Of a DNA stretch of 64,000 nucleotides, positions 1 through 64,000 are shown piece after piece; position 1 is the stretch's first letter; each line of letters opens with the position of its first letter. The notes below the pieces were generated by a model. That model was not told the origin of the DNA. It saw only the letters and a program-made list of their open reading frames with translations, and ran no database searches. Location of the stretch: contig NZ_CP060395.1 in assembly GCF_015840335.1 (NCBI RefSeq), positions 62,001 to 126,000 on the forward strand. Reading direction: 5' to 3'. A program made the translations under genes and the position numbers. The DNA is from Synechococcus sp. CBW1108 (GTDB taxonomy: Bacteria; Cyanobacteriota; Cyanobacteriia; PCC-6307; Cyanobiaceae).

Positions 1-2
1 CG

Positions 3-467
3 GCCATTGACCCCTCCGCTGAGATGCTTGCCGCGGCCCGCCAGCGGCTGGGCGCTGAGGGCATCAGCTGGCGCCAGAGCAGCGTGGAGGATCTCCAGGC
101 GGATGGCTGCTTTGCCGGAGCGCTCTCAGTGCTGGTGCTGCAGTCGCTGCCCGATGACGGGACGAAACTGGCCTTCCTTGCCGCCCTGGCCCGCAGCCTG
201 GAGCCCGGCGGCCAACTGGTGCTGGTGGACCTGATGGCGCCTGAGCGATCCGCCCTGCAGCGTCAGGTGGGAGAGGCCTGGCTCGGCTTCCAGCGCGCCA
301 GCGGACTCGAAGCCGATCCTGAGGTGCTCGAACCCCTTACCCAGGGGCTCTACCCCATTGGTGAAGCTCGACTCAACTCCCTTGTCAATGCCGCCGGCTT
401 CAGTGATCCGGCCAAGATTTTTCAGGCCCTGGGCTACGAGGGCTTTCTGCTGCAACGCACCCCCTGA
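3..467 (+). CDS. SAM-dependent methyltransferase, C-terminal part (5' end outside window)
   Basis: The reading frame is already open at base 3, ahead of the first internal ATG, so the gene starts upstream. The visible part begins with DPSAEML, followed by LVLQSLPDD and a LEPGGQLVLVDL strand. This order matches the second half of a class I Rossmann methyltransferase, where a post-motif strand follows a Gly-rich turn. The AdoMet-binding glycine loop lies upstream and is not seen. The C-terminus (GFSDPAKIFQALGYEGFLLQ) is of the kind found in small-molecule methyltransferases. The substrate cannot be inferred. A 17-bp tandem repeat follows the stop. Confidence 0.75.
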   Translation, partial: AIDPSAEMLAAARQRLGAEGISWRQSSVEDLQADGCFAGALSVLVLQSLPDDGTKLAFLAALARSLEPGGQLVLVDLMAPERSALQRQVGEAWLGFQRASGLEADPEVLEPLTQGLYPIGEARLNSLVNAAGFSDPAKIFQALGYEGFLLQRTP

Positions 468-477
468 AGGCGACGAT

Positions 478-528
478 TCAGTGGAGTTGCCAAATCAGTG
501 AAGTAGCCAAATCAGTGGAGTTGCCAAA
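478..528. repeat. Three tandem 17-bp repeats
   Basis: Three head-to-tail copies occupy 478-494, 495-511 and 512-528. Copies 1 and 3 are identical (TCAGTGGAGTTGCCAAA) and copy 2 differs at two positions. The array lies between the convergent methyltransferase and a small membrane-protein gene, ten bases short of the latter's stop. No hairpin or terminator is visible in it. Confidence 0.9.
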
Positions 529-537
529 GTCCAGCGC

Positions 538-792
538 TCAGGGATCAGGAACCTGGGTCAAGGCTGAATCCATTGGCACCAGCAGGGTCGCGGACCGTCC
601 ACCCACAACGGTGGCAAGGGGAACTACCGCGGTGACTAGGGCAATCAAGGTGCCCAGCAGAAGGGGGAGAAGGGCCTGCTGGCCTGGACTGTAAGGATCC
701 TCAGGCTGATCGGCTTTGGATTCTGAATCAATCAATTGGCGATCGGTAAATTCTTGATCGCTGGCCTGGGATTCTCGGGGGACAACATCCAT
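538..792 (-). CDS. Small single-pass membrane protein, unknown function
   Basis: An 84-residue protein with a polar, acidic N-terminal half (about residues 1-40) and one hydrophobic segment at about residues 41-65 (LLPLLLGTLIALVTAVVPLA). It is probably anchored in a membrane by its C-terminal half. No family is recognised. The ATG start gives a sensible hydrophilic N-terminus, and an intergenic spacer of about 120 bases separates it from the next minus-strand gene. It could be one of the many small picocyanobacterial membrane proteins, but a chance ORF is not fully excluded. Confidence 0.5.
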   Translation of the reverse strand: MDVVPRESQASDQEFTDRQLIDSESKADQPEDPYSPGQQALLPLLLGTLIALVTAVVPLATVVGGRSATLLVPMDSALTQVPDP

Positions 793-911
793 GGGGTAGG
801 AGCGGGCTCCATAGCCCAGTCCCTAATCGTTAACAACTAACTTCTATTCTGACACCTTCTGCGAGCAACTGGCAAAATTCGCCTTCAAAACTCTCCTTGC
901 CCCCTGACGGC

Positions 912-1442
912 TCAGGCAGCCGGGCGGGCGCCATGGTCGAGCCGGTCGCGGCGGGCACTGAGGTCAACGGCAGTGCGTCCATCGAGATGGTCGAGATGAT
1001 CAAGCCGTGAGCTAATGGTCCGCAGCTCCTCAAGGATGGCGCCCAGCAACTGCTGGGTGGCAGTGGAGGGGGAGTTCAGCACCTCAACGGTCACCTCCTT
1101 GATCCGCAACACGTCGCGGGCGAAGCGGGCCACCTCGTTGGGGTGAAACATCAGGGGATCTTTCTGATCGGTCCTGTACTCAGGATTGAGCTTGCGCGGA
1201 TTGAAGGGTGGATTGAGGTTACGGGGATCGGTATTGGTATAGCGGTATACCGATGCCCGGGAGCGGTTCAGGGCCTTCTGCACCTCATCGATGCCAATCA
1301 GGCCCTCGCTCACCTCTGGGGCAGAGAAGGGGGCCGCTTCCCGATCGGTCGGCTCGCCTGGATCAGAACCCGTAAAAGCGGCTGCCCCATTGGTGCCAGC
1401 TCCGCTCTCAGCTCCAGCTTCAGCTCTGGGGTGGAAAGGCAT
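912..1442 (-). CDS. Putative DNA-binding protein with resolvase/MerR-like helix-turn-helix
   Basis: A 176-residue protein. The first 45 residues are Ala/Glu/Pro-rich and probably disordered. Residues 48-75 read IGIDEVQKALNRSRASVYRYTN, a good helix-turn-helix of the excisionase/resolvase-like kind. A conserved-looking stretch with HPNEVARFARDVL and a C-terminal helical region (QQLLGAILEELRTISSRLDHL) suitable for dimerisation follow. It is divergent from proS. It is probably a cyanobacterial regulator of unknown target. No recombinase catalytic domain is present, so it is not a full resolvase. Confidence 0.6.
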   Translation of the reverse strand: MPFHPRAEAGAESGAGTNGAAAFTGSDPGEPTDREAAPFSAPEVSEGLIGIDEVQKALNRSRASVYRYTNTDPRNLNPPFNPRKLNPEYRTDQKDPLMFHPNEVARFARDVLRIKEVTVEVLNSPSTATQQLLGAILEELRTISSRLDHLDHLDGRTAVDLSARRDRLDHGARPAA

Positions 1443-1584
1443 GGGACCTCTATGGCGCAGACCGAGACTTTTGGGAACCTAGCAGGGGTTTCCGGAACCC
1501 TCTCCCCCAGTGGCCACCCAGGCAATTGTGTGGCCGGGCAAGGGCTGGTGATAGGTTCCGCCCTCCCCCCCGAACCACCTGGCC

Positions 1585-3411
1585 ATGCGCGTCTCCCGCC
1601 TGATGCTGGTGACGTTGCGCGATGACCCGGCGGAAGCCGAGATCCCCTCGCACAAGTTGTTGCTGCGGGCCGGTTACATCCGACGCATGGGCCCCGGGCT
1701 CTACGCCTACTTGCCCCTGATGTGGCGCGTGCTGCAGAAGATTTCAAAGGTTGTGCGTGAGGAGATGGACGCGACCGGGGCGCTGGAAACCCTGCTGCCC
1801 CAGCTGCATCCTGCGGAGCTCTGGCAGCGCAGTGGCCGCTGGGCGGGCTACACCGCAGGGGAGGGGATCATGTTTCATCTCCAAGACCGCCAGGGGCGAT
1901 CCCTGGGGCTGGGACCCACCCATGAGGAGGTCGTGACGGAGCTGGCTGGGGACTTGTTGCGGTCCTACCGACAGTTACCAGTGCATCTCTATCAGATTCA
2001 AACCAAGTTCCGCGATGAAATCCGTCCTCGCTTCGGGCTCATGCGGGGGCGGGAATTCATCATGAAAGATGCCTACTCCTTCCACGCCGATGAGGAGTGC
2101 CTGCGGCAGAGCTATACGGAGATGGACCGGGCCTACCGCCGCATCTTTGCTCGCTGCGGCCTGCGGACCGTGGCCGTGGAAGCTGACAGCGGGGCGATCG
2201 GTGGCTCCGCCAGCCAGGAATTCATGGTCACCGCCGAGGCGGGCGAAGACCTGATCCTGGCCAGCGGCGATGGGCGCTATGCCGCCAATCAGGAACGGGC
2301 CATCTCCCTTGCGGCAGAGGCCGTAGCCCTGCCGCAAGGGATCAGGGCCGCCGGCCTGGGCGAGGCCCTGGCCACCCCTGGCCAAAGCAGCATCGACGGC
2401 CTGTGCAAGGCCCATGGCTTCGATTCGAGCCAGATCCTGAAGGTGCTGCTGCTACTGGCCCGCTTCGAAGACGGCCACCAGCAGCCCCTGCTGGTGAGCC
2501 TGCGGGGAGATCAGCAACTCAACGATGTGAAATTGGCCAATACGGTGTCGGCACGCTGCTCAGCCGGCCATGGCGCCCTGCTGGAGATCGCCCCGCTCAG
2601 CGCCGAGGCCTCCAGCAAGGAGGGACTCGGCCCGATTCCCTTTGGCTACCTGGGGCCCCAGCTCGAGGATGGCCTGCTGGATGGGGCCCGCACCTGGGCA
2701 AGGACATTCCTGCGGCTCGCCGACAGCAGCGCCACTGGGTTGGAGGCCTTTGTCTGCGGGGCCAACCAGATCGATACCCACTTGGTAGGTGCCGCCTGGG
2801 GATCCCTGTGTCCCTCCCCGGAGGGCCTGGACCTCCGCGCCGCCCAGCCGGGCGACCGCTGCCAGCACGACCCCAGCCAGCGCCTGGAGGCCAGCCGGGG
2901 CATCGAGGTTGGTCACATCTTCCAACTGGGCCGCAAGTACTCCGAAGCCCTAGGCGCCCGCTTCACCAACGGCTCTGGAGCCGAGGAGGCCATGTGGATG
3001 GGCTGCTACGGCATCGGCGTCTCCCGACTGGCCCAGGCAGCCGTGGAACAGCTCCACGACGGCAAGGGCATCTGCTGGCCCCCATCGATCGCTCCCTATG
3101 AAGTGATCGTGGTGGTGGCCAATGGGGCCGAAGCCAGCCAGAGGGAACTGGGGGAACTGCTTTACAGCCAACTTCAGGCCAGCGGCGTAGAGGTGTTGCT
3201 GGACGACCGCGACGAACGGGCCGGGGTGAAGTTCAAGGACGCGGATCTGATCGGTATCCCCTGGCGGGTTGTGGTTGGCCGAGCCGCGGCGGCGGGCCTG
3301 GTGGAGCTGGTAGAGCGCTGCAGCGGCCACCAGCAGGAACTGGCGGCCGCTGCCCTGCTGGCAACCCTCCTGCCCAGCCTGGAGCGCGGCCGGCAGGGCC
3401 TGGCGCCCTGA
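1585..3411 (+). CDS. proS: Prolyl-tRNA synthetase, bacterial type with editing insertion
   Basis: It charges tRNA-Pro with proline in the cytoplasm. The 608-residue protein begins MRVSRLMLVTLRDDPAEAE, typical of bacterial ProRS. Motif 2 is around residues 140-160 (TKFRDEIRPRFGLMRGREFIMKDAYSFH). The deacylating INS domain fills the middle (about 220-400). Motif 3 is at MWMGCYGIGVSRLAQAAVEQ, and the anticodon-binding domain follows (APYEVIVV...LLDDRDERAGVKFKDADLIGIP). It is a little longer than the roughly 570 residues of E. coli ProS, mainly at the C-terminus. The ATG at 1585 is the first one giving the family's N-terminus. Confidence 0.96.
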   Translation: MRVSRLMLVTLRDDPAEAEIPSHKLLLRAGYIRRMGPGLYAYLPLMWRVLQKISKVVREEMDATGALETLLPQLHPAELWQRSGRWAGYTAGEGIMFHLQDRQGRSLGLGPTHEEVVTELAGDLLRSYRQLPVHLYQIQTKFRDEIRPRFGLMRGREFIMKDAYSFHADEECLRQSYTEMDRAYRRIFARCGLRTVAVEADSGAIGGSASQEFMVTAEAGEDLILASGDGRYAANQERAISLAAEAVALPQGIRAAGLGEALATPGQSSIDGLCKAHGFDSSQILKVLLLLARFEDGHQQPLLVSLRGDQQLNDVKLANTVSARCSAGHGALLEIAPLSAEASSKEGLGPIPFGYLGPQLEDGLLDGARTWARTFLRLADSSATGLEAFVCGANQIDTHLVGAAWGSLCPSPEGLDLRAAQPGDRCQHDPSQRLEASRGIEVGHIFQLGRKYSEALGARFTNGSGAEEAMWMGCYGIGVSRLAQAAVEQLHDGKGICWPPSIAPYEVIVVVANGAEASQRELGELLYSQLQASGVEVLLDDRDERAGVKFKDADLIGIPWRVVVGRAAAAGLVELVERCSGHQQELAAAALLATLLPSLERGRQGLAP

Positions 3412-3461
3412 GGGTTCGGCGCCTGGGGGGCTTCTAGGATCAGATCACCCGAATCAATCCC

Positions 3462-3896
3462 ATGGCCGGTGTGTTCTCCCCCTTCCGCCAGCGGTTGAGG
3501 CTGCTGATTTCCCGCCTGGCCATTCTCCTGGTGCTCTGCCTGAGCCTGGGGCTCACGGCCTGCAGCACTGCCAGCACCGGCATCACAGGCAATTACGTGG
3601 AGGACACCGTCGCAGTCGCCGACAGTCTGCTAGCCACCATCGCGCTGGCGGCAGACGATCCCGCCAGGGGCGAGGCCGAAAACCAGGCCCGTAGCCTGAG
3701 CAACGGCTACGTGGCCCGCTACCGGCCCCGCGGCGATGTCAATGGGCTGGCCTCATTCACCACCATGCAGACAGCCATCAACTCCCTGGCCGGCCACTAC
3801 ACCAACTACCCGAATCGCCCCTTGCCCGATGCCCTCAAGGAGCGGCTCACCAAGGAGTTGAACAAGGCGGAAATCTCTGTTGCTCGAGGAGCCTGA
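3462..3896 (+). CDS. psb27: Photosystem II assembly lipoprotein Psb27
   Basis: Psb27 binds the lumenal side of immature photosystem II through CP43 and holds off premature assembly of the oxygen-evolving complex. The 144-residue protein has a basic N-terminus, a hydrophobic stretch (residues about 17-31) and a lipobox LTAC ending at Cys34, so it should be a thylakoid-lumen lipoprotein. The mature part carries the family's four-helix features GNYVEDTVAVADSL, YVARYRPRG and YPNRPLPDALKERL. It is the clearest marker of a cyanobacterial host. It lies 50 bp downstream of proS and may be cotranscribed with it. Confidence 0.95.
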   Translation: MAGVFSPFRQRLRLLISRLAILLVLCLSLGLTACSTASTGITGNYVEDTVAVADSLLATIALAADDPARGEAENQARSLSNGYVARYRPRGDVNGLASFTTMQTAINSLAGHYTNYPNRPLPDALKERLTKELNKAEISVARGA

Positions 3897-3984
3897 GCTC
3901 CCCTCCAGGGACCGGCATCTTTGACGAACGGTCCCTTGATCTGAGAAGCTCTACCCTTGTGCTCAACAGCGGCCAGCGGCCGCC

Positions 3985-5304
3985 GTGTCCTTGGCCAACG
4001 TCGTCGTCATCGGAGCGCAGTGGGGCGACGAGGGCAAGGGCAAGATCACCGATCTGCTGAGCCGCTCCGCCGATGTGGTGGTGCGTTATCAGGGCGGTGT
4101 CAACGCCGGTCACACGATCGTCGTAGACGGCATCGTGCTCAAGCTGCACCTGATCCCCTCGGGCATCCTCTACCCCGACACCATCTGCCTGATCGGCTCG
4201 GGCACGGTGGTGGACCCCAAGGTGATACTCGGCGAGCTCGACATGCTCGCCGTCCATGGCATCGATGTGTCGGGGCTGAAACTGGCCTCAACGGCCCACG
4301 TCACCATGCCCTACCACCGCCTGCTGGATCTGGCGATGGAAGAGCGCCGTGGCGACCGCCGCATCGGCACCACCGGCCGGGGCATCGGCCCCACCTACGC
4401 CGATAAATCAGAACGCAACGGCATCCGCATTCTCGACATCCTCGATGGGGCCCGCCTGCGCCAGCGGCTGGCTGGCCCGCTGGCGGAGAAGAACGAAATC
4501 CTGCAGAAGCTCTACGGGCTCAAGCCCCTTGACTTCGAGGCCATGGTGGCCGAGTACGTCGGCTATGGCGAGCGTCTGGCCCCCCACGTGGTCGACTGCA
4601 CCCGCACCATCCACCAGGCAGCCCGCGCCCGCCAGAACATCCTGTTTGAGGGAGCCCAGGGAACCCTGCTGGACCTGGACCACGGCACCTATCCCTATGT
4701 CACCTCCTCCAATCCGGTGAGCGGGGGGGCCTGTATCGGCGCCGGCGTCGGCCCCACCCTGATCGACCGGGTGATCGGCGTGGCCAAGGCCTACACCACC
4801 AGGGTGGGCGAAGGCCCCTTCCCCACCGAGCTCGACGGCAGCCTCAACGACCACCTCTGTGACCGCGGCTGCGAGTTCGGCACCACCACGGGGCGACGGC
4901 GCCGCTGCGGCTGGTTTGACGGTGTGATCGGGCGCTATGCAGTTGAGGTGAATGGTCTCGACTGCCTGGCGATCACCAAGCTCGACGTGCTGGATGAACT
5001 CGATGAGATCCAGGTGTGTGTCGCCTATGCCCTCGACGGCGAGCGGATTGATTACTTCCCCAGCAGCTCCGAGGATTTCGCCCGCTGCAAGCCAATTTTC
5101 GAAACCTTACCCGGCTGGCAAACCTCCACAGCCGACTGCCGCAGCCTCGATGAGCTGCCCCCTACGGCGATGAGTTATCTGCGCTTCCTGGCCGACCTGA
5201 TGGAGGTGCCCATCGCCATCGTCTCCCTGGGGGCCAGCCGGGACCAGACCATAGTGGTAGAAGATCCGATCCACGGCCCCAAACGCGCCCTGCTGAGTAA
5301 CTGA
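3985..5304 (+). CDS. purA: Adenylosuccinate synthetase
   Basis: It catalyses the GTP-dependent joining of IMP and aspartate to adenylosuccinate, the committed step to AMP. The GTG start at 3985 gives the conserved start [20 protein letters not shown], containing the P-loop-like GDEGKGK. Other family hallmarks are [46 protein letters not shown] and GEGPFPTEL. Length 439 residues is normal. A PfkB-family, adenosine-kinase-like gene begins one base after the stop, which suggests a purine-linked operon. Confidence 0.97.
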
Positions 5305-5305
5305 A

Positions 5306-6295
5306 ATGGAAAAGTGCTTCGACGTTGTCGGCATCGGCAACGCCATCGTGGATGTGCTGGTTCAGGCCGATGACCGTTTCCTCGAGGACCATGACCTGAC
5401 CAAGGGCACGATGGCCTTGGTCGATGAACATCAGGCGGAGCGCCTCTACGCCAGCGTGGGGCCTGGCCTGGAGACCTCCGGCGGTTCAGCCGCAAATACC
5501 CTGGCGGGGGTGGCCCAGCTGGGCGGCAGGGCCGGCTTCATTGGCCGGGTGCGCGACGACCAGCTCGGCGGCATCTTTGCCCACGACATCCGCTCGGTGG
5601 GGGCCCGTTTCGAGACCCCGGCCGCCACGGAGGGCCCCTCCACCGCCCGCTGCCTGATCCTGGTGACGCCCGATGCCCAGCGCACCATGTGCACCTACCT
5701 GGGGGCATCGGTGGGCCTGGATCCGGCCGATCTGGATCTAGAGATGGTGGCCCAGGCGAAGGTGCTCTACCTCGAGGGCTATCTCTGGGACAGCGACGAG
5801 GCCAAGGCGGCCTTCATCGCCGCGGCCGAAGTGGCCCGCGCCCATGGCGGCGAGGTGGCCCTGAGCCTCTCCGATGCCTTCTGCGTCGAGCGCCACCGCG
5901 ACAGCTTCCAGGAGCTGGTGGATGGCCACGTCGACATCCTGTTTGCCAACGAAATGGAGATCACGGCCCTCTACAAGGCCAACAGCTTTGCAGAGGCCGC
6001 CGACCAGGTGCGGGGCCGCTGCAAGGTGGCAGCCCTCACCCGCAGCGAGCAGGGTTCCCTGATCCTGAATGGATCCGGCACCCACCAGGTGGAGCCCTAC
6101 CGCCTTGGCCCCCTTGTGGACACCACTGGTGCCGGCGACCTCTACGCCGCCGGCTTCCTGCACGCCTATACCCAGGGCCAGGAGATCGCCGCCTGCGGCC
6201 GCCTGGGCTCCCTCTGTGCCGGCCAGGTGGTGACCCAGCTCGGTCCCCGTCCCCAGGGCTCCCTCAGGGAGCTGGTGGCCCAGCATCTGGGCTGA
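5306..6295 (+). CDS. PfkB-family carbohydrate/nucleoside kinase, adenosine kinase-like
   Basis: A 329-residue ribokinase-fold kinase. The N-terminal family signature is ETSGGSAANTLAGVAQLGG (about residues 53-71), and the catalytic second signature is DTTGAGDLYAAGF (about 272-284) with Asp as the base. The long central region with YLEGYLWDS and ALSLSDAFCVERHR resembles cyanobacterial and proteobacterial adenosine-kinase-like members, and the one-base spacing from purA supports a purine-salvage substrate. Sugar kinases of the same superfamily cannot be ruled out. Its 3' end overlaps the convergent cutA by 32 bp. Confidence 0.85.
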   Translation: MEKCFDVVGIGNAIVDVLVQADDRFLEDHDLTKGTMALVDEHQAERLYASVGPGLETSGGSAANTLAGVAQLGGRAGFIGRVRDDQLGGIFAHDIRSVGARFETPAATEGPSTARCLILVTPDAQRTMCTYLGASVGLDPADLDLEMVAQAKVLYLEGYLWDSDEAKAAFIAAAEVARAHGGEVALSLSDAFCVERHRDSFQELVDGHVDILFANEMEITALYKANSFAEAADQVRGRCKVAALTRSEQGSLILNGSGTHQVEPYRLGPLVDTTGAGDLYAAGFLHAYTQGQEIAACGRLGSLCAGQVVTQLGPRPQGSLRELVAQHLG

Positions 6296-6617
6296 GGCTT
6301 TCGCTGAGCCACTGGCCGTAGCCCCCGGCGGTGCGCGCCGTCCAATGGATCCACTCGGGGGTCTCGTAGCTATGCAGCTCCTGCAGTGCCAGGCGCAGGG
6401 GCTCCAGCTGCTCGGGGCTGGTTTTCAGCAACAGCTGCACCTCCTCATCCGCCGTGATCCCTCCCTGCCAGCGGTAGTGCGACTGCACCGGCAGCAGGCT
6501 GGCGCAGGCCACCAACCGGCGCTCCAGCAGGGTCGCTGCCAGGGTGCGGGCCCGATCAGGGTTGGCTTCGGTGGTGAGCACCAGGGCGATGGACGGGGTC
6601 GGGGGCGATGGGGTCAT
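6264..6617 (-). CDS. cutA: CutA1-like divalent cation tolerance protein
   Basis: CutA proteins are small trimers with a ferredoxin-like fold related to PII. They were originally linked to copper tolerance and their exact role is unsettled. The 117-residue product shows ALVLTTEANPDRARTLA, the LVACASLLP strand with the conserved Cys, YRWQGGITADEEVQLLLKT, and the C-terminal HSYETPEW. The ATG at 6617 overlaps the stop of cobK in an ATGA junction, which fixes the start and implies translational coupling. The 3' end overlaps the PfkB kinase tail to tail. Confidence 0.92.
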   Translation of the reverse strand: MTPSPPTPSIALVLTTEANPDRARTLAATLLERRLVACASLLPVQSHYRWQGGITADEEVQLLLKTSPEQLEPLRLALQELHSYETPEWIHWTARTAGGYGQWLSESLSPDAGPPAP

Positions 6618-7414
6618 GGCAGGCCGTACAGGACGTCCAGTGTCTCCAACAAGGGGCCCTGGCTGAGGAGCTCCGACCCCTCTGGCTCGGGAGGGCGGGC
6701 CAGCAAGAGCAGCCGAAGCCCCTCGCGGCTGCAGACGTGCCGCCACAGGCGTTCCGTCGATCCACCCGACTGGCGCGCCAGCACGGTGCCGATCCGCCAG
6801 CGGCGCACCAGGGCCCACTCCACCCCCTCACCCGACCCTGGCCGCAGGCAGGCCACCCGCTCGGGGGCCAGACCAGCCGCCATCGCCTGTTGCAGGGAGT
6901 GGGCACTCGGCAGCAGCCTGGCGTGGTGACGGGCCCCGGAGCTACAGGCCACAGCCTGGGCCAACTGGCGGGCTCCGATGGCCAGCAACAGGGACTCGCC
7001 CGCGAGGGGGATCGCACGGAGATCCTCAAGCCCGGAAAGCAGGGTGGCCGGGCCCTCCGGGCTGGGGCGCAGCAGCCGCAGCAGCCGTTGCCCGCGGTGG
7101 CTGCAGACCGCAGCGAGCTGACGGCTCACCTGACGGGCGAAGGGATGGCTGGCATCCACCACCACCAGATAGGGCAGGCCAGCGGTGGCGGCTGTGGCCA
7201 GCTCGGCCTCCACACCGGCTTCACCCCCCAGGGCACCGACCTGGATGGCCAGCCCCGGATGGGAGCGGTAGGCCTGGGCAGCGGACGGACTGACCACACT
7301 CACCGTCAGCTGCCAGCCCCGCTCAAGCAGCTGCGCGGCCAGCTCAGGCCCCTCCCCCGTGCCGGAAATCAGCCACAGCCGCGGACAGTCCTGGTGCATT
7401 TCGGGTCGGTGCAT
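6614..7414 (-). CDS. cobK: Precorrin-6A/cobalt-precorrin-6A reductase
   Basis: It reduces a double bond of (cobalt-)precorrin-6A with NADPH in cobalamin synthesis. The 266-residue protein begins LWLISGTGEGPELAAQLLERGWQLTVSVVS, the characteristic CobK/CbiJ nucleotide-binding start. It also has YLVVVDASHPFARQVSRQL, with the conserved DASHPFA motif, at about residues 93-111. The ATG at 7414 or the one at 7399 could be used. It is coupled to cutA by a 4-bp overlap, an odd pairing with no evident functional link. Confidence 0.9.
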   Translation of the reverse strand: MHRPEMHQDCPRLWLISGTGEGPELAAQLLERGWQLTVSVVSPSAAQAYRSHPGLAIQVGALGGEAGVEAELATAATAGLPYLVVVDASHPFARQVSRQLAAVCSHRGQRLLRLLRPSPEGPATLLSGLEDLRAIPLAGESLLLAIGARQLAQAVACSSGARHHARLLPSAHSLQQAMAAGLAPERVACLRPGSGEGVEWALVRRWRIGTVLARQSGGSTERLWRHVCSREGLRLLLLARPPEPEGSELLSQGPLLETLDVLYGLP

Positions 7415-7446
7415 CAGGATGGGGCCCCACCCATGGTTGCCGGGGA

Positions 7447-7956
7447 GTGAATCACTGTCTGCTTGAAGTCGAGGTGCTCGAAGCGCCCCAGGTGCGCTAC
7501 ACCCAGGACAACCAGACGCCGGTGGCGGAGATGGCCGTGCAGATGGACGGCCTGCGGCCCGACGCCCCCCCGGCCCAACTGAAGGTAGTGGGCTGGGGCA
7601 ACCTGGCCCAGGAGCTCCAGAACAGGGTGCAGGTGGGCCAGCGCCTGATGCTGGAAGGCCGCCTGCGCATGAACACCGTCACCCGCCCGGACGGGGTAAA
7701 GGAAAAACGGGCTGAATTCACCCTGGCCAGGCTCCATGCCATCGGAGCTGGCACCGCTGCAGCTCCCTCCTCTTCCTTCCCCGCCCCCGCTTCCTCCTCC
7801 GGCCCAGGCCCTGGCCCCGCCCCTACGGCGAGCCGGGCCCCAGCTCGCCCCCCAACCCCTGCAGCGCCAGTGCCCCAGCCAGCCAGCCAGGCGCCCACCT
7901 GGAACACCTCTCCGCTGGTATCAGACCTTCCCGAAGAAGACGACATTCCCTTCTGA
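7447..7956 (+). CDS. ssb: Single-stranded DNA-binding protein
   Basis: It coats ssDNA during replication and repair and recruits partners through its acidic tail. The 169-residue product has an N-terminal OB fold (about 1-105; VEVLEAPQVRYTQDNQTPVAEMAV, KVVGWGNLAQEL, LMLEGRLRMNT). A long Pro/Ala/Ser-rich linker follows (about 106-158), and the protein ends in DLPEEDDIPF, the canonical acidic SSB tip. The GTG at 7447 starts it, 33 bp from the divergent cobK start. The Ala/Pro linker is longer than that of E. coli Ssb relative to its OB fold but is typical of cyanobacteria. Confidence 0.95.
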   Translation: MNHCLLEVEVLEAPQVRYTQDNQTPVAEMAVQMDGLRPDAPPAQLKVVGWGNLAQELQNRVQVGQRLMLEGRLRMNTVTRPDGVKEKRAEFTLARLHAIGAGTAAAPSSSFPAPASSSGPGPGPAPTASRAPARPPTPAAPVPQPASQAPTWNTSPLVSDLPEEDDIPF

Positions 7957-7976
7957 GTCAAAGCTGCCTGTTCTGA

Positions 7977-8165
7977 TCAAAGGGGCCTGTCACCGCTCCC
8001 TTCCCTTTCCCTGAGCTGATCCAGCAGCTGGCCCAGCTCCCGCTCCAGGGCCGCCAGATCAAGCCGCCATTGCGGCCAGCGGCCAGCATCGATCTGGCGC
8101 AGCAACCAAAGCCGGTCAGCCCTGAGGGCTTCGATCAATTGGGCCGTGCCGGGCTCATGGGCCAT
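7977..8165 (-). CDS. Small helical protein, unknown function
   Basis: A 62-residue, strongly helical protein rich in Leu, Arg and Glu (LIEALRADRLWLLRQIDAGRWPQW, then LAALERELGQLLDQLREREG), which could form a short helical hairpin. It has a clean ATG and lies in the 230-bp gap between ssb and the DUF2854 gene, divergent from the latter by only 23 bp. No family is recognised. The amphipathic pattern and its fit in the gap support a real gene. Confidence 0.55.
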   Translation of the reverse strand: MAHEPGTAQLIEALRADRLWLLRQIDAGRWPQWRLDLAALERELGQLLDQLREREGSGDRPL

Positions 8166-8188
8166 GGGGGATACGGGAAGATGGCTGG

Positions 8189-8749
8189 ATGCAAGCCATT
8201 CTCTCCCCAGGCAGCCTGGTGACCATTGCTGGTGCCGTGCTCACGGTGATCGGCACAATCGCCTACGCCACCGACATCCCCAACCTCAGCCTGCCCACGA
8301 TCTTCTACGGGATCCCGATCCTGTTGGGTGGCCTGGCCCTGAAATCCTCAGAGCTGCCTCCTCCCGAGCGGCTCACTCCGGCAAGCCGGTTCAAGCAGCT
8401 GCGCGAGCAGGCCGCCAGCGAGCCCCTGCGCAAGCTGCTGGCCGACGTGGATCGCTGGCGCTACGGCCAGAAAGCCCACCTCGAGAGCTCCCTGGAGGCG
8501 CTCAAGCTCTGGGATGAGGAGGCCCCCCCCCAGCTGCTCAGTGTGGAAGAGCTCGACTGTGGCGGCCACTACGGCCTGCGCCTCTGCTTCCGCTGCGCCG
8601 GAGTCCCCCTGGAGCGCTGGCAGGCCCGGCGTGAGCGCCTCAGCCGCTTCTTCGGGCCAGGGCTGAACGCCGAGATCCAGGCTGGCCGCCTGGGCGAATT
8701 CAGCCTGGCCCTGGTGCCCCAAGCCGGGGCGAGCGAACAACCCACCTAG
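8189..8749 (+). CDS. DUF2854 family membrane protein
   Basis: A 186-residue protein with two N-terminal membrane segments (about residues 8-28, SLVTIAGAVLTVIGTIAYA, and 36-52, TIFYGIPILLGGLALK). A soluble domain follows (about 60-180) with ERLTPASRFKQLREQA and LLADVDRWRYGQKAHLESSLEAL. This layout is that of DUF2854, a family shared by cyanobacteria and chloroplasts with no settled function. It is followed 12 bp later by argB and may share its transcript. Confidence 0.85.
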   Translation: MQAILSPGSLVTIAGAVLTVIGTIAYATDIPNLSLPTIFYGIPILLGGLALKSSELPPPERLTPASRFKQLREQAASEPLRKLLADVDRWRYGQKAHLESSLEALKLWDEEAPPQLLSVEELDCGGHYGLRLCFRCAGVPLERWQARRERLSRFFGPGLNAEIQAGRLGEFSLALVPQAGASEQPT

Positions 8750-8761
8750 AGCTCCGAACCC

Positions 8762-9643
8762 TTGATCAGCAACCAGGACACCCTGAGGGTGTCGGTCCTC
8801 AGTGAGGCCCTCCCCTACATCCAACGCTTTGCCGGCCGCCGGGTGGTGGTCAAGTACGGCGGCGCCGCCATGGTGCGCGAAGAGCTGCGCGACGCCGTCT
8901 ACCGCGATCTGGTGCTGCTGGCCTCGGTGGGCGTCCAGCCGGTGGTGGTCCATGGCGGCGGCCCGGAGATCAACGAGTGGCTCACCCGGCTCAACATCGA
9001 GCCGATCTTTCGCAATGGGTTGCGGGTCACCACCCCGGAAACCATGGACGTGGTGGAGATGGTGCTGGCGGGCCGGGTCAACAAGCACATCGTCAATGGC
9101 CTCAACCGGGTCGGCGGCAAGGCCGTGGGGCTGTGCGGCAGCGATGGTTCCCTAGTGCGGGCCCGCACCTACGCCGAAGGGATTAACGGCTTGGTGGGGG
9201 AGGTGGCAGCTGTCGACCCCTCCGTGCTCTTCCCCCTGCTCGATGCCGGCTACATCCCGGTGATCTCAAGTGTGGCGGCCGATGGCGAGGGCCAGGCCCA
9301 CAACATCAACGCGGATACGGTGGCCGGCGAACTGGCGGCGGCCCTCCAGGCCGAAAAGTTGATCTTGCTCACCGACACGGCCGGGATCCTGCGGGATCGC
9401 TCCGACCCGAGCTCCCTAATCCGCCAACTCAGCCTGTCCCAGGCCCGTGAGCTGATCCGAGCAGGGGTGGTAGAGGGCGGCATGACCCCCAAAACCGAGT
9501 GCTGCATCCGGGCCCTGGCCCAGGGAGTGGCGGCGGCCCACATCGTTGATGGGCGGGTGGCCCACGCCCTGCTGCTCGAGGTTTTCAGCGACGCGGGCAT
9601 CGGCACCATGGTGGTGGGCAGCCAACGCTCCAGCCATGGCTGA
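8762..9643 (+). CDS. argB: N-acetylglutamate kinase
   Basis: It phosphorylates N-acetyl-L-glutamate, the second and feedback-controlled step of arginine synthesis. In cyanobacteria the enzyme is activated by the PII protein. The 293-residue product has VVKYGGAAM (about 29-37), [13 protein letters not shown] (about 62-74), LCGSDGSL, the [15 protein letters not shown] active-site segment and [13 protein letters not shown] near the C-terminus. The start codon is TTG at 8762. A DUF3153 gene overlaps its stop by 8 bp. The PII protein encoded at 32.3-32.7 kb here is atypical, so it should not be assumed to be the partner. Confidence 0.96.
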
Positions 9644-10751
9644 CGCCCAGCTGGCTCTGGCCCGGGCCGCCCTGGAGCGGGGGGACTACGGCCGGGTAAT
9701 ACAGCTGCTTGAGCCCTTGGTGCCGGACCATTCCCCGGCCACCCTGCTGGGGGCGGAGATCCAGCTGGTGCTGGCCACCGCCTGGATGGGCCGGGGCGAC
9801 AACAGCCGCGCCATGGTGTGTTGCCGCCAGATCAAACGCTGCCGGGATGCCAGCGTGCGGGCCCAGGCCCAGGATTTGCTTAGCGTGCTGGAGGCGCCGG
9901 CCCTGGAGCGGCCCCGCGACTGGTCGATAACCCTGCCGGATCTGGGCTCGGCCGAGGCGATGGGAGGCCAGATGCAACAGCTGGCGCGGCAGCGGCGCTC
10001 CAGCAAGCCGCTGTCTCCCCCGCCGCCGCCGGTGGGGCCGACCCGGGCTCCCCTGGGCTTTGCCCTGCTGGCGATGCTGCTGTTGCTGCTCACCGTATTG
10101 CTGAGTGGCTGCATGGAGGTGCGCACCGAGCTGGAGTTCAAGGGGCCAGGGCGGCTGCAGATCTCCCACGCCTTGCTGAGCGGCCGCACCCAGCCGAACC
10201 CCTGGCAGCGCCAGTTCAGCCAGAGCCTGCGCAGCCAGGGCTTTCGCCCCACTCCGGCCTCCCGCACCCAAGCCCATGCCGGCGGGGATCTGCGGCTGGA
10301 GAGCCCGGTGCTCGCGGCCCCCCAGGCCCTGGCCCTGCTGGCGGCCAACCTGGAGCAAGCGGCCGAGCTGGGCGGCATCAGCCTGCCCACCCCAATGGTT
10401 GGGTTGAAAGAGCGCAACTGGCTGGTGGGGGTGCAGCAGACCCTTAAGCTGGCGGTTGATCTGCGCAATATCAGCCCCATACCGGGCTTCCGGGCCAGCC
10501 TTCAATTCGAACCGGTGGGGGCGCTGGCGGTGCGGCAGGCCAGCCCGGAGCCTGCCACCGCCGTGCCCGGCCGGGTGGCCCTGCTCTGGCCCCTACAGTT
10601 CGGAGCGCTCAACAGCCTGCACCTTTCCTGCTGGCGCTGGAGTGGGCTCGGCCTGGGCGGACTGCTGATCGCGGCGGGCCTCGCCCTGGTGCTGGCCCTG
10701 GTGCGCCTGCGCCGGGCCCTGGGTTTCGGCCTGCCCGAGCTACCCGCCTAG
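9636..10751 (+). CDS. DUF3153 family membrane protein
   Basis: The ATG at 9636 overlaps the argB stop and gives 371 residues. Residues 1-90 are an Ala/Leu-rich helical repeat-like domain ([20 protein letters not shown] reads like a TPR unit). A Pro-rich linker follows, then a membrane segment ([17 protein letters not shown]) followed directly by the DUF3153 domain, which starts [15 protein letters not shown] final membrane segment ([18 protein letters not shown]) and a basic tail end the protein. DUF3153 is a cyanobacterial and plastid family of unknown role. Its stop overlaps that of convergent priA. Confidence 0.82.
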
Positions 10752-12985
10752 AGGCTGATGGGGTCGGGGTCAATCGCCAGTCCCACCCCGGCGGGCAAGC
10801 CCTGACGCAGGAGGGCCTCACTGGGCAGGGGCAGGGCCTGGCCGGCGGGGCCATGCAACAGCAGCTGCCAGCGACTCTTGCCCGCCACCCGTGCCACCGG
10901 GGCCGGGGCAGGGCCGATCAACAGCCAGCCGGCCTCCTCCAGGCCGGCACCGATCCTTTCTGCCAGGGCGGCCGCTGCGGTGGCCGTGGCGCTGGCCGTG
11001 GGCCCGCTCAGCCGCAGCAGGCAGGCCCGGCTGAAGGGCACCAGCCCAGCCTGGCGGCGCAGCTGAATCTCCTCGGCCAGAAACTGCTCGTAGCGCCCAT
11101 CCACCAGATGGCGGATCACCGGATGGTCGGGGCTGTAGGTCTGTACCAGCACCTCACCGGGCCGTTCGCCCCGGCCGGCCCGGCCCGCCAGCTGCAACAA
11201 GAGCTGCAAGCACTGCTCCGAGGAGCGCAGATCGGGTCGGTGCAGCAAACCGTCGGCCGCCAGCACCGCCGCCAGGGTGACCCGGGGCAGGTCCATGCCC
11301 TTGGCCAGCATCTGGGTGCCCACCAGCACATCCGCTTCCCCCTGGGCAAAACGATCCAGCAGGCGGCGATGGCCATCCCTGCCGCGGGTTGTGTCACGGT
11401 CGAAGCGCAGCAGCCGCAGCCCCTCCAGCTCGGCGGCCAACTGTTCCATCACCCTTTGGGTGCCGGCACCAAAGGGCTTGAAGGCGGTGGAGCCGCAGTG
11501 GCCGCAGCGATCGCCGAGCTCGGCGCGGTGGTCACACCAATGGCAGCGCAGCCACTCCTGGCCGGCCTTGGAGCGGTGCACGGTGAGGGCCACATCGCAG
11601 TGGGGGCAGAGCACCGCCTCGCCGCAACTGCGGCAGCTCAGGAAGGCCCGGTAGCCCCGGCGGGGCACCAGCACCACCGCCTGTTCGCCCTTCTCCTGCA
11701 GCTGCTCGAGTCGACCCATCAGGGCCCTACTGATCAGGCGGCGGTGGCCATCTGCCAGCTCATGGCGCATGTCAATCACCCGCACCGCTGGCAGGGGCCG
11801 CGAGCCGATCCGCTCCGGCAAACGCAGCAGCTCGATGGCAGGATTGGATCCCTGGCAGCCCAACCAGCTCTCCAGAGAGGGGGTGGCACTGCCAAGCACC
11901 AGCCGTGCCCCACTTTCCCTGGCCCGCAGGCGGGCCACATCCCTGGCGTGGTAGCAGGGCATGGGGCTGTCCTGCTTGTAGGAGCTGTCGTGCTCCTCAT
12001 CCAGCACGATCAGGCCCAGCTGCGCCAAGGGCAGAAAAATGGCCGAGCGAGTGCCCACGACCAGCACCGGTTCAGGGCCAAGGCAGCGCCGCCAGGTGGC
12101 CACCCTGGTCGCATCGGACAAGCCGCTATGAAACTCAACAACCCGGCTGCCGAAGCGCTCGCGGGCCCGATCGAGGAGCTGGGGAATCAGGCCGATCTCT
12201 GGCGTGAGCAGTAGGCAACCCTGACCCGCCGCGAGCGCGTAGGCCGCGGCCTGGAGATAGACCTCGGTTTTGCCGGCACCGGTGACGCCCCAGAGCAGGA
12301 ATTCCCGACCGGGCGGCGCGCCCAGGACTGCCCGCACCGCAGCGGCCTGGGCCTGGGTGAGGACCGCCCCAGGGCCGACCCCACCCGGGGGCGGCGAGGG
12401 GAGGAGGTGGGGCTGGCCCTGGGATCGATGAACCAGACCCCGCTCTTCCAATCCCTTCAGCACGGCACGGCTGAAGCCACCGCCAGCGCAGAGCTCCCGC
12501 AGGGGCACGGGCCCGGGCTGGAGCTCCAGATGGGCCAATAAATCGAGTTGGCGGGGGGTGAGGCGCTGCTCTGGCCGCGGCGCGGCGGAGCGTTGCACCA
12601 ACCAGATCGGCCTGGGCCCGCCGCTGGGGCCCTGACGGCGCTGGCCCAACCAGCCTGGGGGGAGGGCACTTTTAAGAGTTTTGAAGATGCTGGTGTGGCA
12701 GGCAGCCGCCACGGCCGCGATCAGGTTTTGCCACTGGCCATCTACGGCGGCCCGTTGCCACACCGCCAGGATCGGCTGCATGGTCTTACCGCTGAGACTG
12801 GCCGGCAGCTTTTGCATAGCTCCCACCACCAGGCCGGTATGGGGACGGCCCTGCAGCCGAACCCGCACCAGATCGCCGATCCCAGCTGGCTCCTGCTCCG
12901 CATTGGCATAGGTAAAAATCTGGCCTTCCCGGCCGGCCTCCAGCCAGATCTGGAGCCAGGGCCCCGATGTGCTTGCAAAGGTCAC
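10748..12985 (-). CDS. priA: Primosomal replication restart helicase PriA
   Basis: PriA is a 3'-5' superfamily-2 helicase that recognises stalled forks and reloads DnaB. The 745-residue product has a Walker A motif WGVTGAGKTEVYLQA (about residues 233-247) and the DEEH box LIVLDEEHDSSYKQ (about 325). It has the paired-Cys zinc-binding insert (CRSCGEAVLCPHCDVAL ... CHWCDHRAELGDRCGHCG, about 452-495), and helicase motifs V and VI (VGTQMLAKGMDLPRVTL, QLAGRAGRGERPGEV). The N-terminal 3'-DNA-binding domain is present. All catalytic motifs look intact. Confidence 0.95.
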   Translation of the reverse strand: MTFASTSGPWLQIWLEAGREGQIFTYANAEQEPAGIGDLVRVRLQGRPHTGLVVGAMQKLPASLSGKTMQPILAVWQRAAVDGQWQNLIAAVAAACHTSIFKTLKSALPPGWLGQRRQGPSGGPRPIWLVQRSAAPRPEQRLTPRQLDLLAHLELQPGPVPLRELCAGGGFSRAVLKGLEERGLVHRSQGQPHLLPSPPPGGVGPGAVLTQAQAAAVRAVLGAPPGREFLLWGVTGAGKTEVYLQAAAYALAAGQGCLLLTPEIGLIPQLLDRARERFGSRVVEFHSGLSDATRVATWRRCLGPEPVLVVGTRSAIFLPLAQLGLIVLDEEHDSSYKQDSPMPCYHARDVARLRARESGARLVLGSATPSLESWLGCQGSNPAIELLRLPERIGSRPLPAVRVIDMRHELADGHRRLISRALMGRLEQLQEKGEQAVVLVPRRGYRAFLSCRSCGEAVLCPHCDVALTVHRSKAGQEWLRCHWCDHRAELGDRCGHCGSTAFKPFGAGTQRVMEQLAAELEGLRLLRFDRDTTRGRDGHRRLLDRFAQGEADVLVGTQMLAKGMDLPRVTLAAVLAADGLLHRPDLRSSEQCLQLLLQLAGRAGRGERPGEVLVQTYSPDHPVIRHLVDGRYEQFLAEEIQLRRQAGLVPFSRACLLRLSGPTASATATAAAALAERIGAGLEEAGWLLIGPAPAPVARVAGKSRWQLLLHGPAGQALPLPSEALLRQGLPAGVGLAIDPDPISL

Positions 12986-13325
12986 GGCCCATTCTTAGGA
13001 TGTGGGGGTTGGGCAGTCCAAGGGCTGCCGTCGGAACTGAGCAGAGTTCCTTCCAGCGGGAAGACCTGAAGAGAGACCCTCGGGAGCCAGCCTCCCACCA
13101 TTCGGGCTCCCGGTCTGCGACCACCCCTGACAGCACTGCCCAGGCTTCGGCCGCCGACCCTTTGCAATTTGCCGGGTCGTTCCCAGCCCTGAAGTTACCG
13201 GTCGTTCCCACTTGTGCCTCCCGCCTGAATCAGGTTCCTGTTTCGGGCTGGTTATCAGCTGATGCTGAGACGCACCGGTCCCCCTTTCGGCTTTGTGCCG
13301 CTCTCTACTCCAGTTCCCGTTTCCC
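12986..13325. other. Intergenic region between divergent priA and rpoD
   Basis: About 340 bp without a supported gene, which should hold the promoters of priA and of the primary sigma factor. No clear -10/-35 pair, riboswitch or tRNA was recognised. It is less GC-rich near 13230-13325, just upstream of rpoD. Open frames here have no recognisable protein features. Confidence 0.6.
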
Positions 13326-14686
<1,361 letters not shown>

Positions 14687-14687
<1 letters not shown>

Positions 14688-15079
14688 TGCGGCTGGATGA
14701 CCTGCGCGGATTGCGCAGCGCCCCAACCCTGGCGGTCGCCGACAGCAAGGCCTTGATGGTCGAGCTGCTTAAAGGCATGGAGGCCTGTGAATGGTTCACA
14801 GCTGGGGTGATGGCCGATTCGGCCCTGGCGGCCCTCCAGTGCCTGCGCCAGCTGGAGCGAGCGCTGGGCTGGCCCCCCCTGGCCCCAGACCCCGCCGTCG
14901 AGGCGCCCGAGAAGATTGCCGGCGCGGTGTTTCTCAAGGCCAACCAGCACACGGGCCGCTTTCTGGTGCGTCCGGAAACAGGCCTGGGCGAGGGATTGCT
15001 GATCACCGGCCACAACCCTGGCGATCCCGCCGCCGAGGACACCTGGGGGCCCTTGCCCCTTGATTTCTTCGGCCCCTAG
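14687..15079 (+). CDS. DUF1824 family protein
   Basis: A 130-residue protein starting at GTG 14687, which shares one base with the rpoD stop, so translation is probably coupled. It contains [23 protein letters not shown] and a C-terminal [23 protein letters not shown], features of the cyanobacterial DUF1824 family. No catalytic motif or membrane segment is visible and its function is unknown. Its position between rpoD and hemC suggests cotranscription. Confidence 0.8.
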
Positions 15080-15104
15080 TGTGACCTGCTGTGATCTGGC
15101 ACCG

Positions 15105-16055
15105 ATGGCCAAACCCCTGCGCATCGCCTCCCGCCGCAGCCAGCTGGCCATGGTGCAAACCCACTGGGTGCGCGATGAACTGGCCAAGGCCCACGCCGGC
15201 CTGGAGATCACGATCGAGGCCATGGCCACCAAGGGCGACAAGATCCTCGATGTGGCCCTGGCCAAAATCGGCGACAAAGGTCTTTTCACCAAGGAGCTCG
15301 AGGCACAGATGCTGGTCGACCAGGCCGACATCGCCGTCCACAGCCTCAAGGACCTACCCACGAACCTGCCTGAGGGGTTGATGCTGGGCTGCATCACCGA
15401 GCGGGAAGATCCGGCCGACGCCCTGGTGGTGCATGCGAAGCACCGGGACCGCAACCTTGCCAGCCTGCCTGAGGGTTCGGTGGTGGGCACCAGCTCCCTG
15501 CGCCGCCTGGCCCAGTTGCGCCATCACTACCCCCAGCTGCTGTTCAAGGACGTGCGCGGCAACGTGATCACCCGCCTGGAGAAGCTGGATGCCGGCAACT
15601 ATGACTCTCTGATCCTTGCTGCCGCGGGCCTGGGCCGCCTGGGCCTGGCGGATCGCATCCACGAACTGCTCGATCCCTCCATCTGCCTGCACGCCGTGGG
15701 CCAGGGGGCCCTCGGCATCGAGTGCCGGGAGGGCGACCAAGCGGTGCTCGCTCAGATTCGGGCGCTGGAGCACCTCCCCACCGCCCGACGCTGCCTGGCG
15801 GAGCGGGCCTTTCTGCGGGAACTGGAGGGTGGCTGCCAGGTGCCCATCGGCGTCAACAGCCGCATTGAGGGCGATGAGCTGGTGCTGACGGGCATGGTGG
15901 CCAGCCTCGATGGCGAGCGGCTGATCCGCGATCAGGCCCGGGGGGCCCAGACGGATCCCGAGGCGATCGGCATGGCCCTGGCGCACACCTTGAAGGCCCA
16001 GGGGGCCGGAGAGATCCTGGAGGAGATCTTTGCAACGGTCCGGCCTGAAGCCTGA
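15105..16055 (+). CDS. hemC: Hydroxymethylbilane synthase (porphobilinogen deaminase)
   Basis: It polymerises four porphobilinogen units into hydroxymethylbilane, feeding chlorophyll, haem and cobalamin synthesis. The ATG at 15105 gives [20 protein letters not shown], the standard start (316 residues). Conserved features are [46 protein letters not shown] and, around residue 245, [10 protein letters not shown]. The Cys there carries the dipyrromethane cofactor. It overlaps the start of the downstream ClC gene by about 26 bp. Confidence 0.96.
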
Positions 16056-18042
16056 AGCCGGCGAGCCCTCAGCTCGCCCTTACCAGTGGAACCTGCTGGC
16101 CTGGGCCGCCTTGGTCGGCATTCTGACGGGCCTGGCCGTGGTGGGCTTCCATGAATTGCTGGGCTTCATCAACAACGGCCTGTTCGGACCATTCGTAGAT
16201 GGGTTGCTCTCCTTTGGTCGGGCCCAACCGCCCCAGCCGCCGCTTGAGCTCCCCCCCCTACCGCCGGATACGGGCACGCCCCTAAAGGCCCTGCTGCAGG
16301 TTGGCCTGGGCGGCCTGGGTTTTCTGCCGCCACCCCCCGCCGCTCCCCAGCCGGCAGTGCTGCCCGTCTCCTTACTGCCCGACTGGATCCGCCTGTGGCC
16401 AGTGGTGGTGGTGCCGACCCTGGGGGGCCTGGCCGTGGGTCTGCTGCGCCGCTACGGCGGCGAGCTGGGGCCTGGATTGCCGAGCCTGATGGCCATGGCC
16501 GATGGCGCCCTGCCAGCCCAGCCCCGACTCCCCCTGCTGCGCCTGCTGGGCGCCTCCGTGAGCCTGGGCAGTGGCGCCTCCCTCGGCCCGGAGGGACCGA
16601 GCGTGGAAAGTGGCGGCAACCTGGGGCTCTGGGTGGCCCTGCGCGGCGGTTTGTCGCCCCAGAGTCAGAAGGCTCTGGTGGCAGCGGGGGTGGCCGCAGG
16701 GCTGGCAGCTGGCTTCAAGGCCCCCATTGCCGGTGTTTTCTTTGCCTTTGAGGGCAGCTTCAGCGCCATCCAGGGGCGGCCCAGCCTGAGGGCTGTGCTG
16801 GTGGCAGCCGTGGCCTCATCGCTTGTCACCCAATTGCTGCTGGGCGACACGCCGATCCTGAGGCTGCCTGCCTACGAGGTGCGTTCCCCCCTGGAGCTGC
16901 CCCTCTACCTGGGGCTCGGCCTGGTCGCCAGCCTGATGTCCTGGGCCCTGGTGAGCCTGTTGGCCGCAGGCCGCAGCGAAAGGCTGCAAACCTGGCTGGC
17001 CAAGCTGCCACCCGGGGTGCCCACCGCCGTGGGCGGGGCATGCGTGGGCCTAATCGCCCTTGGCTTTCCCCAGGTACTGGGGGTGGGCTACGACACCGTT
17101 GAGGCCCTGCTGGGCAGCAACGGCGGCGTACCGCTGCTCACCTTGCTGGTGCTGCTGGGAGTGAAGCTACTGGCAACGGGCATCAGCAATGCCACCGGAT
17201 TTGTGGGGGGCGGATTTGCCCCTGCCCTGGTGCTCGGCGCCGTGCTGGGCAACTGCTACGGCCAGCTGCTCGGCGAAAGCGGCCTGCACCTGCCCGTAGC
17301 CGAACCTCCCGCCTACGCCATGGTGGGCATGGCCGCGGTGCTGGCCGGCAGTGCCCGGGCGCCGCTTACGGCCCTGCTGCTGCTGTTTGAACTCACCCGC
17401 GATATCCGCATCGTGTTGCCGCTGATGGCCGCCGCCGGGCTCAGTGCCGCCCTGGTGGAACGCTGGCAGGGGCTGGCCGATCCGGGCCTGCTCGGCCCCG
17501 ACCCGATTGAGGAGCAACGTCGCCGCCAACTGGCAGCGTTGCCGGTGGCTGAGGCCTTCGAGCCAGAGGCACCCCTGGTGCTGCCGGCAGAACTGGCGGC
17601 CAGTCAAGCCCTGCGCCAGCTGGTCGACGCCCATGGCCACTGCCTGGTGGTGGCAGAGGGATCCTGGGTGGTGGGGCTGGTAACCCTGGCTGATCTGCAG
17701 CGGGCCCTCAACGCCGAGCCCAGGCCCACCCAGACCGGTACCGAAACAACCCCCAAGGTGCCAACGATGCTCAAGCTGATCGACTGCCGGCGCGGAGATC
17801 TGGTGTGGTTGCCGCTGGACGCCCAGCTGGCCGAACTGGAAGACCAGCTCACCCCCAATGGCCTGCGCCAGGTACCAGTTTTCGATGTGCAGGACGCCAG
17901 AACGGCTGCCCTGCCCCATGGATTACCCAATCCCGGGCTGCCTGTGGCTGCACTGCGGGGTCTGGCGAGCCGCGATGGCATGGCAAGGGCCCTGGCCCGG
18001 AGCTCCAGCCTGGTCAGGAATTCAGCTGAAGCTGACGGGTAA
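16030..18042 (+). CDS. ClC-family anion channel/antiporter with C-terminal CBS pair
   Basis: A 670-residue membrane protein. The ClC signatures are GPGLP (about 150-155, the GSGIP selectivity motif position), [14 protein letters not shown] (about 180-193, retaining the gating Glu) and [11 protein letters not shown] (about 396-406). The C-terminal 160 residues hold two CBS-like segments ([30 protein letters not shown] and a second at [15 protein letters not shown]). Two catalytic positions differ from E. coli ClC: the selectivity Ser is Pro, and the internal proton Glu203 position (AFEG) is Gly. The start is uncertain. TTG 16030 gives the longest form and overlaps hemC. Confidence 0.88.
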
Positions 18043-18187
18043 GCTCATGGGCCGCGGGATCAACGGCGCAGAGCCGCTCGAGGATGCGCTCCAGATCGAG
18101 ACTCGACAACTCCCCATCGCTGGCCCATTTCAGCGTTGTGCTGACCTGGGGTTCGGCGGGCTGGTGGGGTTGGGAAGCCGGAGTCAT
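18014..18187 (-). CDS. Small soluble protein, unknown function
   Basis: Starting at the ATG at 18187 it encodes 57 residues with a Pro/Gln-rich start and a helical second half ([25 protein letters not shown]). It overlaps the 3' end of the ClC gene by 29 bp tail to tail. A longer form from 18217 is possible. No family is recognised. It is supported by its acidic helical pattern and its position in an otherwise empty 270-bp gap. Confidence 0.45.
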   Translation of the reverse strand: MTPASQPHQPAEPQVSTTLKWASDGELSSLDLERILERLCAVDPAAHELTRQLQLNS

Positions 18188-18314
18188 GGATGGACGAATC
18201 GAGGTCCAAGACCTCATTGGGGCCTAAAAGATACCGCCAGAAGAGCCGGGGGGGGGGGCGATAAGAACCGATCTCCAGAATGTTTTCCAACCAGGCAAAC
18301 CGTTGCCGCCTGCA

Positions 18315-18860
18315 TTAGCGCTGGACGATCACCGGGGTGCCAACCTCCACCAGATCAAACAGCTTGCGCACGTGCTCGTGCAGCATCCGCACGCAGCCGT
18401 TGGTGACAGGAGACCTGGAGCTCACGGTCCACGACCAGGCCGCCGGCGTGCCATGGATCCCGTATTGGTTGGGTCCGCTCTGCTGAAAGCCCAGCCAGCG
18501 ATCCCCGAGGGGGCTATTGGGCCCCACGGTGGAATTGATCTTGCCGCTTTTGGTGCTCTGGTACTTGGGGTTAATCACCTTGTTCTGCACGACAAAGCGA
18601 CCCAGGGGAGTGGGGGTGCCGGGGCTGCCGATGGCAACAGGCCAGCTGCTGATCAGCTTGCCGTTATCCCGCAGGCTGATGGTGCGCCGGCCCAGCTGCA
18701 GCACAATTTCCCGGCTGCTGGGTTGGGGTGCTGGCTGGGGTGCTGGCTGGCTAGTTGGCTGGCTGGCTGGCCCCGGCGCTGCCCAGAGCGGGGCGGTCGC
18801 CAGGGGGAGTGGGGCCAGCGGAAGTGCCACCAGAGAGATCAGCATTCCAGCCCGGTTCAT
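18315..18860 (-). CDS. Secreted L,D-transpeptidase (YkuD domain)
   Basis: These enzymes make 3-3 peptidoglycan cross-links or attach proteins to the wall. The ATG at 18860 gives 181 residues with a signal peptide (MNRAGMLISLVALPLAPLPL ending near ALWAA) and a Ser/Gln/Pro repeat linker (QPTSQPAPQPAPQP). The YkuD domain follows, with the catalytic block YGIHGT ... VTNGCVRMLHEHV, whose His and Cys are present (the usual SHGC reads TNGC). It starts 16 bp after ppa and is probably cotranscribed with it. Expected location: periplasm. Confidence 0.88.
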   Translation of the reverse strand: MNRAGMLISLVALPLAPLPLATAPLWAAPGPASQPTSQPAPQPAPQPSSREIVLQLGRRTISLRDNGKLISSWPVAIGSPGTPTPLGRFVVQNKVINPKYQSTKSGKINSTVGPNSPLGDRWLGFQQSGPNQYGIHGTPAAWSWTVSSRSPVTNGCVRMLHEHVRKLFDLVEVGTPVIVQR

Positions 18861-18876
18861 GGCGTGGGGCCCGAGG

Positions 18877-19464
18877 TCAATTGACCAATTTGGCATCAAT
18901 GGTTTCGAGATAGCGCTGCTCACACTCCTGAATGATCCGCACCGCCTCGACAGGCTCCAGGAAACCATTGACCTTGCAGGTGCCGGGCTTCTTGAGATCT
19001 TTGTAGTGCTCCCAGTAGTAGGTGGTTTCCTTGAGCCACTGCTCGCCGAGCTGGGTGTAGCTGGTGATGTGGTCCATGCGCTTGTCGTCGGCGAGCACGG
19101 CAATCACCTTGTCGTCCACCTCGCCACCGTCATCGAAGGTCATGATGCCGATGATGCGGGCCTCCACCAGGGAACCGGGCACCAGGGGCTCGGTGACATT
19201 GACAATCTCGATATCGAGGGGATCGCCATCCTCATCCCAGGTGCGGGGGATGCAGCCGTAGGCGAAGGGATAGGCCAGGGAGGAATAACCAACCCGGTCG
19301 AGCTTGAGGTGGCCGGTCTCGGTGATCAACTCGTATTTATTGATCGTCATCGAGTTGAGCTCCACGATCGCGTTGAGCCGCAGCTCGGCCTGATCGGCAA
19401 AGGCCGGCAGCACGTGCAGCAGGTTGAGCATCGTGCGGCTTGGAGCGTGGTCGATGTTCGCCAT
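18877..19464 (-). CDS. ppa: Inorganic pyrophosphatase (family I)
   Basis: It hydrolyses pyrophosphate and drives biosynthetic reactions forward. The 195-residue protein shows KYELITETGHLKLDRV, YPFAYGCIPRTWDEDGDPLDIEIV with the metal-binding Asp cluster (about residues 65-87), DDKVIAVLADD and the C-terminal EHYKDLKKPGTCKVNGF. It is slightly longer at its N-terminus than E. coli Ppa. The ATG start lies 27 bp from the stop of the upstream M32 carboxypeptidase. Confidence 0.95.
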   Translation of the reverse strand: MANIDHAPSRTMLNLLHVLPAFADQAELRLNAIVELNSMTINKYELITETGHLKLDRVGYSSLAYPFAYGCIPRTWDEDGDPLDIEIVNVTEPLVPGSLVEARIIGIMTFDDGGEVDDKVIAVLADDKRMDHITSYTQLGEQWLKETTYYWEHYKDLKKPGTCKVNGFLEPVEAVRIIQECEQRYLETIDAKLVN

Positions 19465-19491
19465 GGAGGAGGGAGATCTGCGGCGCGCATC

Positions 19492-21048
19492 CTATGCAGG
19501 GGCCTGGAGCAGCTCCAATTTGAACTTGAGGTATTGAAGGAATGGCTCGGCCGAGAGGGGGCGCCCGCTCACCTGCCGAACTAGCTCCTCCCCGTTCACC
19601 GCACGGCCCAGGGGCCAGACCCCCATGGCCAGCCAGCTGCGCAGCCGCTCCTCCTGGCCCGCGGCGATGGCTCCCGCAATGGCGCCGGCCCCGCCCAGAT
19701 CGGTCTCCATCGCCTCGGCCAGCTGGGCACTGATCAGGTGGCCGAGGGCGTAACTGGGGAAATAACCAAACAAACCTTCTGCCCAATGAATATCTTGCAG
19801 ACACCCCTCGGAGTCAGTCTGCGGCTGGATTCCCAGCAGCTCCTGCATCCGCTGGTTCCACTGCTGGGGGAGGTCTTCCACGGGCATGTCCTGCTCGAGT
19901 AGGGCCACCTCCAGCTCAAAGCGCAGCACGATGTGGAGGCAGTAGCTGAGCTCGTCGGCCTCCACCCGGATCAGGCCGGGAGCAAGCGGGTTGAGGCTGC
20001 GCCAGAAGACCCGGGCCCCTCCCCAGGGATCGGCACCTAGACCGGCCTGGAAACGGCGGTGCCAGCGCTCGGCGAAGGCCTGGCTGCGGGCGACGCGGCA
20101 CTCCCAAAAGAGCGACTGGGATTCATGCACCCCCATCGAGGTGGCCTCCCCAAGCGGCCAGGGGAAAAAGTGGTCATCGCCGCGAGGCAGGCCCTGCTCA
20201 TAGAGCGAATGGCCCCACTCGTGCGCAGTGGCCAGGAAGGCCGAGAGCGGCTGGCCTGGCACCACCCGGGTGGTGATGCGGAAGTCCTGGGGACCCAGGG
20301 TGCAGGAGAAGGGGTGAGCGGAGCGGGCGCGCTGGCAGCGCTGCGGGTCGTAGCCCCAGCTGTCGAGGAGTTCGGCGCAGAGCTGCTCCTGCAAAGCCTC
20401 GGGCAGATCGGCGGCGGGCTGGGGGTTGCCCATGGCAGCCACCTGCTCCAGCAGCACCGGCAGCTCTGCTTTCAGGGGCGCAAACAGCTGCTCCAGCCTG
20501 GTTTTGCTGATGTCTGGCTCAAAGGGTTGGGCCAGGATTTCCCAGGGGCTGCGGGCCGTTGGTTCGGCGGACACCTGCTGGCTGGCCTGCCGGCGGCGCA
20601 GGGCAATCAGCTCCTGCAGGGCCGGGGCAAAGGCCGAAAAATCGTTACGGGCGCGCGCGTCTTGCCAGATGGCATTGCCGCGGGACTGGGCCTTGGCAAG
20701 GGCCTGGACTAGCTGGGGGTCAAGACTGCGCTGGCGCTCCAGCTCCAGGCGCAGCAGCTCAAGGTTGCGGCGTCGCTCGGGCGGGCCATCGGCCCCTAGC
20801 TCGGCCTCAGCAGCGGCAAGGAGATCAGCAAATTCCGCGCTGCTCTGGCGCTCGTGCAGCTCGCCAGCCAGCAGGGCCAACTGTTCTCCCCGCCAGTCGG
20901 CCCCGGCCGCTGGCATCACCGTGTTCTGGTCGTAGTAGAGGGCGCTGCTGATCGAACCCAGCAGGCGGGTGTGGTGCAGGTGCTGGTGAAGTTGGGCGAA
21001 GGCTGAACCAGCTGCGGCCATGGGGGGAGGGTTGCTGGAATCAATCAT
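19492..21048 (-). CDS. M32 (Taq-type) metallocarboxypeptidase
   Basis: A 518-residue zinc carboxypeptidase that removes C-terminal residues with broad specificity. The zinc motif HEXXH appears as TAHEWGHSLYEQG at about residue 275, followed by GVHESQSLFWE, which supplies the third ligand region, and RVEADELSYCLHIVLRFE. The N-terminal helical domain begins AFAQLHQHLHHTRLLGSISSA. Length and motif order are those of the family. It forms a minus-strand run with ppa and the L,D-transpeptidase. Confidence 0.93.
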   Translation of the reverse strand: MIDSSNPPPMAAAGSAFAQLHQHLHHTRLLGSISSALYYDQNTVMPAAGADWRGEQLALLAGELHERQSSAEFADLLAAAEAELGADGPPERRRNLELLRLELERQRSLDPQLVQALAKAQSRGNAIWQDARARNDFSAFAPALQELIALRRRQASQQVSAEPTARSPWEILAQPFEPDISKTRLEQLFAPLKAELPVLLEQVAAMGNPQPAADLPEALQEQLCAELLDSWGYDPQRCQRARSAHPFSCTLGPQDFRITTRVVPGQPLSAFLATAHEWGHSLYEQGLPRGDDHFFPWPLGEATSMGVHESQSLFWECRVARSQAFAERWHRRFQAGLGADPWGGARVFWRSLNPLAPGLIRVEADELSYCLHIVLRFELEVALLEQDMPVEDLPQQWNQRMQELLGIQPQTDSEGCLQDIHWAEGLFGYFPSYALGHLISAQLAEAMETDLGGAGAIAGAIAAGQEERLRSWLAMGVWPLGRAVNGEELVRQVSGRPLSAEPFLQYLKFKLELLQAPA

Positions 21049-21442
21049 CGGGGCGTCGGGCGCTGAAGCGGCCGATCAGCACGCCCAGGGCCACGCCCAC
21101 CACAGCCCCCTCCCGCTCCGCCAGCTCCCGATCCAGCAGCAATGGGGCGTCTGGCTCATTGCTGTCTCCCTTCCGCTCGTTTTTGCGGATACTCAACTGG
21201 CGGCGCGATCCCGTCGTCGAGATGCAGATCGAGCGCTCAAAGAAGAGAACGAAGCAGCTCGAGAACGAAATCGAGCAGCTGATGAGAGACAACGCGTTGC
21301 TCAATTGGATGCACTCCGAGCTCGACTTGATCGAGGCCGACTTGCCTTCCAGCTCGACACCTCCGCAGGCAACCGCCGCAAACTCCTGCGACTGCTGAGC
21401 CTGCTCAACAGCCCTGAACTGGATGAGCTGTATCGCGGTTGA
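21020..21442 (+). CDS. Uncertain small coiled-coil protein
   Basis: Only the part from about 21150 looks coding. A short hydrophobic stretch (WLIAVSLPLVFA) precedes a charged coiled-coil (ALKEENEAARERNRAADERQRVAQL) and a Leu-rich C-terminus (RRKLLRLLSLLNSPELDELYRG). The nominal ATG at 21020 lies inside the start of the divergent M32 gene, so the true start is unclear and no good ATG/GTG is seen nearer. The opposite strand contains a competing short membrane-like tail (REGAVVGVALGVLIGRF). Treat it as a possible gene or a decayed one. Confidence 0.3.
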   Translation: MGGGLLESIIGASGAEAADQHAQGHAHHSPLPLRQLPIQQQWGVWLIAVSLPLVFADTQLAARSRRRDADRALKEENEAARERNRAADERQRVAQLDALRARLDRGRLAFQLDTSAGNRRKLLRLLSLLNSPELDELYRG

Positions 21443-21526
21443 GGCAGCGATCGGCAAGCTGGCACCGCCGTGGCCGGGGGGGGGAGGGCATGCTGTTGCA
21501 ATCGATCATCCCTGGAGGAATGGGCC

Positions 21527-21890
21527 TTGCATGCTGTGAGCGTGAGTGGGCTCAAGCACAATCCGGCCGATGCCCTTCGTCAGGCCCGCAGCAGCCCGGT
21601 GGTGGTGCTCAATCGCGACCATCCCGATGCGGTGCTGATTGGCCTGGAGCAGGGGGGGCGTGCTGCAGGCACCGGGGGTACGAGCGGCACTGGCCACAGC
21701 CCTATTTCGCGATGGCGAGCTCTCGCTGGCGCGTGCAGCCCGTGTGGCTGAGAGGGATGTAGCCAGCTTCATCGCCCACCTCGGCCGCCTCGGCATCCCG
21801 GCGATTCGCCTGAGCGCTGCTGAATCCAACGCCGATCTCGACACCCTGGAGCAATGGCTGCAATCGTCATCGCCGACGCCAGCCAACTGA
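21527..21890 (+). pseudogene. Phd/UPF0175-type antitoxin gene with one-base frameshift
   Basis: A GGAGG ribosome site at 21514-21518 precedes a TTG start at 21527. The first frame reads HAVSVSGLKHNPADALRQAR and VVVLNRDHPDAVLIGLEQ, Phd-like. The second frame continues GVLQAPGVRAALATALFRDG, ARAARVAERDVASFIAHL and RLGIPAIRLSAAE, UPF0175-like. The frames join across a run of seven G (21652-21658). With six G the whole 21527-21890 would read as one 120-residue protein. It overlaps the DUF3368 toxin gene, its expected partner. Either a homopolymer sequencing error or a real one-base insertion would explain it. Confidence 0.8.
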
Positions 21891-22342
21891 TCGCCCTTGC
21901 CCGCGTAGGCGGGCTGAGCTGGCTGCAGCAACTGTTCACCGTAGTAATGGTCACCGAGGTGGTGCTAGCCGAGGTGCTCACGGGCCGATACCCCGACACG
22001 GAGACCCCGATCCGGCAGGCCCTGGCGGCTGGTTGGCTGCAGACCGTCGCCATTGCCTCCACATACCCGGAGCTGCCCGATCTCGATGAAGGGGAGGCGT
22101 CCAGCATCCGTCTGGCGCTGAGCCGCAACGGCCCGGCCCTGTTGCTGATCGATGAGCGCTTCGGACGGGCCGTGGCTCAGGAGCTGGGCCTCAGCGTAGC
22201 CGGCACCGCCGCCGTGATCGGCTTGGCCCGCCAACGCGGCCTGATCCCCTCAGCCCGGCAGGTATTTGAAGCACTCCATGCTAGCGATTTCCGCATTGCA
22301 CCGGCGGTGATCCAGGCCGTATTTGATCGCTGTGGCGATTGA
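21854..22342 (+). CDS. DUF3368-family PIN-like toxin
   Basis: A 162-residue protein with IVIADASQLIALARVGGL (first acidic residue of the PIN-like site), LDEGEASSIRLAL, and LLIDERFGRAVAQELGLSVAGTAAVIGLARQRGLIP. These are the hallmarks of DUF3368, a presumed ribonuclease toxin normally encoded after a UPF0175 antitoxin, as here. Its start lies inside the antitoxin gene in a different frame. If the antitoxin frameshift is real, this toxin would lack its cognate partner, so its expression or activity is doubtful. Confidence 0.82.
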   Translation: MAAIVIADASQLIALARVGGLSWLQQLFTVVMVTEVVLAEVLTGRYPDTETPIRQALAAGWLQTVAIASTYPELPDLDEGEASSIRLALSRNGPALLLIDERFGRAVAQELGLSVAGTAAVIGLARQRGLIPSARQVFEALHASDFRIAPAVIQAVFDRCGD

Positions 22343-22626
22343 GCCAGCACCCCCTCGGCCGAGAGCTCCACGTTCACCCATTTGCCCCGGCGCGTCCCCA
22401 TCTGCGGCTCACCCTCTATATCCGCTATGTCCCAGACGACATAGCCGAACGCCTGGAACGGCTTGCCAGCCGCGCGGGATTGCCGTTGAGCACCTTCGCG
22501 TTGCAGGAGCTCAGCGAATCAGCCCGCCGTGCTGACAACGCCGAGCTGCTCCAAGCGTTGCCCTCCTTTGAGATCGACCCCGCCGAGCTGCTCGAGGTCT
22601 TGCGCCAAAGCCGCGCTGAACACTGA
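22339..22626 (+). CDS. Ribbon-helix-helix antitoxin (VapB/FitA-like)
   Basis: The conserved protein begins LTLYIRYVPDDIAERLERLASRAGLPLSTFALQEL (a strand plus two helices, RHH type) and ends in an acidic toxin-wrapping tail (FEIDPAELLEVLRQSRAEH). The open frame begins at TTG 22339, overlapping the DUF3368 stop as TTGA. Its first 20 or so residues derive from a reversed Phd remnant and look unnatural. The codon just before the conserved region is CTG (22402), where homologues would be expected to have ATG. The start may therefore have been altered. It overlaps the vapC start by one base. Confidence 0.72.
   Translation: MSQHPLGRELHVHPFAPARPHLRLTLYIRYVPDDIAERLERLASRAGLPLSTFALQELSESARRADNAELLQALPSFEIDPAELLEVLRQSRAEH
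22345..22401 (-). pseudogene. Phd-type antitoxin remnant
   Basis: On the minus strand this stretch reads GEPQMGTRRGKWVNVELSAE, matching GEAQKVTRLGKWVSVVLSAE at about 24120-24180. The sequence on either side does not continue a Phd gene. It is a short fossil embedded in the 5' part of the RHH antitoxin frame. Confidence 0.55.
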
Positions 22627-23009
22627 TGGTGGTGGTGGATGCTTCGGTTCTGATGGAGGCACTGTTGATCGATGGCCCTGCGCGAGCCCGGCTTGCGGAT
22701 GTCAATCTCCAGGCACCAGACCAGATTGATGCCGAGCTGCTCACGGTGCTGCGCCGCCTGGTGATAGCTGGTCGAATACCTGAGCAGCACGCCCTGCGAG
22801 CTCTGACCACCAGCCAGCAGCTCGGCATGCGTCGACATGTCAGCCGCCACCTATGGCCGCGGGCATGGGAAATGCGTACCAATCTCACCGCCTACGACGC
22901 GCTCTACGTCGCCCTAGCCGAACAGCTGGGAGCCACCCTGCTCACCGCCGACGCCCGTGCGGCGCGGGCTCCCGGCCTGCTTTGCCCCGTGGAAGTGATG
23001 ACCCCATGA
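22626..23009 (+). CDS. vapC: PIN-domain ribonuclease toxin VapC
   Basis: A 127-residue PIN toxin, expected to cleave tRNA or other RNA. The four acidic positions are visible: VVVDASVLMEALL (Asp5), IDAELLTVLRRL (Glu near residue 38), TAYDALYVALAEQLGATLLTADARAA (two Asp, about residues 90-110). It starts one base inside the RHH antitoxin stop (TGATG), a standard vapBC arrangement. No lesion is visible. Confidence 0.88.
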   Translation: MVVVDASVLMEALLIDGPARARLADVNLQAPDQIDAELLTVLRRLVIAGRIPEQHALRALTTSQQLGMRRHVSRHLWPRAWEMRTNLTAYDALYVALAEQLGATLLTADARAARAPGLLCPVEVMTP

Positions 23010-23146
23010 GCGTCTACAGCGAAGATCCTGGGCCCGCAGATTGTTCGAGCACTTGGTGAGCCCCACCGACTTCTCCCGTTTTTGTGGACAGTGCTGCAGC
23101 GCTTCCCCGGCTGAGTAAACTAGTTAAATAACCAATTCAAAAGACC

Positions 23147-23389
23147 ATGGAGCGTTCCATCGGCGCCTTTGAAGCCAAATCCCAGCTCTCGCGGCTGCTG
23201 CGGGCTGTGGAGCATGGCGAGCACTTCACGATCACTGTTCGAGGCAAGCCCGTGGCCGACTTGGTGCCCCACCAACATCACTCCAGCCATGGCGTGGCCC
23301 TAGCCATCAAGGCGATGCAGAATCTCCCGCTGATTCGCGGCGTCCGAGATGCCGACGTGGCGAGCTTCGTGGCGGAGGGGCGACATTGA
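23147..23389 (+). CDS. Phd/YefM-type antitoxin of a VapBC pair
   Basis: An 80-residue protein starting MERSIGAFEAKSQLSRLLRAVEHGEHFTIT, the Phd/YefM N-terminal DNA-binding fold, then VRGKPVADLVP and a tail that should bind the toxin. The ATG is preceded by an AT-rich stretch (23115-23146) likely to hold its promoter, which the antitoxin should autorepress together with its partner. Its stop overlaps the toxin start. Confidence 0.86.
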   Translation: MERSIGAFEAKSQLSRLLRAVEHGEHFTITVRGKPVADLVPHQHHSSHGVALAIKAMQNLPLIRGVRDADVASFVAEGRH

Positions 23390-23805
23390 CCCTCGTGATT
23401 GATGCCTCCATGGCCCTGGCCTGGATATTTGAACGTGAGCAAGCCAGTGATGCAGAAAGGGCCAGCAGACTCCTGGCCGCTTGTGGCGAGCAAGCCTGGT
23501 GGGTGCCGGGCCTCTGGCACCTTGAAGTGGCCAATGCGCTGGTGGTAGCCGAGCGGCGCGGTGTCATCGCCCCGAGTGCCAGCGATCTGTTCCTGGCCAG
23601 GCTCAGCGGCTTGCCGATCTGCACGGAAGCAGAGGCCACTAGGGAACTCCAATCCAGGGTGATCCCTCTGGCCCGTTCCCATAACCTCTCCAGTTATGAC
23701 GCCACCTACCTGGACTTGGCACTCCGGCTAAGTGGAACCTTGGCCAGCTTTGATCGCCGGCTGATTCAATCAGCCGCAGACCTAGGGATAACCATCTACC
23801 AGTAA
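23386..23805 (+). CDS. vapC: PIN-domain ribonuclease toxin VapC
   Basis: A 139-residue PIN toxin: [14 protein letters not shown] (first Asp), [17 protein letters not shown] (Glu), [26 protein letters not shown] (paired acidic residues). The start is TTG 23386 in a TTGA overlap with the antitoxin stop, so translation is coupled. It is the second intact PIN toxin within 1.2 kb and is only distantly similar to the first. Confidence 0.88.
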
Positions 23806-23964
23806 CTTGCGCCAGCTATGGCCGCGCGGTGCCAGGAACCATTACTGGACTCGCACACTGGACTCGCGCGAGTGACTGTGCTCGTCTCGGGTGACCTGAA
23901 CTCTGACCTGAACTTTGCGCAAGACGCTGCTAAGTAACCCAGTGCCCCGCACACAAATGGGTGT

Positions 23965-24040
23965 AAATCCCAGCCCAGCTCCGTGCTGATCCGGCTGGAA
24001 TCGATCGCATAGCGGCGGTCGTGGCCGGGGCGGTCGCTAA
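23965..24040 (-). pseudogene. rfbB (dTDP-glucose 4,6-dehydratase) C-terminal fragment
   Basis: The minus strand reads [23 protein letters not shown]. This is the very conserved C-terminal motif of dTDP-glucose 4,6-dehydratase (typically [12 protein letters not shown]...K...ELGW). It is flanked by stops and unrelated sequence, so only about 25 codons survive. It shows that a sugar-nucleotide gene once lay here. Confidence 0.7.
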
Positions 24041-24054
24041 CTGGGGAGATCAGG

Positions 24055-24200
24055 CGGCTGCAGTTCGTTCAGCGATGGCGCATTGGCTACCTCGAGGTGC
24101 TGCAGCCGCTGGTAGTCCTCGGCCGAGAGCACCACGCTCACCCATTTGCCCAGGCGCGTCACCTTCTGCGCCTCACCCCGGGCGGCCGCATCTACCTGGG
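24055..24200 (-). pseudogene. Phd-type antitoxin remnant
   Basis: An open stretch reading WPVEGSQVDAAARGEAQKVT then RLGKWVSVVLSAEDYQRLQ, which matches the body of Phd/YefM antitoxins (GEAQ-V-TR-G-WV-VVLSAEDY). The N-terminal DNA-binding part is missing or scrambled and no start is convincing. A second copy of part of it lies at 22345-22401. No toxin gene adjoins it. Confidence 0.6.
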
Positions 24201-24205
24201 ATCCT

Positions 24206-24826
24206 TCAACCGGCCAAAAGGCCAACTTGGCCGATGGCAAGTAGGCCTCCGATCGCAATCAAGGTGATTGCTGCTGCCTTGGTAAGGGCTGGGGGCAGTT
24301 TCTTCAGGAGCAGGCAGGTGCCAGCGCATACCAGGGCAGAGCTGAGCAGGGCGCCACTCCACCAGATCAAGGTATTGCCGTCTTGCGGGGCCTCCAGGCC
24401 GTGGAGCATGGCGTGAATGGCAACCCCTGAGCCAACTACTGCTCCAACCCCTGCGCCCCTGATGCTGAGCGGCCCAATGGCGTCGGCCGTCCTGACGGCC
24501 TTGCCTGCCAGCAGGCTCATTCCAGCCACCGCAGAGATGGAAAGTGCCGCCACAACTTCAGCAGAAGAAAGATTCAAGCCAGCCAGACCGATGGCCGCGC
24601 CCAGCACTGCCCCAGCTAGCGCCCAGACCAGCAGGCGGGCAGAGATCAGGGCGGCGGCGGTGCCCACGGCCATCAACATGAACAGGTGATCGAGGCCGAG
24701 CAAGGGGTGGGTTAAGCCACCGATGGCCCCACCAGCGGCGCCGCCATGGGCAAGGACGGGACTGGTGCCCAGCAGCATGACTGCACCTGCTGCGGTGGCG
24801 ATAAGGGGGGCGGTGAAGCGTTTCAT
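24206..24826 (-). CDS. hupE: HupE/UreJ-family cobalt/nickel permease
   Basis: A 206-residue membrane protein with a signal-like first helix (LIATAAGAVMLLGTSPVLA), the family motif HPLLGLDHLFML (about residues 40-51) whose His/Asp residues bind the metal, and about six further hydrophobic segments. The ATG at 24826 was chosen over an upstream in-frame ATG because it begins with the basic MKRF and follows the leader below. The upstream cobalamin-riboswitch-like element makes cobalt the likely substrate, since HupE members under B12 control are generally assigned as cobalt importers. Confidence 0.9.
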   Translation of the reverse strand: MKRFTAPLIATAAGAVMLLGTSPVLAHGGAAGGAIGGLTHPLLGLDHLFMLMAVGTAAALISARLLVWALAGAVLGAAIGLAGLNLSSAEVVAALSISAVAGMSLLAGKAVRTADAIGPLSIRGAGVGAVVGSGVAIHAMLHGLEAPQDGNTLIWWSGALLSSALVCAGTCLLLKKLPPALTKAAAITLIAIGGLLAIGQVGLLAG

Positions 24827-24839
24827 GGGTTGTCTCGGT

Positions 24840-24990
24840 CCGCGCCGAGGACGATGGTGAGCAGATGACGGTGAGTGTTCTGGCTCAGGGGGCAAACCCT
24901 TCACAGTTGCGGGACAGCGGCGGATTTGGGAAAACCCTCACCGCACTTTCCTCTTGTGACCACTGCAGGAGCAGTGGACCCGTTCCCCCA
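24840..24990 (-). promoter_or_regulatory. Cobalamin (B12) riboswitch-like leader of hupE
   Basis: On the minus strand the leader contains GCTGTCCCGCAACTGT (24903-24918), the most conserved core of B12 riboswitches. About 17 bases downstream is GAGCCAGAACACTCACCGTC (24867-24886), which resembles the B12 box (AGCCAGGAGACCTGCC) with changes. A stem-forming GTCCACTGC...GCAGTGG precedes the core near 24965-24985. The element ends just before the hupE ATG. The imperfect B12 box suggests a variant class. Folding was not computed. Confidence 0.8.
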
Positions 24991-25028
24991 CTATGGATGG
25001 TTGGGACACGAATGGAGTGATGGATTAG

Positions 25029-25103
25029 CCCGCTCTACCCATCGGTGAGATTGCCAAGCGCTTCGGAGTTTCATTGAAAACGATTCGTTTTTACTGCAAT
25101 TAA
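25029..25103 (+). pseudogene. MerR-family regulator N-terminal fragment
   Basis: The frame reads LPIGEIAKRFGVSLKTIRFYCN then TAA. This is the winged-helix-turn-helix start of MerR regulators (normally continuing Y-E-GLL). There is an in-frame stop at 25026 and no start codon, and the rest of the protein is absent. It is a short fossil between the hupE leader and the next gene. Confidence 0.65.
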
Positions 25104-25186
25104 GGAACTTCATCGACTGTTAGATAGATGACAGGATTTCGGCGGCAAACAGCCCGAAACAAGCCCCCAAACCATCCCATAGCGCC

Positions 25187-25624
25187 ATGCTCAGCGGCAC
25201 CCGCCATGCCCCACGGCTGATCACCCTCTGGATCACCTGGTTGCTGGCCATGCTTTTCCATGTGGATCTGGGGCTGATGCCGCTATTCCATGGCCAGTCA
25301 CCTGAGATCGAAAGCCACGTACCCGCCAGCGCCCTGCCCCTTTTGTTTGGGGCCATGCTCGGCTACTTTCTCCTGCCCCTAATCGCGATCGTGCTGATTG
25401 CCTATGCGGATACTGCGGCCGCGCCTGCTAGGCACTGGCGGCCCTGGCGCCGCATCCACTTCTGGTTCAGCGTCGTTTACTCCATCACAAATCTGCCCCA
25501 TCTGATCGCCGACATCGTCGTACCCGATGCCCGACCTGATCAGATCGTGCTGATGCTGGCCCTCACCGGGTTCGGCCTACTGATCAATCTGGAGGGCTGG
25601 CGCTGGTGGAAGCAGAACGCCTGA
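25187..25624 (+). CDS. Four-helix membrane protein, unknown function
   Basis: A 145-residue protein with hydrophobic segments at about residues 11-33, 49-72, 90-107 and 120-135. Notable features are a conserved-looking HVDLGLMPLFHG after helix 1 and WRRIHFWFSVVYSITNLPHLIADI. His and Asp residues near membrane borders could bind metal or haem, but no family is recognised. Its 3' end overlaps the convergent phosphoribosyltransferase by 41 bp. Confidence 0.65.
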   Translation: MLSGTRHAPRLITLWITWLLAMLFHVDLGLMPLFHGQSPEIESHVPASALPLLFGAMLGYFLLPLIAIVLIAYADTAAAPARHWRPWRRIHFWFSVVYSITNLPHLIADIVVPDARPDQIVLMLALTGFGLLINLEGWRWWKQNA

Positions 25625-26279
25625 GTTGATTCCGGGCCGACTCAAGAAGCTCGAGCACCTCCTGATCACTGAGCTGGTTAAACGTTTCAAACCACATCCC
25701 CACCGCAGCGAGCTGGTCGACGATCGCCACCGCTTCGAGCTGGTCGACCAGGTCGGCCAACTCCCCGGCCACCGCGCGGTCCACCACCGGCACGGCCAAG
25801 GTGAGGCTGCGGGGTTGAACCTGCTGCAACGCCAGCAGGGCTGCCTTCACCGTCATGCCGGTGGCGATGCCATCGTCAACAACGATCAGATCCCGTGCCT
25901 GCAGCTCCTGGGCCACCGGATCACCAAACAGGCGCTGACGCCTTGCCAACTCCAGCTCCTCAGCCTGGAGCCACCCATGGGAGCGGGCCATCTCCTCGCG
26001 GCGCCGCGCCTCCCCCCCATTGCGCCAAACCGCCACCCCCTGGCCAGCGATCGCTCCGATCGCCACCTCCGGCCATTGGGGGTCCGCCACCTTGCGCACA
26101 GACCAGGTCGCCACTGGCAAGTGCAGCCGCCCAGCCAGGGCCACCGCCACTGGCACCCCGCCCCGCGGCAGGGCCAGCACCCTGGTGTCGCTGCCGCAGT
26201 GATGGCTGGATCCCAACCGCTCCGCCAGGGCCAGGCCAGCCTGATACCGGTTGGACCAAAGAGGTGGCTGCTGCTGCAT
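25584..26279 (-). CDS. Phosphoribosyltransferase-domain protein
   Basis: The ATG at 26279 gives 231 residues. VLALPRGGVPVAVALAGRL (about residues 36-54) and the PRPP-binding loop LIVVDDGIATGMTVKAAL (about 130-147) identify a type I phosphoribosyltransferase of the stand-alone kind often found near stress genes. The long helical insertion (EARRREEMARSHGWLQAEELELARRQ) is typical of these. The true base substrate is unknown. Purine and pyrimidine salvage enzymes differ in their insert sequences, so no symbol is assigned. Confidence 0.82.
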   Translation of the reverse strand: MQQQPPLWSNRYQAGLALAERLGSSHHCGSDTRVLALPRGGVPVAVALAGRLHLPVATWSVRKVADPQWPEVAIGAIAGQGVAVWRNGGEARRREEMARSHGWLQAEELELARRQRLFGDPVAQELQARDLIVVDDGIATGMTVKAALLALQQVQPRSLTLAVPVVDRAVAGELADLVDQLEAVAIVDQLAAVGMWFETFNQLSDQEVLELLESARNQLRRSASTSASPPD

Positions 26280-26412
26280 CGCCCCACGAATCAAAGCCCC
26301 CCAAATTCTGAACTGTCGCCCACTGAGTCGCCGACTGAGTCGCCCGCCCAACAGCCCGCCCTGGCCGGTCTTCAGCTAAAAGGGGCCCCGACCCAACTAG
26401 CTGCTCCCTTCC

Positions 26413-26526
26413 ATGGCTCCCCAAAAAACGCCCTCTCCCCGCACCATCAAGCTGCAGATCCTGGGCGCCGTGTTTGTGCCGATCGCGCTGCTGGGGCTCT
26501 GGCTGCGCTCCCAGGGCTTCTGGTGA
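26413..26526 (+). CDS. Putative 37-residue membrane protein
   Basis: An ATG at 26413 opens a short frame with a basic N-terminus (MAPQKTPSPRTIKLQ) and one hydrophobic helix (ILGAVFVPIALLGLWLR) ending SQGFW. It has the layout of small thylakoid or plasma-membrane proteins. It is antisense to the last 26 codons of the umuD-like gene, whose own tail beyond HHLTR looks unusual. No homologue is recognised from memory. Confidence 0.45.
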   Translation: MAPQKTPSPRTIKLQILGAVFVPIALLGLWLRSQGFW

Positions 26527-26995
26527 GGTGATGTACCGCATGGATCACCACACCCCAGATCAGCAGATCGGGATCCTCCCCCTGGAGGGCGATCGCGGGG
26601 CTGGTGCCATCACTGGCCACCAGCCGCCACTGGCCCGGGCGCCCTTCCAGCCGACGCAGCACAAAGCCACCCTGGTGCACTGCCACCACTGTGGAACCTG
26701 AGCGCGGAGCCACGCTGCGGTCAACCACCAACAGATCACCGTGGTGGATGCCATCGCCACGCATGGCGTCACCATCCACGCGCATCAGGAAGCTGGAACT
26801 GGGGCGCGGCATCAGAACCCCATTGAGATCGATCACGGCCTCGACGTAATCGTCGGCGGGGCTGGGGAATCCCGCGGAAACCGACTCCAGCGCCAGGGGC
26901 AGGAGCAGGGGAGGCTGATCCTGGGAGAGGGGGCCCAGCCAAACCAGGTCACCAGCTAGATCGCTAGAGGGATCGCTAGAGATATCGCAATCCAT
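26447..26995 (-). CDS. umuD: UmuD-like S24 protein lacking the Ser-Lys dyad
   Basis: UmuD is normally self-cleaved in the SOS response and joins UmuC as polymerase V. The 182-residue product retains the cleavage region as AGFPSPADDY (Ala-Gly bond) and the fold VIDLNGVLMPRPSSSFLMRV, GIHHGDLLVVDRS and LLIWGVVIHAVHHLTR. The catalytic Ser, normally in G-D-S-M, is Ala in VDGDAMRGDGI, and the catalytic Lys position reads Arg in GGFVLRRLEG. No umuC adjoins it. The C-terminus extends about 23 Ala/Arg-rich residues beyond the usual end. Self-cleavage appears impossible. Confidence 0.85.
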   Translation of the reverse strand: MDCDISSDPSSDLAGDLVWLGPLSQDQPPLLLPLALESVSAGFPSPADDYVEAVIDLNGVLMPRPSSSFLMRVDGDAMRGDGIHHGDLLVVDRSVAPRSGSTVVAVHQGGFVLRRLEGRPGQWRLVASDGTSPAIALQGEDPDLLIWGVVIHAVHHLTRSPGSAARAPAARSAQTRRPGSAA

Positions 26996-27043
26996 GGCAC
27001 CCGAACCCCGCCAGCGCGAAAGCTCAGCAATAGTACGCCCGTA

Positions 27044-27631
27044 TCAATCGCCGCAGCCACGGCGCACCACCTCGGCCCGCAGGGCCATGAGCTCACGGGC
27101 TTCGGGCAGCCGGGGAGAGAACAGCAGCGCCCAGGCCAACGACACGTCGCCCCCATCCAGGGCTGTCTCGATGGCCGCAAGCCAGGCCGACGGGCGCTGG
27201 CCGAGGGAGCGCATCAGGGCTTCGGTGCTGGCCATCCGCTGGGCCGATGCACCCACCAGCTGCACATGGGCAAAGGCACCCTCGGGGGCCTGCCGGGGCC
27301 GCAGGCGCAACAGCACAACCTCACCTGGGCTGATCGGATCGAGGGGCCAGCTCAAGGGGGCCTGGAAGGTTTTGCCCGCAGCCGCCCGCTGCTGCCACAC
27401 CAGGCGGCCCTGGCGTTCGATGCGAAGTTCCAGCAGCGGATCAATCACCACCAGCTGGGGCCGGGGCGTGGGCACCAGGCCAAGGGCATCGCCCTCGTGC
27501 ACCGCTTCCACCCGGGGAGACACCACGCAGACCGCCACCGGCGCTGCCGGCCCCTGCAGGGCCAGGGCCGGCAGCGCCGCCAACACCCCCAACCAAGTCA
27601 GGAGCACAGAGATGACAGGGGGTCTGCTCAA
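27044..27631 (-). CDS. Secreted/periplasmic protein, unknown function
   Basis: Starting at TTG 27631 (an alternative is GTG 27607) it encodes about 195 residues with a signal peptide (VISVLLTWLGVLAALPALA). A beta-rich domain follows (EVVLLRLRPRQAPEGAFAHVQL) and a helical C-terminal part ends in LPEARELMALRAEVVRRG. LVVIDPLLELRIERQGRLVWQQ recalls cyanobacterial envelope proteins of unknown role. The frame is open further upstream but runs into sequence between it and arsS. The gene lies 43 bp downstream of arsS. Confidence 0.65.
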   Translation of the reverse strand: MSRPPVISVLLTWLGVLAALPALALQGPAAPVAVCVVSPRVEAVHEGDALGLVPTPRPQLVVIDPLLELRIERQGRLVWQQRAAAGKTFQAPLSWPLDPISPGEVVLLRLRPRQAPEGAFAHVQLVGASAQRMASTEALMRSLGQRPSAWLAAIETALDGGDVSLAWALLFSPRLPEARELMALRAEVVRRGCGD

Positions 27632-27674
27632 GCGAACCTGCCCGAAGCCGTGGCCGGGATCAGCCAGAACAATC

Positions 27675-28637
27675 TCAGAGACTAGGTGGCTGACTGAGGG
27701 CACCAGCACAGCTGGAGCCCCCACCGGCCGTGCAGCCGAAACAGTGGTCGGCCACCGCAATCGGATCCCCGGCGGGATCGTGGACCAGGAGGTCCCGCAG
27801 GTGGGGCCGGGGCCGGCTGGGCGGGGCCGTCACCAGGCCCAGCTGCTGGTTGAAGTCACAGTCGAACAGCCAGCCTTGCCAGTCAACGCTGATCAGGGAG
27901 CGGCACATCACCTGCTCGAGATTTTCGCTGCGGTGGCGGGTCTGCAACAGCTCCTGGTAGGGCTCCAGCTGGCCCCGCGCCTGGAGCCAGCTGGCAAAGC
28001 GCTGGATCGGCATGTTGGCCAGGGCGTAGAGGCTGGTGAACACCACCCCGTGCTCGCTGGCCAGCACCCGGCGGTAATCGGCTTCCAGCTGGGCCTGGGG
28101 GGGAGGCAAGGCGGGGCCCTGGGGGTTGTAGACGAGGTGGAGGCCAGGCCCCCCGCCTGGCTTGCCGTAGCCAAGGGCATTGAGCTGGCGCAGGGCCGCG
28201 ATGCTGCGGGCAAACACGCCTGATCCCCGCTGAAGATCAACGTTGGCCGCCAAGTAACAGGGCAGGGAGGCCACCACCGTGACGCCCTGCTCTGCCAGGA
28301 AGCGGGCCAGATCCTCCTGACCCGGCTCCGAAAGGATGGTGAGGTTGCAGCGATCGATCACCTCGACCCCCAGCCGCCGGGCCGCCACCACCAGCTCCCG
28401 GAACTGGGGATGGAGCTCCGGCGCCCCACCGGTGAGGTCCAGGCAGCCGAGGCCCCGGGCGGCCAGCACCTTCGGGATCAGGGACAGGGTGTCCCCATCC
28501 ATCGCTTCGGTGCGGGTGGGCCCCGCATCCACATGGCAGTGGCTGCAGGCCTGATTGCAGCGGTAGCCGAGGTTCACCTGCAGGGTGGTGAGGGGGCCGC
28601 GGCGGAGTGGGGGAAACGCCAGGTGGTGCGTTTTCAA
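27675..28637 (-). CDS. arsS: Arsenosugar biosynthesis radical SAM protein ArsS
   Basis: ArsS is a radical-SAM enzyme proposed to attach the deoxyadenosyl group to dimethylarsenite on the route to arsenosugars. The TTG at 28637, preceded by GGAGC, gives 320 residues. The cluster motif CNQACSHCHVDAGPTR (CxxxCxxC) lies at about residues 25-32, followed by LDLTGGAPELHPQFRELV and VIDRCNLTIL. The C-terminal domain has FDCDFNQQLGL and a Cys-rich end CFGCTAGGGSSC, as in the DUF3641-containing ArsS group. The frame is open well upstream, but the family start fits 28637. No arsM is visible in this window. Confidence 0.88.
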   Translation of the reverse strand: MKTHHLAFPPLRRGPLTTLQVNLGYRCNQACSHCHVDAGPTRTEAMDGDTLSLIPKVLAARGLGCLDLTGGAPELHPQFRELVVAARRLGVEVIDRCNLTILSEPGQEDLARFLAEQGVTVVASLPCYLAANVDLQRGSGVFARSIAALRQLNALGYGKPGGGPGLHLVYNPQGPALPPPQAQLEADYRRVLASEHGVVFTSLYALANMPIQRFASWLQARGQLEPYQELLQTRHRSENLEQVMCRSLISVDWQGWLFDCDFNQQLGLVTAPPSRPRPHLRDLLVHDPAGDPIAVADHCFGCTAGGGSSCAGALSQPPSL

Positions 28638-28661
28638 ACAGCTCCATCCTGCCCGCTCACC

Positions 28662-29093
28662 ATGACCGACGATGGGTCCATCGCCTGCCCAAAGTTTGCG
28701 ATGTTGCAGCAGCCCCCCCGCGGCTACGTCACCCTGGCCCGGCTGGGACTGGTGGCCAACGCCCTGGCCATACCGGTTGGCCTGGCGGTGATTCTGCTCG
28801 ACAGCTGGCGCACGCCGAATCTCGTGGTTGGGGCGAGTGCGGTGCTGCCCACCGCGGTGGTGGGGCTGGTGGCCTCGATCGGCCTGCTGAAATGGCGCGC
28901 CTGGGGGCAAATCCTGGCGATCGTGGCCCTGGCCATGGCCCTGGCGGTGGCCCTGCCTTACGGCATCGTGCGCCTGGCCCTGTTGAGCGAGGGCAGGCTG
29001 GTGACGGCCCTGCTCTCTGGCCTGCTCTGGAGCGCCACTACTGCCGCCCTGGTGTTCTGGTGTCGGCCGTGCATCAGGCGCTACCTGATCTGA
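28662..29093 (+). CDS. Four-helix membrane protein, unknown function
   Basis: The ATG at 28662 gives 143 residues with four hydrophobic segments (about 25-46, 55-76, 80-101, 112-133). Small charged loops separate them, and the C-terminus ends CRPCIRRYLI. It is divergent from arsS with 24 bp between start codons, so the two share one promoter region. No family is recognised. Regular helix spacing and codon use like its neighbours favour a real gene. Confidence 0.65.
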   Translation: MTDDGSIACPKFAMLQQPPRGYVTLARLGLVANALAIPVGLAVILLDSWRTPNLVVGASAVLPTAVVGLVASIGLLKWRAWGQILAIVALAMALAVALPYGIVRLALLSEGRLVTALLSGLLWSATTAALVFWCRPCIRRYLI

Positions 29094-29217
29094 GCCCGTA
29101 GGGGCCGCTGGCGCCAAAGCTGCAGGCGATACGGGAAGATGTTGTCAAGGTGACAGTTTTCAGCTGGCACAGGCGCGATTATCTCCCTATTAGTCCAATT
29201 GAGCAGAGAAGCTAGAC

Positions 29218-29454
29218 ATGGCCAGTTTCCGTCCCCAATCCACGACCCACGTGCGCCACTACAGGCTGGTGGATCGCCAGGGGGCCCCCCACCCGGTGCT
29301 TGATGATCTCTACGAGTCCCTCGATGCCGCCTGGTCTGAGGGCATGGGGTGGTGGCAGGAGCACTACGGCAGTAGCCAGGAGCCGGTGGATATCGGCGTT
29401 GAGGTGAGCACCGCCAGCGGTGACTGGCGGACCCTGCGTTTTCCAGGATGCTGA
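29218..29454 (+). CDS. Small soluble protein, unknown function
   Basis: A 78-residue hydrophilic protein (HVRHYRLVDRQGAPHPVLDD, SEGMGWWQEHYG, VDIGVEVSTASGDWRTLRFPG) starting at ATG 29218 after an AT-richer stretch (29140-29210) that probably holds the promoter. The alternating pattern suggests a small alpha/beta fold. It resembles the many short conserved picocyanobacterial proteins of unknown function. No motif allows a role to be named. Confidence 0.6.
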   Translation: MASFRPQSTTHVRHYRLVDRQGAPHPVLDDLYESLDAAWSEGMGWWQEHYGSSQEPVDIGVEVSTASGDWRTLRFPGC

Positions 29455-29490
29455 GCTCACCTGAGCCAGGCTGAGCCGCCAGAGGACTGA

Positions 29491-29775
29491 TCAGCCGACC
29501 TGCACCCCCTTCCAGAAGGCAACCCGGCCCAAAATGGAGGCGGCGGCCTGCTTGGGCTCCGGATAGAACCAAACGGCGTTGGCATTCACCTGACCGTCCA
29601 CCACCAGGTCGTAGTAATGGGCCGTGCCCTTCCAACCGCACACCGAGGTGTGACTGGAAGGACGAATACAACTGGAATCCAGCGAATCGAGGGGGAAGTA
29701 GGCGTTGCCATCCACGGTGACGATGTCATCACTGCTGGCAATCACCCGACCATTCCACTGGGCTTGCATGGGCAT
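29491..29775 (-). CDS. DUF427 family protein
   Basis: A 94-residue single-domain protein. QWNGRVIASSDDIVTVDGNAYFP, CGWKGTAHYYDLVVDG and AVWFYPEP are the conserved blocks of DUF427, a small beta-barrel family of unknown biochemical role found widely in bacteria. ATG codons at 29775 and 29769 are both plausible. The M23 peptidase gene upstream on the same strand ends 10 bp before the first of them. Confidence 0.88.
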   Translation of the reverse strand: MPMQAQWNGRVIASSDDIVTVDGNAYFPLDSLDSSCIRPSSHTSVCGWKGTAHYYDLVVDGQVNANAVWFYPEPKQAAASILGRVAFWKGVQVG

Positions 29776-29785
29776 TTGGCCGCAA

Positions 29786-30463
29786 CTAGGGGATCATTGT
29801 GGCAACCAGTGGCGTCAAGGCAGGCTGTGTCAGGGCAGGTGGGGGCAGCAGGGGCGGCAGGTGGGGGGTGGGATCGAGGGCCAGAAGACTGGGGCCCCGG
29901 CGGCGCAGCTCAAAGTGCAGGTGGGGGCCACTGGCCGAGCCCGTCATGCCCACCGCCCCCAGCACCTCCCCCTGACTGAGCCGCTGACCCGTCGCCACGC
30001 TGGTGCTGAGCAGGTGGGCGTAGAGGGTTTGCCAACCGGCACCATGGTCGAGCAGCACGGTGGTGCCATAACCACTGATCGACTCCACCAGCAGCACCCG
30101 GCCGGCGCTGGCAGCGAGCACAGGCGTGCCCTCGTCGGCGGCCAGATCCACCCCGGTGTGCATGCGCCAGGCGCCCCGGCGCTGGGAATAGCGCCAGCCC
30201 CAGGGGTCCATGCCGGCGGCGAAGCGCTTGAGGGGATAGGTCAGGGCCGGCGGCCTGGCAGCCTCCCCCAGAGACTGGGCTGGGGAGGCCGGGGCAAGGG
30301 AGGCAGAAGCGAGCGCCCCCTCAGGCTGCACATCCGCCACCGCAACCTCTAGCGGCAGCTTCTTGGGCATGGGCACTGGCGGCTCGGCCTAGGCCCGCAG
30401 GGTTGGAGGACCGGCGAACCCGACCCACACGAGAAGCACCAGGGACCAGCGCCAACTTGCCAT
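29786..30463 (-). pseudogene. M23 metallopeptidase gene with in-frame TAG after the signal peptide
   Basis: From ATG 30463 the frame reads MASWRWSLVLLVWVGFAGPP then TLRA, a complete signal peptide. Codon 25 is TAG (30389-30391) and the frame then continues AEPPVPMPKKLPLEV into an intact M23 domain. That domain has RMHTGVDLAADEGTPVLAA, YGTTVLLDHG, WQTLYAHL and SGPHLHFELR, so all zinc and catalytic His/Asp residues are present. Translation from GTG 30376 would give a 196-residue protein without an export signal. The likely ancestral codon is CAG. A recent nonsense mutation or an assembly error would fit. Confidence 0.85.
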
Positions 30464-30478
30464 AGGGCAGACGATGGC

Positions 30479-31069
30479 TCAGGGCCAATCGGGGTCGTAG
30501 ATGCGCAAGGTGCCAAATCCCACCGGTGCTGGCGAGGGATTAGGGCCAGCTGGGAAGGCGGTCACCTGGAACATGTAGGTGTCTGAGCTGGCCGGATTGT
30601 TCCAGGGCTTCAACACCACGGTGACGGTTTGCCCAGGTGAAATCGGCTCGGGGAATCGGAGTGTGAAGCGGCGCGCATCACTTTCAAAGCTGGCCTCGAC
30701 CGGCACCCGGGCACCCTGGCGGCGGGGCCGCCCGAGGAACGCCGAGGTGCGCTCGACAAAGAACTGAAACCGAGTGTCCACGCCGCGGGTCTGCTGAATG
30801 GTCAGGCCACCGAGGGAGGCCCCGGCCTCGGGATCGAGGCTGATGGTGAAGTAGTACTCGGCGCGGCTTTGCCAAACGGTGGTGTAGTAACTCACCAGGT
30901 CCACATTCCAGGGGGGCCTGGTGAAGTAGGTGGAGCCCCGCAGTTCCATAGCAACAGCTGCGGAGGCCAGAGCTGCGGGGGCCAGGCAGGTGGCACTCAA
31001 GTAGGTGGCGCCCAGGCAAGCCGACAGGGCCCAGCCGGGGGCAATCCGGCGGAGGGGAGGGAGCGGCAC
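30479..31069 (-). CDS. DUF2808 family secreted protein
   Basis: A 196-residue protein with an N-terminal signal sequence (about residues 13-40, GWALSACLGATYLSATCLAP) and the DUF2808 domain. The domain includes STYFTRPPWNVDLVSYYTTV, AEYYFTISLDPEAGASLGGL, VTVVLKPWNNPASSDTYMFQ and a final FGTLRIYDP. DUF2808 proteins are cyanobacterial envelope proteins of unknown function. It starts 6 bp downstream of the stop of the GST-like gene on the same strand. Confidence 0.87.
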   Translation of the reverse strand: MPLPPLRRIAPGWALSACLGATYLSATCLAPAALASAAVAMELRGSTYFTRPPWNVDLVSYYTTVWQSRAEYYFTISLDPEAGASLGGLTIQQTRGVDTRFQFFVERTSAFLGRPRRQGARVPVEASFESDARRFTLRFPEPISPGQTVTVVLKPWNNPASSDTYMFQVTAFPAGPNPSPAPVGFGTLRIYDPDWP

Positions 31070-31075
31070 CGACGA

Positions 31076-32350
31076 TCAGGCGAGTGGCAAAACCCTAGGT
31101 GGGGTCTGCAGAAATGGCTGGGGATCCTGGTCGCGCCGGTGGGCCACGGGAATGGCCGGCCCCTGGAGAGCGCCATCCTGGGGATCCAGGGCCGCAGTGG
31201 CCTCCAGGGCCTGGCGCAAGCGGCGGGCCGCATGGAGGGGCATGTCGCGGGGCACGCTGATTCGATCCCGCAGGTAGCGCAGGGAGGCGGCACTGCCGGG
31301 CGGCGGCGGCAGCGCCCCACCCCGGATCAGGGCAGTGAGGGCCGTTCGTAGGGGCAGATCGAAACCCGCCGCCCCCGCTGGGTTCCTGGCCAGGATCGGA
31401 GCACGGTGCTTCAACACCCGGCCCAGGGCCACAGCCGCGGAGTGGGCTGGTTCGGCCTGGCTGGTTTCCGGATCGGGCGCCTCGATCGGCCAGGGGCCCC
31501 GATCAATCCGGGCGGCCAGCTGCCGCTGGACCTCCGAGCCACTGGCGTAGCAGCCGCCCATCTGGGGCGGTAGGTCGTGGGCGTGGGTGTGAAAGTCGCT
31601 CTGGGTGCCGAGGTAGATGGGGCGCTGCTCCAGCGCAGCAAACCAACGGTCTATGGCGGGGTACTGGCGGCGCAGCAGGAAGCCTTTGTAATAAGCCAGG
31701 CTTGCCGCCATGCGCTCCACGTAGGGCACGAACACCAGATCGGCGCTGCTGAGCTCCCCCAGCAGGAAGGGGCCGGGCTGCAGCTCAAGAGCCTGCTGAA
31801 AGGCAGCGGCCATTTGGGCGAAGGCGGCCTGGGCTGAAGCCTCCTGCCGAGGCCCGAGCCCCGGCGCGCAGAGCCACTGGCACCAGGCCCGGAAAAGCAG
31901 CCGCTCCAGCTGGCGCAACTGGAGCAGTTCGGGGTCGCCCATGGCCGGCCCCAGGCTGCCGAAGGCCCGCTCCAGAGCCTCGAGGATGCGATCACTCTCG
32001 GTGATCAGGCGCCCATCGAGCTGGAGGGCGGGCAGCATGCCTGAAGGCACCAGCCCCTTGAACCAGGCCTCCTTGTCGCCGTAGCAGAACATGGTGACTT
32101 TGCGGATCCGGTAAGGGATCCGCTTTTCCTCGAGCCAGAGCCACACCTTCTGGCAGTAGGGGCACCAGGCATGGTGGTCACGGAAGAGGGTGACCCGCAC
32201 GGCCTGCTCCGGCTGGCCAAAAAGACGCAGGCTGGCTTGGGCGTTGGTAGGGCCCAGGTCTGGATCCGGCTGGTCGCACGAGAGAAGCTGGAGCTCAACC
32301 CAACTCAAGGCAGCGCCTGGTTTGGCCAGGGCAGGGGCTGGGGGGCTCAA
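31076..32350 (-). CDS. Glutathione S-transferase-like protein
   Basis: A 424-residue protein with an N-terminal thioredoxin-fold domain ([28 protein letters not shown], the CPYC motif at about residues 63-66; then [20 protein letters not shown]). A helical GST C-domain (about 130-250) follows and then a long extra C-terminal region (about 260-424) with several Arg-rich helices. Cyanobacteria carry GSTs of this long type. The substrate is unknown. The start TTG at 32350 overlaps the glnB/glnK-like stop in a TTGA junction, so translation is probably coupled to the PII gene. Confidence 0.85.
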
Positions 32351-32688
32351 TCCAGGGTGGCGTCGCCAGTTTCGCCGGTGCGGATCCGGATGGAATTTTC
32401 CACAGGGGTGACGGTGATCTTGCCGTCGCCGACTTCGCCGGTGCGGGCAGCGGCCTGAATCGCCTCGAGCACACCGGCCACCGCAGAGTCGGTGACAACC
32501 GTTGTGATCATCATCTTGGGGAGCAGGCGCGCCTCGATTTTCACGCCTCGGTAGACCTCGGTGTAGCCCATCTGCTTGCCGAAACCCTGGACAGATGAAA
32601 CGGTCAGACCATTGATGCCAAGAGCAACAAGGGCCTCCTTGACCGGTTCGAGCTTTTCAGGACGGATAATGGCTTGAATCTGTTTCAC
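32347..32688 (-). CDS. glnK: PII signal protein, GlnK-like variant with altered T-loop
   Basis: PII trimers sense ATP/ADP and 2-oxoglutarate and control nitrogen proteins such as Amt channels. This 113-residue protein has [20 protein letters not shown], the [14 protein letters not shown] nucleotide-binding loop and [11 protein letters not shown], so effector binding should be retained (Gln39, Lys58, Arg101 and Arg103 present). In the T-loop the usual RGSEY reads RGVKI: Ser49 (phosphorylated in cyanobacteria) is Val and Tyr51 (uridylylated in enterics) is Ile. It is divergent from amt across 381 bp, which suggests an Amt-dedicated paralogue. Confidence 0.88.
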
Positions 32689-33069
32689 GCGTTAGCAGTG
32701 GCAATCGTTTTGTTCTTAGCGAAAAGCAGGCGCTCCTTCTGTAGCAATCGATTCAAAGCCCGCCAAGGGATCCGGGCCCAGTGAAAGACCCGCATCGGCG
32801 AACCCAGCCCCAAGGGGCAAGGGCTACGAAGAACCAGGATTTCGCCTTTTACACATGTAGCTCGGAAACAATGTTCATTGCGAACATTTTAGGGATTTTG
32901 TTCAAAAACTTTGCAGGCAAGAGCGAATCAATGCTGCGAGGCTCCGAACCCCTGCCTGGGCGCAATTTGGTAACAAAACGAACATCCCATCTCCCTGTGA
33001 GAGCTCATTGTTCTCGACGTTGGGATTTCGACCATCCCCCATCTGCGCAGCCGTCCTTCTGAACTGCCC
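32689..33069. promoter_or_regulatory. Divergent glnK-like/amt control region with a 17-bp palindrome
   Basis: A 381-bp gene-free stretch, AT-richer than its surroundings between about 32840 and 33000. A near-perfect inverted repeat ATGTTC-N5-GAACAT lies at 32871-32887, and a further GAACAT half-site occurs near 32982. No exact NtcA site (GTA-N8-TAC) was found; the best attempt, GTA-N8-AAC near 32971, misses the second half. The palindrome is therefore the best candidate operator, for an unidentified regulator. Confidence 0.5.
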
Positions 33070-34551
33070 ATGACCATTGCATCCACCCCTCCGAGGCGCA
33101 GACGCCTCCACGAGGCCAGCCTCTCCGAAGGTCCCATGATGTTGTTCCGCAGCATTCGCGGATTCAGCAGCAGTCGTTCCCTTGTTTGGCTGGCCTGCGT
33201 ACCCCTGGCCCTTTTTGGCCTGGGTGTATTCAATCTCTCAGCCCACGCAGCCGAGCTTCCGGAGCTCACTCCGGCATTCCTTGCCAACAATCTCTTCCTG
33301 CTGATCAGCGCGATTCTGGTGATCTTCATGAACGCCGGTTTCGCCATGGTGGAAGCCGGGCTATGCCGCCAGAAGAATGCAGTAAACATTCTCTTCAAGA
33401 ACCTGCTGGTCTTTGCCGTAGCAGTTAGCGCCTACTGGTTCATCGGCTACAAGCTGATGTACAACGCAGATTGGGTAATTCCTGGCTGGTTGAAGTTCGG
33501 GGGCACTTTCTTTGACCCAACCGTCACCCCTGAGATGGTGACCGATGGCAGTTTGGTGCCAAGCATTGATTTCCTCTTTCAGGCTGCCTTCGCTGGCACG
33601 GCCGCCACGATCGTTTCAGGTTTGGTGGCGGAACGGATCAAACTGACCACATTTGTAATTTTTTCCATTTTCCTGGTTGGCATCATCTACCCAATCATGG
33701 GTAGCTGGCAGTGGAACTTCCCCGATGACGCGGGGCTCGGTGGTGGCTGGCTAAACAACTTAGGATTTATCGATTTTGCCGGCTCCACCGTGGTGCACTC
33801 GATGGGTGCCTGGGCTGGGTTGATTGGCGCCATCATCCTTGGCCCCCGGATCGGCAAATTCATCGATGGCAAGCCCCAGGCGATTCCTGGCCACAACATG
33901 GCCATCGCCACCTTGGGCTGCCTGATCCTCTGGATCGGCTGGTATGGCTTCAACCCCGGCTCCTGGCTTTCGATGGGAGCAGAAGTTCCCTTTATTGCCG
34001 TCACTACCACCCTCGGAGCCGCAGGTGGTGGCATCGCCGCCACCCTGGCCTCCCAGCTGCCGGGTTTCGGTCCAGACAAGCGCCCGGGCAAACCTGACAT
34101 CACCATGACCATCAACGGCATTCTTGCCGGTCTGGTAAGCGTCACCGCAGGCTGCGACGGGGTTTCGATGACTTCGGCCTGGGTGATGGGTTTCATCGGA
34201 GGCATCGTGGTCGTCTTCTCGGTGGCAATCATTGATAACCTCAAAATCGACGATCCAGTCGGAGCCTTTTCCGTCCACGGAACCTGTGGTATCTGGGGAA
34301 CCCTGGCGGTGGGCCTTTTCAACACCGACAAGGGCCTATTCACCGGCCATGGCTTCTCCCAGCTAGGCATTCAGTTTGTCGGCTGCCTGGCCTATGCAGT
34401 GGTCACGATCGTTGCATCGTTGCTTCTCTGGTCAATCATCGGCGCCTTCTTTGGCGGTATCCGGGTTGACGCTGAAGAAGAAACAGTGGGTCTCGACATC
34501 GGCGAACACGGCATGGAGGCCTATCCAGACTTCGCCGCTGCGGCCAAGTAG
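33070..34551 (+). CDS. amt: Ammonium transporter
   Basis: Amt trimers conduct ammonium across the plasma membrane and are blocked by PII. From ATG 33070 the protein has 493 residues. An alternative ATG at 33136, preceded by GAAGG, gives a cleaner signal sequence (MMLFRSIRGF). About eleven membrane segments follow. The family signatures FMNAGFAMVEAGLCRQKNA and DFAGSTVVHSMGAWAGL (with one of the pore His) and the late FSVHGTCGIWGTLAVGLF (second pore region) are present. A strong terminator follows the gene. Confidence 0.95.
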   Translation: MTIASTPPRRRRLHEASLSEGPMMLFRSIRGFSSSRSLVWLACVPLALFGLGVFNLSAHAAELPELTPAFLANNLFLLISAILVIFMNAGFAMVEAGLCRQKNAVNILFKNLLVFAVAVSAYWFIGYKLMYNADWVIPGWLKFGGTFFDPTVTPEMVTDGSLVPSIDFLFQAAFAGTAATIVSGLVAERIKLTTFVIFSIFLVGIIYPIMGSWQWNFPDDAGLGGGWLNNLGFIDFAGSTVVHSMGAWAGLIGAIILGPRIGKFIDGKPQAIPGHNMAIATLGCLILWIGWYGFNPGSWLSMGAEVPFIAVTTTLGAAGGGIAATLASQLPGFGPDKRPGKPDITMTINGILAGLVSVTAGCDGVSMTSAWVMGFIGGIVVVFSVAIIDNLKIDDPVGAFSVHGTCGIWGTLAVGLFNTDKGLFTGHGFSQLGIQFVGCLAYAVVTIVASLLLWSIIGAFFGGIRVDAEEETVGLDIGEHGMEAYPDFAAAAK

Positions 34552-34577
34552 GGATTCAGCCAAGCCACTCAACCAGC

Positions 34578-34604
34578 AGCCCGCGGCCAACCGCGGGCTT
34601 TTTT
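34578..34604 (+). terminator. Rho-independent terminator of amt
   Basis: AGCCCGCGG, loop CCAA, CCGCGGGCT, then six T. A 9-bp perfect stem with a T-run, 27 bp after the amt stop. Confidence 0.93.
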
Positions 34605-34658
34605 GTGCTCGAAATATTGGGCGCAAACATTTGGCGGAGTGCTCCAGACCATGCCGAA

Positions 34659-37370
34659 CTAAGCAGCCAGCCGGCGTTTGCGCAGGTCGTCGGCCAGCAT
34701 CACCACCAGGGGCGCCAGTAACACCAAGGGGCCAAGCCTGGCATCGAAAGGGGTCATGGCAAATTGGCCGGAAAGGGGTGGCCAGCCCAGCAGCAAGGCC
34801 GTGAAACCAACCTCCACCCCAACCCCTAGCATGAGAAGGGGGTTGCCCAGCCATGGCCGCCGCCCCAGATCAGCCAGGGCGGAGCGCCTCTCACTGCGGC
34901 AGGCCAGTGCGGCGCCGATCTGGCCGGCCACGATGCAGGAAAAAGCCACACTGGAGGCCTGCTGCTGGATGGAAGTGAGCACCGGGCCGGCCTGGCCGTG
35001 CAGCAGCAGGGGAGCGGCCAGGCGCAACTCGTCCCAGCCCAGCCCGTGCATCCTCCAGGTGAGCAGATAGCCCCCCATGGCCACCACCGCTTCCGCTAGC
35101 CCAAGCACCAGATAGGCACGCAGCATCAGGGGACGATCCAACAGCGCAGCCGTGCGGCGGCGGGGCGGCTGGTGCATCAAGCCCGACTCGGGGGGCTCGG
35201 CCCCCAGGCCCAGGGCTGGCAGCAGATCGGTGCCCAGATCCACCGCCAGGATCTGCAGCACGGTCAGGGCCGCCGGGATCTGGAAGGTCACCATGGCCAG
35301 AAAGGGCGCCATTTCAGCCACGTTGCTGGCCAGCACGTAGGGCAGAAACTTGCGGATATTGGCCACCACACCGCGGCCTTAGCGCACCGCCGTGACGATC
35401 GTGGCGAAATTGTCGTCGAGCAACACCACATCGGCGGCCTCCCGAGCCACATCGGTGCCCTCCAGACCCATGGCCACGCCCACATCGGCGGCCCGCAGTG
35501 CCGGCGCATCGTTGACCCCATCGCCGGTGACGGCCACCACCTCGCCGAGGGCGCGATAGGCCTGCACCAGCCGCAGCTTCTGCTCGGGAGCCATGCGGGC
35601 AAACACCAAGCGGGTGCGGTATTTGAGCAGCTGGCGCAGCTGCACATCGCTGATCCGATCGAGATGGTCACCCTGGATCACCCGCACTGGATCGGCCTGG
35701 TCAGGAGCGGCGGGATCAAGCAGGCCGATCTGGCGGGCGATGGCCTGGGCCGTGAGGCCATAGTCACCGGTCACCATCGTCACCTTGATGCCGGCCTGGT
35801 GGCACTGGCGGATGGCCTCAGGCACCTCGGGCCGGGGCGGGTCATAGAGCCCAATCAGACCCACCAGGGTGAGCTCCCTCTCCAGCAGATCCGCCGGAGC
35901 AGCCAGCAAGCTGTCATCCAGGCAGCGCTGGGCCACGGCTATCACCCGGTAGCCCCGGGCGGCCAGGTCGTCGTTGGCGGCAATGGCCTCGGCGCGCCCC
36001 TCGGGAGAGCAGTGGGCCAGCAACTCGAGGGGGGCCCCCTTGGTGATCAGCCGCAGGGCGCCATCGCTCTCCACGATCACGCTCATGCGGCGCCGATGGG
36101 AATCAAAGGGCAGCTCCCGGCGGCGGGGCTGGCTCCGCTGCAAAGCCTCAATGCTGGGGTCGCGGGCCCAAGCGGCCAGCAACATGGCCGTCTCGGTGGG
36201 ATCGCCAAGGGCCCGCACGGCAGCACCGCTGCGATCCAGGCGAGCGTTGGAGCACAGGCATGCTTCACCCAGCAGCCCAGTCTCATTGGCAGGCCCGGCC
36301 TGGGGCAACCACAGGGCCTCCACCGCCATCCGGTTGCAGGTGAGGGTGCCGGTCTTGTCGCTGCAGATCACACTCACCGAGCCCAGGGTTTCCACCGCCG
36401 AAAGCCTGCGCACGAGGGCCTTCTGGCTGGCCATGCGCTGCACGTTGATGGCCAGGGCCAGGGTGACGGTGGGCAGCAGGCCCTCGGGCACGTTGGCCAC
36501 GATGATCCCAACCGCAAAAACCAGGCTTTCCATGGGGCCCATCCCCACAAACAGCAGGCTGAGGCTGAAGGTGAAGGCCCCCATCGCCAGGGCGATGGCG
36601 GTGATGGTGCGCACGATGTGCCCCACCTGCTGCTCCAGGGTGCTGACGCCGCGGGGGGTGGCAGAGGTGAGGTGGGCGACGTGGCCAAACTCGGTTTCGG
36701 CGCCGGTGGCATAGACGATGGCCTCGGCGCGCCCGCTGGCCACGGTGGTGCCCGCCAGAACCAGATTGGCGCGCTCACGGGTAGGAATGACGGCCGCCTT
36801 GCCAGGCTCCCCGGCAGCAATCGGATCGGCATGGCGCGCCACCGACAGGGATTCACCGGTGAGCACCGCCAGATCGAGGCTGAGCTCAACGGCCGTGATC
36901 AGGCGGGCATCGGCAGGCACCTGATCCCCCTCCTCCAACAGGATCCGATCGCCCGGAACAAGAAGCTCAGCGGAGAGTTGGACGGGCAGGCCATCGCGCC
37001 AGAGCCGCACCTGGCGAGGCAGGGAGCGCTTGAGGGCCTCGAGGGTGCGCTCGGCCTAGTAGTCCTGCCAGAAGGAAAACAGGCCGTTGATCAACACCAC
37101 CGCCCAGATGGCCCAGCCGAGCTGGGGGGTGCCCGCCGCAAATGCCAGGGCGCCGGCCACCCAGAGCAGCAGGGCCATGAAGTGCACCAGCTGGTCAACA
37201 AAGCGCAGTAGCAGGGAACGGCGGCGCAGGCTCGGCAGGCGGTTGGGGCCGAACCGCTCGAAGCGCCGCTGGGCCTCCCCTTGGCCCAGGCCCTCGGGGG
37301 TGGTCTGCAGCGCCGCCGGCACCGCGGCGGCGGGAAGGCACCAGATCGGCTGGCTGGCCGAGAGCAGCAC
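34659..37370 (-). pseudogene. P-type cation ATPase (PMA1-like, IIA type) with two in-frame stops
   Basis: The single frame from GTG 37370 to 34659 encodes about 900 residues of a cation pump. It has the N-terminal cation ATPase domain (FERFGPNRLPSL), VLTGESLSV, the NVPEGLLPTVTLALA M4 ion site, the phosphorylation motif ICSDKTGTLTCNRMA and the hinge VTGDGVNDAPALRAADVGVAMG. Six C-terminal membrane segments follow. TAG at 37056-37058 breaks FSFWQDY/AERTLEALKR, and TAA at 35379-35381 breaks FATIVTAVR/GRGVVANIRKF. The frame is not shifted and every motif is intact. The ion is probably Ca2+, H+ or Na+. Recent inactivation or sequence error is likely. Confidence 0.85.
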
Positions 37371-37431
37371 GGAAGCAGAGGTGACGCGGGCTGTTTCATC
37401 ATGAACAGGCCCTGCCCCAGCGCCCACCCCC

Positions 37432-39399
37432 ATGCTGAGCCTGCTGATCGATCTGGTGGTGATCTTCGGCCTGTCGGTGCTGGCAACCCTGGTGTGCCAC
37501 CGGCTGCGGCTGCCTTCGGCGATCGGCCTACTGGTGGGCGGCGTGCTGGCCGGGCCGGAACTGCTCGGCCTGGTGCGCAACCTGCACGAGATTGAGCTGC
37601 TGGCCGAGATCGGCGTGGTGCTGCTGCTGTTTGTGATCGGCCTGGAGATCTCCATCGCCGACCTGGCCCGGCTGAAGCGGTACTTTTCGATCGGTGGCAG
37701 CGTGCAGTTCTTCGGCACCGCCGCCGTGGTGGCCGCCCTGCTGCTACCCACGGGCCTTAGCCCCCAGCAGATGATCTATCTGGGTTTTGTGGCGGCCCTC
37801 TCGAGCACAGCGATCGTGCTGAGAATGCTGCAGGAGCGGGCCGAGCTGGAGACGCCCCACGGCCGCTCGGTGCTGTCGATCCTGATCTATCAGGACATCG
37901 GCGTGGTGCCGGTGATGCTGATGGCACCGCTGCTGGCGGGCACTGGTGGCAGCTCAGGCCTGGGAGCCATCGGCCTGCTGCTGGCCAAGGTGGCCCTGGT
38001 GGGGGCGTTCGGCTTCTGCGCCTACCGCTGGCTGGTGCCCTTTGTGCTGGAGCGCATCACCCGCACCCGCAGCTCGGAGGCCTTCCTGCTGGGAGTGTTC
38101 ACGCTCTGTGTGGGCATCGCCGTGCTCACCCAGTCGCTGGGCCTATCGCTCGCCCTGGGGGCCTTCCTGGCAGGCTTCATCCTCTCGGAATCGGATTATT
38201 CCCATCAGGCCGTGGCCGTGATGCTGCCGTTCCGGGACGTGCTGATGAGCCTGTTCTTCGTGTCAATCGGCATGTTGCTGAACGTGGGGTTTCTGCTCAG
38301 TCACACCTGGCAGATCGGCCTGCTCACCGCCGGCGTGGTGCTGATAAAACCGCTGGTGGGGGCGGTTGCCTCCCTACAGGTGGGGCTGCCCCTGCGCAAT
38401 TCCGTGCTGGCCGGGGTGGCCCTGGGCCAGGTGGGTGAATTTTCCCTGGTGGCCACCAAGGCCGGGGTGACGGCGGGGCTGCTCAACCAGGCCATCTTCC
38501 AAACCGTGCTGGATGTGGCCGTGCTCAGCATGATCGCCACGCCCTTTCTGGTGGCCAGCGGCCCAGCCCTGGCGAGATGGCTTGGCCAGACTCCCCTGCA
38601 ACGGCTGCAGGAGTCGCGTCGGCTGCAGGAGTCGGCCAGATCGAGCCACACCTACAACGGCCACATCCTGATCGTGGGATTCGGGGTCACGGGCCGCAAC
38701 CTGGCCCACGCCGCCCGCCGCAGCGATGTGTCCTATGCGGTGGTGGAAGTGAATGCGGGCATCGTCAAGGAAGCCCGGGCCCAGGGGGAACCGATCCACT
38801 ACGGCGACGCCAGCCAGCCACCGATCCTGGAGCTGGTGCAGGCCAAAGCGGCCCGAGCCATTGTGGTGGTGATCGACGATCCAGCCGGAGCCCGACGGGT
38901 AGTGGAGCTCTGCCGGCGGGTGGCCCCCGACGCGTACATCCTGGTGCGCAGCCGCTACCTACGCGAGGTGGAGGCCCTAATGGCCCTGGGGGCCGACGAG
39001 GTGATCGCCGATGAGTTGGAGGTGTCGATCGAGGTGTTCTCCAGGGTGCTGGCGCGGATGCTGGTACCCCGGGAAGACATCAAGAACCTGATCGGCGATG
39101 TGCGGGGCGAGTGGCGGCGCATGACCCGTGGCCTGGCACGGGAGGCCACCGCAGTACACGACCTGCGGGTGACGGTGCCCAACCTGGCGACCCACAGCCT
39201 GCGGCTAGGGGCCGCCTCTCCCCTGCTCGGCACCACCATTGCCACCAGTGGCCTGCGCAGGCAACACGGAATCACGGTGCTGGCGGTGACGCGGCAGGAG
39301 GAGACGATCGGCAACCCGCCGGGCGAGCTGGCCTTCCAACAGGGAGACGTGTTGTTTGTGATTGGCCCCAGCGACTGGGAGGCTGATCAGATCCACTGA
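37432..39399 (+). CDS. CPA2 monovalent cation/proton antiporter with TrkA-N and TrkA-C domains
   Basis: A 655-residue KefB/Slr-type antiporter. Twelve or so membrane segments occupy residues 1-380 (GLEISIADLARLKRY, LSILIYQDIGVVPVML and FLAGFILSESDYSHQ are CPA2 hallmarks). A Rossmann TrkA-N domain (NGHILIVGFGVTGRNLAHAA, about 404-423) and a TrkA-C domain at the C-terminus (LRRQHGITVLAVTRQEE, GDVLFVIGP) follow. These domains bind NAD(H) and gate K+ or Na+ exchange. A short in-frame duplication RLQES/RRLQES occurs in the linker near residue 390. It is divergent from the broken ATPase. Confidence 0.92.
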   Translation: MLSLLIDLVVIFGLSVLATLVCHRLRLPSAIGLLVGGVLAGPELLGLVRNLHEIELLAEIGVVLLLFVIGLEISIADLARLKRYFSIGGSVQFFGTAAVVAALLLPTGLSPQQMIYLGFVAALSSTAIVLRMLQERAELETPHGRSVLSILIYQDIGVVPVMLMAPLLAGTGGSSGLGAIGLLLAKVALVGAFGFCAYRWLVPFVLERITRTRSSEAFLLGVFTLCVGIAVLTQSLGLSLALGAFLAGFILSESDYSHQAVAVMLPFRDVLMSLFFVSIGMLLNVGFLLSHTWQIGLLTAGVVLIKPLVGAVASLQVGLPLRNSVLAGVALGQVGEFSLVATKAGVTAGLLNQAIFQTVLDVAVLSMIATPFLVASGPALARWLGQTPLQRLQESRRLQESARSSHTYNGHILIVGFGVTGRNLAHAARRSDVSYAVVEVNAGIVKEARAQGEPIHYGDASQPPILELVQAKAARAIVVVIDDPAGARRVVELCRRVAPDAYILVRSRYLREVEALMALGADEVIADELEVSIEVFSRVLARMLVPREDIKNLIGDVRGEWRRMTRGLAREATAVHDLRVTVPNLATHSLRLGAASPLLGTTIATSGLRRQHGITVLAVTRQEETIGNPPGELAFQQGDVLFVIGPSDWEADQIH

Positions 39400-39414
39400 G
39401 CCTGCCAGGTTGGT

Positions 39415-39909
39415 TCAGGCCAGCAGATCGTTGCGGAGTTTGCGGATGCGCTCCAGCAGCTCGGCGCGCTTCTGCTGCTTGAAGGCATTGCGGGCCAGAA
39501 AATTGAGCAAAGTCACCAGGCCCACCAGCTCCAGCAGCCCCCCGAGCAAGGGAATCTCGTTGATCGCCCCAAGGGTGGCGCCTGTTAGGCGCAGAGCCAT
39601 ACCGGCCAGCCCCGCCAGCAGCAGGATGCGCGCCGCTGGCAACAGATCCGCAAGCGACTGGAGCCGGGCGGCGCCGAGCTTCTGCAGCAGCTGGTTGAGA
39701 AACTGCAGGGGCAGACCAGGCTCTGCAGCTGGGGGGCTAGGGGAAGTGGGAGCGGGAGCCAGCGGAGCCGGGCTTGCCTGGGGGATGGCTTCAAGAATCT
39801 GCTCGGCTGGCAACTCCAGAACCTCTGGCGTCATCTCCGGTGTGAGGGGCGCCGGGAGAGGCTCTGTGAGGGCCGCTTCTGGGCTCAGCGGGGCATTGAC
39901 TTCAACCAA
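39415..39909 (-). CDS. CAAD/CURT1-type membrane-domain protein
   Basis: A 164-residue protein. Residues 1-75 are Pro/Ala/Glu-rich and probably disordered. Residues 78-164 form the CAAD module, with an amphipathic helix (LQSLADLLPAAR), two membrane helices (ILLLAGLAGMALRL, GGLLELVGLVTLLNFLAR), the connecting GAINEIPLL and a final charged helix (KQQKRAELLERIRKLRNDL). The module is appended to some cyanobacterial tRNA synthetases and is related to thylakoid-bending CURT1. As a stand-alone it should sit in the thylakoid membrane. It converges on the antiporter gene. Confidence 0.85.
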   Translation of the reverse strand: MVEVNAPLSPEAALTEPLPAPLTPEMTPEVLELPAEQILEAIPQASPAPLAPAPTSPSPPAAEPGLPLQFLNQLLQKLGAARLQSLADLLPAARILLLAGLAGMALRLTGATLGAINEIPLLGGLLELVGLVTLLNFLARNAFKQQKRAELLERIRKLRNDLLA

Positions 39910-39950
39910 GTCAGCGGGCGGCAGAGGCCACCGTCTTTATAAGGCGGAGT

Positions 39951-40931
39951 TCAGCTGGGGGCCAGCCCCTGCTCGTTGAACACCCCCTCAAACAACACCG
40001 AACTCAGGTAACGCTCACCGGAATCGGGCAACACCACCACGATTGTCTGGCCAGCAAAACCATCCTCCCGGGCCAGCCGCAGGGCAGCAGTAGTGGCGGC
40101 GCCGCAGGAGATGCCAGCCAGGATGCCCTCCTCCTTCATCAGACGGCGGGCCATGGCCACGGCTTCCCCGTCGGTGACGGTTTCGACCCGATCCACCAGA
40201 TCGAGATCGAGGTTGGCCGGCACGAACCCGGCGCCGATGCCCTGGATCTTGTGGGGTCCGGGCTTGAGCTCCAGGCCGGCCTTGGCCTGGGAGATCACCG
40301 GACTGTTGCTGGGCTCCACCGCCACCGCCAGCAGCGACTTGCCGAGGGTTCCCTTGATGTAGCGGCTGACGCCGGTGATGGTGCCACCGGTGCCCACGCC
40401 CGCCACCAGCACATCCACCTGGCCGTCGGTGTCGTTCCAGATTTCCGGGCCGGTGGTGTCGTGGTGGATCTGGGGGTTGGCTGGATTGGAGAACTGCTGC
40501 AGCAGCACGTAGCGGTCGGGATCTGCGGCAGCCATCTCCTTGGCGGCGCCGATAGCACCGCCCATGCCCATGCGCCCTTCGGTGAGCACCAGCTTGGCGC
40601 CGTAGGCCGTGAGCAACTTGCGCCGCTCCAGGCTCATGGTTTCAGGCATGGTGAGGGTGAGCGGAATGCCCTTGGCCGCCGCCACAAAGGCCAGGGCAAT
40701 GCCCGTGTTGCCGCTGGTGGGCTCCACCAGCTCCTTGCCCGGCCCCAGCAGGCCCTCCTGCTCCGCCCGCCAGATCATGGCCGCCCCAATGCGGCACTTC
40801 ACCGAAAAGGCAGGGTTGCGGCCCTCGATTTTGGCCAGCACCCGGGCCCCGCATCCCTGGGTCACCCGGTTGAGCTGCACCAAAGGGGTTTTGCCAATGG
40901 TGAGGCTGTTGTCGGCATAGATGCTGGTCAT
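39951..40931 (-). CDS. cysK: Cysteine synthase A (O-acetylserine sulfhydrylase)
   Basis: It makes cysteine from O-acetylserine and sulfide with PLP. The 326-residue protein carries [16 protein letters not shown] (PLP-lysine at about residue 44), the substrate loop [12 protein letters not shown] (about 66-77), [15 protein letters not shown] for phosphate binding and a C-terminal [14 protein letters not shown]. All catalytic features are present. The ATG start at 40931 is followed by the family's N-terminus ([16 protein letters not shown]). Confidence 0.96.
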
Positions 40932-41079
40932 CCGATCGGTGCGGGAATGGGACAGACCGGGAGACCGGGTCCACTGGTCAGCCTAGGAATGGCTGTTTGA
41001 CACCACCTGGGCTTGAAGGTGTCCGTCACACCGAGCGTTCAGCGGGAGTTCAGCGGGAATGGAGCCAAGCAGGAATTGA

Positions 41080-41337
41080 TCAGGCCGGCTCCCACTCAAT
41101 CTTGACGACATCAATGGGCCCGCGACCGCCCCGATTGAGCTCATTGGCTGCCCGCAGGGCCGCTTCATGGGTATGAAACAGATAGGCCTCTGTGGTGCTG
41201 CCCACGTCCACCAAGCGCTGATCTTCGCCGGCAATCGCCACGAATGTGCAGTCACCAAGGCGCTTAAGTGCATAGCGCTCAGCCTGGGTGCAGTCCATCG
41301 GATGAGATGGATCTATCTCGGGAGCCCAAAAATGCAT
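41080..41337 (-). CDS. Small soluble protein, unknown function
   Basis: The ATG at 41337, preceded four bases upstream by AGGA, gives 85 residues. It contains AERYALKRLGDCTFVAIAGEDQRLVDVG, AYLFHTHEAALRAANELNRGG and a C-terminal IDVVKIEWEP. The helix-strand pattern suggests a small alpha/beta fold. A longer version from 41370 is possible but begins in a less plausible N-terminus. It is single-copy in the window, and no family name could be recalled. Confidence 0.6.
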   Translation of the reverse strand: MHFWAPEIDPSHPMDCTQAERYALKRLGDCTFVAIAGEDQRLVDVGSTTEAYLFHTHEAALRAANELNRGGRGPIDVVKIEWEPA

Positions 41338-41424
41338 GATCCTAGAATCGATAACAATCAAACTAGCCACCCGTCAACGCAGAATCGACCTCTGCGGGGC
41401 CAGTTGGGCGAGAGGCCGTTGCAA

Positions 41425-42582
41425 TTAGCAATGGCCTGGACCAATCACCCCAGGCAGGATAAGTTCCAACAGGGCACCGCCTTGGGGCTGATTACAGGCC
41501 TGAATGCGGCCACCGTGGGTAGCAGCAATCTGCTGCACAATCGAAAGGCCCAGGCCACTGCCGATACGTTGACTGCGTGCCCTTGAGGGATCGCCCCGGT
41601 AGAAGCGTTCAAACAAATGGGCCAGATCATCTTCGCTGAGGCCCGGGCCCTGGTCTGTTACACCCAATTGGCACCATTCGGCGCGACTGTCGATGCTCAC
41701 CCGCACCACCCCGCCATCGGGGCTATAGCGAAGGGCATTGTCCAGCAGATTGAGCAGGGCACGATGCAGCCTGGAACTGTCGCCGCGCAGTTGCAGCTGG
41801 GCAGGGGCATGCAACTCGAGCCGGATTCCGCGCGGGTCGGCCAGGGGCCGCAGGTTGGCCCACACCTGCTGGACCAGGGAGGGCAGGTCCACCAGGCCAG
41901 TGCGCTGGGCCGTACCCGGCAGGCTGTTCTCCAGACGCGAAAGTTCGAGCAGATCGCCAACCAGCTCCTGGAGCCGCAGCAATTCCCGCTGTAAGCGCTC
42001 CACCAGGCGCACGTTCTGGCTGGTGACCTGGCCGGCCAGGCTGTCGCCAACGAGCAACAGAGCCGTAAGCGGTGTTTTGAGCTCATGGGCCACATCGCTC
42101 ACCCAACGCTCCTGCTGTTGCAGCTGGGCATCGAGGGAACGACGGCTCTGCAGCTGCACTCCGAGCCAGCCAGCCCGGCCGGGAACAACCATCACGTCGA
42201 GGTCGTGGCTGCCGGTGTGCCATTCCAGTCGCTGGGGCCTGTCCTGGCGGCGGGCGATCCTGATGCTGCCAGCCAGGGCGGGGTCGTCACAGATTTCGGC
42301 GAAGGGCTGCCCCACCAGCAGCCGGCCCGCATCGAGTTGGAGCAGTCCCTCCGCCCTGGGGTTGATGTGGCCGATGTTGCCAGCCTGATCCAGCAGGATC
42401 CAGCCGGTAGCTGAGGAATCCAGCCAGCTCAGCAGCTGCCGGGCCCGGGGCAATCGCTGGCTCAGCCCACCGCGTTGGCGCCAGAGAACGACCAGCAGAC
42501 AAGACAAACAGCCCAGGCCCGCCCCGACCCCAAAGGCCAGCAGAAAACCAGCCAAATCAAAACTAGCCAAAGCGATAGCCAA
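41425..42582 (-). CDS. phoR: Phosphate-sensing histidine kinase (PhoR/SphS type)
   Basis: The membrane-bound sensor of the phosphate regulon. TTG 42582 (or TTG 42570) starts a 385-residue protein. One N-terminal membrane segment (FLLAFGVGAGLGCLSCLLVV), a PAS-like domain (about 50-140), and the dimerisation/phosphoacceptor helix VSDVAHELKTPLTALLL (His at about residue 173) are followed by an ATPase domain (LLNLLDNALRYSPDGG, VTDQGPGLSEDD, IGSGLGLSIVQQIAATHGG). It overlaps the end of phoB by about 20 bp, so the two are coupled. pstS, the expected target, is at the far end of the window. Confidence 0.9.
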   Translation of the reverse strand: MAIALASFDLAGFLLAFGVGAGLGCLSCLLVVLWRQRGGLSQRLPRARQLLSWLDSSATGWILLDQAGNIGHINPRAEGLLQLDAGRLLVGQPFAEICDDPALAGSIRIARRQDRPQRLEWHTGSHDLDVMVVPGRAGWLGVQLQSRRSLDAQLQQQERWVSDVAHELKTPLTALLLVGDSLAGQVTSQNVRLVERLQRELLRLQELVGDLLELSRLENSLPGTAQRTGLVDLPSLVQQVWANLRPLADPRGIRLELHAPAQLQLRGDSSRLHRALLNLLDNALRYSPDGGVVRVSIDSRAEWCQLGVTDQGPGLSEDDLAHLFERFYRGDPSRARSQRIGSGLGLSIVQQIAATHGGRIQACNQPQGGALLELILPGVIGPGHC

Positions 42583-43255
42583 AGCCCCGCACCGTCACCA
42601 GGTGCACCGGAGCCGAGGGGCTGGCTTCAAGCTTTTCACGCAACCAGCGAATGTGGACATCGACGGTTTTGCTGTCGCCGAAGTAATCAATTCCCCAGAG
42701 TTGCTCCAGCAGCTGGTCGCGGCTCCAGACCCGCCTGGGGTTGAGCATGAACAGCTCCAGCAGGCGGTATTCCTTCGGGGAGAGATTCACCTCCAGGCCA
42801 TCCCGGGTGACCCGGCACTCCTCCTGGAAGAGGCGGAGGTTGGCGTGCTCCAGCACCCGATCCCGGGCGATATGGCTGGTGGAGCGGCGCAGCAGGGCCC
42901 GACAACGGGCCACCAGCTCCCTCATGCCGAAGGGCTTGACCAGGTAGTCGTCGGCACCCACCTCCAGGCCCAGCACCCGATCGGTTTCCGTGTCGCGGGC
43001 GCTCACCACCAGGATGGGGGTCTGGTTGCTGTGCTGGCGCAGCTGGCGGCAGATATCCAGGCCCCCCAGCCCCGGCAGCATCAGATCGAGCACCACCAGA
43101 TCGAACCCCTTGACATCGGCGGGACGCTGCAGGAGCTGGAGGGCATCGCGACCGTTGGCGCAGGGCCGCACAACGAAACCCTCCAGTTCAAGGGCCTCAC
43201 AAATTGTCTCGCGAATCGTTTCGTCGTCTTCGACGACGAGCAAAGAAGGCTGCAT
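42563..43255 (-). CDS. phoB: Phosphate regulon response regulator (PhoB/SphR type)
   Basis: A 230-residue OmpR-family regulator from ATG 43255. The receiver domain has LLVVEDDETIRETICEAL, the phospho-acceptor in DLVVLDLMLPGLGG (Asp at about residue 54), the Thr/Ser position in ILVVSARDTETDRV and the Lys in DDYLVKPFGMRELVAR. The winged-helix domain has LSPKEYRLLELFML and VWSRDQLLEQLWG, ending TVDVHIRWLREKLE and VRGFGYRFG. The adjacent kinase supports the PhoB identity over other OmpR paralogues. Confidence 0.9.
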   Translation of the reverse strand: MQPSLLVVEDDETIRETICEALELEGFVVRPCANGRDALQLLQRPADVKGFDLVVLDLMLPGLGGLDICRQLRQHSNQTPILVVSARDTETDRVLGLEVGADDYLVKPFGMRELVARCRALLRRSTSHIARDRVLEHANLRLFQEECRVTRDGLEVNLSPKEYRLLELFMLNPRRVWSRDQLLEQLWGIDYFGDSKTVDVHIRWLREKLEASPSAPVHLVTVRGFGYRFG

Positions 43256-43291
43256 CGACCCATTCTCACCGGCCCGGCGCAAAAGCCGGGG

Positions 43292-43927
43292 TTATCGACG
43301 CTTGGGAAGGTGACGCACCACCAGACGCCTCTGGCTATCGATGTGGAGCCAGCCCTCCTCGCGCAGTGTGCCAAGGATGCGGGTCACGGTGACCCGGGTG
43401 GTGCTGAGCGCACTGGCAAGCTCCTGGTGGGTGAGCTTGATGTCGAGCCGCAGCCCCTCCTCGCAGGGTTGGCCGTAGTCGTTGGTGAGCAACTCGAGGA
43501 AACCGCGCACCCGCTCCTCAATGCGCCGCAGGCCCAGGAGGGCAAGCAGGGCCTCGGACTGGCGGTAGCGAGCGGCCATGCCCTGGAGCAGCCCCATGGC
43601 CAGGTGGGGAGAACGCTGGATTTCCTCACAGCTCACGCAGAGCAGGTCCGTACTAACCAGTGTTGTTGCCGAATAGACATCCACGTTGGTGAGGGGATCG
43701 CCAAAGGGTTCGTTGGGGCCGGCCAGGCCAAGCAGAAGCTCGTCGCCATGGATGGTGATCGCATTTAGCTTGACCATCCCGCGCACCACCAGCCAGATAC
43801 TGCGCTTGAGCAGGGGCACCTGGCTGCCCGCGGCGAGGTGCACCAGGCTGCGTTTCTCGTAGCTGGCCTCGAGCAACTCGCGGACACTGTCGCTGCGACC
43901 CGGCTGGAGGGAAGGCGTGAACACCAT
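43292..43927 (-). CDS. CRP/FNR-family regulator, PtrA-like
   Basis: The ATG at 43927 gives 211 residues: a cupin-like effector domain (LVHLAAGSQVPLLKR, LVVRGMVKLNAITIHGDELLLG, about 27-110) and a C-terminal winged helix with LDIKLTHQELASALSTTRVTVTRILGTLREEGWLHI. The recognition helix TTRVTVTRILG resembles that of NtcA (STRVTVTRLLG), but the effector domain differs from NtcA. In marine picocyanobacteria the CRP-type regulator PtrA works with PhoBR in phosphate stress, and the position just upstream of phoB suggests that role here. The identification is by context and motif only. Confidence 0.72.
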   Translation of the reverse strand: MVFTPSLQPGRSDSVRELLEASYEKRSLVHLAAGSQVPLLKRSIWLVVRGMVKLNAITIHGDELLLGLAGPNEPFGDPLTNVDVYSATTLVSTDLLCVSCEEIQRSPHLAMGLLQGMAARYRQSEALLALLGLRRIEERVRGFLELLTNDYGQPCEEGLRLDIKLTHQELASALSTTRVTVTRILGTLREEGWLHIDSQRRLVVRHLPKRR

Positions 43928-44003
43928 CGCAAACGAAGCCCAGCATTTCCATAAACTTATGGAACGCCCCGACCCACTAGGCAAAGGCCCGGTAGTCCTG
44001 TGT

Positions 44004-44717
44004 TTAAGGGTCGGTTAGGGCCCCCCGCAGGATCCAGAGGATCGAGCGCTGGCGCCACAGCAGCCAGAGCTCGTTGCCATCCCGAATCGAGCGGCCGTTC
44101 AAGTCTCCGAGGGCCAGGGGCTCGGCGGCAGCGCTAGCCACACTGCGAATCTCAATCCCCTGGGGCTGGGAACCCAGGCTGGCCGGCAGTGGCTGCTCCT
44201 TGGCAGCAGCCCAGATCGAAAGCAGGGCCGGCTCCTGACCCGGAAGCAACCACCACTGGCGCCGCTGCACCGCAACCAGCCCGGCGGAAGCTTCAACGGG
44301 CTGCCCCCCCGCTGCCACCTGCCTGGCCAGCAGGAAGGCTTCACCGGGCTGGCGGGGCAGGGGGGAAGGCGGGGAGGAGGACTGGGAAGTGGGCTGGGTC
44401 GCAGGAACCGCCTGCCTGCTGGTCGGCGGCGGGACAAGGGAGGCGGGCGGCGGCGGCAGGGCCAGGAGGCCCTGCAAGGGAATGGTGTTCAGGGAGGCCG
44501 CCGGTGTAGCTGACGGGGCAGGGCGACTCCAGCTCAACAGGATCGGGGTGTCATCGAGCCGCGCTGGGCTGCGAGGCCGGCGGGCCTCCGGCCAGCCAGC
44601 CTGCAGGGCCAGCAGGATCGGCAGCTGCAGGGCCAAGGCAGCCAGCAGGGCGGGAGACCAGCGACGGACCCGGGGGTCAGCCAGCCGCGGCGGCAGGGGC
44701 AGGAAGCTGGGTTTCAA
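44004..44717 (-). CDS. TonB-like periplasm-spanning protein
   Basis: A 237-residue protein: a basic N-terminus, one membrane segment (about residues 21-41, SPALLAALALQLPILLALQA), a Pro/Ser-rich extended region (about 65-125) and a C-terminal domain (about 130-237). The C-terminal domain does not show the TonB YP box but ends in strand-like segments (SIRDGNELWLLWRQRSILWIL). As the last gene of an exbB-exbD-exbD-like operon it occupies TonB's place. It overlaps the preceding gene by about 41 bp. A TonB or TolA analogue is inferred from architecture and position. Confidence 0.6.
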   Translation of the reverse strand: MKPSFLPLPPRLADPRVRRWSPALLAALALQLPILLALQAGWPEARRPRSPARLDDTPILLSWSRPAPSATPAASLNTIPLQGLLALPPPPASLVPPPTSRQAVPATQPTSQSSSPPSPLPRQPGEAFLLARQVAAGGQPVEASAGLVAVQRRQWWLLPGQEPALLSIWAAAKEQPLPASLGSQPQGIEIRSVASAAAEPLALGDLNGRSIRDGNELWLLWRQRSILWILRGALTDP

Positions 44718-45042
44718 GGAAAAGCGGCAAGGAGTCGAGCTGGCTGAGGAGACGACGCACCTCGGCCCAGGAGGTGTCGGGATCAGGCACGAGCCGCAGG
44801 CGGACCGGCCTGCGCCGCCGGACCTGCTCGGCCAGCAGGGTGGGGAGCTCGGCGGCGGCGATGGGTTGGTTCAGCAACCTCAACTGGCCGTCGGCGGCGA
44901 CATTGAGACTGATCACCCCCTCAGCCAGGGAGCGTTGCAGCCGCCGTTGCTGGGGCAGCAGCACCAGGCCAAGGGCAAGGCCACAGAGGGCAGTAGCCAG
45001 CAACCCATGGGCCAGGGCCTGGAGCAGCAGGAGCCTGTTCAT
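44677..45042 (-). CDS. ExbD/TolR-like protein, second copy
   Basis: A 121-residue protein with one N-terminal membrane helix (about 8-30, QALAHGLLATALCGLALGLV) and a C-terminal ExbD-like periplasmic domain (SLNVAADGQLRLLNQPIAAAELPTLLAEQV, RLRLVPDPDTSWAEVRRLLSQL). The membrane aspartate that carries protons in ExbD, TolR and MotB is absent. It starts in an ATGA overlap with the first ExbD-like gene. The two probably form a heterodimer, but that is inferred. Confidence 0.7.
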   Translation of the reverse strand: MNRLLLLQALAHGLLATALCGLALGLVLLPQQRRLQRSLAEGVISLNVAADGQLRLLNQPIAAAELPTLLAEQVRRRRPVRLRLVPDPDTSWAEVRRLLSQLDSLPLFLETQLPAPAAAAG

Positions 45043-45425
45043 CGAGCCAAAGGCAGCGCCTCAAACCGAACCGGCAGGGTTGAGTGCTGCTTCAACCAGG
45101 CCAGCGAACCTGCCACCTGGGCAGCGCTCAGGGCTCCAGAGGGCTGGAAGCGCAGGGCGACAACGCTGCGCGGCCGGGCCCTCAGGACCCGGGGCACCAT
45201 GACTGGGGTCAGGGGCATGCCGTTGAGGATCCAGGTGCCCTGGCCTGTGAGGGCCAAAGCCAGGGTTTCACCGGGGGCCCCAACGGATTCGGTGGCAGGC
45301 GCGGGGTCGGGCGCAAGCAGCAGGGCCGGCAGGGCCGCAACGGCAAACAGCACCGTGATGGTGCAAGCCGCCAGGGGCACCGGAAGCAGCGTCAGCCAGT
45401 TGGCCTTCAGCACTGGCGACTTCAT
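45039..45425 (-). CDS. ExbD/TolR-like protein, first copy
   Basis: A 128-residue protein with one membrane segment (about 11-37, LLPVPLAACTITVLFAVAAL) and an ExbD-like periplasmic domain (LALALTGQGTWILNGMPLTP, VVALRFQPSGALSAAQVAGSLAWLKQ). As in the second copy, no Asp occurs in the membrane helix, unlike canonical ExbD. It begins in an ATGA overlap with exbB and ends in another with the second copy, so all are translated together. Confidence 0.7.
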   Translation of the reverse strand: MKSPVLKANWLTLLPVPLAACTITVLFAVAALPALLLAPDPAPATESVGAPGETLALALTGQGTWILNGMPLTPVMVPRVLRARPRSVVALRFQPSGALSAAQVAGSLAWLKQHSTLPVRFEALPLAR

Positions 45426-45910
45426 GGCTGGATGCCTGCACCAAGGCCCAACTGCCACTGGCGCAGGCCCTGGTTGAGCAGCAACAGGGCCAACGCCACA
45501 AAGGTGAGCTGCAATCCCAGCAGGGTGGGCAGCAACACATCGCCGTAGCCAGCCAGGGGTGAGTTGGCTGGCAACAGCAACTGGGGGCCCAGTTGCCTCA
45601 ACACGGCCATCAGCCCTGCCGTGGTTCCAATCAGGCCCAACAGGGGGGCCAGCACAACGGCCCCCTGCAGCAGGGGTTCACCCCAGGCCATCTGTCTTTC
45701 CCAGGTTTCGAGCACAGCGCGGCGCACCTCAGGGGAAGGGGCCTGGGCCATCGCTGCACCGAACTCCCGCCAGGGGCGCCGGCCACGGCGCCACCATCGC
45801 CACCAGAAAGCGCATCGATCAAAGCCAATGGTGAAAACGGCCAACGACAGCACCAATAGGGGCAGGGCAACGGGCCCGCAGGCTTTCCCCAGGGAGAGGG
45901 CACATGCCAT
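45422..45910 (-). CDS. ExbB/TolQ/MotA-family proton-channel-like protein
   Basis: A 162-residue protein, short for ExbB. Membrane segments lie at about residues 10-28 (GPVALPLLVLSLAVFTIGFD), 85-105 (GAVVLAPLLGLIGTTAGLMAVL, the conserved ExbB segment with GLIGT) and 128-150 (LLPTLLGLQLTFVALALLLL). It starts 23 bp after the ArsR-family gene and may be in its operon. The conserved Thr of the GT-AG motif is retained. It should form the stator with the two ExbD-like proteins. Confidence 0.78.
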   Translation of the reverse strand: MACALSLGKACGPVALPLLVLSLAVFTIGFDRCAFWWRWWRRGRRPWREFGAAMAQAPSPEVRRAVLETWERQMAWGEPLLQGAVVLAPLLGLIGTTAGLMAVLRQLGPQLLLPANSPLAGYGDVLLPTLLGLQLTFVALALLLLNQGLRQWQLGLGAGIQP

Positions 45911-45933
45911 AGACCAAATAAATCACCGGAAGG

Positions 45934-46242
45934 TTACGAATTGGCACAGGTCAATGCCGGTTTCCGGCTTGCTTGACATGCCAAGGAAGCCAGCCATGCA
46001 CCCAGCTGGCCCAGCAGCTCAGGCTGGAGCTGGTAGTAGGTCCAGCGCCCCTCCTCGCGGGCCTCGATCAGGCCGGCCTCCTTCATCACCTTGAGATGGA
46101 AGGACAACTTCGACTGGGCAAGCCCAAGCTCGGCCGTGAGCTCGCAAACACAGCGCTCACCTGCGCCCAGGGCCTCAACCACCTGAATACGAATCGGATC
46201 AGCCAGAGCCTTGAGCAACTGACGGGCCTGGCCTGCCGCCAT
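45934..46242 (-). CDS. arsR: ArsR/SmtB-family metalloid-responsive repressor
   Basis: A winged-helix repressor of about 102 residues from ATG 46242 (GTG 46275 gives an 11-residue Pro-rich extension). LLKALADPIRIQVVEAL opens the domain and ERCVCELTAELGLAQSKLSFHLKVMKEAGLI covers the recognition helices. CVCEL is the alpha-3 motif that binds As(III)/Sb(III) in arsenic-responsive ArsR. Additional Cys lie near the C-terminus (ACQASRKPALTCANS). It directly precedes the exbB-like gene (23 bp). A matching ATCAA-N6-TTGAT operator lies before gap-arsJ 2 kb away, whose regulation it is likely to share. Confidence 0.88.
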   Translation of the reverse strand: MAAGQARQLLKALADPIRIQVVEALGAGERCVCELTAELGLAQSKLSFHLKVMKEAGLIEAREEGRWTYYQLQPELLGQLGAWLASLACQASRKPALTCANS

Positions 46243-46447
46243 AGGCGGTGGAAGCGGGGAGGGGGCTAGGGGCACGGGGGCGAGCCTGGCAGACAGATCA
46301 AAGTTAAGTGTTTCGACAAGCCGGGCCAGCTACGCAGGCCCGATCAAGAGGGGTGCCTGGGCTGGGGCGCCTGGTCCCAGTTGGGGTGCGCTAGCTGGCC
46401 AAGGGTGGCGGGTGTCAGGCCGCGGCAGACGGGAGTTGATCTCCAAC

Positions 46448-46822
46448 TCAAGGCTGCGGCGAGCGACTGACAGCCTTGCGAATCCACCAGTAGCCGTAGG
46501 TGGAAAAGCGGTAGCCCCGTGCCGGATCAAATCGCTCCACTGCGGTGATCAGACCAAGATTACCTGCCTGGATTAAATCCATCATGTCTATACAATTACC
46601 ACGAATACGACGGCGATATTTTGAGACAATACTGACCACTAAACGCAGATTGGCATTGACCATGCGCTCTAAAGCGCGGCGCCCCTTTCTCGCAGTAGCC
46701 CTTGTGGGCTCGGCCTGGTCCAGCCAGGCACGAACCAAGCGACAGTGCTGCAAAACCTCCTCATCTGTTAACAAAGGAATGCGTCCAATTGACTTGAGAT
46801 AGTCGCCGAGAATGTCTCCCAT
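46448..46822 (-). CDS. Sigma-70-like protein truncated after region 2
   Basis: A 124-residue protein with region 1.2 (ILGDYLKSIGRIPLLTDEEV) and a full region 2 ([57 protein letters not shown]). It stops soon after, at SPQP. Regions 3 and 4, which contact the extended -10 and -35 elements, are absent, and neither they nor a frame continuing them was found downstream. It resembles group 2 cyanobacterial sigma factors. It may be a decayed gene or a region-2-only regulator. An AT-rich upstream stretch may hold its promoter. Confidence 0.7.
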   Translation of the reverse strand: MGDILGDYLKSIGRIPLLTDEEVLQHCRLVRAWLDQAEPTRATARKGRRALERMVNANLRLVVSIVSKYRRRIRGNCIDMMDLIQAGNLGLITAVERFDPARGYRFSTYGYWWIRKAVSRSPQP

Positions 46823-47161
46823 TAAGCAAGCGGATCAGACCTGCCCATGCTCAACCAAAAGAGCTAAAAATAATGAAAATATGCATTTGCGTGCTGAGTA
46901 TGCATCAATCTGCAGCAGGTCTATCAGCAACTACTGACCCATTCTCCTGACCCTGACTCTGGCCGCACCCAGCAAACTAAAATAGACAAAAAAGAAAATT
47001 AGTGCGGATGCATTGGGTCACCAAAGCGAGTCGCCAGGGCTGCTAAAAAACACTATTTCAGCCAAGAAATGCAGGGGATGTAGTTTAACGAAGAAAGTGC
47101 GGTTTACCGCCACCTTGCCACCTGTACGATGCAAACAGACGATTTAGGAGGCCCTTTGGAC
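46823..47161. other. AT-rich intergenic region, no gene seen
   Basis: About 340 bp, clearly more AT-rich than average (for example 46970-47010). It separates the truncated sigma gene (minus strand) from a small RHH gene (plus strand) and must contain promoters for both. No tRNA, hairpin terminator or conserved protein fragment was recognised. The ribosome site of the RHH gene lies at its right end. Confidence 0.5.
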
Positions 47162-47332
47162 ATGCCCCGCATCACCGTTGAACTGACCCCAGATGATCAC
47201 CGCGCCCTGAAGCTCCTAAGCATTATTGAAGGCAAAACCCTTGGGTCGGTTCTCCGAGAAGCCATCCAGGATCACCTAGAGCACAAGGGAGCCCACAACC
47301 TTGAAGTGGCCCTGCAGCAGCACAACGGCTAA
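47162..47332 (+). CDS. Solo ribbon-helix-helix DNA-binding protein
   Basis: A strong AGGAGG ribosome site ten bases before ATG 47162 fixes the start; an earlier in-frame ATG at 47129 is less likely. The 56-residue protein reads PRITVELTPDDHRALKLLSIIEGKTLGSVLREAIQDHLEH, a strand plus two helices as in CopG/ParD antitoxins. No toxin gene follows. It could be an orphan antitoxin or a stand-alone regulator. Confidence 0.72.
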   Translation: MPRITVELTPDDHRALKLLSIIEGKTLGSVLREAIQDHLEHKGAHNLEVALQQHNG

Positions 47333-47490
47333 GAGTTGCTGGCCTCACTGGGGCTGTTGGCTCCCCACCAGGGCAATCGCAAGATATCGGGCTTGAAGTT
47401 CAGCAGTTCCGCTGTAGGGATGGCGCAATCGGTTGGGAATGGGCGCGGCCGCACTTAGTTTCATGATGTACAGCCGAATTCAGTCGAGCC

Positions 47491-47948
47491 ATGGCACTTA
47501 TCAAGTGGTAGCCCCTGCGGGATATCGAGGACATGTTTGAGCGTTACAGCCGGTCCCTCGGTGCTCCTTTTTTCCGCCCATCCGACTTCGCCCGTCCTAC
47601 CGAATTTATGGCCAACGGCGAATGGAGTCCGCGGGTCGACATCAGTGAGAACGATGGGGCCTACGTGATCAAGGCAGAAATTACCGGAGTCTGCAAAGAA
47701 AACGTGAAGGTGACCATAGAAAACGGCGTGCTCACCCTGCAGGGGGAACGGCGCCAGGAGCATGAAGAGAAAGGGCTCCGTTTCCATCGCGTCGAGCGCT
47801 CCACGGCAATTTCATCCGCAGCTTCACCCTGCCAAACATCGTGGATGGCCAAGGCCTGAAGGCCCATTTCCATGATGGACTGCTCGAAGTGGACATACCC
47901 AAGACCCCCGAAACCCAGAGCAGCTCGATCACCGTTCCGGTGGATTGA
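47491..47948 (+). pseudogene. hspA: Small heat-shock protein (Hsp20) gene with early TAG and a one-base deletion
   Basis: From ATG 47491 the frame reads MALIKW, TAG (47509-47511), PLRDIEDMFERYSRSLG, where homologues have Gln or Asn. The alpha-crystallin domain follows (WSPRVDISENDGAYVIKAEI, NVKVTIENGVLTLQGERRQE, GLRFHRVERS). At about 47800 one base is missing, since CGCTCC[T]ACGGCAATTTC is expected. The following frame continues GNFIRSFTLPNIVDGQGLKA and ends in ETQSSSITVPVD at 47948. With both lesions repaired it would be a normal 150-residue Hsp20. A truncated form could start at 47533. Confidence 0.85.
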
Positions 47949-47949
47949 G

Positions 47950-48111
47950 AGCCGCCAAGCTGCCAGGCTTAAGAATCGATCCTATGAGCTACTGAACCAA
48001 AGAAGCGGAGCAGAAGGCCGCTCGCTCAGCAAATTGGCCGCCTATCTGCTGGAAACATCGCTGGATAACCAAACCAGATGCCCCCCGCTCGATCGCAGGC
48101 GGTTGAGCTGA
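47950..48111 (+). pseudogene. Ribbon-helix-helix protein remnant
   Basis: The frame reads RLKNRSYELLNQRSGAEGRS then LSKLAAYLLETSLDNQ, like the second half of small cyanobacterial RHH proteins (EGRSLSNLAAYLLE). It has no start codon of its own, begins at the hsp20 stop and lacks the N-terminal strand. Probably a fossil. A very short functional peptide is less likely. Confidence 0.4.
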
Positions 48112-48145
48112 GAGCCAGTCCCATCTCCTTAACCCAGCCATAAAT

Positions 48146-48167
48146 CCCATCAACTGTTCTTGATGGG
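48146..48167. promoter_or_regulatory. Perfect palindrome, probable ArsR operator of gap-arsJ
   Basis: CCCATCAA, six-base spacer, TTGATGGG: an 8-6-8 perfect inverted repeat containing ATCAA-N6-TTGAT, the arrangement of ArsR/SmtB operators. It lies 28 bp before the gap start codon, where a bound repressor would block transcription. The ArsR encoded at 45.9-46.2 kb is the obvious candidate. Confidence 0.85.
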
Positions 48168-48194
48168 ACAGTGGGCCCAGTGGCAATCCTGGGC

Positions 48195-49220
48195 ATGAGA
48201 GTGGGCATCAACGGCTTCGGCCGCATTGGTCGATTGGTTTTTCGGGCCCTCTGGGGCCGCTCTGATATCGAGCTGGTGCACATCAACGAGCGGGCTGGTG
48301 ATGCCGCCACCGCCGCCCACCTGCTGGAATTCGACTCGGTGCACGGCCGCTGGAATAAGGCCGTGGCTGCAAGCGGCGGCGGCTTGCAGGTGGAGTCCCA
48401 GGCGATCAGCTACAGCCAGGCCAGTGAGCCGGCTGCCGTGGCCTGGCAGGAGCTGGGCGTGGATCTGGTGCTCGAATGCAGCGGCAAGATCAAAACCCCT
48501 GAAGCGCTCGAGCCCTACATCACCAATCTGGGGGTGGAGCGGGTGATCGTGGCCTGCCCTGTCAAGGGCATGGTGGCCGGTGAGGAGGTGCTGAACATCG
48601 TCTATGGCATCAACCACGGCCTGGTTGATCCGGCGCGGCACCGGGTGATCACCGCCGCCTCCTGCACCACCAACTGTCTGGCGCCGGTGGTGCAGGTGGT
48701 GCACGAGAACTTCGGCATTCGCCACGGCTCTATCACCACCCTGCACGATGTGACCAACACCCAGGTGGTGATCGACAGCTTCAAGAGCGACCTGCGCCGG
48801 GCCCGCTCCTGCATGCAGAGCCTGATCCCCACCACCACCGGCTCGGCCAGGGCGATCGGACTGATCTTTCCGGAGCTGGTGGGCAAGCTCAACGGCCATG
48901 CGGTGCGGGTGCCCCTGCTCAATGCCTCGCTCACCGATGCGGTATTCGAACTGGAGCGCGCCGTGAGCGCTGAGGAGGTCAATGCCGCCTTCGCAGCGGC
49001 AGCCAAGGGCCCCTTGAAGGCCATCCTGGGCTATGAAACCCGGCCGCTGGTTTCGGTGGACTATGTAAACGACAGCCGCAGCGCCATCATTGATGCCCTC
49101 TCCACCCTGGTGACAGGCGGCACCCAGCTCAAGGTGTATGCCTGGTATGACAACGAGTGGGGCTACAGCTGTCGGATGGCCGACCTGGCCTGCCACCTGG
49201 CCAGCCTGGAGGGCAAGTAA
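48195..49220 (+). CDS. gapdh: ArsJ-associated glyceraldehyde-3-phosphate dehydrogenase
   Basis: In the Gap-ArsJ pathway this enzyme makes 1-arseno-3-phosphoglycerate from glyceraldehyde-3-phosphate and arsenate, for export by ArsJ. The ATG at 48195 gives 341 residues: [19 protein letters not shown] (NAD fold), [16 protein letters not shown], the catalytic Cys in [14 protein letters not shown] (about residue 157) and the C-terminal [16 protein letters not shown]. It differs from the usual cyanobacterial Gap1/Gap2 and is coupled to arsJ by a one-base overlap, which identifies it. A perfect ArsR-type operator precedes it. Confidence 0.92.
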
Positions 49221-50485
49221 TGGGAGCTCTGGCCAGGCGGGGGCCCCTCAGCGCCCTGCAGCAATACGGAATCGTGACGGCCAATTACTGGGCCTTCACC
49301 CTCACCGATGGCGCCCTGCGGATGCTCGTGGTGTTCCACTTCCATGAGCTCGGCTACAGCACACTGGAGATTGCCTTCCTATTTCTCTTCTACGAGTTTT
49401 TCGGCATCATCACCAACCTCTACGGCGGCTGGCTCGGGGCCCGCTTTGGCCTGCGGCTCACTATGTGGAGCGGCACCTTGATGCAGGTGGCGGCGCTGCT
49501 GATGTTGATTCCAGTGGCCGACGATTGGCCCAAGTGGTGGAGCGTGGCCTACGTGATGGTGGCCCAGGCAATCAGCGGCATCGCCAAGGATCTCAACAAG
49601 ATGAGCGCCAAGAGCGCCATTAAAACGGTGGTGCCGGAAACCCCAGACGACCACAGCCAAGGAGAGCGCCAACTGTTCAAGTGGGTGGCGATCCTCACCG
49701 GCTCCAAAAACGCCCTCAAGGGTGTGGGCTTTTTTCTGGGCGGCCTGCTGCTCACCACCATCGGCTTCAACGCAGCGGTGGGGGCCATGGCCGCCGGGCT
49801 AGTTGGGGCCTTCCTGTTCACCCTGGGGCTGCCAGCGGAGATCGGCCGCATGAAGCAGAAACCAGGCTTCAGCGCCCTGTTCTCCAAATCCCGCGGCATC
49901 AACGTGCTCTCGCTGGCTCGCTTTTTTCTGTTTGGTGCCCGCGACGTGTGGTTTGTGGTGGCCCTGCCGGTGTTTTTGCAGAGCGCGCTGGGCTGGCGCT
50001 TCTGGGAGGTGGGCGGCTTCATGGGCCTGTGGGTGATTGGCTACGGGATCGTGCAGGGCTCCGCTCCTGCTCTCAGGCGCGCCTGGGGCCAGAGCGGGCC
50101 GCCGGGCGTGAGTGAGGTGGAGTTCTGGAGTGCCCTACTCACGGCCATCCCTGCCCTGATCGACATCGCCCTGGCGCGTGAGGTAGCCCAGCCCGGTGTG
50201 GCCGTGGTGGTGGGGCTGGCGATCTTCGGGGTGGTGTTTGCGATGAATTCCTCGATCCACAGTTACATGATCCTGGCCTACACCGAAGCCGAGGATGTGA
50301 GCCTCAATGTGGGCTTCTATTACATGGCCAATGCAGCCGGTCGTCTGCTGGGCACAGTGCTCTCGGGAGCCCTATTTATGGTGGGCAGCCTGCAGGCCTG
50401 CCTGTGGAGTTCGGCCCTACTGGTGGCGGCAGCCTGGCTGATGAGCACCCGCCTACCGGCGCCGCCTCGGCAGAGTGTCGCCTAA
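49220..50485 (+). CDS. arsJ: Organoarsenical efflux MFS transporter ArsJ
   Basis: The ATG at 49220 overlaps the gap stop by one base. The 421-residue protein has about eleven membrane segments and the ArsJ hallmarks NYWAFTLTDGALRMLVVFHFHELGY and IAFLFLFYEFFGIITNLYGG near the N-terminus, then GIAKDLNKMSAKSAIK and LFKWVAILTGSKNALKGVGFFLGG. ArsJ exports 1-arseno-3-phosphoglycerate, which decays outside to arsenate. With gap it forms an arsenate-resistance module controlled by ArsR. Confidence 0.93.
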   Translation: MGALARRGPLSALQQYGIVTANYWAFTLTDGALRMLVVFHFHELGYSTLEIAFLFLFYEFFGIITNLYGGWLGARFGLRLTMWSGTLMQVAALLMLIPVADDWPKWWSVAYVMVAQAISGIAKDLNKMSAKSAIKTVVPETPDDHSQGERQLFKWVAILTGSKNALKGVGFFLGGLLLTTIGFNAAVGAMAAGLVGAFLFTLGLPAEIGRMKQKPGFSALFSKSRGINVLSLARFFLFGARDVWFVVALPVFLQSALGWRFWEVGGFMGLWVIGYGIVQGSAPALRRAWGQSGPPGVSEVEFWSALLTAIPALIDIALAREVAQPGVAVVVGLAIFGVVFAMNSSIHSYMILAYTEAEDVSLNVGFYYMANAAGRLLGTVLSGALFMVGSLQACLWSSALLVAAAWLMSTRLPAPPRQSVA

Positions 50486-50666
50486 GGAGGTGCAGATAAG
50501 TAGGGCCTGCCGAAAAACTCAAACCCGCTGCACCGCAGCTAATCTTAGCAGAATTCGCATGTTAATAAGATGGTGTGAAATTGGCCATTTCTGGCTTATC
50601 TGGCTTAGAAGAACCCGCTGGCACGCCAATGTACGTCTTTCGGCACACAGGTCAGTTATCGACTGA

Positions 50667-50981
50667 GGAGCTTTACTCGCCCTTTGGCGGAAACTCGATC
50701 CAAGCAACTGTTGGGTTCTGCTTCACAAGTTGATTCCGTGGATGCCACTGGAAAGCCACTATGCACCCCAGTTCGCCGCCAAGACTGGGGCCCCTGCCAA
50801 GCCCTTCCAGATGGCGTTTGGGGCGGTGTACATCCAGCAGCGATTGGGAGTGACGGATCGAGAGACGGTGGAGCTGATCACGGAATCGCCCTATCTGCAA
50901 TTTTTCATTGGCTTGAGCGGGTATCAGCCACTGTTATCGGCTGACAAGCTGCACCCGGGTGGAGCCAATCAACCTGATTGA
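50667..50981 (+). pseudogene. IS5-like transposase, N-terminal fragment
   Basis: The frame reads LWRKLDPSNCWVLLHKLIPW then MPLESHYAPQF, GAPAKPFQMAFGAVYIQQRL, GVTDRETVELITESPYLQFFIGL. This is the start of IS5/IS1182-like transposases (LIPW..LE..Y, R-ALGAL-I---LG-SDRE, PY-QYF-GL). It stops after about 100 codons with no DDE catalytic core, and the N-terminus lacks a start. No terminal inverted repeats were found. The preceding 180 bp (50486-50666) hold nothing recognised. Confidence 0.8.
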
Positions 50982-50984
50982 CAC

Positions 50985-51192
50985 GGGAGAGCGAGGAGCT
51001 GAACACGCTCGAACACGCCTTCAGCCACAAGGGCCTGCGCTTCGCGGTGCACCTGTGCAACTGGCTGAGCGGTGAGCCCCTGCCGTTGGAGTCCCAGCAG
51101 GACGGTTGGGTGCTGCCTGGGCAGCTTGGGATGAGTTTCACGCCGCCAACGCCCGGTTCATTGCGACGCTGCTGAAACGGCTTCATCCTGAT
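50985..51192 (+). pseudogene. NUDIX/MutY C-terminal domain fragment, frameshifted
   Basis: One frame reads EHAFSHKGLRFAVHLCNWLS then GEPLPLESQQDGWVLPG, resembling the C-terminal 8-oxoG-recognition (NUDIX-like) domain of MutY (HA-SH--L--H-----WV-P-EL). Near 51110 it shifts to a frame reading WDEFHAANARFIATLLKRL, which matches the expected next part (PAANRRII). That second frame runs directly into the fructokinase ATG. The rest of the gene is missing, apparently replaced by IS debris. Confidence 0.6.
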
Positions 51193-52227
51193 ATGAGTCT
51201 AGCGAGCAGGCCCTTGCCCTCTTCCACCTTGCCACCCCAGGTCCTGTGTCTTGGGGAAGCCCTGGTGGATCGCCTCGGTCCCCTTGGTGGTGATCCGGCC
51301 ACCGAGTTGCCCTGGGATGACCACCTCGGTGGAGCCCCCGCCAACGTGGCCTGTGCCCTGGCGCGTCTGGGCACCCCCTGCGCTTTTGTGGGCCGACTGG
51401 GCCGCGATGGTATCGGCCAGGAGTTTGCCAAGTTGTTTGCAGAGCGAGGGGTCGACACCAGGGCCCTCCAGTGGGATGGGACCCGTCCCAGCCGTATCGT
51501 GCTGGTGCGCCGCGATGCTGACGGCGATCGCCAGTTCGGGGGCTTTGCGGGGGACCGGGGCGATGGCTTTGCGGATCAGGCGCTCGATCCCAGCGCGTTG
51601 TCTGCCGCACTCGGGCCTCTGCTGGCAACGGCGCGCTGGTTGCTGGTGGGCACCATCCCGCTCGCGTCGCCCGCCGCGGCAGCAGCCCTGAAGCTCGTCT
51701 GCCGTCAGGCCGCGGCGGCCGGGATGCCCCTGGCCCTTGATGTCAATTGGCGCCCCACCTTCTGGGATCCGGCTGCTGATCCCGCCAGCGGACCCACCCG
51801 GGCCCAGATCGACGCCATCGCCCCGCTGCTGCAGCAGGCCTCCCTGATCAAATGCGCTGCCGAGGAGGCTCGCTGGCTGTTTGGCAGTGACGACCCAGCG
51901 GTGGTGTGCGCTGCTCTTCCGCAGCATCCGAATGTGGTGGTCACAGACGGTGGGGCGCCGCTGCGCTGGTGCTTCGCCGGCCGTAGCGGCGAATTGCAGG
52001 CCTTCCGGGTCCCGGTAGTCGACACCACCGGTGCTGGCGATGCCTTCACGGCGGGACTGTTGCACGGGTTGTTGTTGGACCAAGTTCAGGGCGCATCGGC
52101 CATCCAGCCGGAGGCTTTGCTGCGCTTTGCCAGTGCCTGCGGCGCCCTGGTGTGCCAGGGGGCTGGCGCCATTAATCCCCAACCCAGTGCCGAAGCGGTT
52201 CAGTACTTCCTCGCTAGGCAAGCCTGA
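51193..52227 (+). CDS. frk: Fructokinase (PfkB family)
   Basis: It phosphorylates fructose released from sucrose, the salvage arm of sucrose metabolism. The 344-residue product has VLCLGEALVDRLGP, the substrate-binding GGAPANVACALARLG (about residues 45-59), LGRDGIGQEF, ALDVNWRPTFWDP and the catalytic DTTGAGDAFTAGLL (about 277-290). ATG 51193 is the first start giving the family N-terminus. The frame runs through without a stop from the preceding NUDIX-like remnant. It converges on the amylosucrase gene. Confidence 0.9.
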   Translation: MSLASRPLPSSTLPPQVLCLGEALVDRLGPLGGDPATELPWDDHLGGAPANVACALARLGTPCAFVGRLGRDGIGQEFAKLFAERGVDTRALQWDGTRPSRIVLVRRDADGDRQFGGFAGDRGDGFADQALDPSALSAALGPLLATARWLLVGTIPLASPAAAAALKLVCRQAAAAGMPLALDVNWRPTFWDPAADPASGPTRAQIDAIAPLLQQASLIKCAAEEARWLFGSDDPAVVCAALPQHPNVVVTDGGAPLRWCFAGRSGELQAFRVPVVDTTGAGDAFTAGLLHGLLLDQVQGASAIQPEALLRFASACGALVCQGAGAINPQPSAEAVQYFLARQA

Positions 52228-52519
52228 GGCGCTTGGGCTGCTCAGAAATGACTGCACAGGTTGATGCATTCAGCGAGAGCTGGCGCCCCGCCTCGGGGGT
52301 GTGGGCGCAGCTTGGTGGTGGAAGGGTTCGGCAGGATCAAGCCCGCTGAGACATCCCTTAGGCAGAACACTTTGACGACAACGAGCGATAACTGGTAGAA
52401 GCCAGGTCAGCCGTTTAAGGAAAACTTTCCAGGCCAGATTTTCATTTTTATTGATCAAGCGAAGCTTGACGTTCCAGGAACAAAGTTTAAGAAGCACAGT
52501 TTAGGCGTTAATGAATGCA

Positions 52520-54472
52520 TCAGTTCTCGCTCAGCCAATAAAATTGCCCGCCTTGCATGGCGATTGAACTTTCATAGCGGGAAGGCTTCACACCGCTGTA
52601 GAGATCAACATAGTTGGCACGCGGATTGATGCCATACTGAGCTAGCTTTTCAAGATCAAGTCTTTGAGGATGATCATCAAAGTTAGCCACGACAAAGATT
52701 TTCCCAGAGCTTCCTCGTGGATCAAAGCGAAGATAGCAGAGCAAATGTTCATTGCCTGAATTCAAGAGCTCTCGGTTGTTAAAATCGGCAAAAGCTGATA
52801 TTTCTTTTCGGATCGAAATCATCCTCTTGATTGCCGTAAAGATTGTGAATTCTACCGTTCCGCGATGGTGTCGAAGCGCTGCTTTCTCCCAGTCAATCTT
52901 GGAGCGGTGCACCCAGCGATTGTCATTAGCCTTGCTTAGGTCATTAGCGTAACTATAGTCGTTAAGAACACCTAGAGCATCTCCGTTGTAGAGCAGGGGA
53001 ATCCCCCCAAATGACATGATAACGCCGTGGAGAAGCAAAATTCTTTCAATGGCTTTGGTTATGCTGTATTGATCTGAATTCTCCAGTGCCGATTCGAGTC
53101 CAGCCAAGGAAGCCAGTGAGCCGCAAATTCGTGCATCTCCGGTGTAATCATTACGCATGAATACCAGCCCCCTCGGCCCTTGGTCATACTTACCACTAAA
53201 GTAGTCAATAAGAAAACTCCGATGTAAATTAGGGACATAACCAGCAGCCACGATGTCACGATCATCAAAGCCAAAGCCAATATCATCATGGCATCGCACG
53301 TAGGTGAGCCAGGTGGCTCGCTCCAGCTTGGATGGAAGGCTCTTGATACCCTCAGCCAGTAATTTTGTGTTTCTGGTTGCAACTCCATCCCACAGCAATG
53401 CCATGAGGGTAGAATTATAAGCAATTTCACATTCTTTTGCAATGATTGCATCTTCTCCAAAGTATTTGGCGAGTTCACTTGGCGCGACTATGGCTTCAGC
53501 AATAAATAGAACTCCGGGGGCTGTTACCTGGCAACAGTCTTTTAGTAACTGTAAGATAAGATGCGCTTCCCTCTCGTTTTGGCAAGTTGAGCCCATCTTT
53601 TTCCAGAGGAACGCAACCGCATCGAGCCGCATAACATCCACGCCTTGATTGGCCCAGAAGAGCACTATTGACAAGATCTCAATGAAGACTTCGGGGTTGC
53701 GATAATCCAGATCCCACTGGTAGTCATGGAACACGGTCATCACCCAGCGTCCCATTTCAGCATTCCAGGTAAAGTTGCCGGGATCGGTTTCAGGAAAAAC
53801 CTCTGGCATACCCTGCTCGAATACATCAGGAACTGATCGATCTTCGAAGGTCAGGTAATAGCGTTGATATTTCGGATCCCCTGCCTTAGCCTTGAGTGCC
53901 CACTCATGCTCGTCTGAGGTATGGTTTAGAACGATGTCAAGAACTAATAGAATATCATTTTTTCTGAACTGTTCCGAAAGTTTTTGGAAATCAATCAAAT
54001 TACCTACCCGACTATCAATCTCACGGAAATTACTGATTGCGTAGCCGCCGTCACTCTTGCCCTCCGGGCAACTCAAAATCGGCATAATATGTACCATATT
54101 AATTCCCAATTCCTGAAAATAGCTAATCTTATTCGCAAGATCAGCGAGGTCTTCAGCGAACCCGTTGGTGTAGAGCGCCATCCCTACCCATTTTTGCGAT
54201 AGAAACCAATTGTGATCCTGCTCGCGATGCATGTCCAAACGCTCAGATTCCTCCGAGCGGCAGATATATCCTTCAGCCATTGTCTCGACTAGACGGGTAA
54301 TTTGAGCTTGAAAATCTTTTCGCTCACCGTAAAGTTTGTTAAATAGTGAATGGATGGCATAAAAATTAGCCCCAAGCCTGGTGTAGAAGTGACGCAGATT
54401 CTGACGCCTGATTTCCGGCCGGAGGTCATCCAGAATCGTATTTAATAGCGAATGGCAAATCTGTTCGTACAT
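52520..54472 (-). CDS. ams: Amylosucrase (GH13_4)
   Basis: A 650-residue GH13 enzyme that transglucosylates from sucrose, releasing fructose and building glucan. An N-terminal helical domain (about 1-90, HFYTRLGANFYAIHSLFNKL) is typical of amylosucrase. The four GH13 regions are DIVLNHTSDEH, VDVMRLDAVAFLW (nucleophile Asp), LFIAEAIVAP (acid/base Glu) and VRCHDDIGFG. The gene is noticeably more AT-rich than its left-hand neighbours. Fructose released here would feed the adjacent fructokinase. A closely related sucrose phosphorylase or hydrolase activity is possible, but length and N-domain favour amylosucrase. Confidence 0.9.
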   Translation of the reverse strand: MYEQICHSLLNTILDDLRPEIRRQNLRHFYTRLGANFYAIHSLFNKLYGERKDFQAQITRLVETMAEGYICRSEESERLDMHREQDHNWFLSQKWVGMALYTNGFAEDLADLANKISYFQELGINMVHIMPILSCPEGKSDGGYAISNFREIDSRVGNLIDFQKLSEQFRKNDILLVLDIVLNHTSDEHEWALKAKAGDPKYQRYYLTFEDRSVPDVFEQGMPEVFPETDPGNFTWNAEMGRWVMTVFHDYQWDLDYRNPEVFIEILSIVLFWANQGVDVMRLDAVAFLWKKMGSTCQNEREAHLILQLLKDCCQVTAPGVLFIAEAIVAPSELAKYFGEDAIIAKECEIAYNSTLMALLWDGVATRNTKLLAEGIKSLPSKLERATWLTYVRCHDDIGFGFDDRDIVAAGYVPNLHRSFLIDYFSGKYDQGPRGLVFMRNDYTGDARICGSLASLAGLESALENSDQYSITKAIERILLLHGVIMSFGGIPLLYNGDALGVLNDYSYANDLSKANDNRWVHRSKIDWEKAALRHHRGTVEFTIFTAIKRMISIRKEISAFADFNNRELLNSGNEHLLCYLRFDPRGSSGKIFVVANFDDHPQRLDLEKLAQYGINPRANYVDLYSGVKPSRYESSIAMQGGQFYWLSEN

Positions 54473-54665
54473 CAGTTCAAATAATTCTGGATAGGCTGTA
54501 TTGGGAGAAGAAATGGCCAGTGCACCGCTTCTTCACCATACCTTGCAAGCCCAACTCCGTGATGCCTGCTCAGATATGGTCTATGAACCAACATTCTTCC
54601 GCACCTTAGGGCAAGGGGAAGAAGCAAAAGATCCGTTGCGTTTTCGAGGAAAGTCTGCACAAGAT

Positions 54666-55502
54666 TCAGACAATCCAATCCTTCGTTTCGGGATGATAGT
54701 GCACTAGCCCTTCTAAAATACCGGCGCTATAATTGCCATTCATTCCCAAAAGATTTCCCTTGGCAACATATAGAAAATCCGCCAGGCCTTGTTCCCTGGA
54801 GCTGGTTTCAGCTACGCGAATCAGATCTTGATTTGCATTGGCAACCACAACAGAGGGGACTGAACTGATGAGAATTGGAAGATCATTGCCGCTATCCCCT
54901 GCGAAAACCGTGTGCATGGCCGTTATACCCACTTGCTGCATCACGAATTCAACTGCATGTAGCTTTGTTGCCCGCAACGGCAAGACATCGAGAAGGCCCA
55001 GCTGTGCCTGCTCATCAATGCTATGGATCAGACTTGATCGAGCCCCCAAAATTTGGAGTCTGGCTTCGATTTCCGGACGATGCGCGGCTAGATCAAAATC
55101 CAACGGTAGGTAATAACTCAACTTGTACCGGCTTTGGCGTGCTGGTTCCTGAAGTACAAGCCCATGGATGGAGCAGAGGGCCTCGGAAATCTGACTACCG
55201 ACAAGGCCAGGCCAGTCCAAGGCTATTTCCTCTTGCCATGCGCTGGACTGGATCCAGTCCTGATCCTGCAAGCGATAGATCCCGCTGCCCACATCACCGA
55301 TCACCCAGTCTGGGAGGGGTATGGAGAAGCGGTCGATGGCTTGCGTGACAAGGGCCAGATCTCGACCCGAGACATAGGCCAACGTGACGTCTAGCTGGGA
55401 GGCCACTGCAGCAAAACGTTCCCTGGCGAGGGGGGACTCCTCCTGATCGCCGTTGGGCAACAGTGTCCGATCGAGGTCTGTGCAGATCAGGAGACGCGTC
55501 AT
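54666..55502 (-). CDS. spp: Sucrose-phosphate phosphatase-like HAD hydrolase
   Basis: It should remove phosphate from sucrose-6-phosphate. The 278-residue HAD protein (class IIB) has the nucleophile motif CTDLDRTLLPNG (Asp9, Asp11), AYVSGRDLALV, a C2 cap, KLHAVEFVMQ with the catalytic Lys, and VFAGDSGNDLPIL for Mg2+ binding. It lies 22 bp downstream of the sucrose-phosphate synthase gene on the same strand, so the two are probably cotranscribed. It supplies the active phosphatase that the SPS C-terminal domain seems to lack. Confidence 0.85.
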   Translation of the reverse strand: MTRLLICTDLDRTLLPNGDQEESPLARERFAAVASQLDVTLAYVSGRDLALVTQAIDRFSIPLPDWVIGDVGSGIYRLQDQDWIQSSAWQEEIALDWPGLVGSQISEALCSIHGLVLQEPARQSRYKLSYYLPLDFDLAAHRPEIEARLQILGARSSLIHSIDEQAQLGLLDVLPLRATKLHAVEFVMQQVGITAMHTVFAGDSGNDLPILISSVPSVVVANANQDLIRVAETSSREQGLADFLYVAKGNLLGMNGNYSAGILEGLVHYHPETKDWIV

Positions 55503-55524
55503 TCTAATTTAGAAATCATTGCAA

Positions 55525-57663
55525 CTAGAAGAAATTGTAGTGGCTGATTGCTTCAAGGATTCCCCAGGCATGGGCGCGACTGGCGAAGAACACTTGTTCA
55601 TTAGCAGTTAGATCTGAAAGCTCTTCCTGATGACGGTTGGCAACCACTACGCCGAGAGTGTTGCCACGTAGCATATCTGCATCTCCTCCTGAGCCTCCCG
55701 TGACGAGGGTGTGATCAAGTGGGATATTGTAACGACTAGTGACATAGCGTAGTGCCTGGCCCTTTGATGCTCGAGCTGGGACAAGATCGAGGTATTGTCC
55801 AAATGATAATGTAGCATTAACAGAGAGATCTTGTTGCCTAAGTACACAAAGAATCTCCTCAATTGGTGGAGCAAGCTGTACGTCGTAAAAATAGGACACC
55901 TTAAAGCGACTTTGTTCGCTTTTCCGCTGTGGCGATAGCCCGGGTAACGATTCCAGCACGCGACGCAAGACTAAGGGGGTCCAGGAGTGATCAATATGCA
56001 GACTCCAGGCGACGTCTGGAATGAGTTCTGCTGTGTAATAAATTTCCGTGCCTAGGCTGGTAATGAGCACATCGGGAGCAGCAATGCAATGACGTTTTAG
56101 AATGGTCAGCACTGAATCCAATCGCCGACCGGTGGCGATCCCAAAGAGAAATTGGCGACGGTTGGTTCGCACTACCTTTTTGAACTCTTCCAGTCCTTCA
56201 TTATCACCAAGAAGTGTATTGTCGATCGCGGTGAAAAGCGCTCGCTTCCGGTACGTTCTGAATTGATGGGTTGAGGCGATTGGGGCGACTGTCTGCCGCT
56301 TAGATACAAGCGTTTTTAGCAAGTCAAGGTAAGACTGGGCATGGGCTTCCCAGGAGTAAAAGCGGGCAATGTTGCGCAGCCCATTGCTAGAAAACTTTTG
56401 CCAAAGGGAAGGGTTCTGAAGAATTGAAAGCAAGGCATCAGCGATGGCTTCACGGCTGAGTGGATCCACCAGCAGCCCGTTTTTACAGTTGCCGATGATA
56501 TCCACCGGGCCGCCATTTTCCGTGGCTACAAGGGGTAGGCCGCTGGCAGCAGCCTCCAGCAATGTGAGCCCGAATGGTTCTGTTAGGGCTGGATTAACGA
56601 AAACACCCTTGGACGCCGCTGCGTACCGATAAATATCAGGAACATCCTCAGCAGAGTGATGCTTGGGAAGCGCTACTAGTCCGTACAAGTCATAAACATC
56701 AATCACCCAAAGCAATTCGGTCAGCACCGATTGAGCCCCATCATTGAGCTCACGAATATCATCACGATTGCCGGCAATAATTACAAGATTAGCCAGCTTC
56801 TGCAAGCTCTTGTTCTGGCCAAAAGCCTCGAGCAGCGAAACGATGTTCTTGCGCTCGTCGGGCCGTGAAAGAGCCAGAATCATCGGCTTGGCCGGATCAC
56901 GCAAAAACTTACTGAGGTTGCTCTGAAAAGCTTGTGATATAGCTGTCTGGCCCTCGATGACTGGATGGAACTGCTCGAGATTGGTTCCAGGCGGAATCAC
57001 CGCCATCTTCTCTGGCGTGTAATAATCATATAGTTCATATTGGCTTTCAATTTCATTGCGAGTGCTCGTTATAACCAGCTCAGCACAACTCAGTATATCT
57101 TCTTCGGCGCTAATTCGAGCCTGTATGTGATATCGCTCTTCAATCTGCTCTATTCCCATTCCTAGCGCAAGGAGGCGACTGTACTTGTCGCGACCTAGGG
57201 AGTGTCCCGTATGCACCAATGGCAGACCAGTGAGATTTGCAAGACGTACGCCAACGTAACCGGCATCGGCATAGTGGGTATGGATGACATCCGGCAGGCG
57301 TGGCTGCTTACTAAGCCAGATATACAGATTGTCGGCAAAGCTATCCATATGGGGCCAGAGCTGCTCCTTCAGGATGTATTCATCTGGACCGGCCTTGATG
57401 CGAACTATCCGAGAATTCGCGGATAGCTGCTCAACCGGAGCTTTATAGTCGACACTGACAGCCTCATCATCGATCAGCCGGGTCACCAAATCAACACCCT
57501 CAACTCCCACCTGCCTGGATAAAGACTTGGCAAGCTCCACAATATACTTTGTCTGCCCTCCAGTATCGGCGTCTCGCCCGAGCTCAAGATTATGGCCTCG
57601 GATTAACCCATGCACACTAATAAGCAGAATATAGAGACCTCTGGGGCTAGCCGTCGCTACCAT
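55525..57663 (-). CDS. sps: Sucrose-phosphate synthase with degenerate C-terminal phosphatase domain
   Basis: It makes sucrose-6-phosphate from UDP/ADP-glucose and fructose-6-phosphate. The 712-residue protein has a GT-B glucosyltransferase part (about 1-460): SVHGLIRGHNLELGRDADTG and GGQTKYIVELA for acceptor binding, HTHYADAGYVG, LALSRPDERKN, and the donor-site ALTEPFGLTLLEAAASGLP. The C-terminal HAD-like domain (about 475-712) begins RALFTAIDNTLLGDN. The first nucleophile Asp is Ala here, although GIATGRRLDSV and GGSGGDADML persist. Phosphatase activity is therefore unlikely. The gene is AT-richer than the flanking core genes. About 235 bp with no recognised gene follow it upstream. Confidence 0.93.
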   Translation of the reverse strand: MVATASPRGLYILLISVHGLIRGHNLELGRDADTGGQTKYIVELAKSLSRQVGVEGVDLVTRLIDDEAVSVDYKAPVEQLSANSRIVRIKAGPDEYILKEQLWPHMDSFADNLYIWLSKQPRLPDVIHTHYADAGYVGVRLANLTGLPLVHTGHSLGRDKYSRLLALGMGIEQIEERYHIQARISAEEDILSCAELVITSTRNEIESQYELYDYYTPEKMAVIPPGTNLEQFHPVIEGQTAISQAFQSNLSKFLRDPAKPMILALSRPDERKNIVSLLEAFGQNKSLQKLANLVIIAGNRDDIRELNDGAQSVLTELLWVIDVYDLYGLVALPKHHSAEDVPDIYRYAAASKGVFVNPALTEPFGLTLLEAAASGLPLVATENGGPVDIIGNCKNGLLVDPLSREAIADALLSILQNPSLWQKFSSNGLRNIARFYSWEAHAQSYLDLLKTLVSKRQTVAPIASTHQFRTYRKRALFTAIDNTLLGDNEGLEEFKKVVRTNRRQFLFGIATGRRLDSVLTILKRHCIAAPDVLITSLGTEIYYTAELIPDVAWSLHIDHSWTPLVLRRVLESLPGLSPQRKSEQSRFKVSYFYDVQLAPPIEEILCVLRQQDLSVNATLSFGQYLDLVPARASKGQALRYVTSRYNIPLDHTLVTGGSGGDADMLRGNTLGVVVANRHQEELSDLTANEQVFFASRAHAWGILEAISHYNFF

Positions 57664-57897
57664 GGTTTGGTGAAGAAGAATAACTCAAGCAAGCTTGGCA
57701 ATTAGCTGACATGGACGCCTAGGTTGCTCCCTTAAGCCTCCAACACGCTGATACAAAGACCAAAGATCAGGGGCACGCGCAGTAGCGCTAGGATGCAATC
57801 TTTCTTCTAATCATTCAGCTTGCGTTACACATTCTGATCCTATCAAGCTTTCGTCCTATTGTCGAACTTTCTTCATAAATTAGGCAACCTACACTAG

Positions 57898-58920
57898 CTA
57901 AACAGTGCAGGATCGGCAGCGCAGCCCTGTGGCCAGGTCAAAGCGATGTTCGTGCTGTGGCTGCCAGCCGAGCCGCAGCTGATCGTTGATCGGCTGGGCA
58001 CCGCCGGTGGTCCAGCGCAGATCCCCATGGGGGCTGGCCACGGTCAGCTGCTGGCTGGCCCCATGCCATTCGCGGCTTAGCACTCGCACCGCCACGCCCC
58101 CCTCCTCGACCGCCTGGAGGTGCTCAGGCCTGATTCCGAGCAGGCAGCCATCGCCCCGCTCCAGCAGATTGATCTGGGGGCGGCCGATGAAGCGGGCCAC
58201 CACCACGTTGGCCGGACTGGTATAGAGCTCCTGGGGCGTGCCGCACTGTTGCAGCCGTCCGTCCTGAAGCACGGCGATACGGTCGGCGATGCCCATCGCC
58301 TCTTGCTGGTCGTGGGTCACATAAACAACCGGCGCCTCCCCACCGCAAAGGATGGCCCGCAGCTGGGGCCGCAGCTCCTCCCGCAGCTGGGCATCGAGGT
58401 TGCTCATCGGTTCATCCAGCAGAAACACCTGGGGGCGGCGTAGCAGGGCCCGGGCCAGGGCTACCCGCTGACGCTGGCCACCGGAGAGTTCGGAGGGCCT
58501 GCGGCTCCGGAAACTCTCGAGCTGCAACAGGCTGAGGACCCGATCTGCCTCCTGCTGCTGTTGTTGCCGGGGCACGCCGCGCAGCTCCATGCCCAGCGAG
58601 AGGTTGCGTTCGACGCTCAGATGGGGGTAGAGGGCATAGCTCTGAAACACCATCGCCACCTGCCGCCGTCCGGCGGCCAGGGCTGTGATGTCCCGACCCG
58701 CCAGCAGGATGCGGCCGCCGTCAGGGCGGTCGAGTCCGGCGATCAGGCGCAGGATGGTGCTCTTGCCACAGCCGCTTGGACCCAGCAGCGCTAGACACTC
58801 ACCAGGCGCCACGGCCAGGTCGATGCCAGCGAGGATCTGCCGACCAGCGATGCGTCGGTTCAGACCCTCCAGCCTCAAATCACCGGTTGGCCCAGCCCCT
58901 GATGCGATGGTGTTGATCAT
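57898..58920 (-). CDS. ggtA: ABC importer ATPase (MalK/UgpC type) for compatible solutes
   Basis: A 340-residue ATPase with Walker A LLGPSGCGKSTILRL (about residues 45-59), Q-loop VAMVFQSYALYPHLSV, signature ELSGGQRQRVALARAL, Walker B VFLLDEPMSNLD, H-loop VYVTHDQQEAMG and a C-terminal OB-type regulatory region (LLGIRPEHLQAV). It is the last gene of the minus-strand operon with two permeases and a binding protein. Linked to sucrose genes, the importer probably takes glucosylglycerol, sucrose or trehalose. The exact substrate is inferred. Confidence 0.88.
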   Translation of the reverse strand: MINTIASGAGPTGDLRLEGLNRRIAGRQILAGIDLAVAPGECLALLGPSGCGKSTILRLIAGLDRPDGGRILLAGRDITALAAGRRQVAMVFQSYALYPHLSVERNLSLGMELRGVPRQQQQQEADRVLSLLQLESFRSRRPSELSGGQRQRVALARALLRRPQVFLLDEPMSNLDAQLREELRPQLRAILCGGEAPVVYVTHDQQEAMGIADRIAVLQDGRLQQCGTPQELYTSPANVVVARFIGRPQINLLERGDGCLLGIRPEHLQAVEEGGVAVRVLSREWHGASQQLTVASPHGDLRWTTGGAQPINDQLRLGWQPQHEHRFDLATGLRCRSCTV

Positions 58921-59762
58921 CCTTTGATCGCTCCCTGGGTAAGGCCAGCTAAAATCTGGCGTTGAAAGATCAGCAGCAGGGCGAGCAGCGGCACACCGCC
59001 CAGCACGGTGGCGGCGGCAAAGGCGCCATGGGGCACAGTAAACACAGAGGACCCGGCAATCCGCGCCATCGCAGGGGCCAGCGTGAGCAGCTCGTTGCGG
59101 CTAAGCCAGGTGAGGGCAATCGGGAACTCGTTCCAGCTGAACAGGAACACCAGCAGCCCCGTACTCGCAACCGCAGGGCCAATCAGCGGCAACAGAATCC
59201 AGCGCAGCCTCTGGCCGAGGCTGAAGCCCTCCAGCAGGGCATTCTCCTCCAGGTCCACGGGCAAATCGGCAAAGGCTGCCTGCAGCAGCAGCACCGCCAG
59301 GGGCAGGGAAAGACCCGCATAGGGCAGGCACAGGGCCAGCAGGTTGTTGGCCAGACCCAGCTGCCGCGCCACCTGCAACAACGCTAGGAAAAGCAGCACG
59401 TAAGGGAATACCGCCGCCGCCAGCAGGCCGCCTCCAATCACCAGCTTGAGCAGGTCGCTACGGCGGCTGAGGGCGTAGGCGCAGGGGATGGCCAGAGCCA
59501 GGGTGAGCAGGGTGCTGAGGGCGCCCACAACGGTGCTGTTCAGCAGGTAGACCCCAAAGGGAGGATCGGCCTGCAGCACCGCGCTGTAGTTGGCAAGGGT
59601 CCAGCCGCCCCCGAGGCCGGCAAGCCCGGCCAGCAGGGATTCCGGGGTACGTAGCGAGGTGTAAAGCTGCCAAAGCATCGGTGCCAAGCTCCAGAGCAGC
59701 AACAGGGCCACCATGGAGATGCGCAGCAAGGCAGGGCGCTGGCGCAGGGGGCTGCTGCTCAT
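58917..59762 (-). CDS. ggtD: ABC sugar permease, MalG-like
   Basis: A 281-residue inner-membrane protein with six hydrophobic segments and the EAA-loop region DLEENALLEGFSLGQRLRWILLPLIGP (about residues 176-202) that contacts the ATPase. The order binding protein, MalF-like, MalG-like, ATPase is the standard one. Both ends overlap their neighbours by four bases (ATGA), giving tight translational coupling. Confidence 0.88.
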   Translation of the reverse strand: MSSSPLRQRPALLRISMVALLLLWSLAPMLWQLYTSLRTPESLLAGLAGLGGGWTLANYSAVLQADPPFGVYLLNSTVVGALSTLLTLALAIPCAYALSRRSDLLKLVIGGGLLAAAVFPYVLLFLALLQVARQLGLANNLLALCLPYAGLSLPLAVLLLQAAFADLPVDLEENALLEGFSLGQRLRWILLPLIGPAVASTGLLVFLFSWNEFPIALTWLSRNELLTLAPAMARIAGSSVFTVPHGAFAAATVLGGVPLLALLLIFQRQILAGLTQGAIKG

Positions 59763-60616
59763 GGTCTCGCCCCCCGCCAGCGCTGCTGGGCCAGCACCAG
59801 CAGCAAAGCAGAGGCCAGCAGCAGCACGAACATGCCCAGCATCACCGTGGCGCTGTAGCCAAAATCGAGGAAGCGCATGGCATTGAGATAGGCGTAGAGC
59901 GCCAGAGTCTCGGTGCTGCTGGCCGGCCCACCGCCCGTCAGCACGGCCACCAGGTCGAACACGCCGAGGGCCTGGGCCAGCCGGAAGATCAGTGCAATAA
60001 ACACGTAGGGCCGCAGCAGGGGCAGGGTGATGCGGAGCAGCCCCTGCCAGGGCCGGCCCCCCTCAAGGGCGAAGGCCTCATAGAGATCGGCAGGAATCAT
60101 CTGCATACCGGCCAGCAGCAGCAGGGCCACGAAGGGGGTGGTTTTCCAGGTGTCGGCAAGCACCACCGCCAGCCAGGCCAGCTGGGTGGAGGCCAGAAAG
60201 GGCAGGCTGGGCAGTCCCAGGGACTGCAGAACCCCATTGATCGGGCCGTTGGGGTCGTTGAGGATCCAGCGCCAGCCGAGGGCCATCACCGTGGTAGGCA
60301 GGGCCCAGGGCAGCAGGCTGAGGCTGCGCACCAGGCTTCGGCCCCGCCAGCTCTGATGCAGCAGCAGGGCGATCGCAAGACCCAGGAGCAGCTCAAGGCC
60401 CACAGACACCACCGCGAAGCGCAGGGTCTGGGCAGCGTCCTGCCAGAAGCGCCCATCTCCGAGCAGCCGCTCCCAGTTGGCCAGACCAACCGGCACCGGT
60501 TTGAGCCCGGTGAACACCGTCTGGGCCTGCAGGCTGAGCCAGGCGTAGTCCAGCATTGGCCAGAGGAACACCGCCAGCAGCAACAGCAGGGCCGGGGCCA
60601 TCAGCAGCAGGCTCAT
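59759..60616 (-). CDS. ggtC: ABC sugar permease, MalF-like
   Basis: The ATG at 60616 overlaps the binding-protein stop (ATGA) and gives 285 residues. Six membrane segments are visible, with the EAA loop DLYEAFALEGGRPWQGLLRITLPLL (about residues 196-220). The N-terminal LLLMAPALLLLLAVFLWPML is typical of MalF-type permeases lacking the extra E. coli periplasmic loop. The frame is open for 120 codons upstream but that part is a shadow of the next gene. Confidence 0.88.
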   Translation of the reverse strand: MSLLLMAPALLLLLAVFLWPMLDYAWLSLQAQTVFTGLKPVPVGLANWERLLGDGRFWQDAAQTLRFAVVSVGLELLLGLAIALLLHQSWRGRSLVRSLSLLPWALPTTVMALGWRWILNDPNGPINGVLQSLGLPSLPFLASTQLAWLAVVLADTWKTTPFVALLLLAGMQMIPADLYEAFALEGGRPWQGLLRITLPLLRPYVFIALIFRLAQALGVFDLVAVLTGGGPASSTETLALYAYLNAMRFLDFGYSATVMLGMFVLLLASALLLVLAQQRWRGARP

Positions 60617-61926
60617 TGCTCTTGCCCCCGGCCACTGGCCTCCAGCAGCAATTGGCTGCCCCGTTCGGCGCGCTCCATGGCAAGGGCAGGCTCCAGCTCT
60701 CCGGTGATCACGCTGCTGAGCTGGCGCTGCAGGATGTCGCTGAGCTGGGCATAGCCGGGGTTGAGCGGGCGCAGGGCAACCGATTCCAGGGCGTTCTGCA
60801 GGATCGGCAACAGGGGTCTCTCCGCCACCAGGGCCGGGTCGTCGAAGAGGGCGGTGAGGGTGGGGGAGTAGCCCCAGCGCTGCACCAACCGGCGCTGGCT
60901 CGCTTCCCCGGTCAGGGCCTGGAGCACCTGAACGGCCTCTGTAGGGTGGCGGCTGCCGGCCAAAACCGAAAGCCCCCAACTGCCCTGGGTGGCAGCGGGG
61001 GGCTCACCGACCTCGGCCACCATCATGGTCACCCCCACCTTGCCGGCCACCCGGCTGGATGGCCCCTGCAGCTCCTGCCAGGCGTAGGGCCAGTTGCGCA
61101 TGAACGCCGCCTCTCCAGCTTCGAAGCTCTGCAGGGCCTCGGGTTCGGCGAAGTTGGCAACGGCTGCGGGGCTGATCCCTTTGACGATCAGCTGCCGCAG
61201 CCACGCAGCCGCTGCGGTGGCCGCCGGCGTGTTGAGGCCATCGCCGTTGTTGTCCCATCTGCCACCGAAACCGCGCAGCATTTCGAGGAACACGCAGCTC
61301 AGGCCCTCGTATTGGCGCCCTTGCCACACATACCCCCAGCGCACCTTGCCTTGCCGCTGCAGTCGCTCGGAGATCTCAACCAGCTCGGTGGGCGTGCGGG
61401 GAGGGGCGGCCATCAGATCGGTGCGCCAGTACAAAAGGCCCATGTCGGCCAGCATCGGCACGCGCCAGAGGTTGCCGTCGATGACGTTGCCCGCCCGCGC
61501 TCCGGCGGCCAGGGGGGCCAGGGGATCGGGGCCCAAACAGTCGTTGAGGGGCAGCAACCAGCCGGCGGCAGCGTATTTCGCCGTCCAGGTCACATCCATC
61601 AGCAGCAAGTCGTAGGGGCTGTCACCCAGCAACAGGCTGCTGATCGCCAGGTCGGAAACGGATTCCGTCTCGAAGGGTCCCCGGGTTACGGCGATGCGCA
61701 GGCCCCGGTGCTCCCGGTTGAAGCTCTCCACCAGCTCGGCGGTGGCGTCGGCAAAGGGAGCGGGCATCAGCAGCCGCACGGTGGTAGGACGGCCTGCCCA
61801 GGCAAGGCCACCCCAGAGCAGCGCCAAGGCCAGGCCCAGTGCCAGGCAGACAGCAAACCAGGCTTGGCGGGCTGCCGGCCTCAAAGCGCACCCAGGTTCA
61901 GAACCACCCAGGGCGGCACTCTGCAT
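60613..61926 (-). CDS. ggtB: ABC sugar-binding protein
   Basis: A 437-residue extracytoplasmic solute-binding protein of family 1. A membrane segment/signal anchor at about residues 22-44 (WFAVCLALGLALALLWGG) precedes VRLLMPAPFADATAELVESF, DLLLMDVTWTAKYAAAGWLLPLN, GLLYWRTDLM, EGEAAFMRNWPYAW-type and WGLSVLAGSRHPTEAV segments. No lipobox is clear. The order and length match GgtB-like proteins of the glucosylglycerol importer. It is the first gene of the four-gene operon, read leftwards. Confidence 0.85.
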   Translation of the reverse strand: MQSAALGGSEPGCALRPAARQAWFAVCLALGLALALLWGGLAWAGRPTTVRLLMPAPFADATAELVESFNREHRGLRIAVTRGPFETESVSDLAISSLLLGDSPYDLLLMDVTWTAKYAAAGWLLPLNDCLGPDPLAPLAAGARAGNVIDGNLWRVPMLADMGLLYWRTDLMAAPPRTPTELVEISERLQRQGKVRWGYVWQGRQYEGLSCVFLEMLRGFGGRWDNNGDGLNTPAATAAAAWLRQLIVKGISPAAVANFAEPEALQSFEAGEAAFMRNWPYAWQELQGPSSRVAGKVGVTMMVAEVGEPPAATQGSWGLSVLAGSRHPTEAVQVLQALTGEASQRRLVQRWGYSPTLTALFDDPALVAERPLLPILQNALESVALRPLNPGYAQLSDILQRQLSSVITGELEPALAMERAERGSQLLLEASGRGQEQ

Positions 61927-62169
61927 GCTTCAACGGCGTGTCAAGACGATGACCTTAATGCCCTCGTTGGTGTCCGTACTGCTGCCGCTGCCCCTGCCGC
62001 TGGTCTTTCCTGCGATAGCTCTCTGGTGATCATTGCCCAGCAGGACAATTGATGCGGTATCGGTTGCGGTGGCCTGCTGGCTTTGCAGGGGCTGGGGTTT
62101 GTGCTGGCCTAATGGCATTTCGTAAGCGTTCAGGGGGCGAGACACCTCGCCGCACGAATGCAAGCCTGA

Positions 62170-62379
62170 TCACTCACCGCGGTGATGGGCGATCCAGGCC
62201 TGCTCGAGGAACTGCCAGACATCGCGGCCCTGTTGCCGCAAGCTGGAGAGCCGCGCCGGGAGGGTCTGCCGGGCCAGTGAGAGGCGCCGCTCCCTGGCCA
62301 TTGCCGCGATGTATTTTGGCTTGGCCCTATTGCCCCCCTCTGGAAATCTGACATCGGGGCTGGCTAGAAAATCCCTCAA
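62170..62379 (-). CDS. Possible small basic protein or gene fragment
   Basis: From TTG 62379 the frame gives 69 residues (RDFLASPDVRFPEGGNRAKP, AAMARERRLSLARQTLPARL, QGRDVWQFLEQAWIAHHRGE). The open frame extends further upstream in similar style (SKITQERIGRL), which suggests the 3' end of a larger lost gene. The remaining part of the 61927-62464 interval holds nothing recognised. No family is assigned. Confidence 0.3.
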   Translation of the reverse strand: MRDFLASPDVRFPEGGNRAKPKYIAAMARERRLSLARQTLPARLSSLRQQGRDVWQFLEQAWIAHHRGE

Positions 62380-62464
62380 GCGGCCAATACGTTCCTGGGT
62401 GATCTTGCTGCGTTGAGGTTGCCAATCAAACCGGGCCCTTCGACTGGGGCGCCTGCAGATTGCA

Positions 62465-62490
62465 AGAAAAAAGGGGCCTCAAGGCCCCTT
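62465..62490 (-). terminator. Rho-independent terminator of pstS
   Basis: Read on the minus strand: AAGGGGCC, loop TTGA, GGCCCCTT, then a run of T. An 8-bp perfect stem, about 36 bp beyond the pstS stop. Confidence 0.93.
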
Positions 62491-62526
62491 AGATGAACTG
62501 AATCAGGAGTTCTCAGTGATTTCCGA

Positions 62527-63519
62527 TCACTGGCCAATCTGGCTAACGGCCTTCTTGGAAGCAGCGAGAATGTTGCCTTTGAGGGGTACAAAGCCGAGGC
62601 TGGAGGCCTGACCCTGGGCCTTGGGGCTCAGCAAAAACAACATTGCCTGGCGGATTGCGGGGGCCTTGGCACCATTACCGGTGCGGTAGGCCAGGATCCA
62701 GGTGAGAGTCGAAATCGGGTAGCTGTTGGCACCAGCGGGATTGGGCTCTTCGCCGGCCAGCATTGAATCGAGTTTGATGTTGTTGAGGGCAGCGGCACCG
62801 CTCGCCTCGGTAGGCAACACGAATTTGCCGGCCTTGTTTTGCAGGGCAGCAGCTTTGATCGCACCCCTGACGTAGCTCTGATTGAGATAGCCGATGGCGC
62901 CGGAGGTGTTCTGAACCACGCCGGCGACGCCCTCGTTACCCTTGCCCCCCACGCCCACGGGCCACTTAACACTCTTGCCCTCACCCACCTTGCTCTTCCA
63001 CTCGGAGGAAAAGGCCGAGAGGCTGTTGGTGAAGGCAAAGGTGGTGCCCGAACCGTCGGAGCGGTGGGCAACGGTGATCTTCCCCTTGCCGCACTTGAGC
63101 TGATCCCAGGTTTTGATCTTGCCGAGGAAGATATCGACGGCTTGCTGCTGGGTCAGCTTGAGATTCTTGCAGTCGGCCTTGTTGTAGGCAATTGCGATGG
63201 TGCCACCCACAGCGGGAAACTGGATCACACCACGCTTGACTTTGGCAGCTTCCGAAGCCTTGATCGGCGCGTCGGTTGCGCCGAAGTCAACGGTGCCGGC
63301 CACATACTGACGTATGCCAGAGCCGGAACCAACGGACTGGTAGTTGACGCGGACCTTGTTGGCCACACCAGCGAAAGCGCGCTGGTAAAAAGCTGCAGGG
63401 AAGGTTGCGCCGGCACCACTGATGGTGGCCTGGGCAAGGACAGGAATGACGGCAGAAGTTGTGCCTGCACCAATCGCAGCAACGGTACCGACAATCAGGG
63501 CCTTCTTGGCGAAGGTCAT
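62527..63519 (-). CDS. pstS: Phosphate ABC transporter binding protein PstS
   Basis: The high-affinity periplasmic phosphate-binding protein. The 330-residue product has a signal peptide (KKALIVGTVAAIGAGTTSAV, cleavage near VLAQA), then the phosphate loop ISGAGATFPAAFYQRAF, SVGSGSGIRQYVAGTVDFGATDAP, the central RSDGSGTTFAF (about residues 155-165) and GAIGYLNQSYV. It is expected under PhoB control. A single CTTAACC half-site-like sequence occurs upstream near 63585, but no full Pho box was recognised. pstCAB are not adjacent on this side. Confidence 0.95.
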   Translation of the reverse strand: MTFAKKALIVGTVAAIGAGTTSAVIPVLAQATISGAGATFPAAFYQRAFAGVANKVRVNYQSVGSGSGIRQYVAGTVDFGATDAPIKASEAAKVKRGVIQFPAVGGTIAIAYNKADCKNLKLTQQQAVDIFLGKIKTWDQLKCGKGKITVAHRSDGSGTTFAFTNSLSAFSSEWKSKVGEGKSVKWPVGVGGKGNEGVAGVVQNTSGAIGYLNQSYVRGAIKAAALQNKAGKFVLPTEASGAAALNNIKLDSMLAGEEPNPAGANSYPISTLTWILAYRTGNGAKAPAIRQAMLFLLSPKAQGQASSLGFVPLKGNILAASKKAVSQIGQ

Positions 63520-63614
63520 GGAAAAAGACTTTTGAGGTCAACTCATGAATAGCAAGCAGCCCACCCAGGCGTCGTTATCGGCTGGTTAAGGGAGGACCAA
63601 AAAATGCCAATAAA

Positions 63615-63636
63615 AAGCCCCCATTACTGGGGGCTT
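63615..63636 (-). terminator. Rho-independent terminator of the porin gene
   Basis: Minus strand: AAGCCCCC, loop AGTAAT, GGGGGCTT, then T-rich. An 8-bp perfect stem, 65 bp past the porin stop and upstream of pstS. Confidence 0.93.
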
Positions 63637-63700
63637 GATGGTGTGTGTGTGAGAAAGCAGATGAGGCGTGGCGAGGAGTGAATCGCCTGCTAGGCAGAGA

Positions 63701-64000
63701 TCAGAACTTGAAGGTGGTTTGGATTACGCCGCCATAGGTGCCTTCACCATTATTTCCATCGTTGTAGTTCTTAGAGATCCAAAATACAGAAGGAGTAACC
63801 GAGATGTTATCGGAAACACGGAACTTGTAAAACAATTCATACATATAACCAGGGGCGTTCTCCTGAGCACCAGTCGAACTGGATGTCACGTAAAGGGGTG
63901 AGCCAACAGCGAAGCCAGCACTATTACCCTTGGCGAACACATCCTTCCATTGCAGGCCCACCATCCACGACCAGATGTCGGCGGAGGGGCTTTTGGCGGC
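63701..64000 (-). CDS. Outer-membrane porin, C-terminal part (5' end outside window)
   Basis: The frame is open to the window edge, so the gene begins beyond 64000. The visible 100 residues show alternating beta-strand patterns (WSWMVGLQWKDVFAKGNSAG, GYMYELFYKFRVSDNISVTP, VFWISKNY) and end in TYGGVIQTTFKF, with a C-terminal Phe as required by the outer-membrane assembly machinery. This matches the carbohydrate-selective OprB-like porins of cyanobacteria (SomA/SomB), which carry an N-terminal SLH domain not visible here. Location next to pstS may be incidental. Confidence 0.88.
   Translation of the reverse strand, partial: AAKSPSADIWSWMVGLQWKDVFAKGNSAGFAVGSPLYVTSSSTGAQENAPGYMYELFYKFRVSDNISVTPSVFWISKNYNDGNNGEGTYGGVIQTTFKF

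Follow-up and report, generated by a model that had tools for sequence, protein, structure and literature searches.

The window analysed here, i.e. a whole stretch of DNA of 64,000 nucleotides, carries one half of what we interpret, with moderate confidence, as a umuD function divided between two genes. In this interpretation, umuD was split into an armless subunit, active as a protease and as a subunit of DNA polymerase V (pol V), and an armed, catalytically dead partner, encoded in the window, that would be cut in trans under RecA. The evidence for such a split comes from sequences, conservation, co-occurrence, gene order and promoter boxes. A stricter version, in which the armless UmuD cuts only its dedicated dead armed partner, making the activation of pol V dependent on strictly intermolecular cleavage and on the balance between two genes located apart from each other, seems to us evenly poised between right and wrong.

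The dead armed gene lies at positions 26447–26995 on the reverse strand, from an ATG at 26995 to a stop codon at 26447–26449, and encodes a protein of 182 amino acids. Its original designation as UmuD-like is supported by matches to Peptidase_S24 of Pfam (PF00717, 1.2e-20) and to the NCBIfam model of the pol V autoproteolytic subunit (NF007621, 113.2 bits for a cut-off of 110). HumD, the phage UmuD'-like protein (NCBIfam NF051876), resembles the armless partner gene, whereas the dead armed protein carries an arm and scores 71.9 bits with the HumD model, below its cut-off of 120; the LexA model was matched by the C-terminal part only, at 49.5 bits for a cut-off of 110.95. The nearest solved structures are those of E. 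coli UmuD (8gmt, 8.8e-23) and UmuD' (1umu, 1.2e-21), and an AlphaFold2 model, confident in the core and disordered in the arm, has its best fold matches in UmuD' (1umu and 1ay9), in agreement with the predicted retention of the fold.

Residues were mapped by alignment to E. coli UmuD and UmuD' (8gmt, 1umu) and to the classic cyanobacterial UmuDs, i.e. those with the arm, the serine and the lysine. Ala77 (GCC codon, 26765–26767, reverse strand) falls at the position of the catalytic Ser60 of E. coli UmuD and Arg114 (CGT codon, 26654–26656, reverse strand) at that of Lys97, and no other alignment register was found to restore Ser or Lys. The Ala41–Gly42 bond (codons at 26870–26875, reverse strand) is equivalent to Cys24–Gly25 of E. 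coli UmuD, and the segment GFPSPAxDY is equally distant from the catalytic positions in both proteins. The S24 domain and the arm with its Ala/Cys-Gly site are present and the Ser-Lys dyad is absent, as the original prediction had it, and the catalytic residues have not been displaced elsewhere. A convergent open reading frame of 37 amino acids (26413–26526, forward strand; MAPQKTPSPRTIKLQILGAVFVPIALLGLWLRSQGFW) overlaps the 3' end of the gene; it has a hydrophobic stretch, no Pfam match and a similar counterpart convergent with the dead armed gene in another genus (g62), and is regarded here as a marker of conserved position outside the mechanism. Elsewhere in the window, a cluster of small open reading frames (21854–23805, forward strand) includes PIN-domain and DUF3368 proteins and is toxin-antitoxin-like.

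The dead armed protein belongs to a family of 42 distinct sequences from five genera (Cyanobium and relatives), in which Ala at the serine position and Arg at the lysine position are found in 42/42, through three codons (GCC, GCG, GCT) and four codons (CGG, CGC, CGT, CGA), respectively. The reading frame is intact in every member, the median pairwise dN/dS is 0.29 (NG86) with a median dS near 1, and a umuC neighbour occurs in 0/42. Since the same residues are common to all members, sequencing error was ruled out as the source of Ala and Arg, and a pseudogene was ruled out by dN/dS and conservation. The window's genome, a cyanobacterial genome of 3.2 Mb in a single contig, has Synechococcus sp. 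8F6 and Cyanobium usitatum as named close relatives, and is one of the 12 genomes, among 16 sampled in the genus, in which the gene was found with an identity of at least 71%. Neither a phage nor a plasmid origin was retained: the nearest relative on a viral contig reached 48% identity at most, none being close, and 52% was the maximum among the plasmid matches listed. One genome (G007) carries two differing dead armed copies (G007:C59:17924-18418 and G007:C119:4591-5082), each resembling a different sublineage, which reflects either a further acquisition or an assembly of mixed origin.

If the catalytic site had merely relaxed, variable residues would be anticipated at its positions. Such variation is seen in the same genomes in a third type of UmuD, which is short, armless and dead, with Gly or Arg in place of Ser and Arg in place of Lys. 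Genes of this dead-short type (G000:C1:3196560-3196922 and 3003880-3004197 in the window's genome, i.e. L056 and L057, together with L060–L062, L064–L067 and L246) are solitary, lie behind a LexA-type box and are dispersed in several copies per genome. They sit within a repeated stretch of ~0.7 kb, often with a small upstream open reading frame, which may be mobile; a near-identical copy was found in another genus (G237). Altered dyads were also observed in single UmuDs adjoining umuC in more distant cyanobacteria and relatives (L033 of G029, L116 and L144), as Arg/Arg without the AGFPSP arm motif, and as Gly/Arg and Ser/Arg with the arm; two of them (L116 and L033), labelled dead-short from their motifs, were rejected from that type as unrelated. 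In the Synechococcus lacustris group (L118, L211, L212), the sole UmuD found adjoins umuC and has Ala in place of Ser with the Lys and the armed cleavage segment kept, which is an independent loss of the dyad, no partner being seen.

The original prediction also held that no umuC adjoins the dead armed gene, and proposed that a second umuD and a umuC be sought elsewhere in the genome. Both exist. Five S24 matches were found in the window's genome: the dead armed UmuD, LexA, a pair of short paralogues, and a UmuD bearing Ser and Lys. The gene of the last immediately precedes the only umuC detected (G000:C1, ~2.42 Mb), and its product has neither an N-terminal arm nor the AGFPSP segment with its cleavage bond. 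Its exact N terminus is uncertain because no obvious ATG is present, TTG being the likely start. Such an armless UmuD directly precedes umuC in 36/36 distinct full sequences, a set that leaves out two classic UmuDs cut off at contig ends (L224 and L157), and the Ser and Lys are invariant in all 36, among few invariant columns otherwise. The classic UmuDs stand alone beside umuC, and a single classic UmuD at umuC, with neither half of the split, is the arrangement in the majority of the other family genomes examined, four of them from the same genus.

Co-occurrence was surveyed in a 251-genome sample of the family, the remaining genomes being screened, not exhaustively, by DNA pattern and match counts. 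The armless UmuD was detected in 38 sampled genomes (12 in g1, 16 in g6, 6 in g62, 3 in g46 and 1 in g74); the dead armed gene was also present in 38/38 of them, in one case (G236) as judged from a DNA pattern match alone, and reciprocally the armless UmuD in 38/40 genomes with the dead armed gene. In g62, both UmuD genes share one locus and one strand, the dead armed gene lying upstream of the armless umuD and umuC. In a UmuD tree built on 110 columns only, with weak inner forks, the dead armed and dead-short types grouped together (SH-aLRT 99), apart from a clade of the armless sequences (SH-aLRT 96), suggesting that the armless and dead armed types each arose about once. About three changes between the split and classic states are needed on the rpoB tree, so that the 38 genomes cannot be counted as separate tests: the two genes have been gained or lost together, but few times.

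The cleavage segment of the dead armed family has remained much like that of the classic UmuDs, with GFPS in 42/42 sequences, Ala at P1 and Val or Ile at P3 in 40/42 each, and Glu at P5 and Leu at P8 in 41/42 each. A site without an enzyme and a dyad without a bond each look useless alone, and make sense together if the cutting of the dead armed protein falls to the armless one. In g74, two genomes (G088 and G138, assemblies 89% and 77% complete) carry umuC and the dead armed gene, and the armless UmuD was not detected in either assembly; their umuC (L378 and L377, respectively) has no umuD upstream and follows its own site resembling a LexA-type box. Among the 42 dead armed proteins, those of these two genomes alone have P1 Thr and P3 Pro. 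Conserved positions elsewhere in these two proteins have also changed, at 2–3/44 compared with 2/13 in the cleavage segment. Their congener G115 has kept both UmuD genes and the cleavage site. This pattern, which represents one event in two close and incomplete genomes, is suggestive of an enzyme that was lost first and a substrate site that decayed afterwards.

A LexA-type box (GATACGGGCGTACT) lies upstream of the dead armed gene at 27032–27045 on the reverse strand, and agrees with the published cyanobacterial LexA box, AGTACWNWTGTACT (PMC3091678), at 8/10 consensus positions. Weak alone, as such a score is expected by chance several times per 64 kb, this box counts because of its placement and its conservation in relatives: boxes scoring 8–10/10 were found at the matching place in 37/41 dead armed genes, versus 1.8% of shuffles. 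LexA-like sites were likewise located upstream of 32/36 armless, 9/10 dead-short and 30/32 classic genes. The dead armed and armless genes are both probably induced by DNA damage.

Under the split that we favour, umuD would have been duplicated in the ancestor of this cyanobacterial group. The copy on the umuC side would have kept the Ser-Lys dyad and lost the arm with its cleavage bond, being born UmuD'-like and presumably remaining a competent protease, and the other copy, that of the window, would have retained both arm and Ala-Gly bond while fixing Ala and Arg at the catalytic positions. Most likely, the dead armed subunit pairs with the armless one in a dimer and keeps pol V in check, a part played in E. 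coli by full-length UmuD; the armless subunit, prompted by RecA-ssDNA, would then remove the arm in trans, leaving a UmuD'-like dimer available to UmuC, with an expected effect on mutagenesis. Purifying selection, at dN/dS of 0.29 and 0.42, was counted in favour of this split.

The E. coli UmuD/UmuD' system (pol V, UmuD'2C) shares with the cyanobacterial one the S24 fold, the arm and, putatively, an SOS-type promoter box, and differs in having one self-cutting gene, whereas here the Ser and Lys sit in a second, armless gene. Another parallel, for which McDonald et al. 1998 is reportedly a further source, is the mixture of E. coli UmuD 18 and UmuD S60A. In their heterodimers, UmuD 18, with a shortened and uncuttable arm, cuts the UmuD S60A arms in the presence of RecA-ssDNA (PMC5342242), i.e. 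an arm-truncated active form acts in trans on a dead armed one. The cyanobacterial pair resembles a naturally occurring form of this mixture, the same division appearing, by sequence alone, in two natural genes rather than in engineered variants of one. A second umuD copy has been counted in Cyanobium gracile PCC 6307, in a report whose accessible part gives copy number only, and no catalytic residues, arms or split (PMC5101192). The UmuDAb of Acinetobacter, compared by description only, is another diverged UmuD with a separate task in the DNA-damage response, described in the accessible part of its source as a repressor requiring its N-terminal domain (PMC4807011). No division of UmuD into an active armless form and a dead armed one was found in the open papers searched, most of the subscription literature lying outside this search.

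The original prediction left a choice between an uncleaved inhibitor of pol V and a substrate cut in trans by another UmuD or by LexA. The evolutionary evidence favours the trans substrate, with the armless UmuD upstream of umuC as its partner. The chief rival, which we consider unlikely overall, is that the dead armed UmuD is never cut, the balance between the two genes determining pol V activity: it would titrate the armless UmuD into heterodimers, or act as a checkpoint by holding UmuC, the clamp or the replicative polymerase. Such a role is consistent with a dyad that is dead in all dead armed members, with the degradation of UmuD' by ClpXP that follows from UmuD/UmuD' heterodimers in E. 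coli, and with the contribution of non-cleavable UmuD to UmuC insolubility in the same species (PMC4552617). The arm segment could also be kept for binding and not for cutting, and the S. lacustris relatives, with their partnerless, armed and Ser-less UmuD, indicate that an intact site can persist at least some time without an obvious enzyme. However, a never-cut inhibitor leaves unexplained both the invariant Ser and Lys of the armless UmuD and the P1 and P3 changes exactly where the armless UmuD is missing. The two roles are also compatible, as the armed partner could inhibit until cut.

A decaying relic, or recruitment to a role unrelated to pol V, might be suspected from the loss of both catalytic residues and from the missing umuC neighbour, and appears very improbable in view of the open frames throughout, the dN/dS of the family, its uniform Ala and Arg, conserved site and LexA-type boxes, and the strictness with which the gene accompanies the armless UmuD. 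Scarcely any weight, and marginally the least, goes to cleavage in trans by the cell's LexA instead of the armless UmuD: the genome does encode a LexA that has Ser and Lys as well as an Ala-Gly site, but this accounts neither for the dyad of the armless UmuD nor for its co-occurrence with the dead armed gene, and classic genomes also have LexA, yet no dead armed UmuD persists there.

Studies of intramolecular versus intermolecular cutting of UmuD, and of UmuD/UmuD' heterodimers, have used engineered mutants, since one gene gives both forms. Here, substrate and enzyme are seemingly separate natural genes, each of which could be deleted or assayed alone. If the split of umuD that we favour is true, it would provide a clear case of a self-processing protein that evolved into an enzyme–substrate pair, and mutagenesis after DNA damage would be under a distinct control in picocyanobacteria that are common in fresh water.
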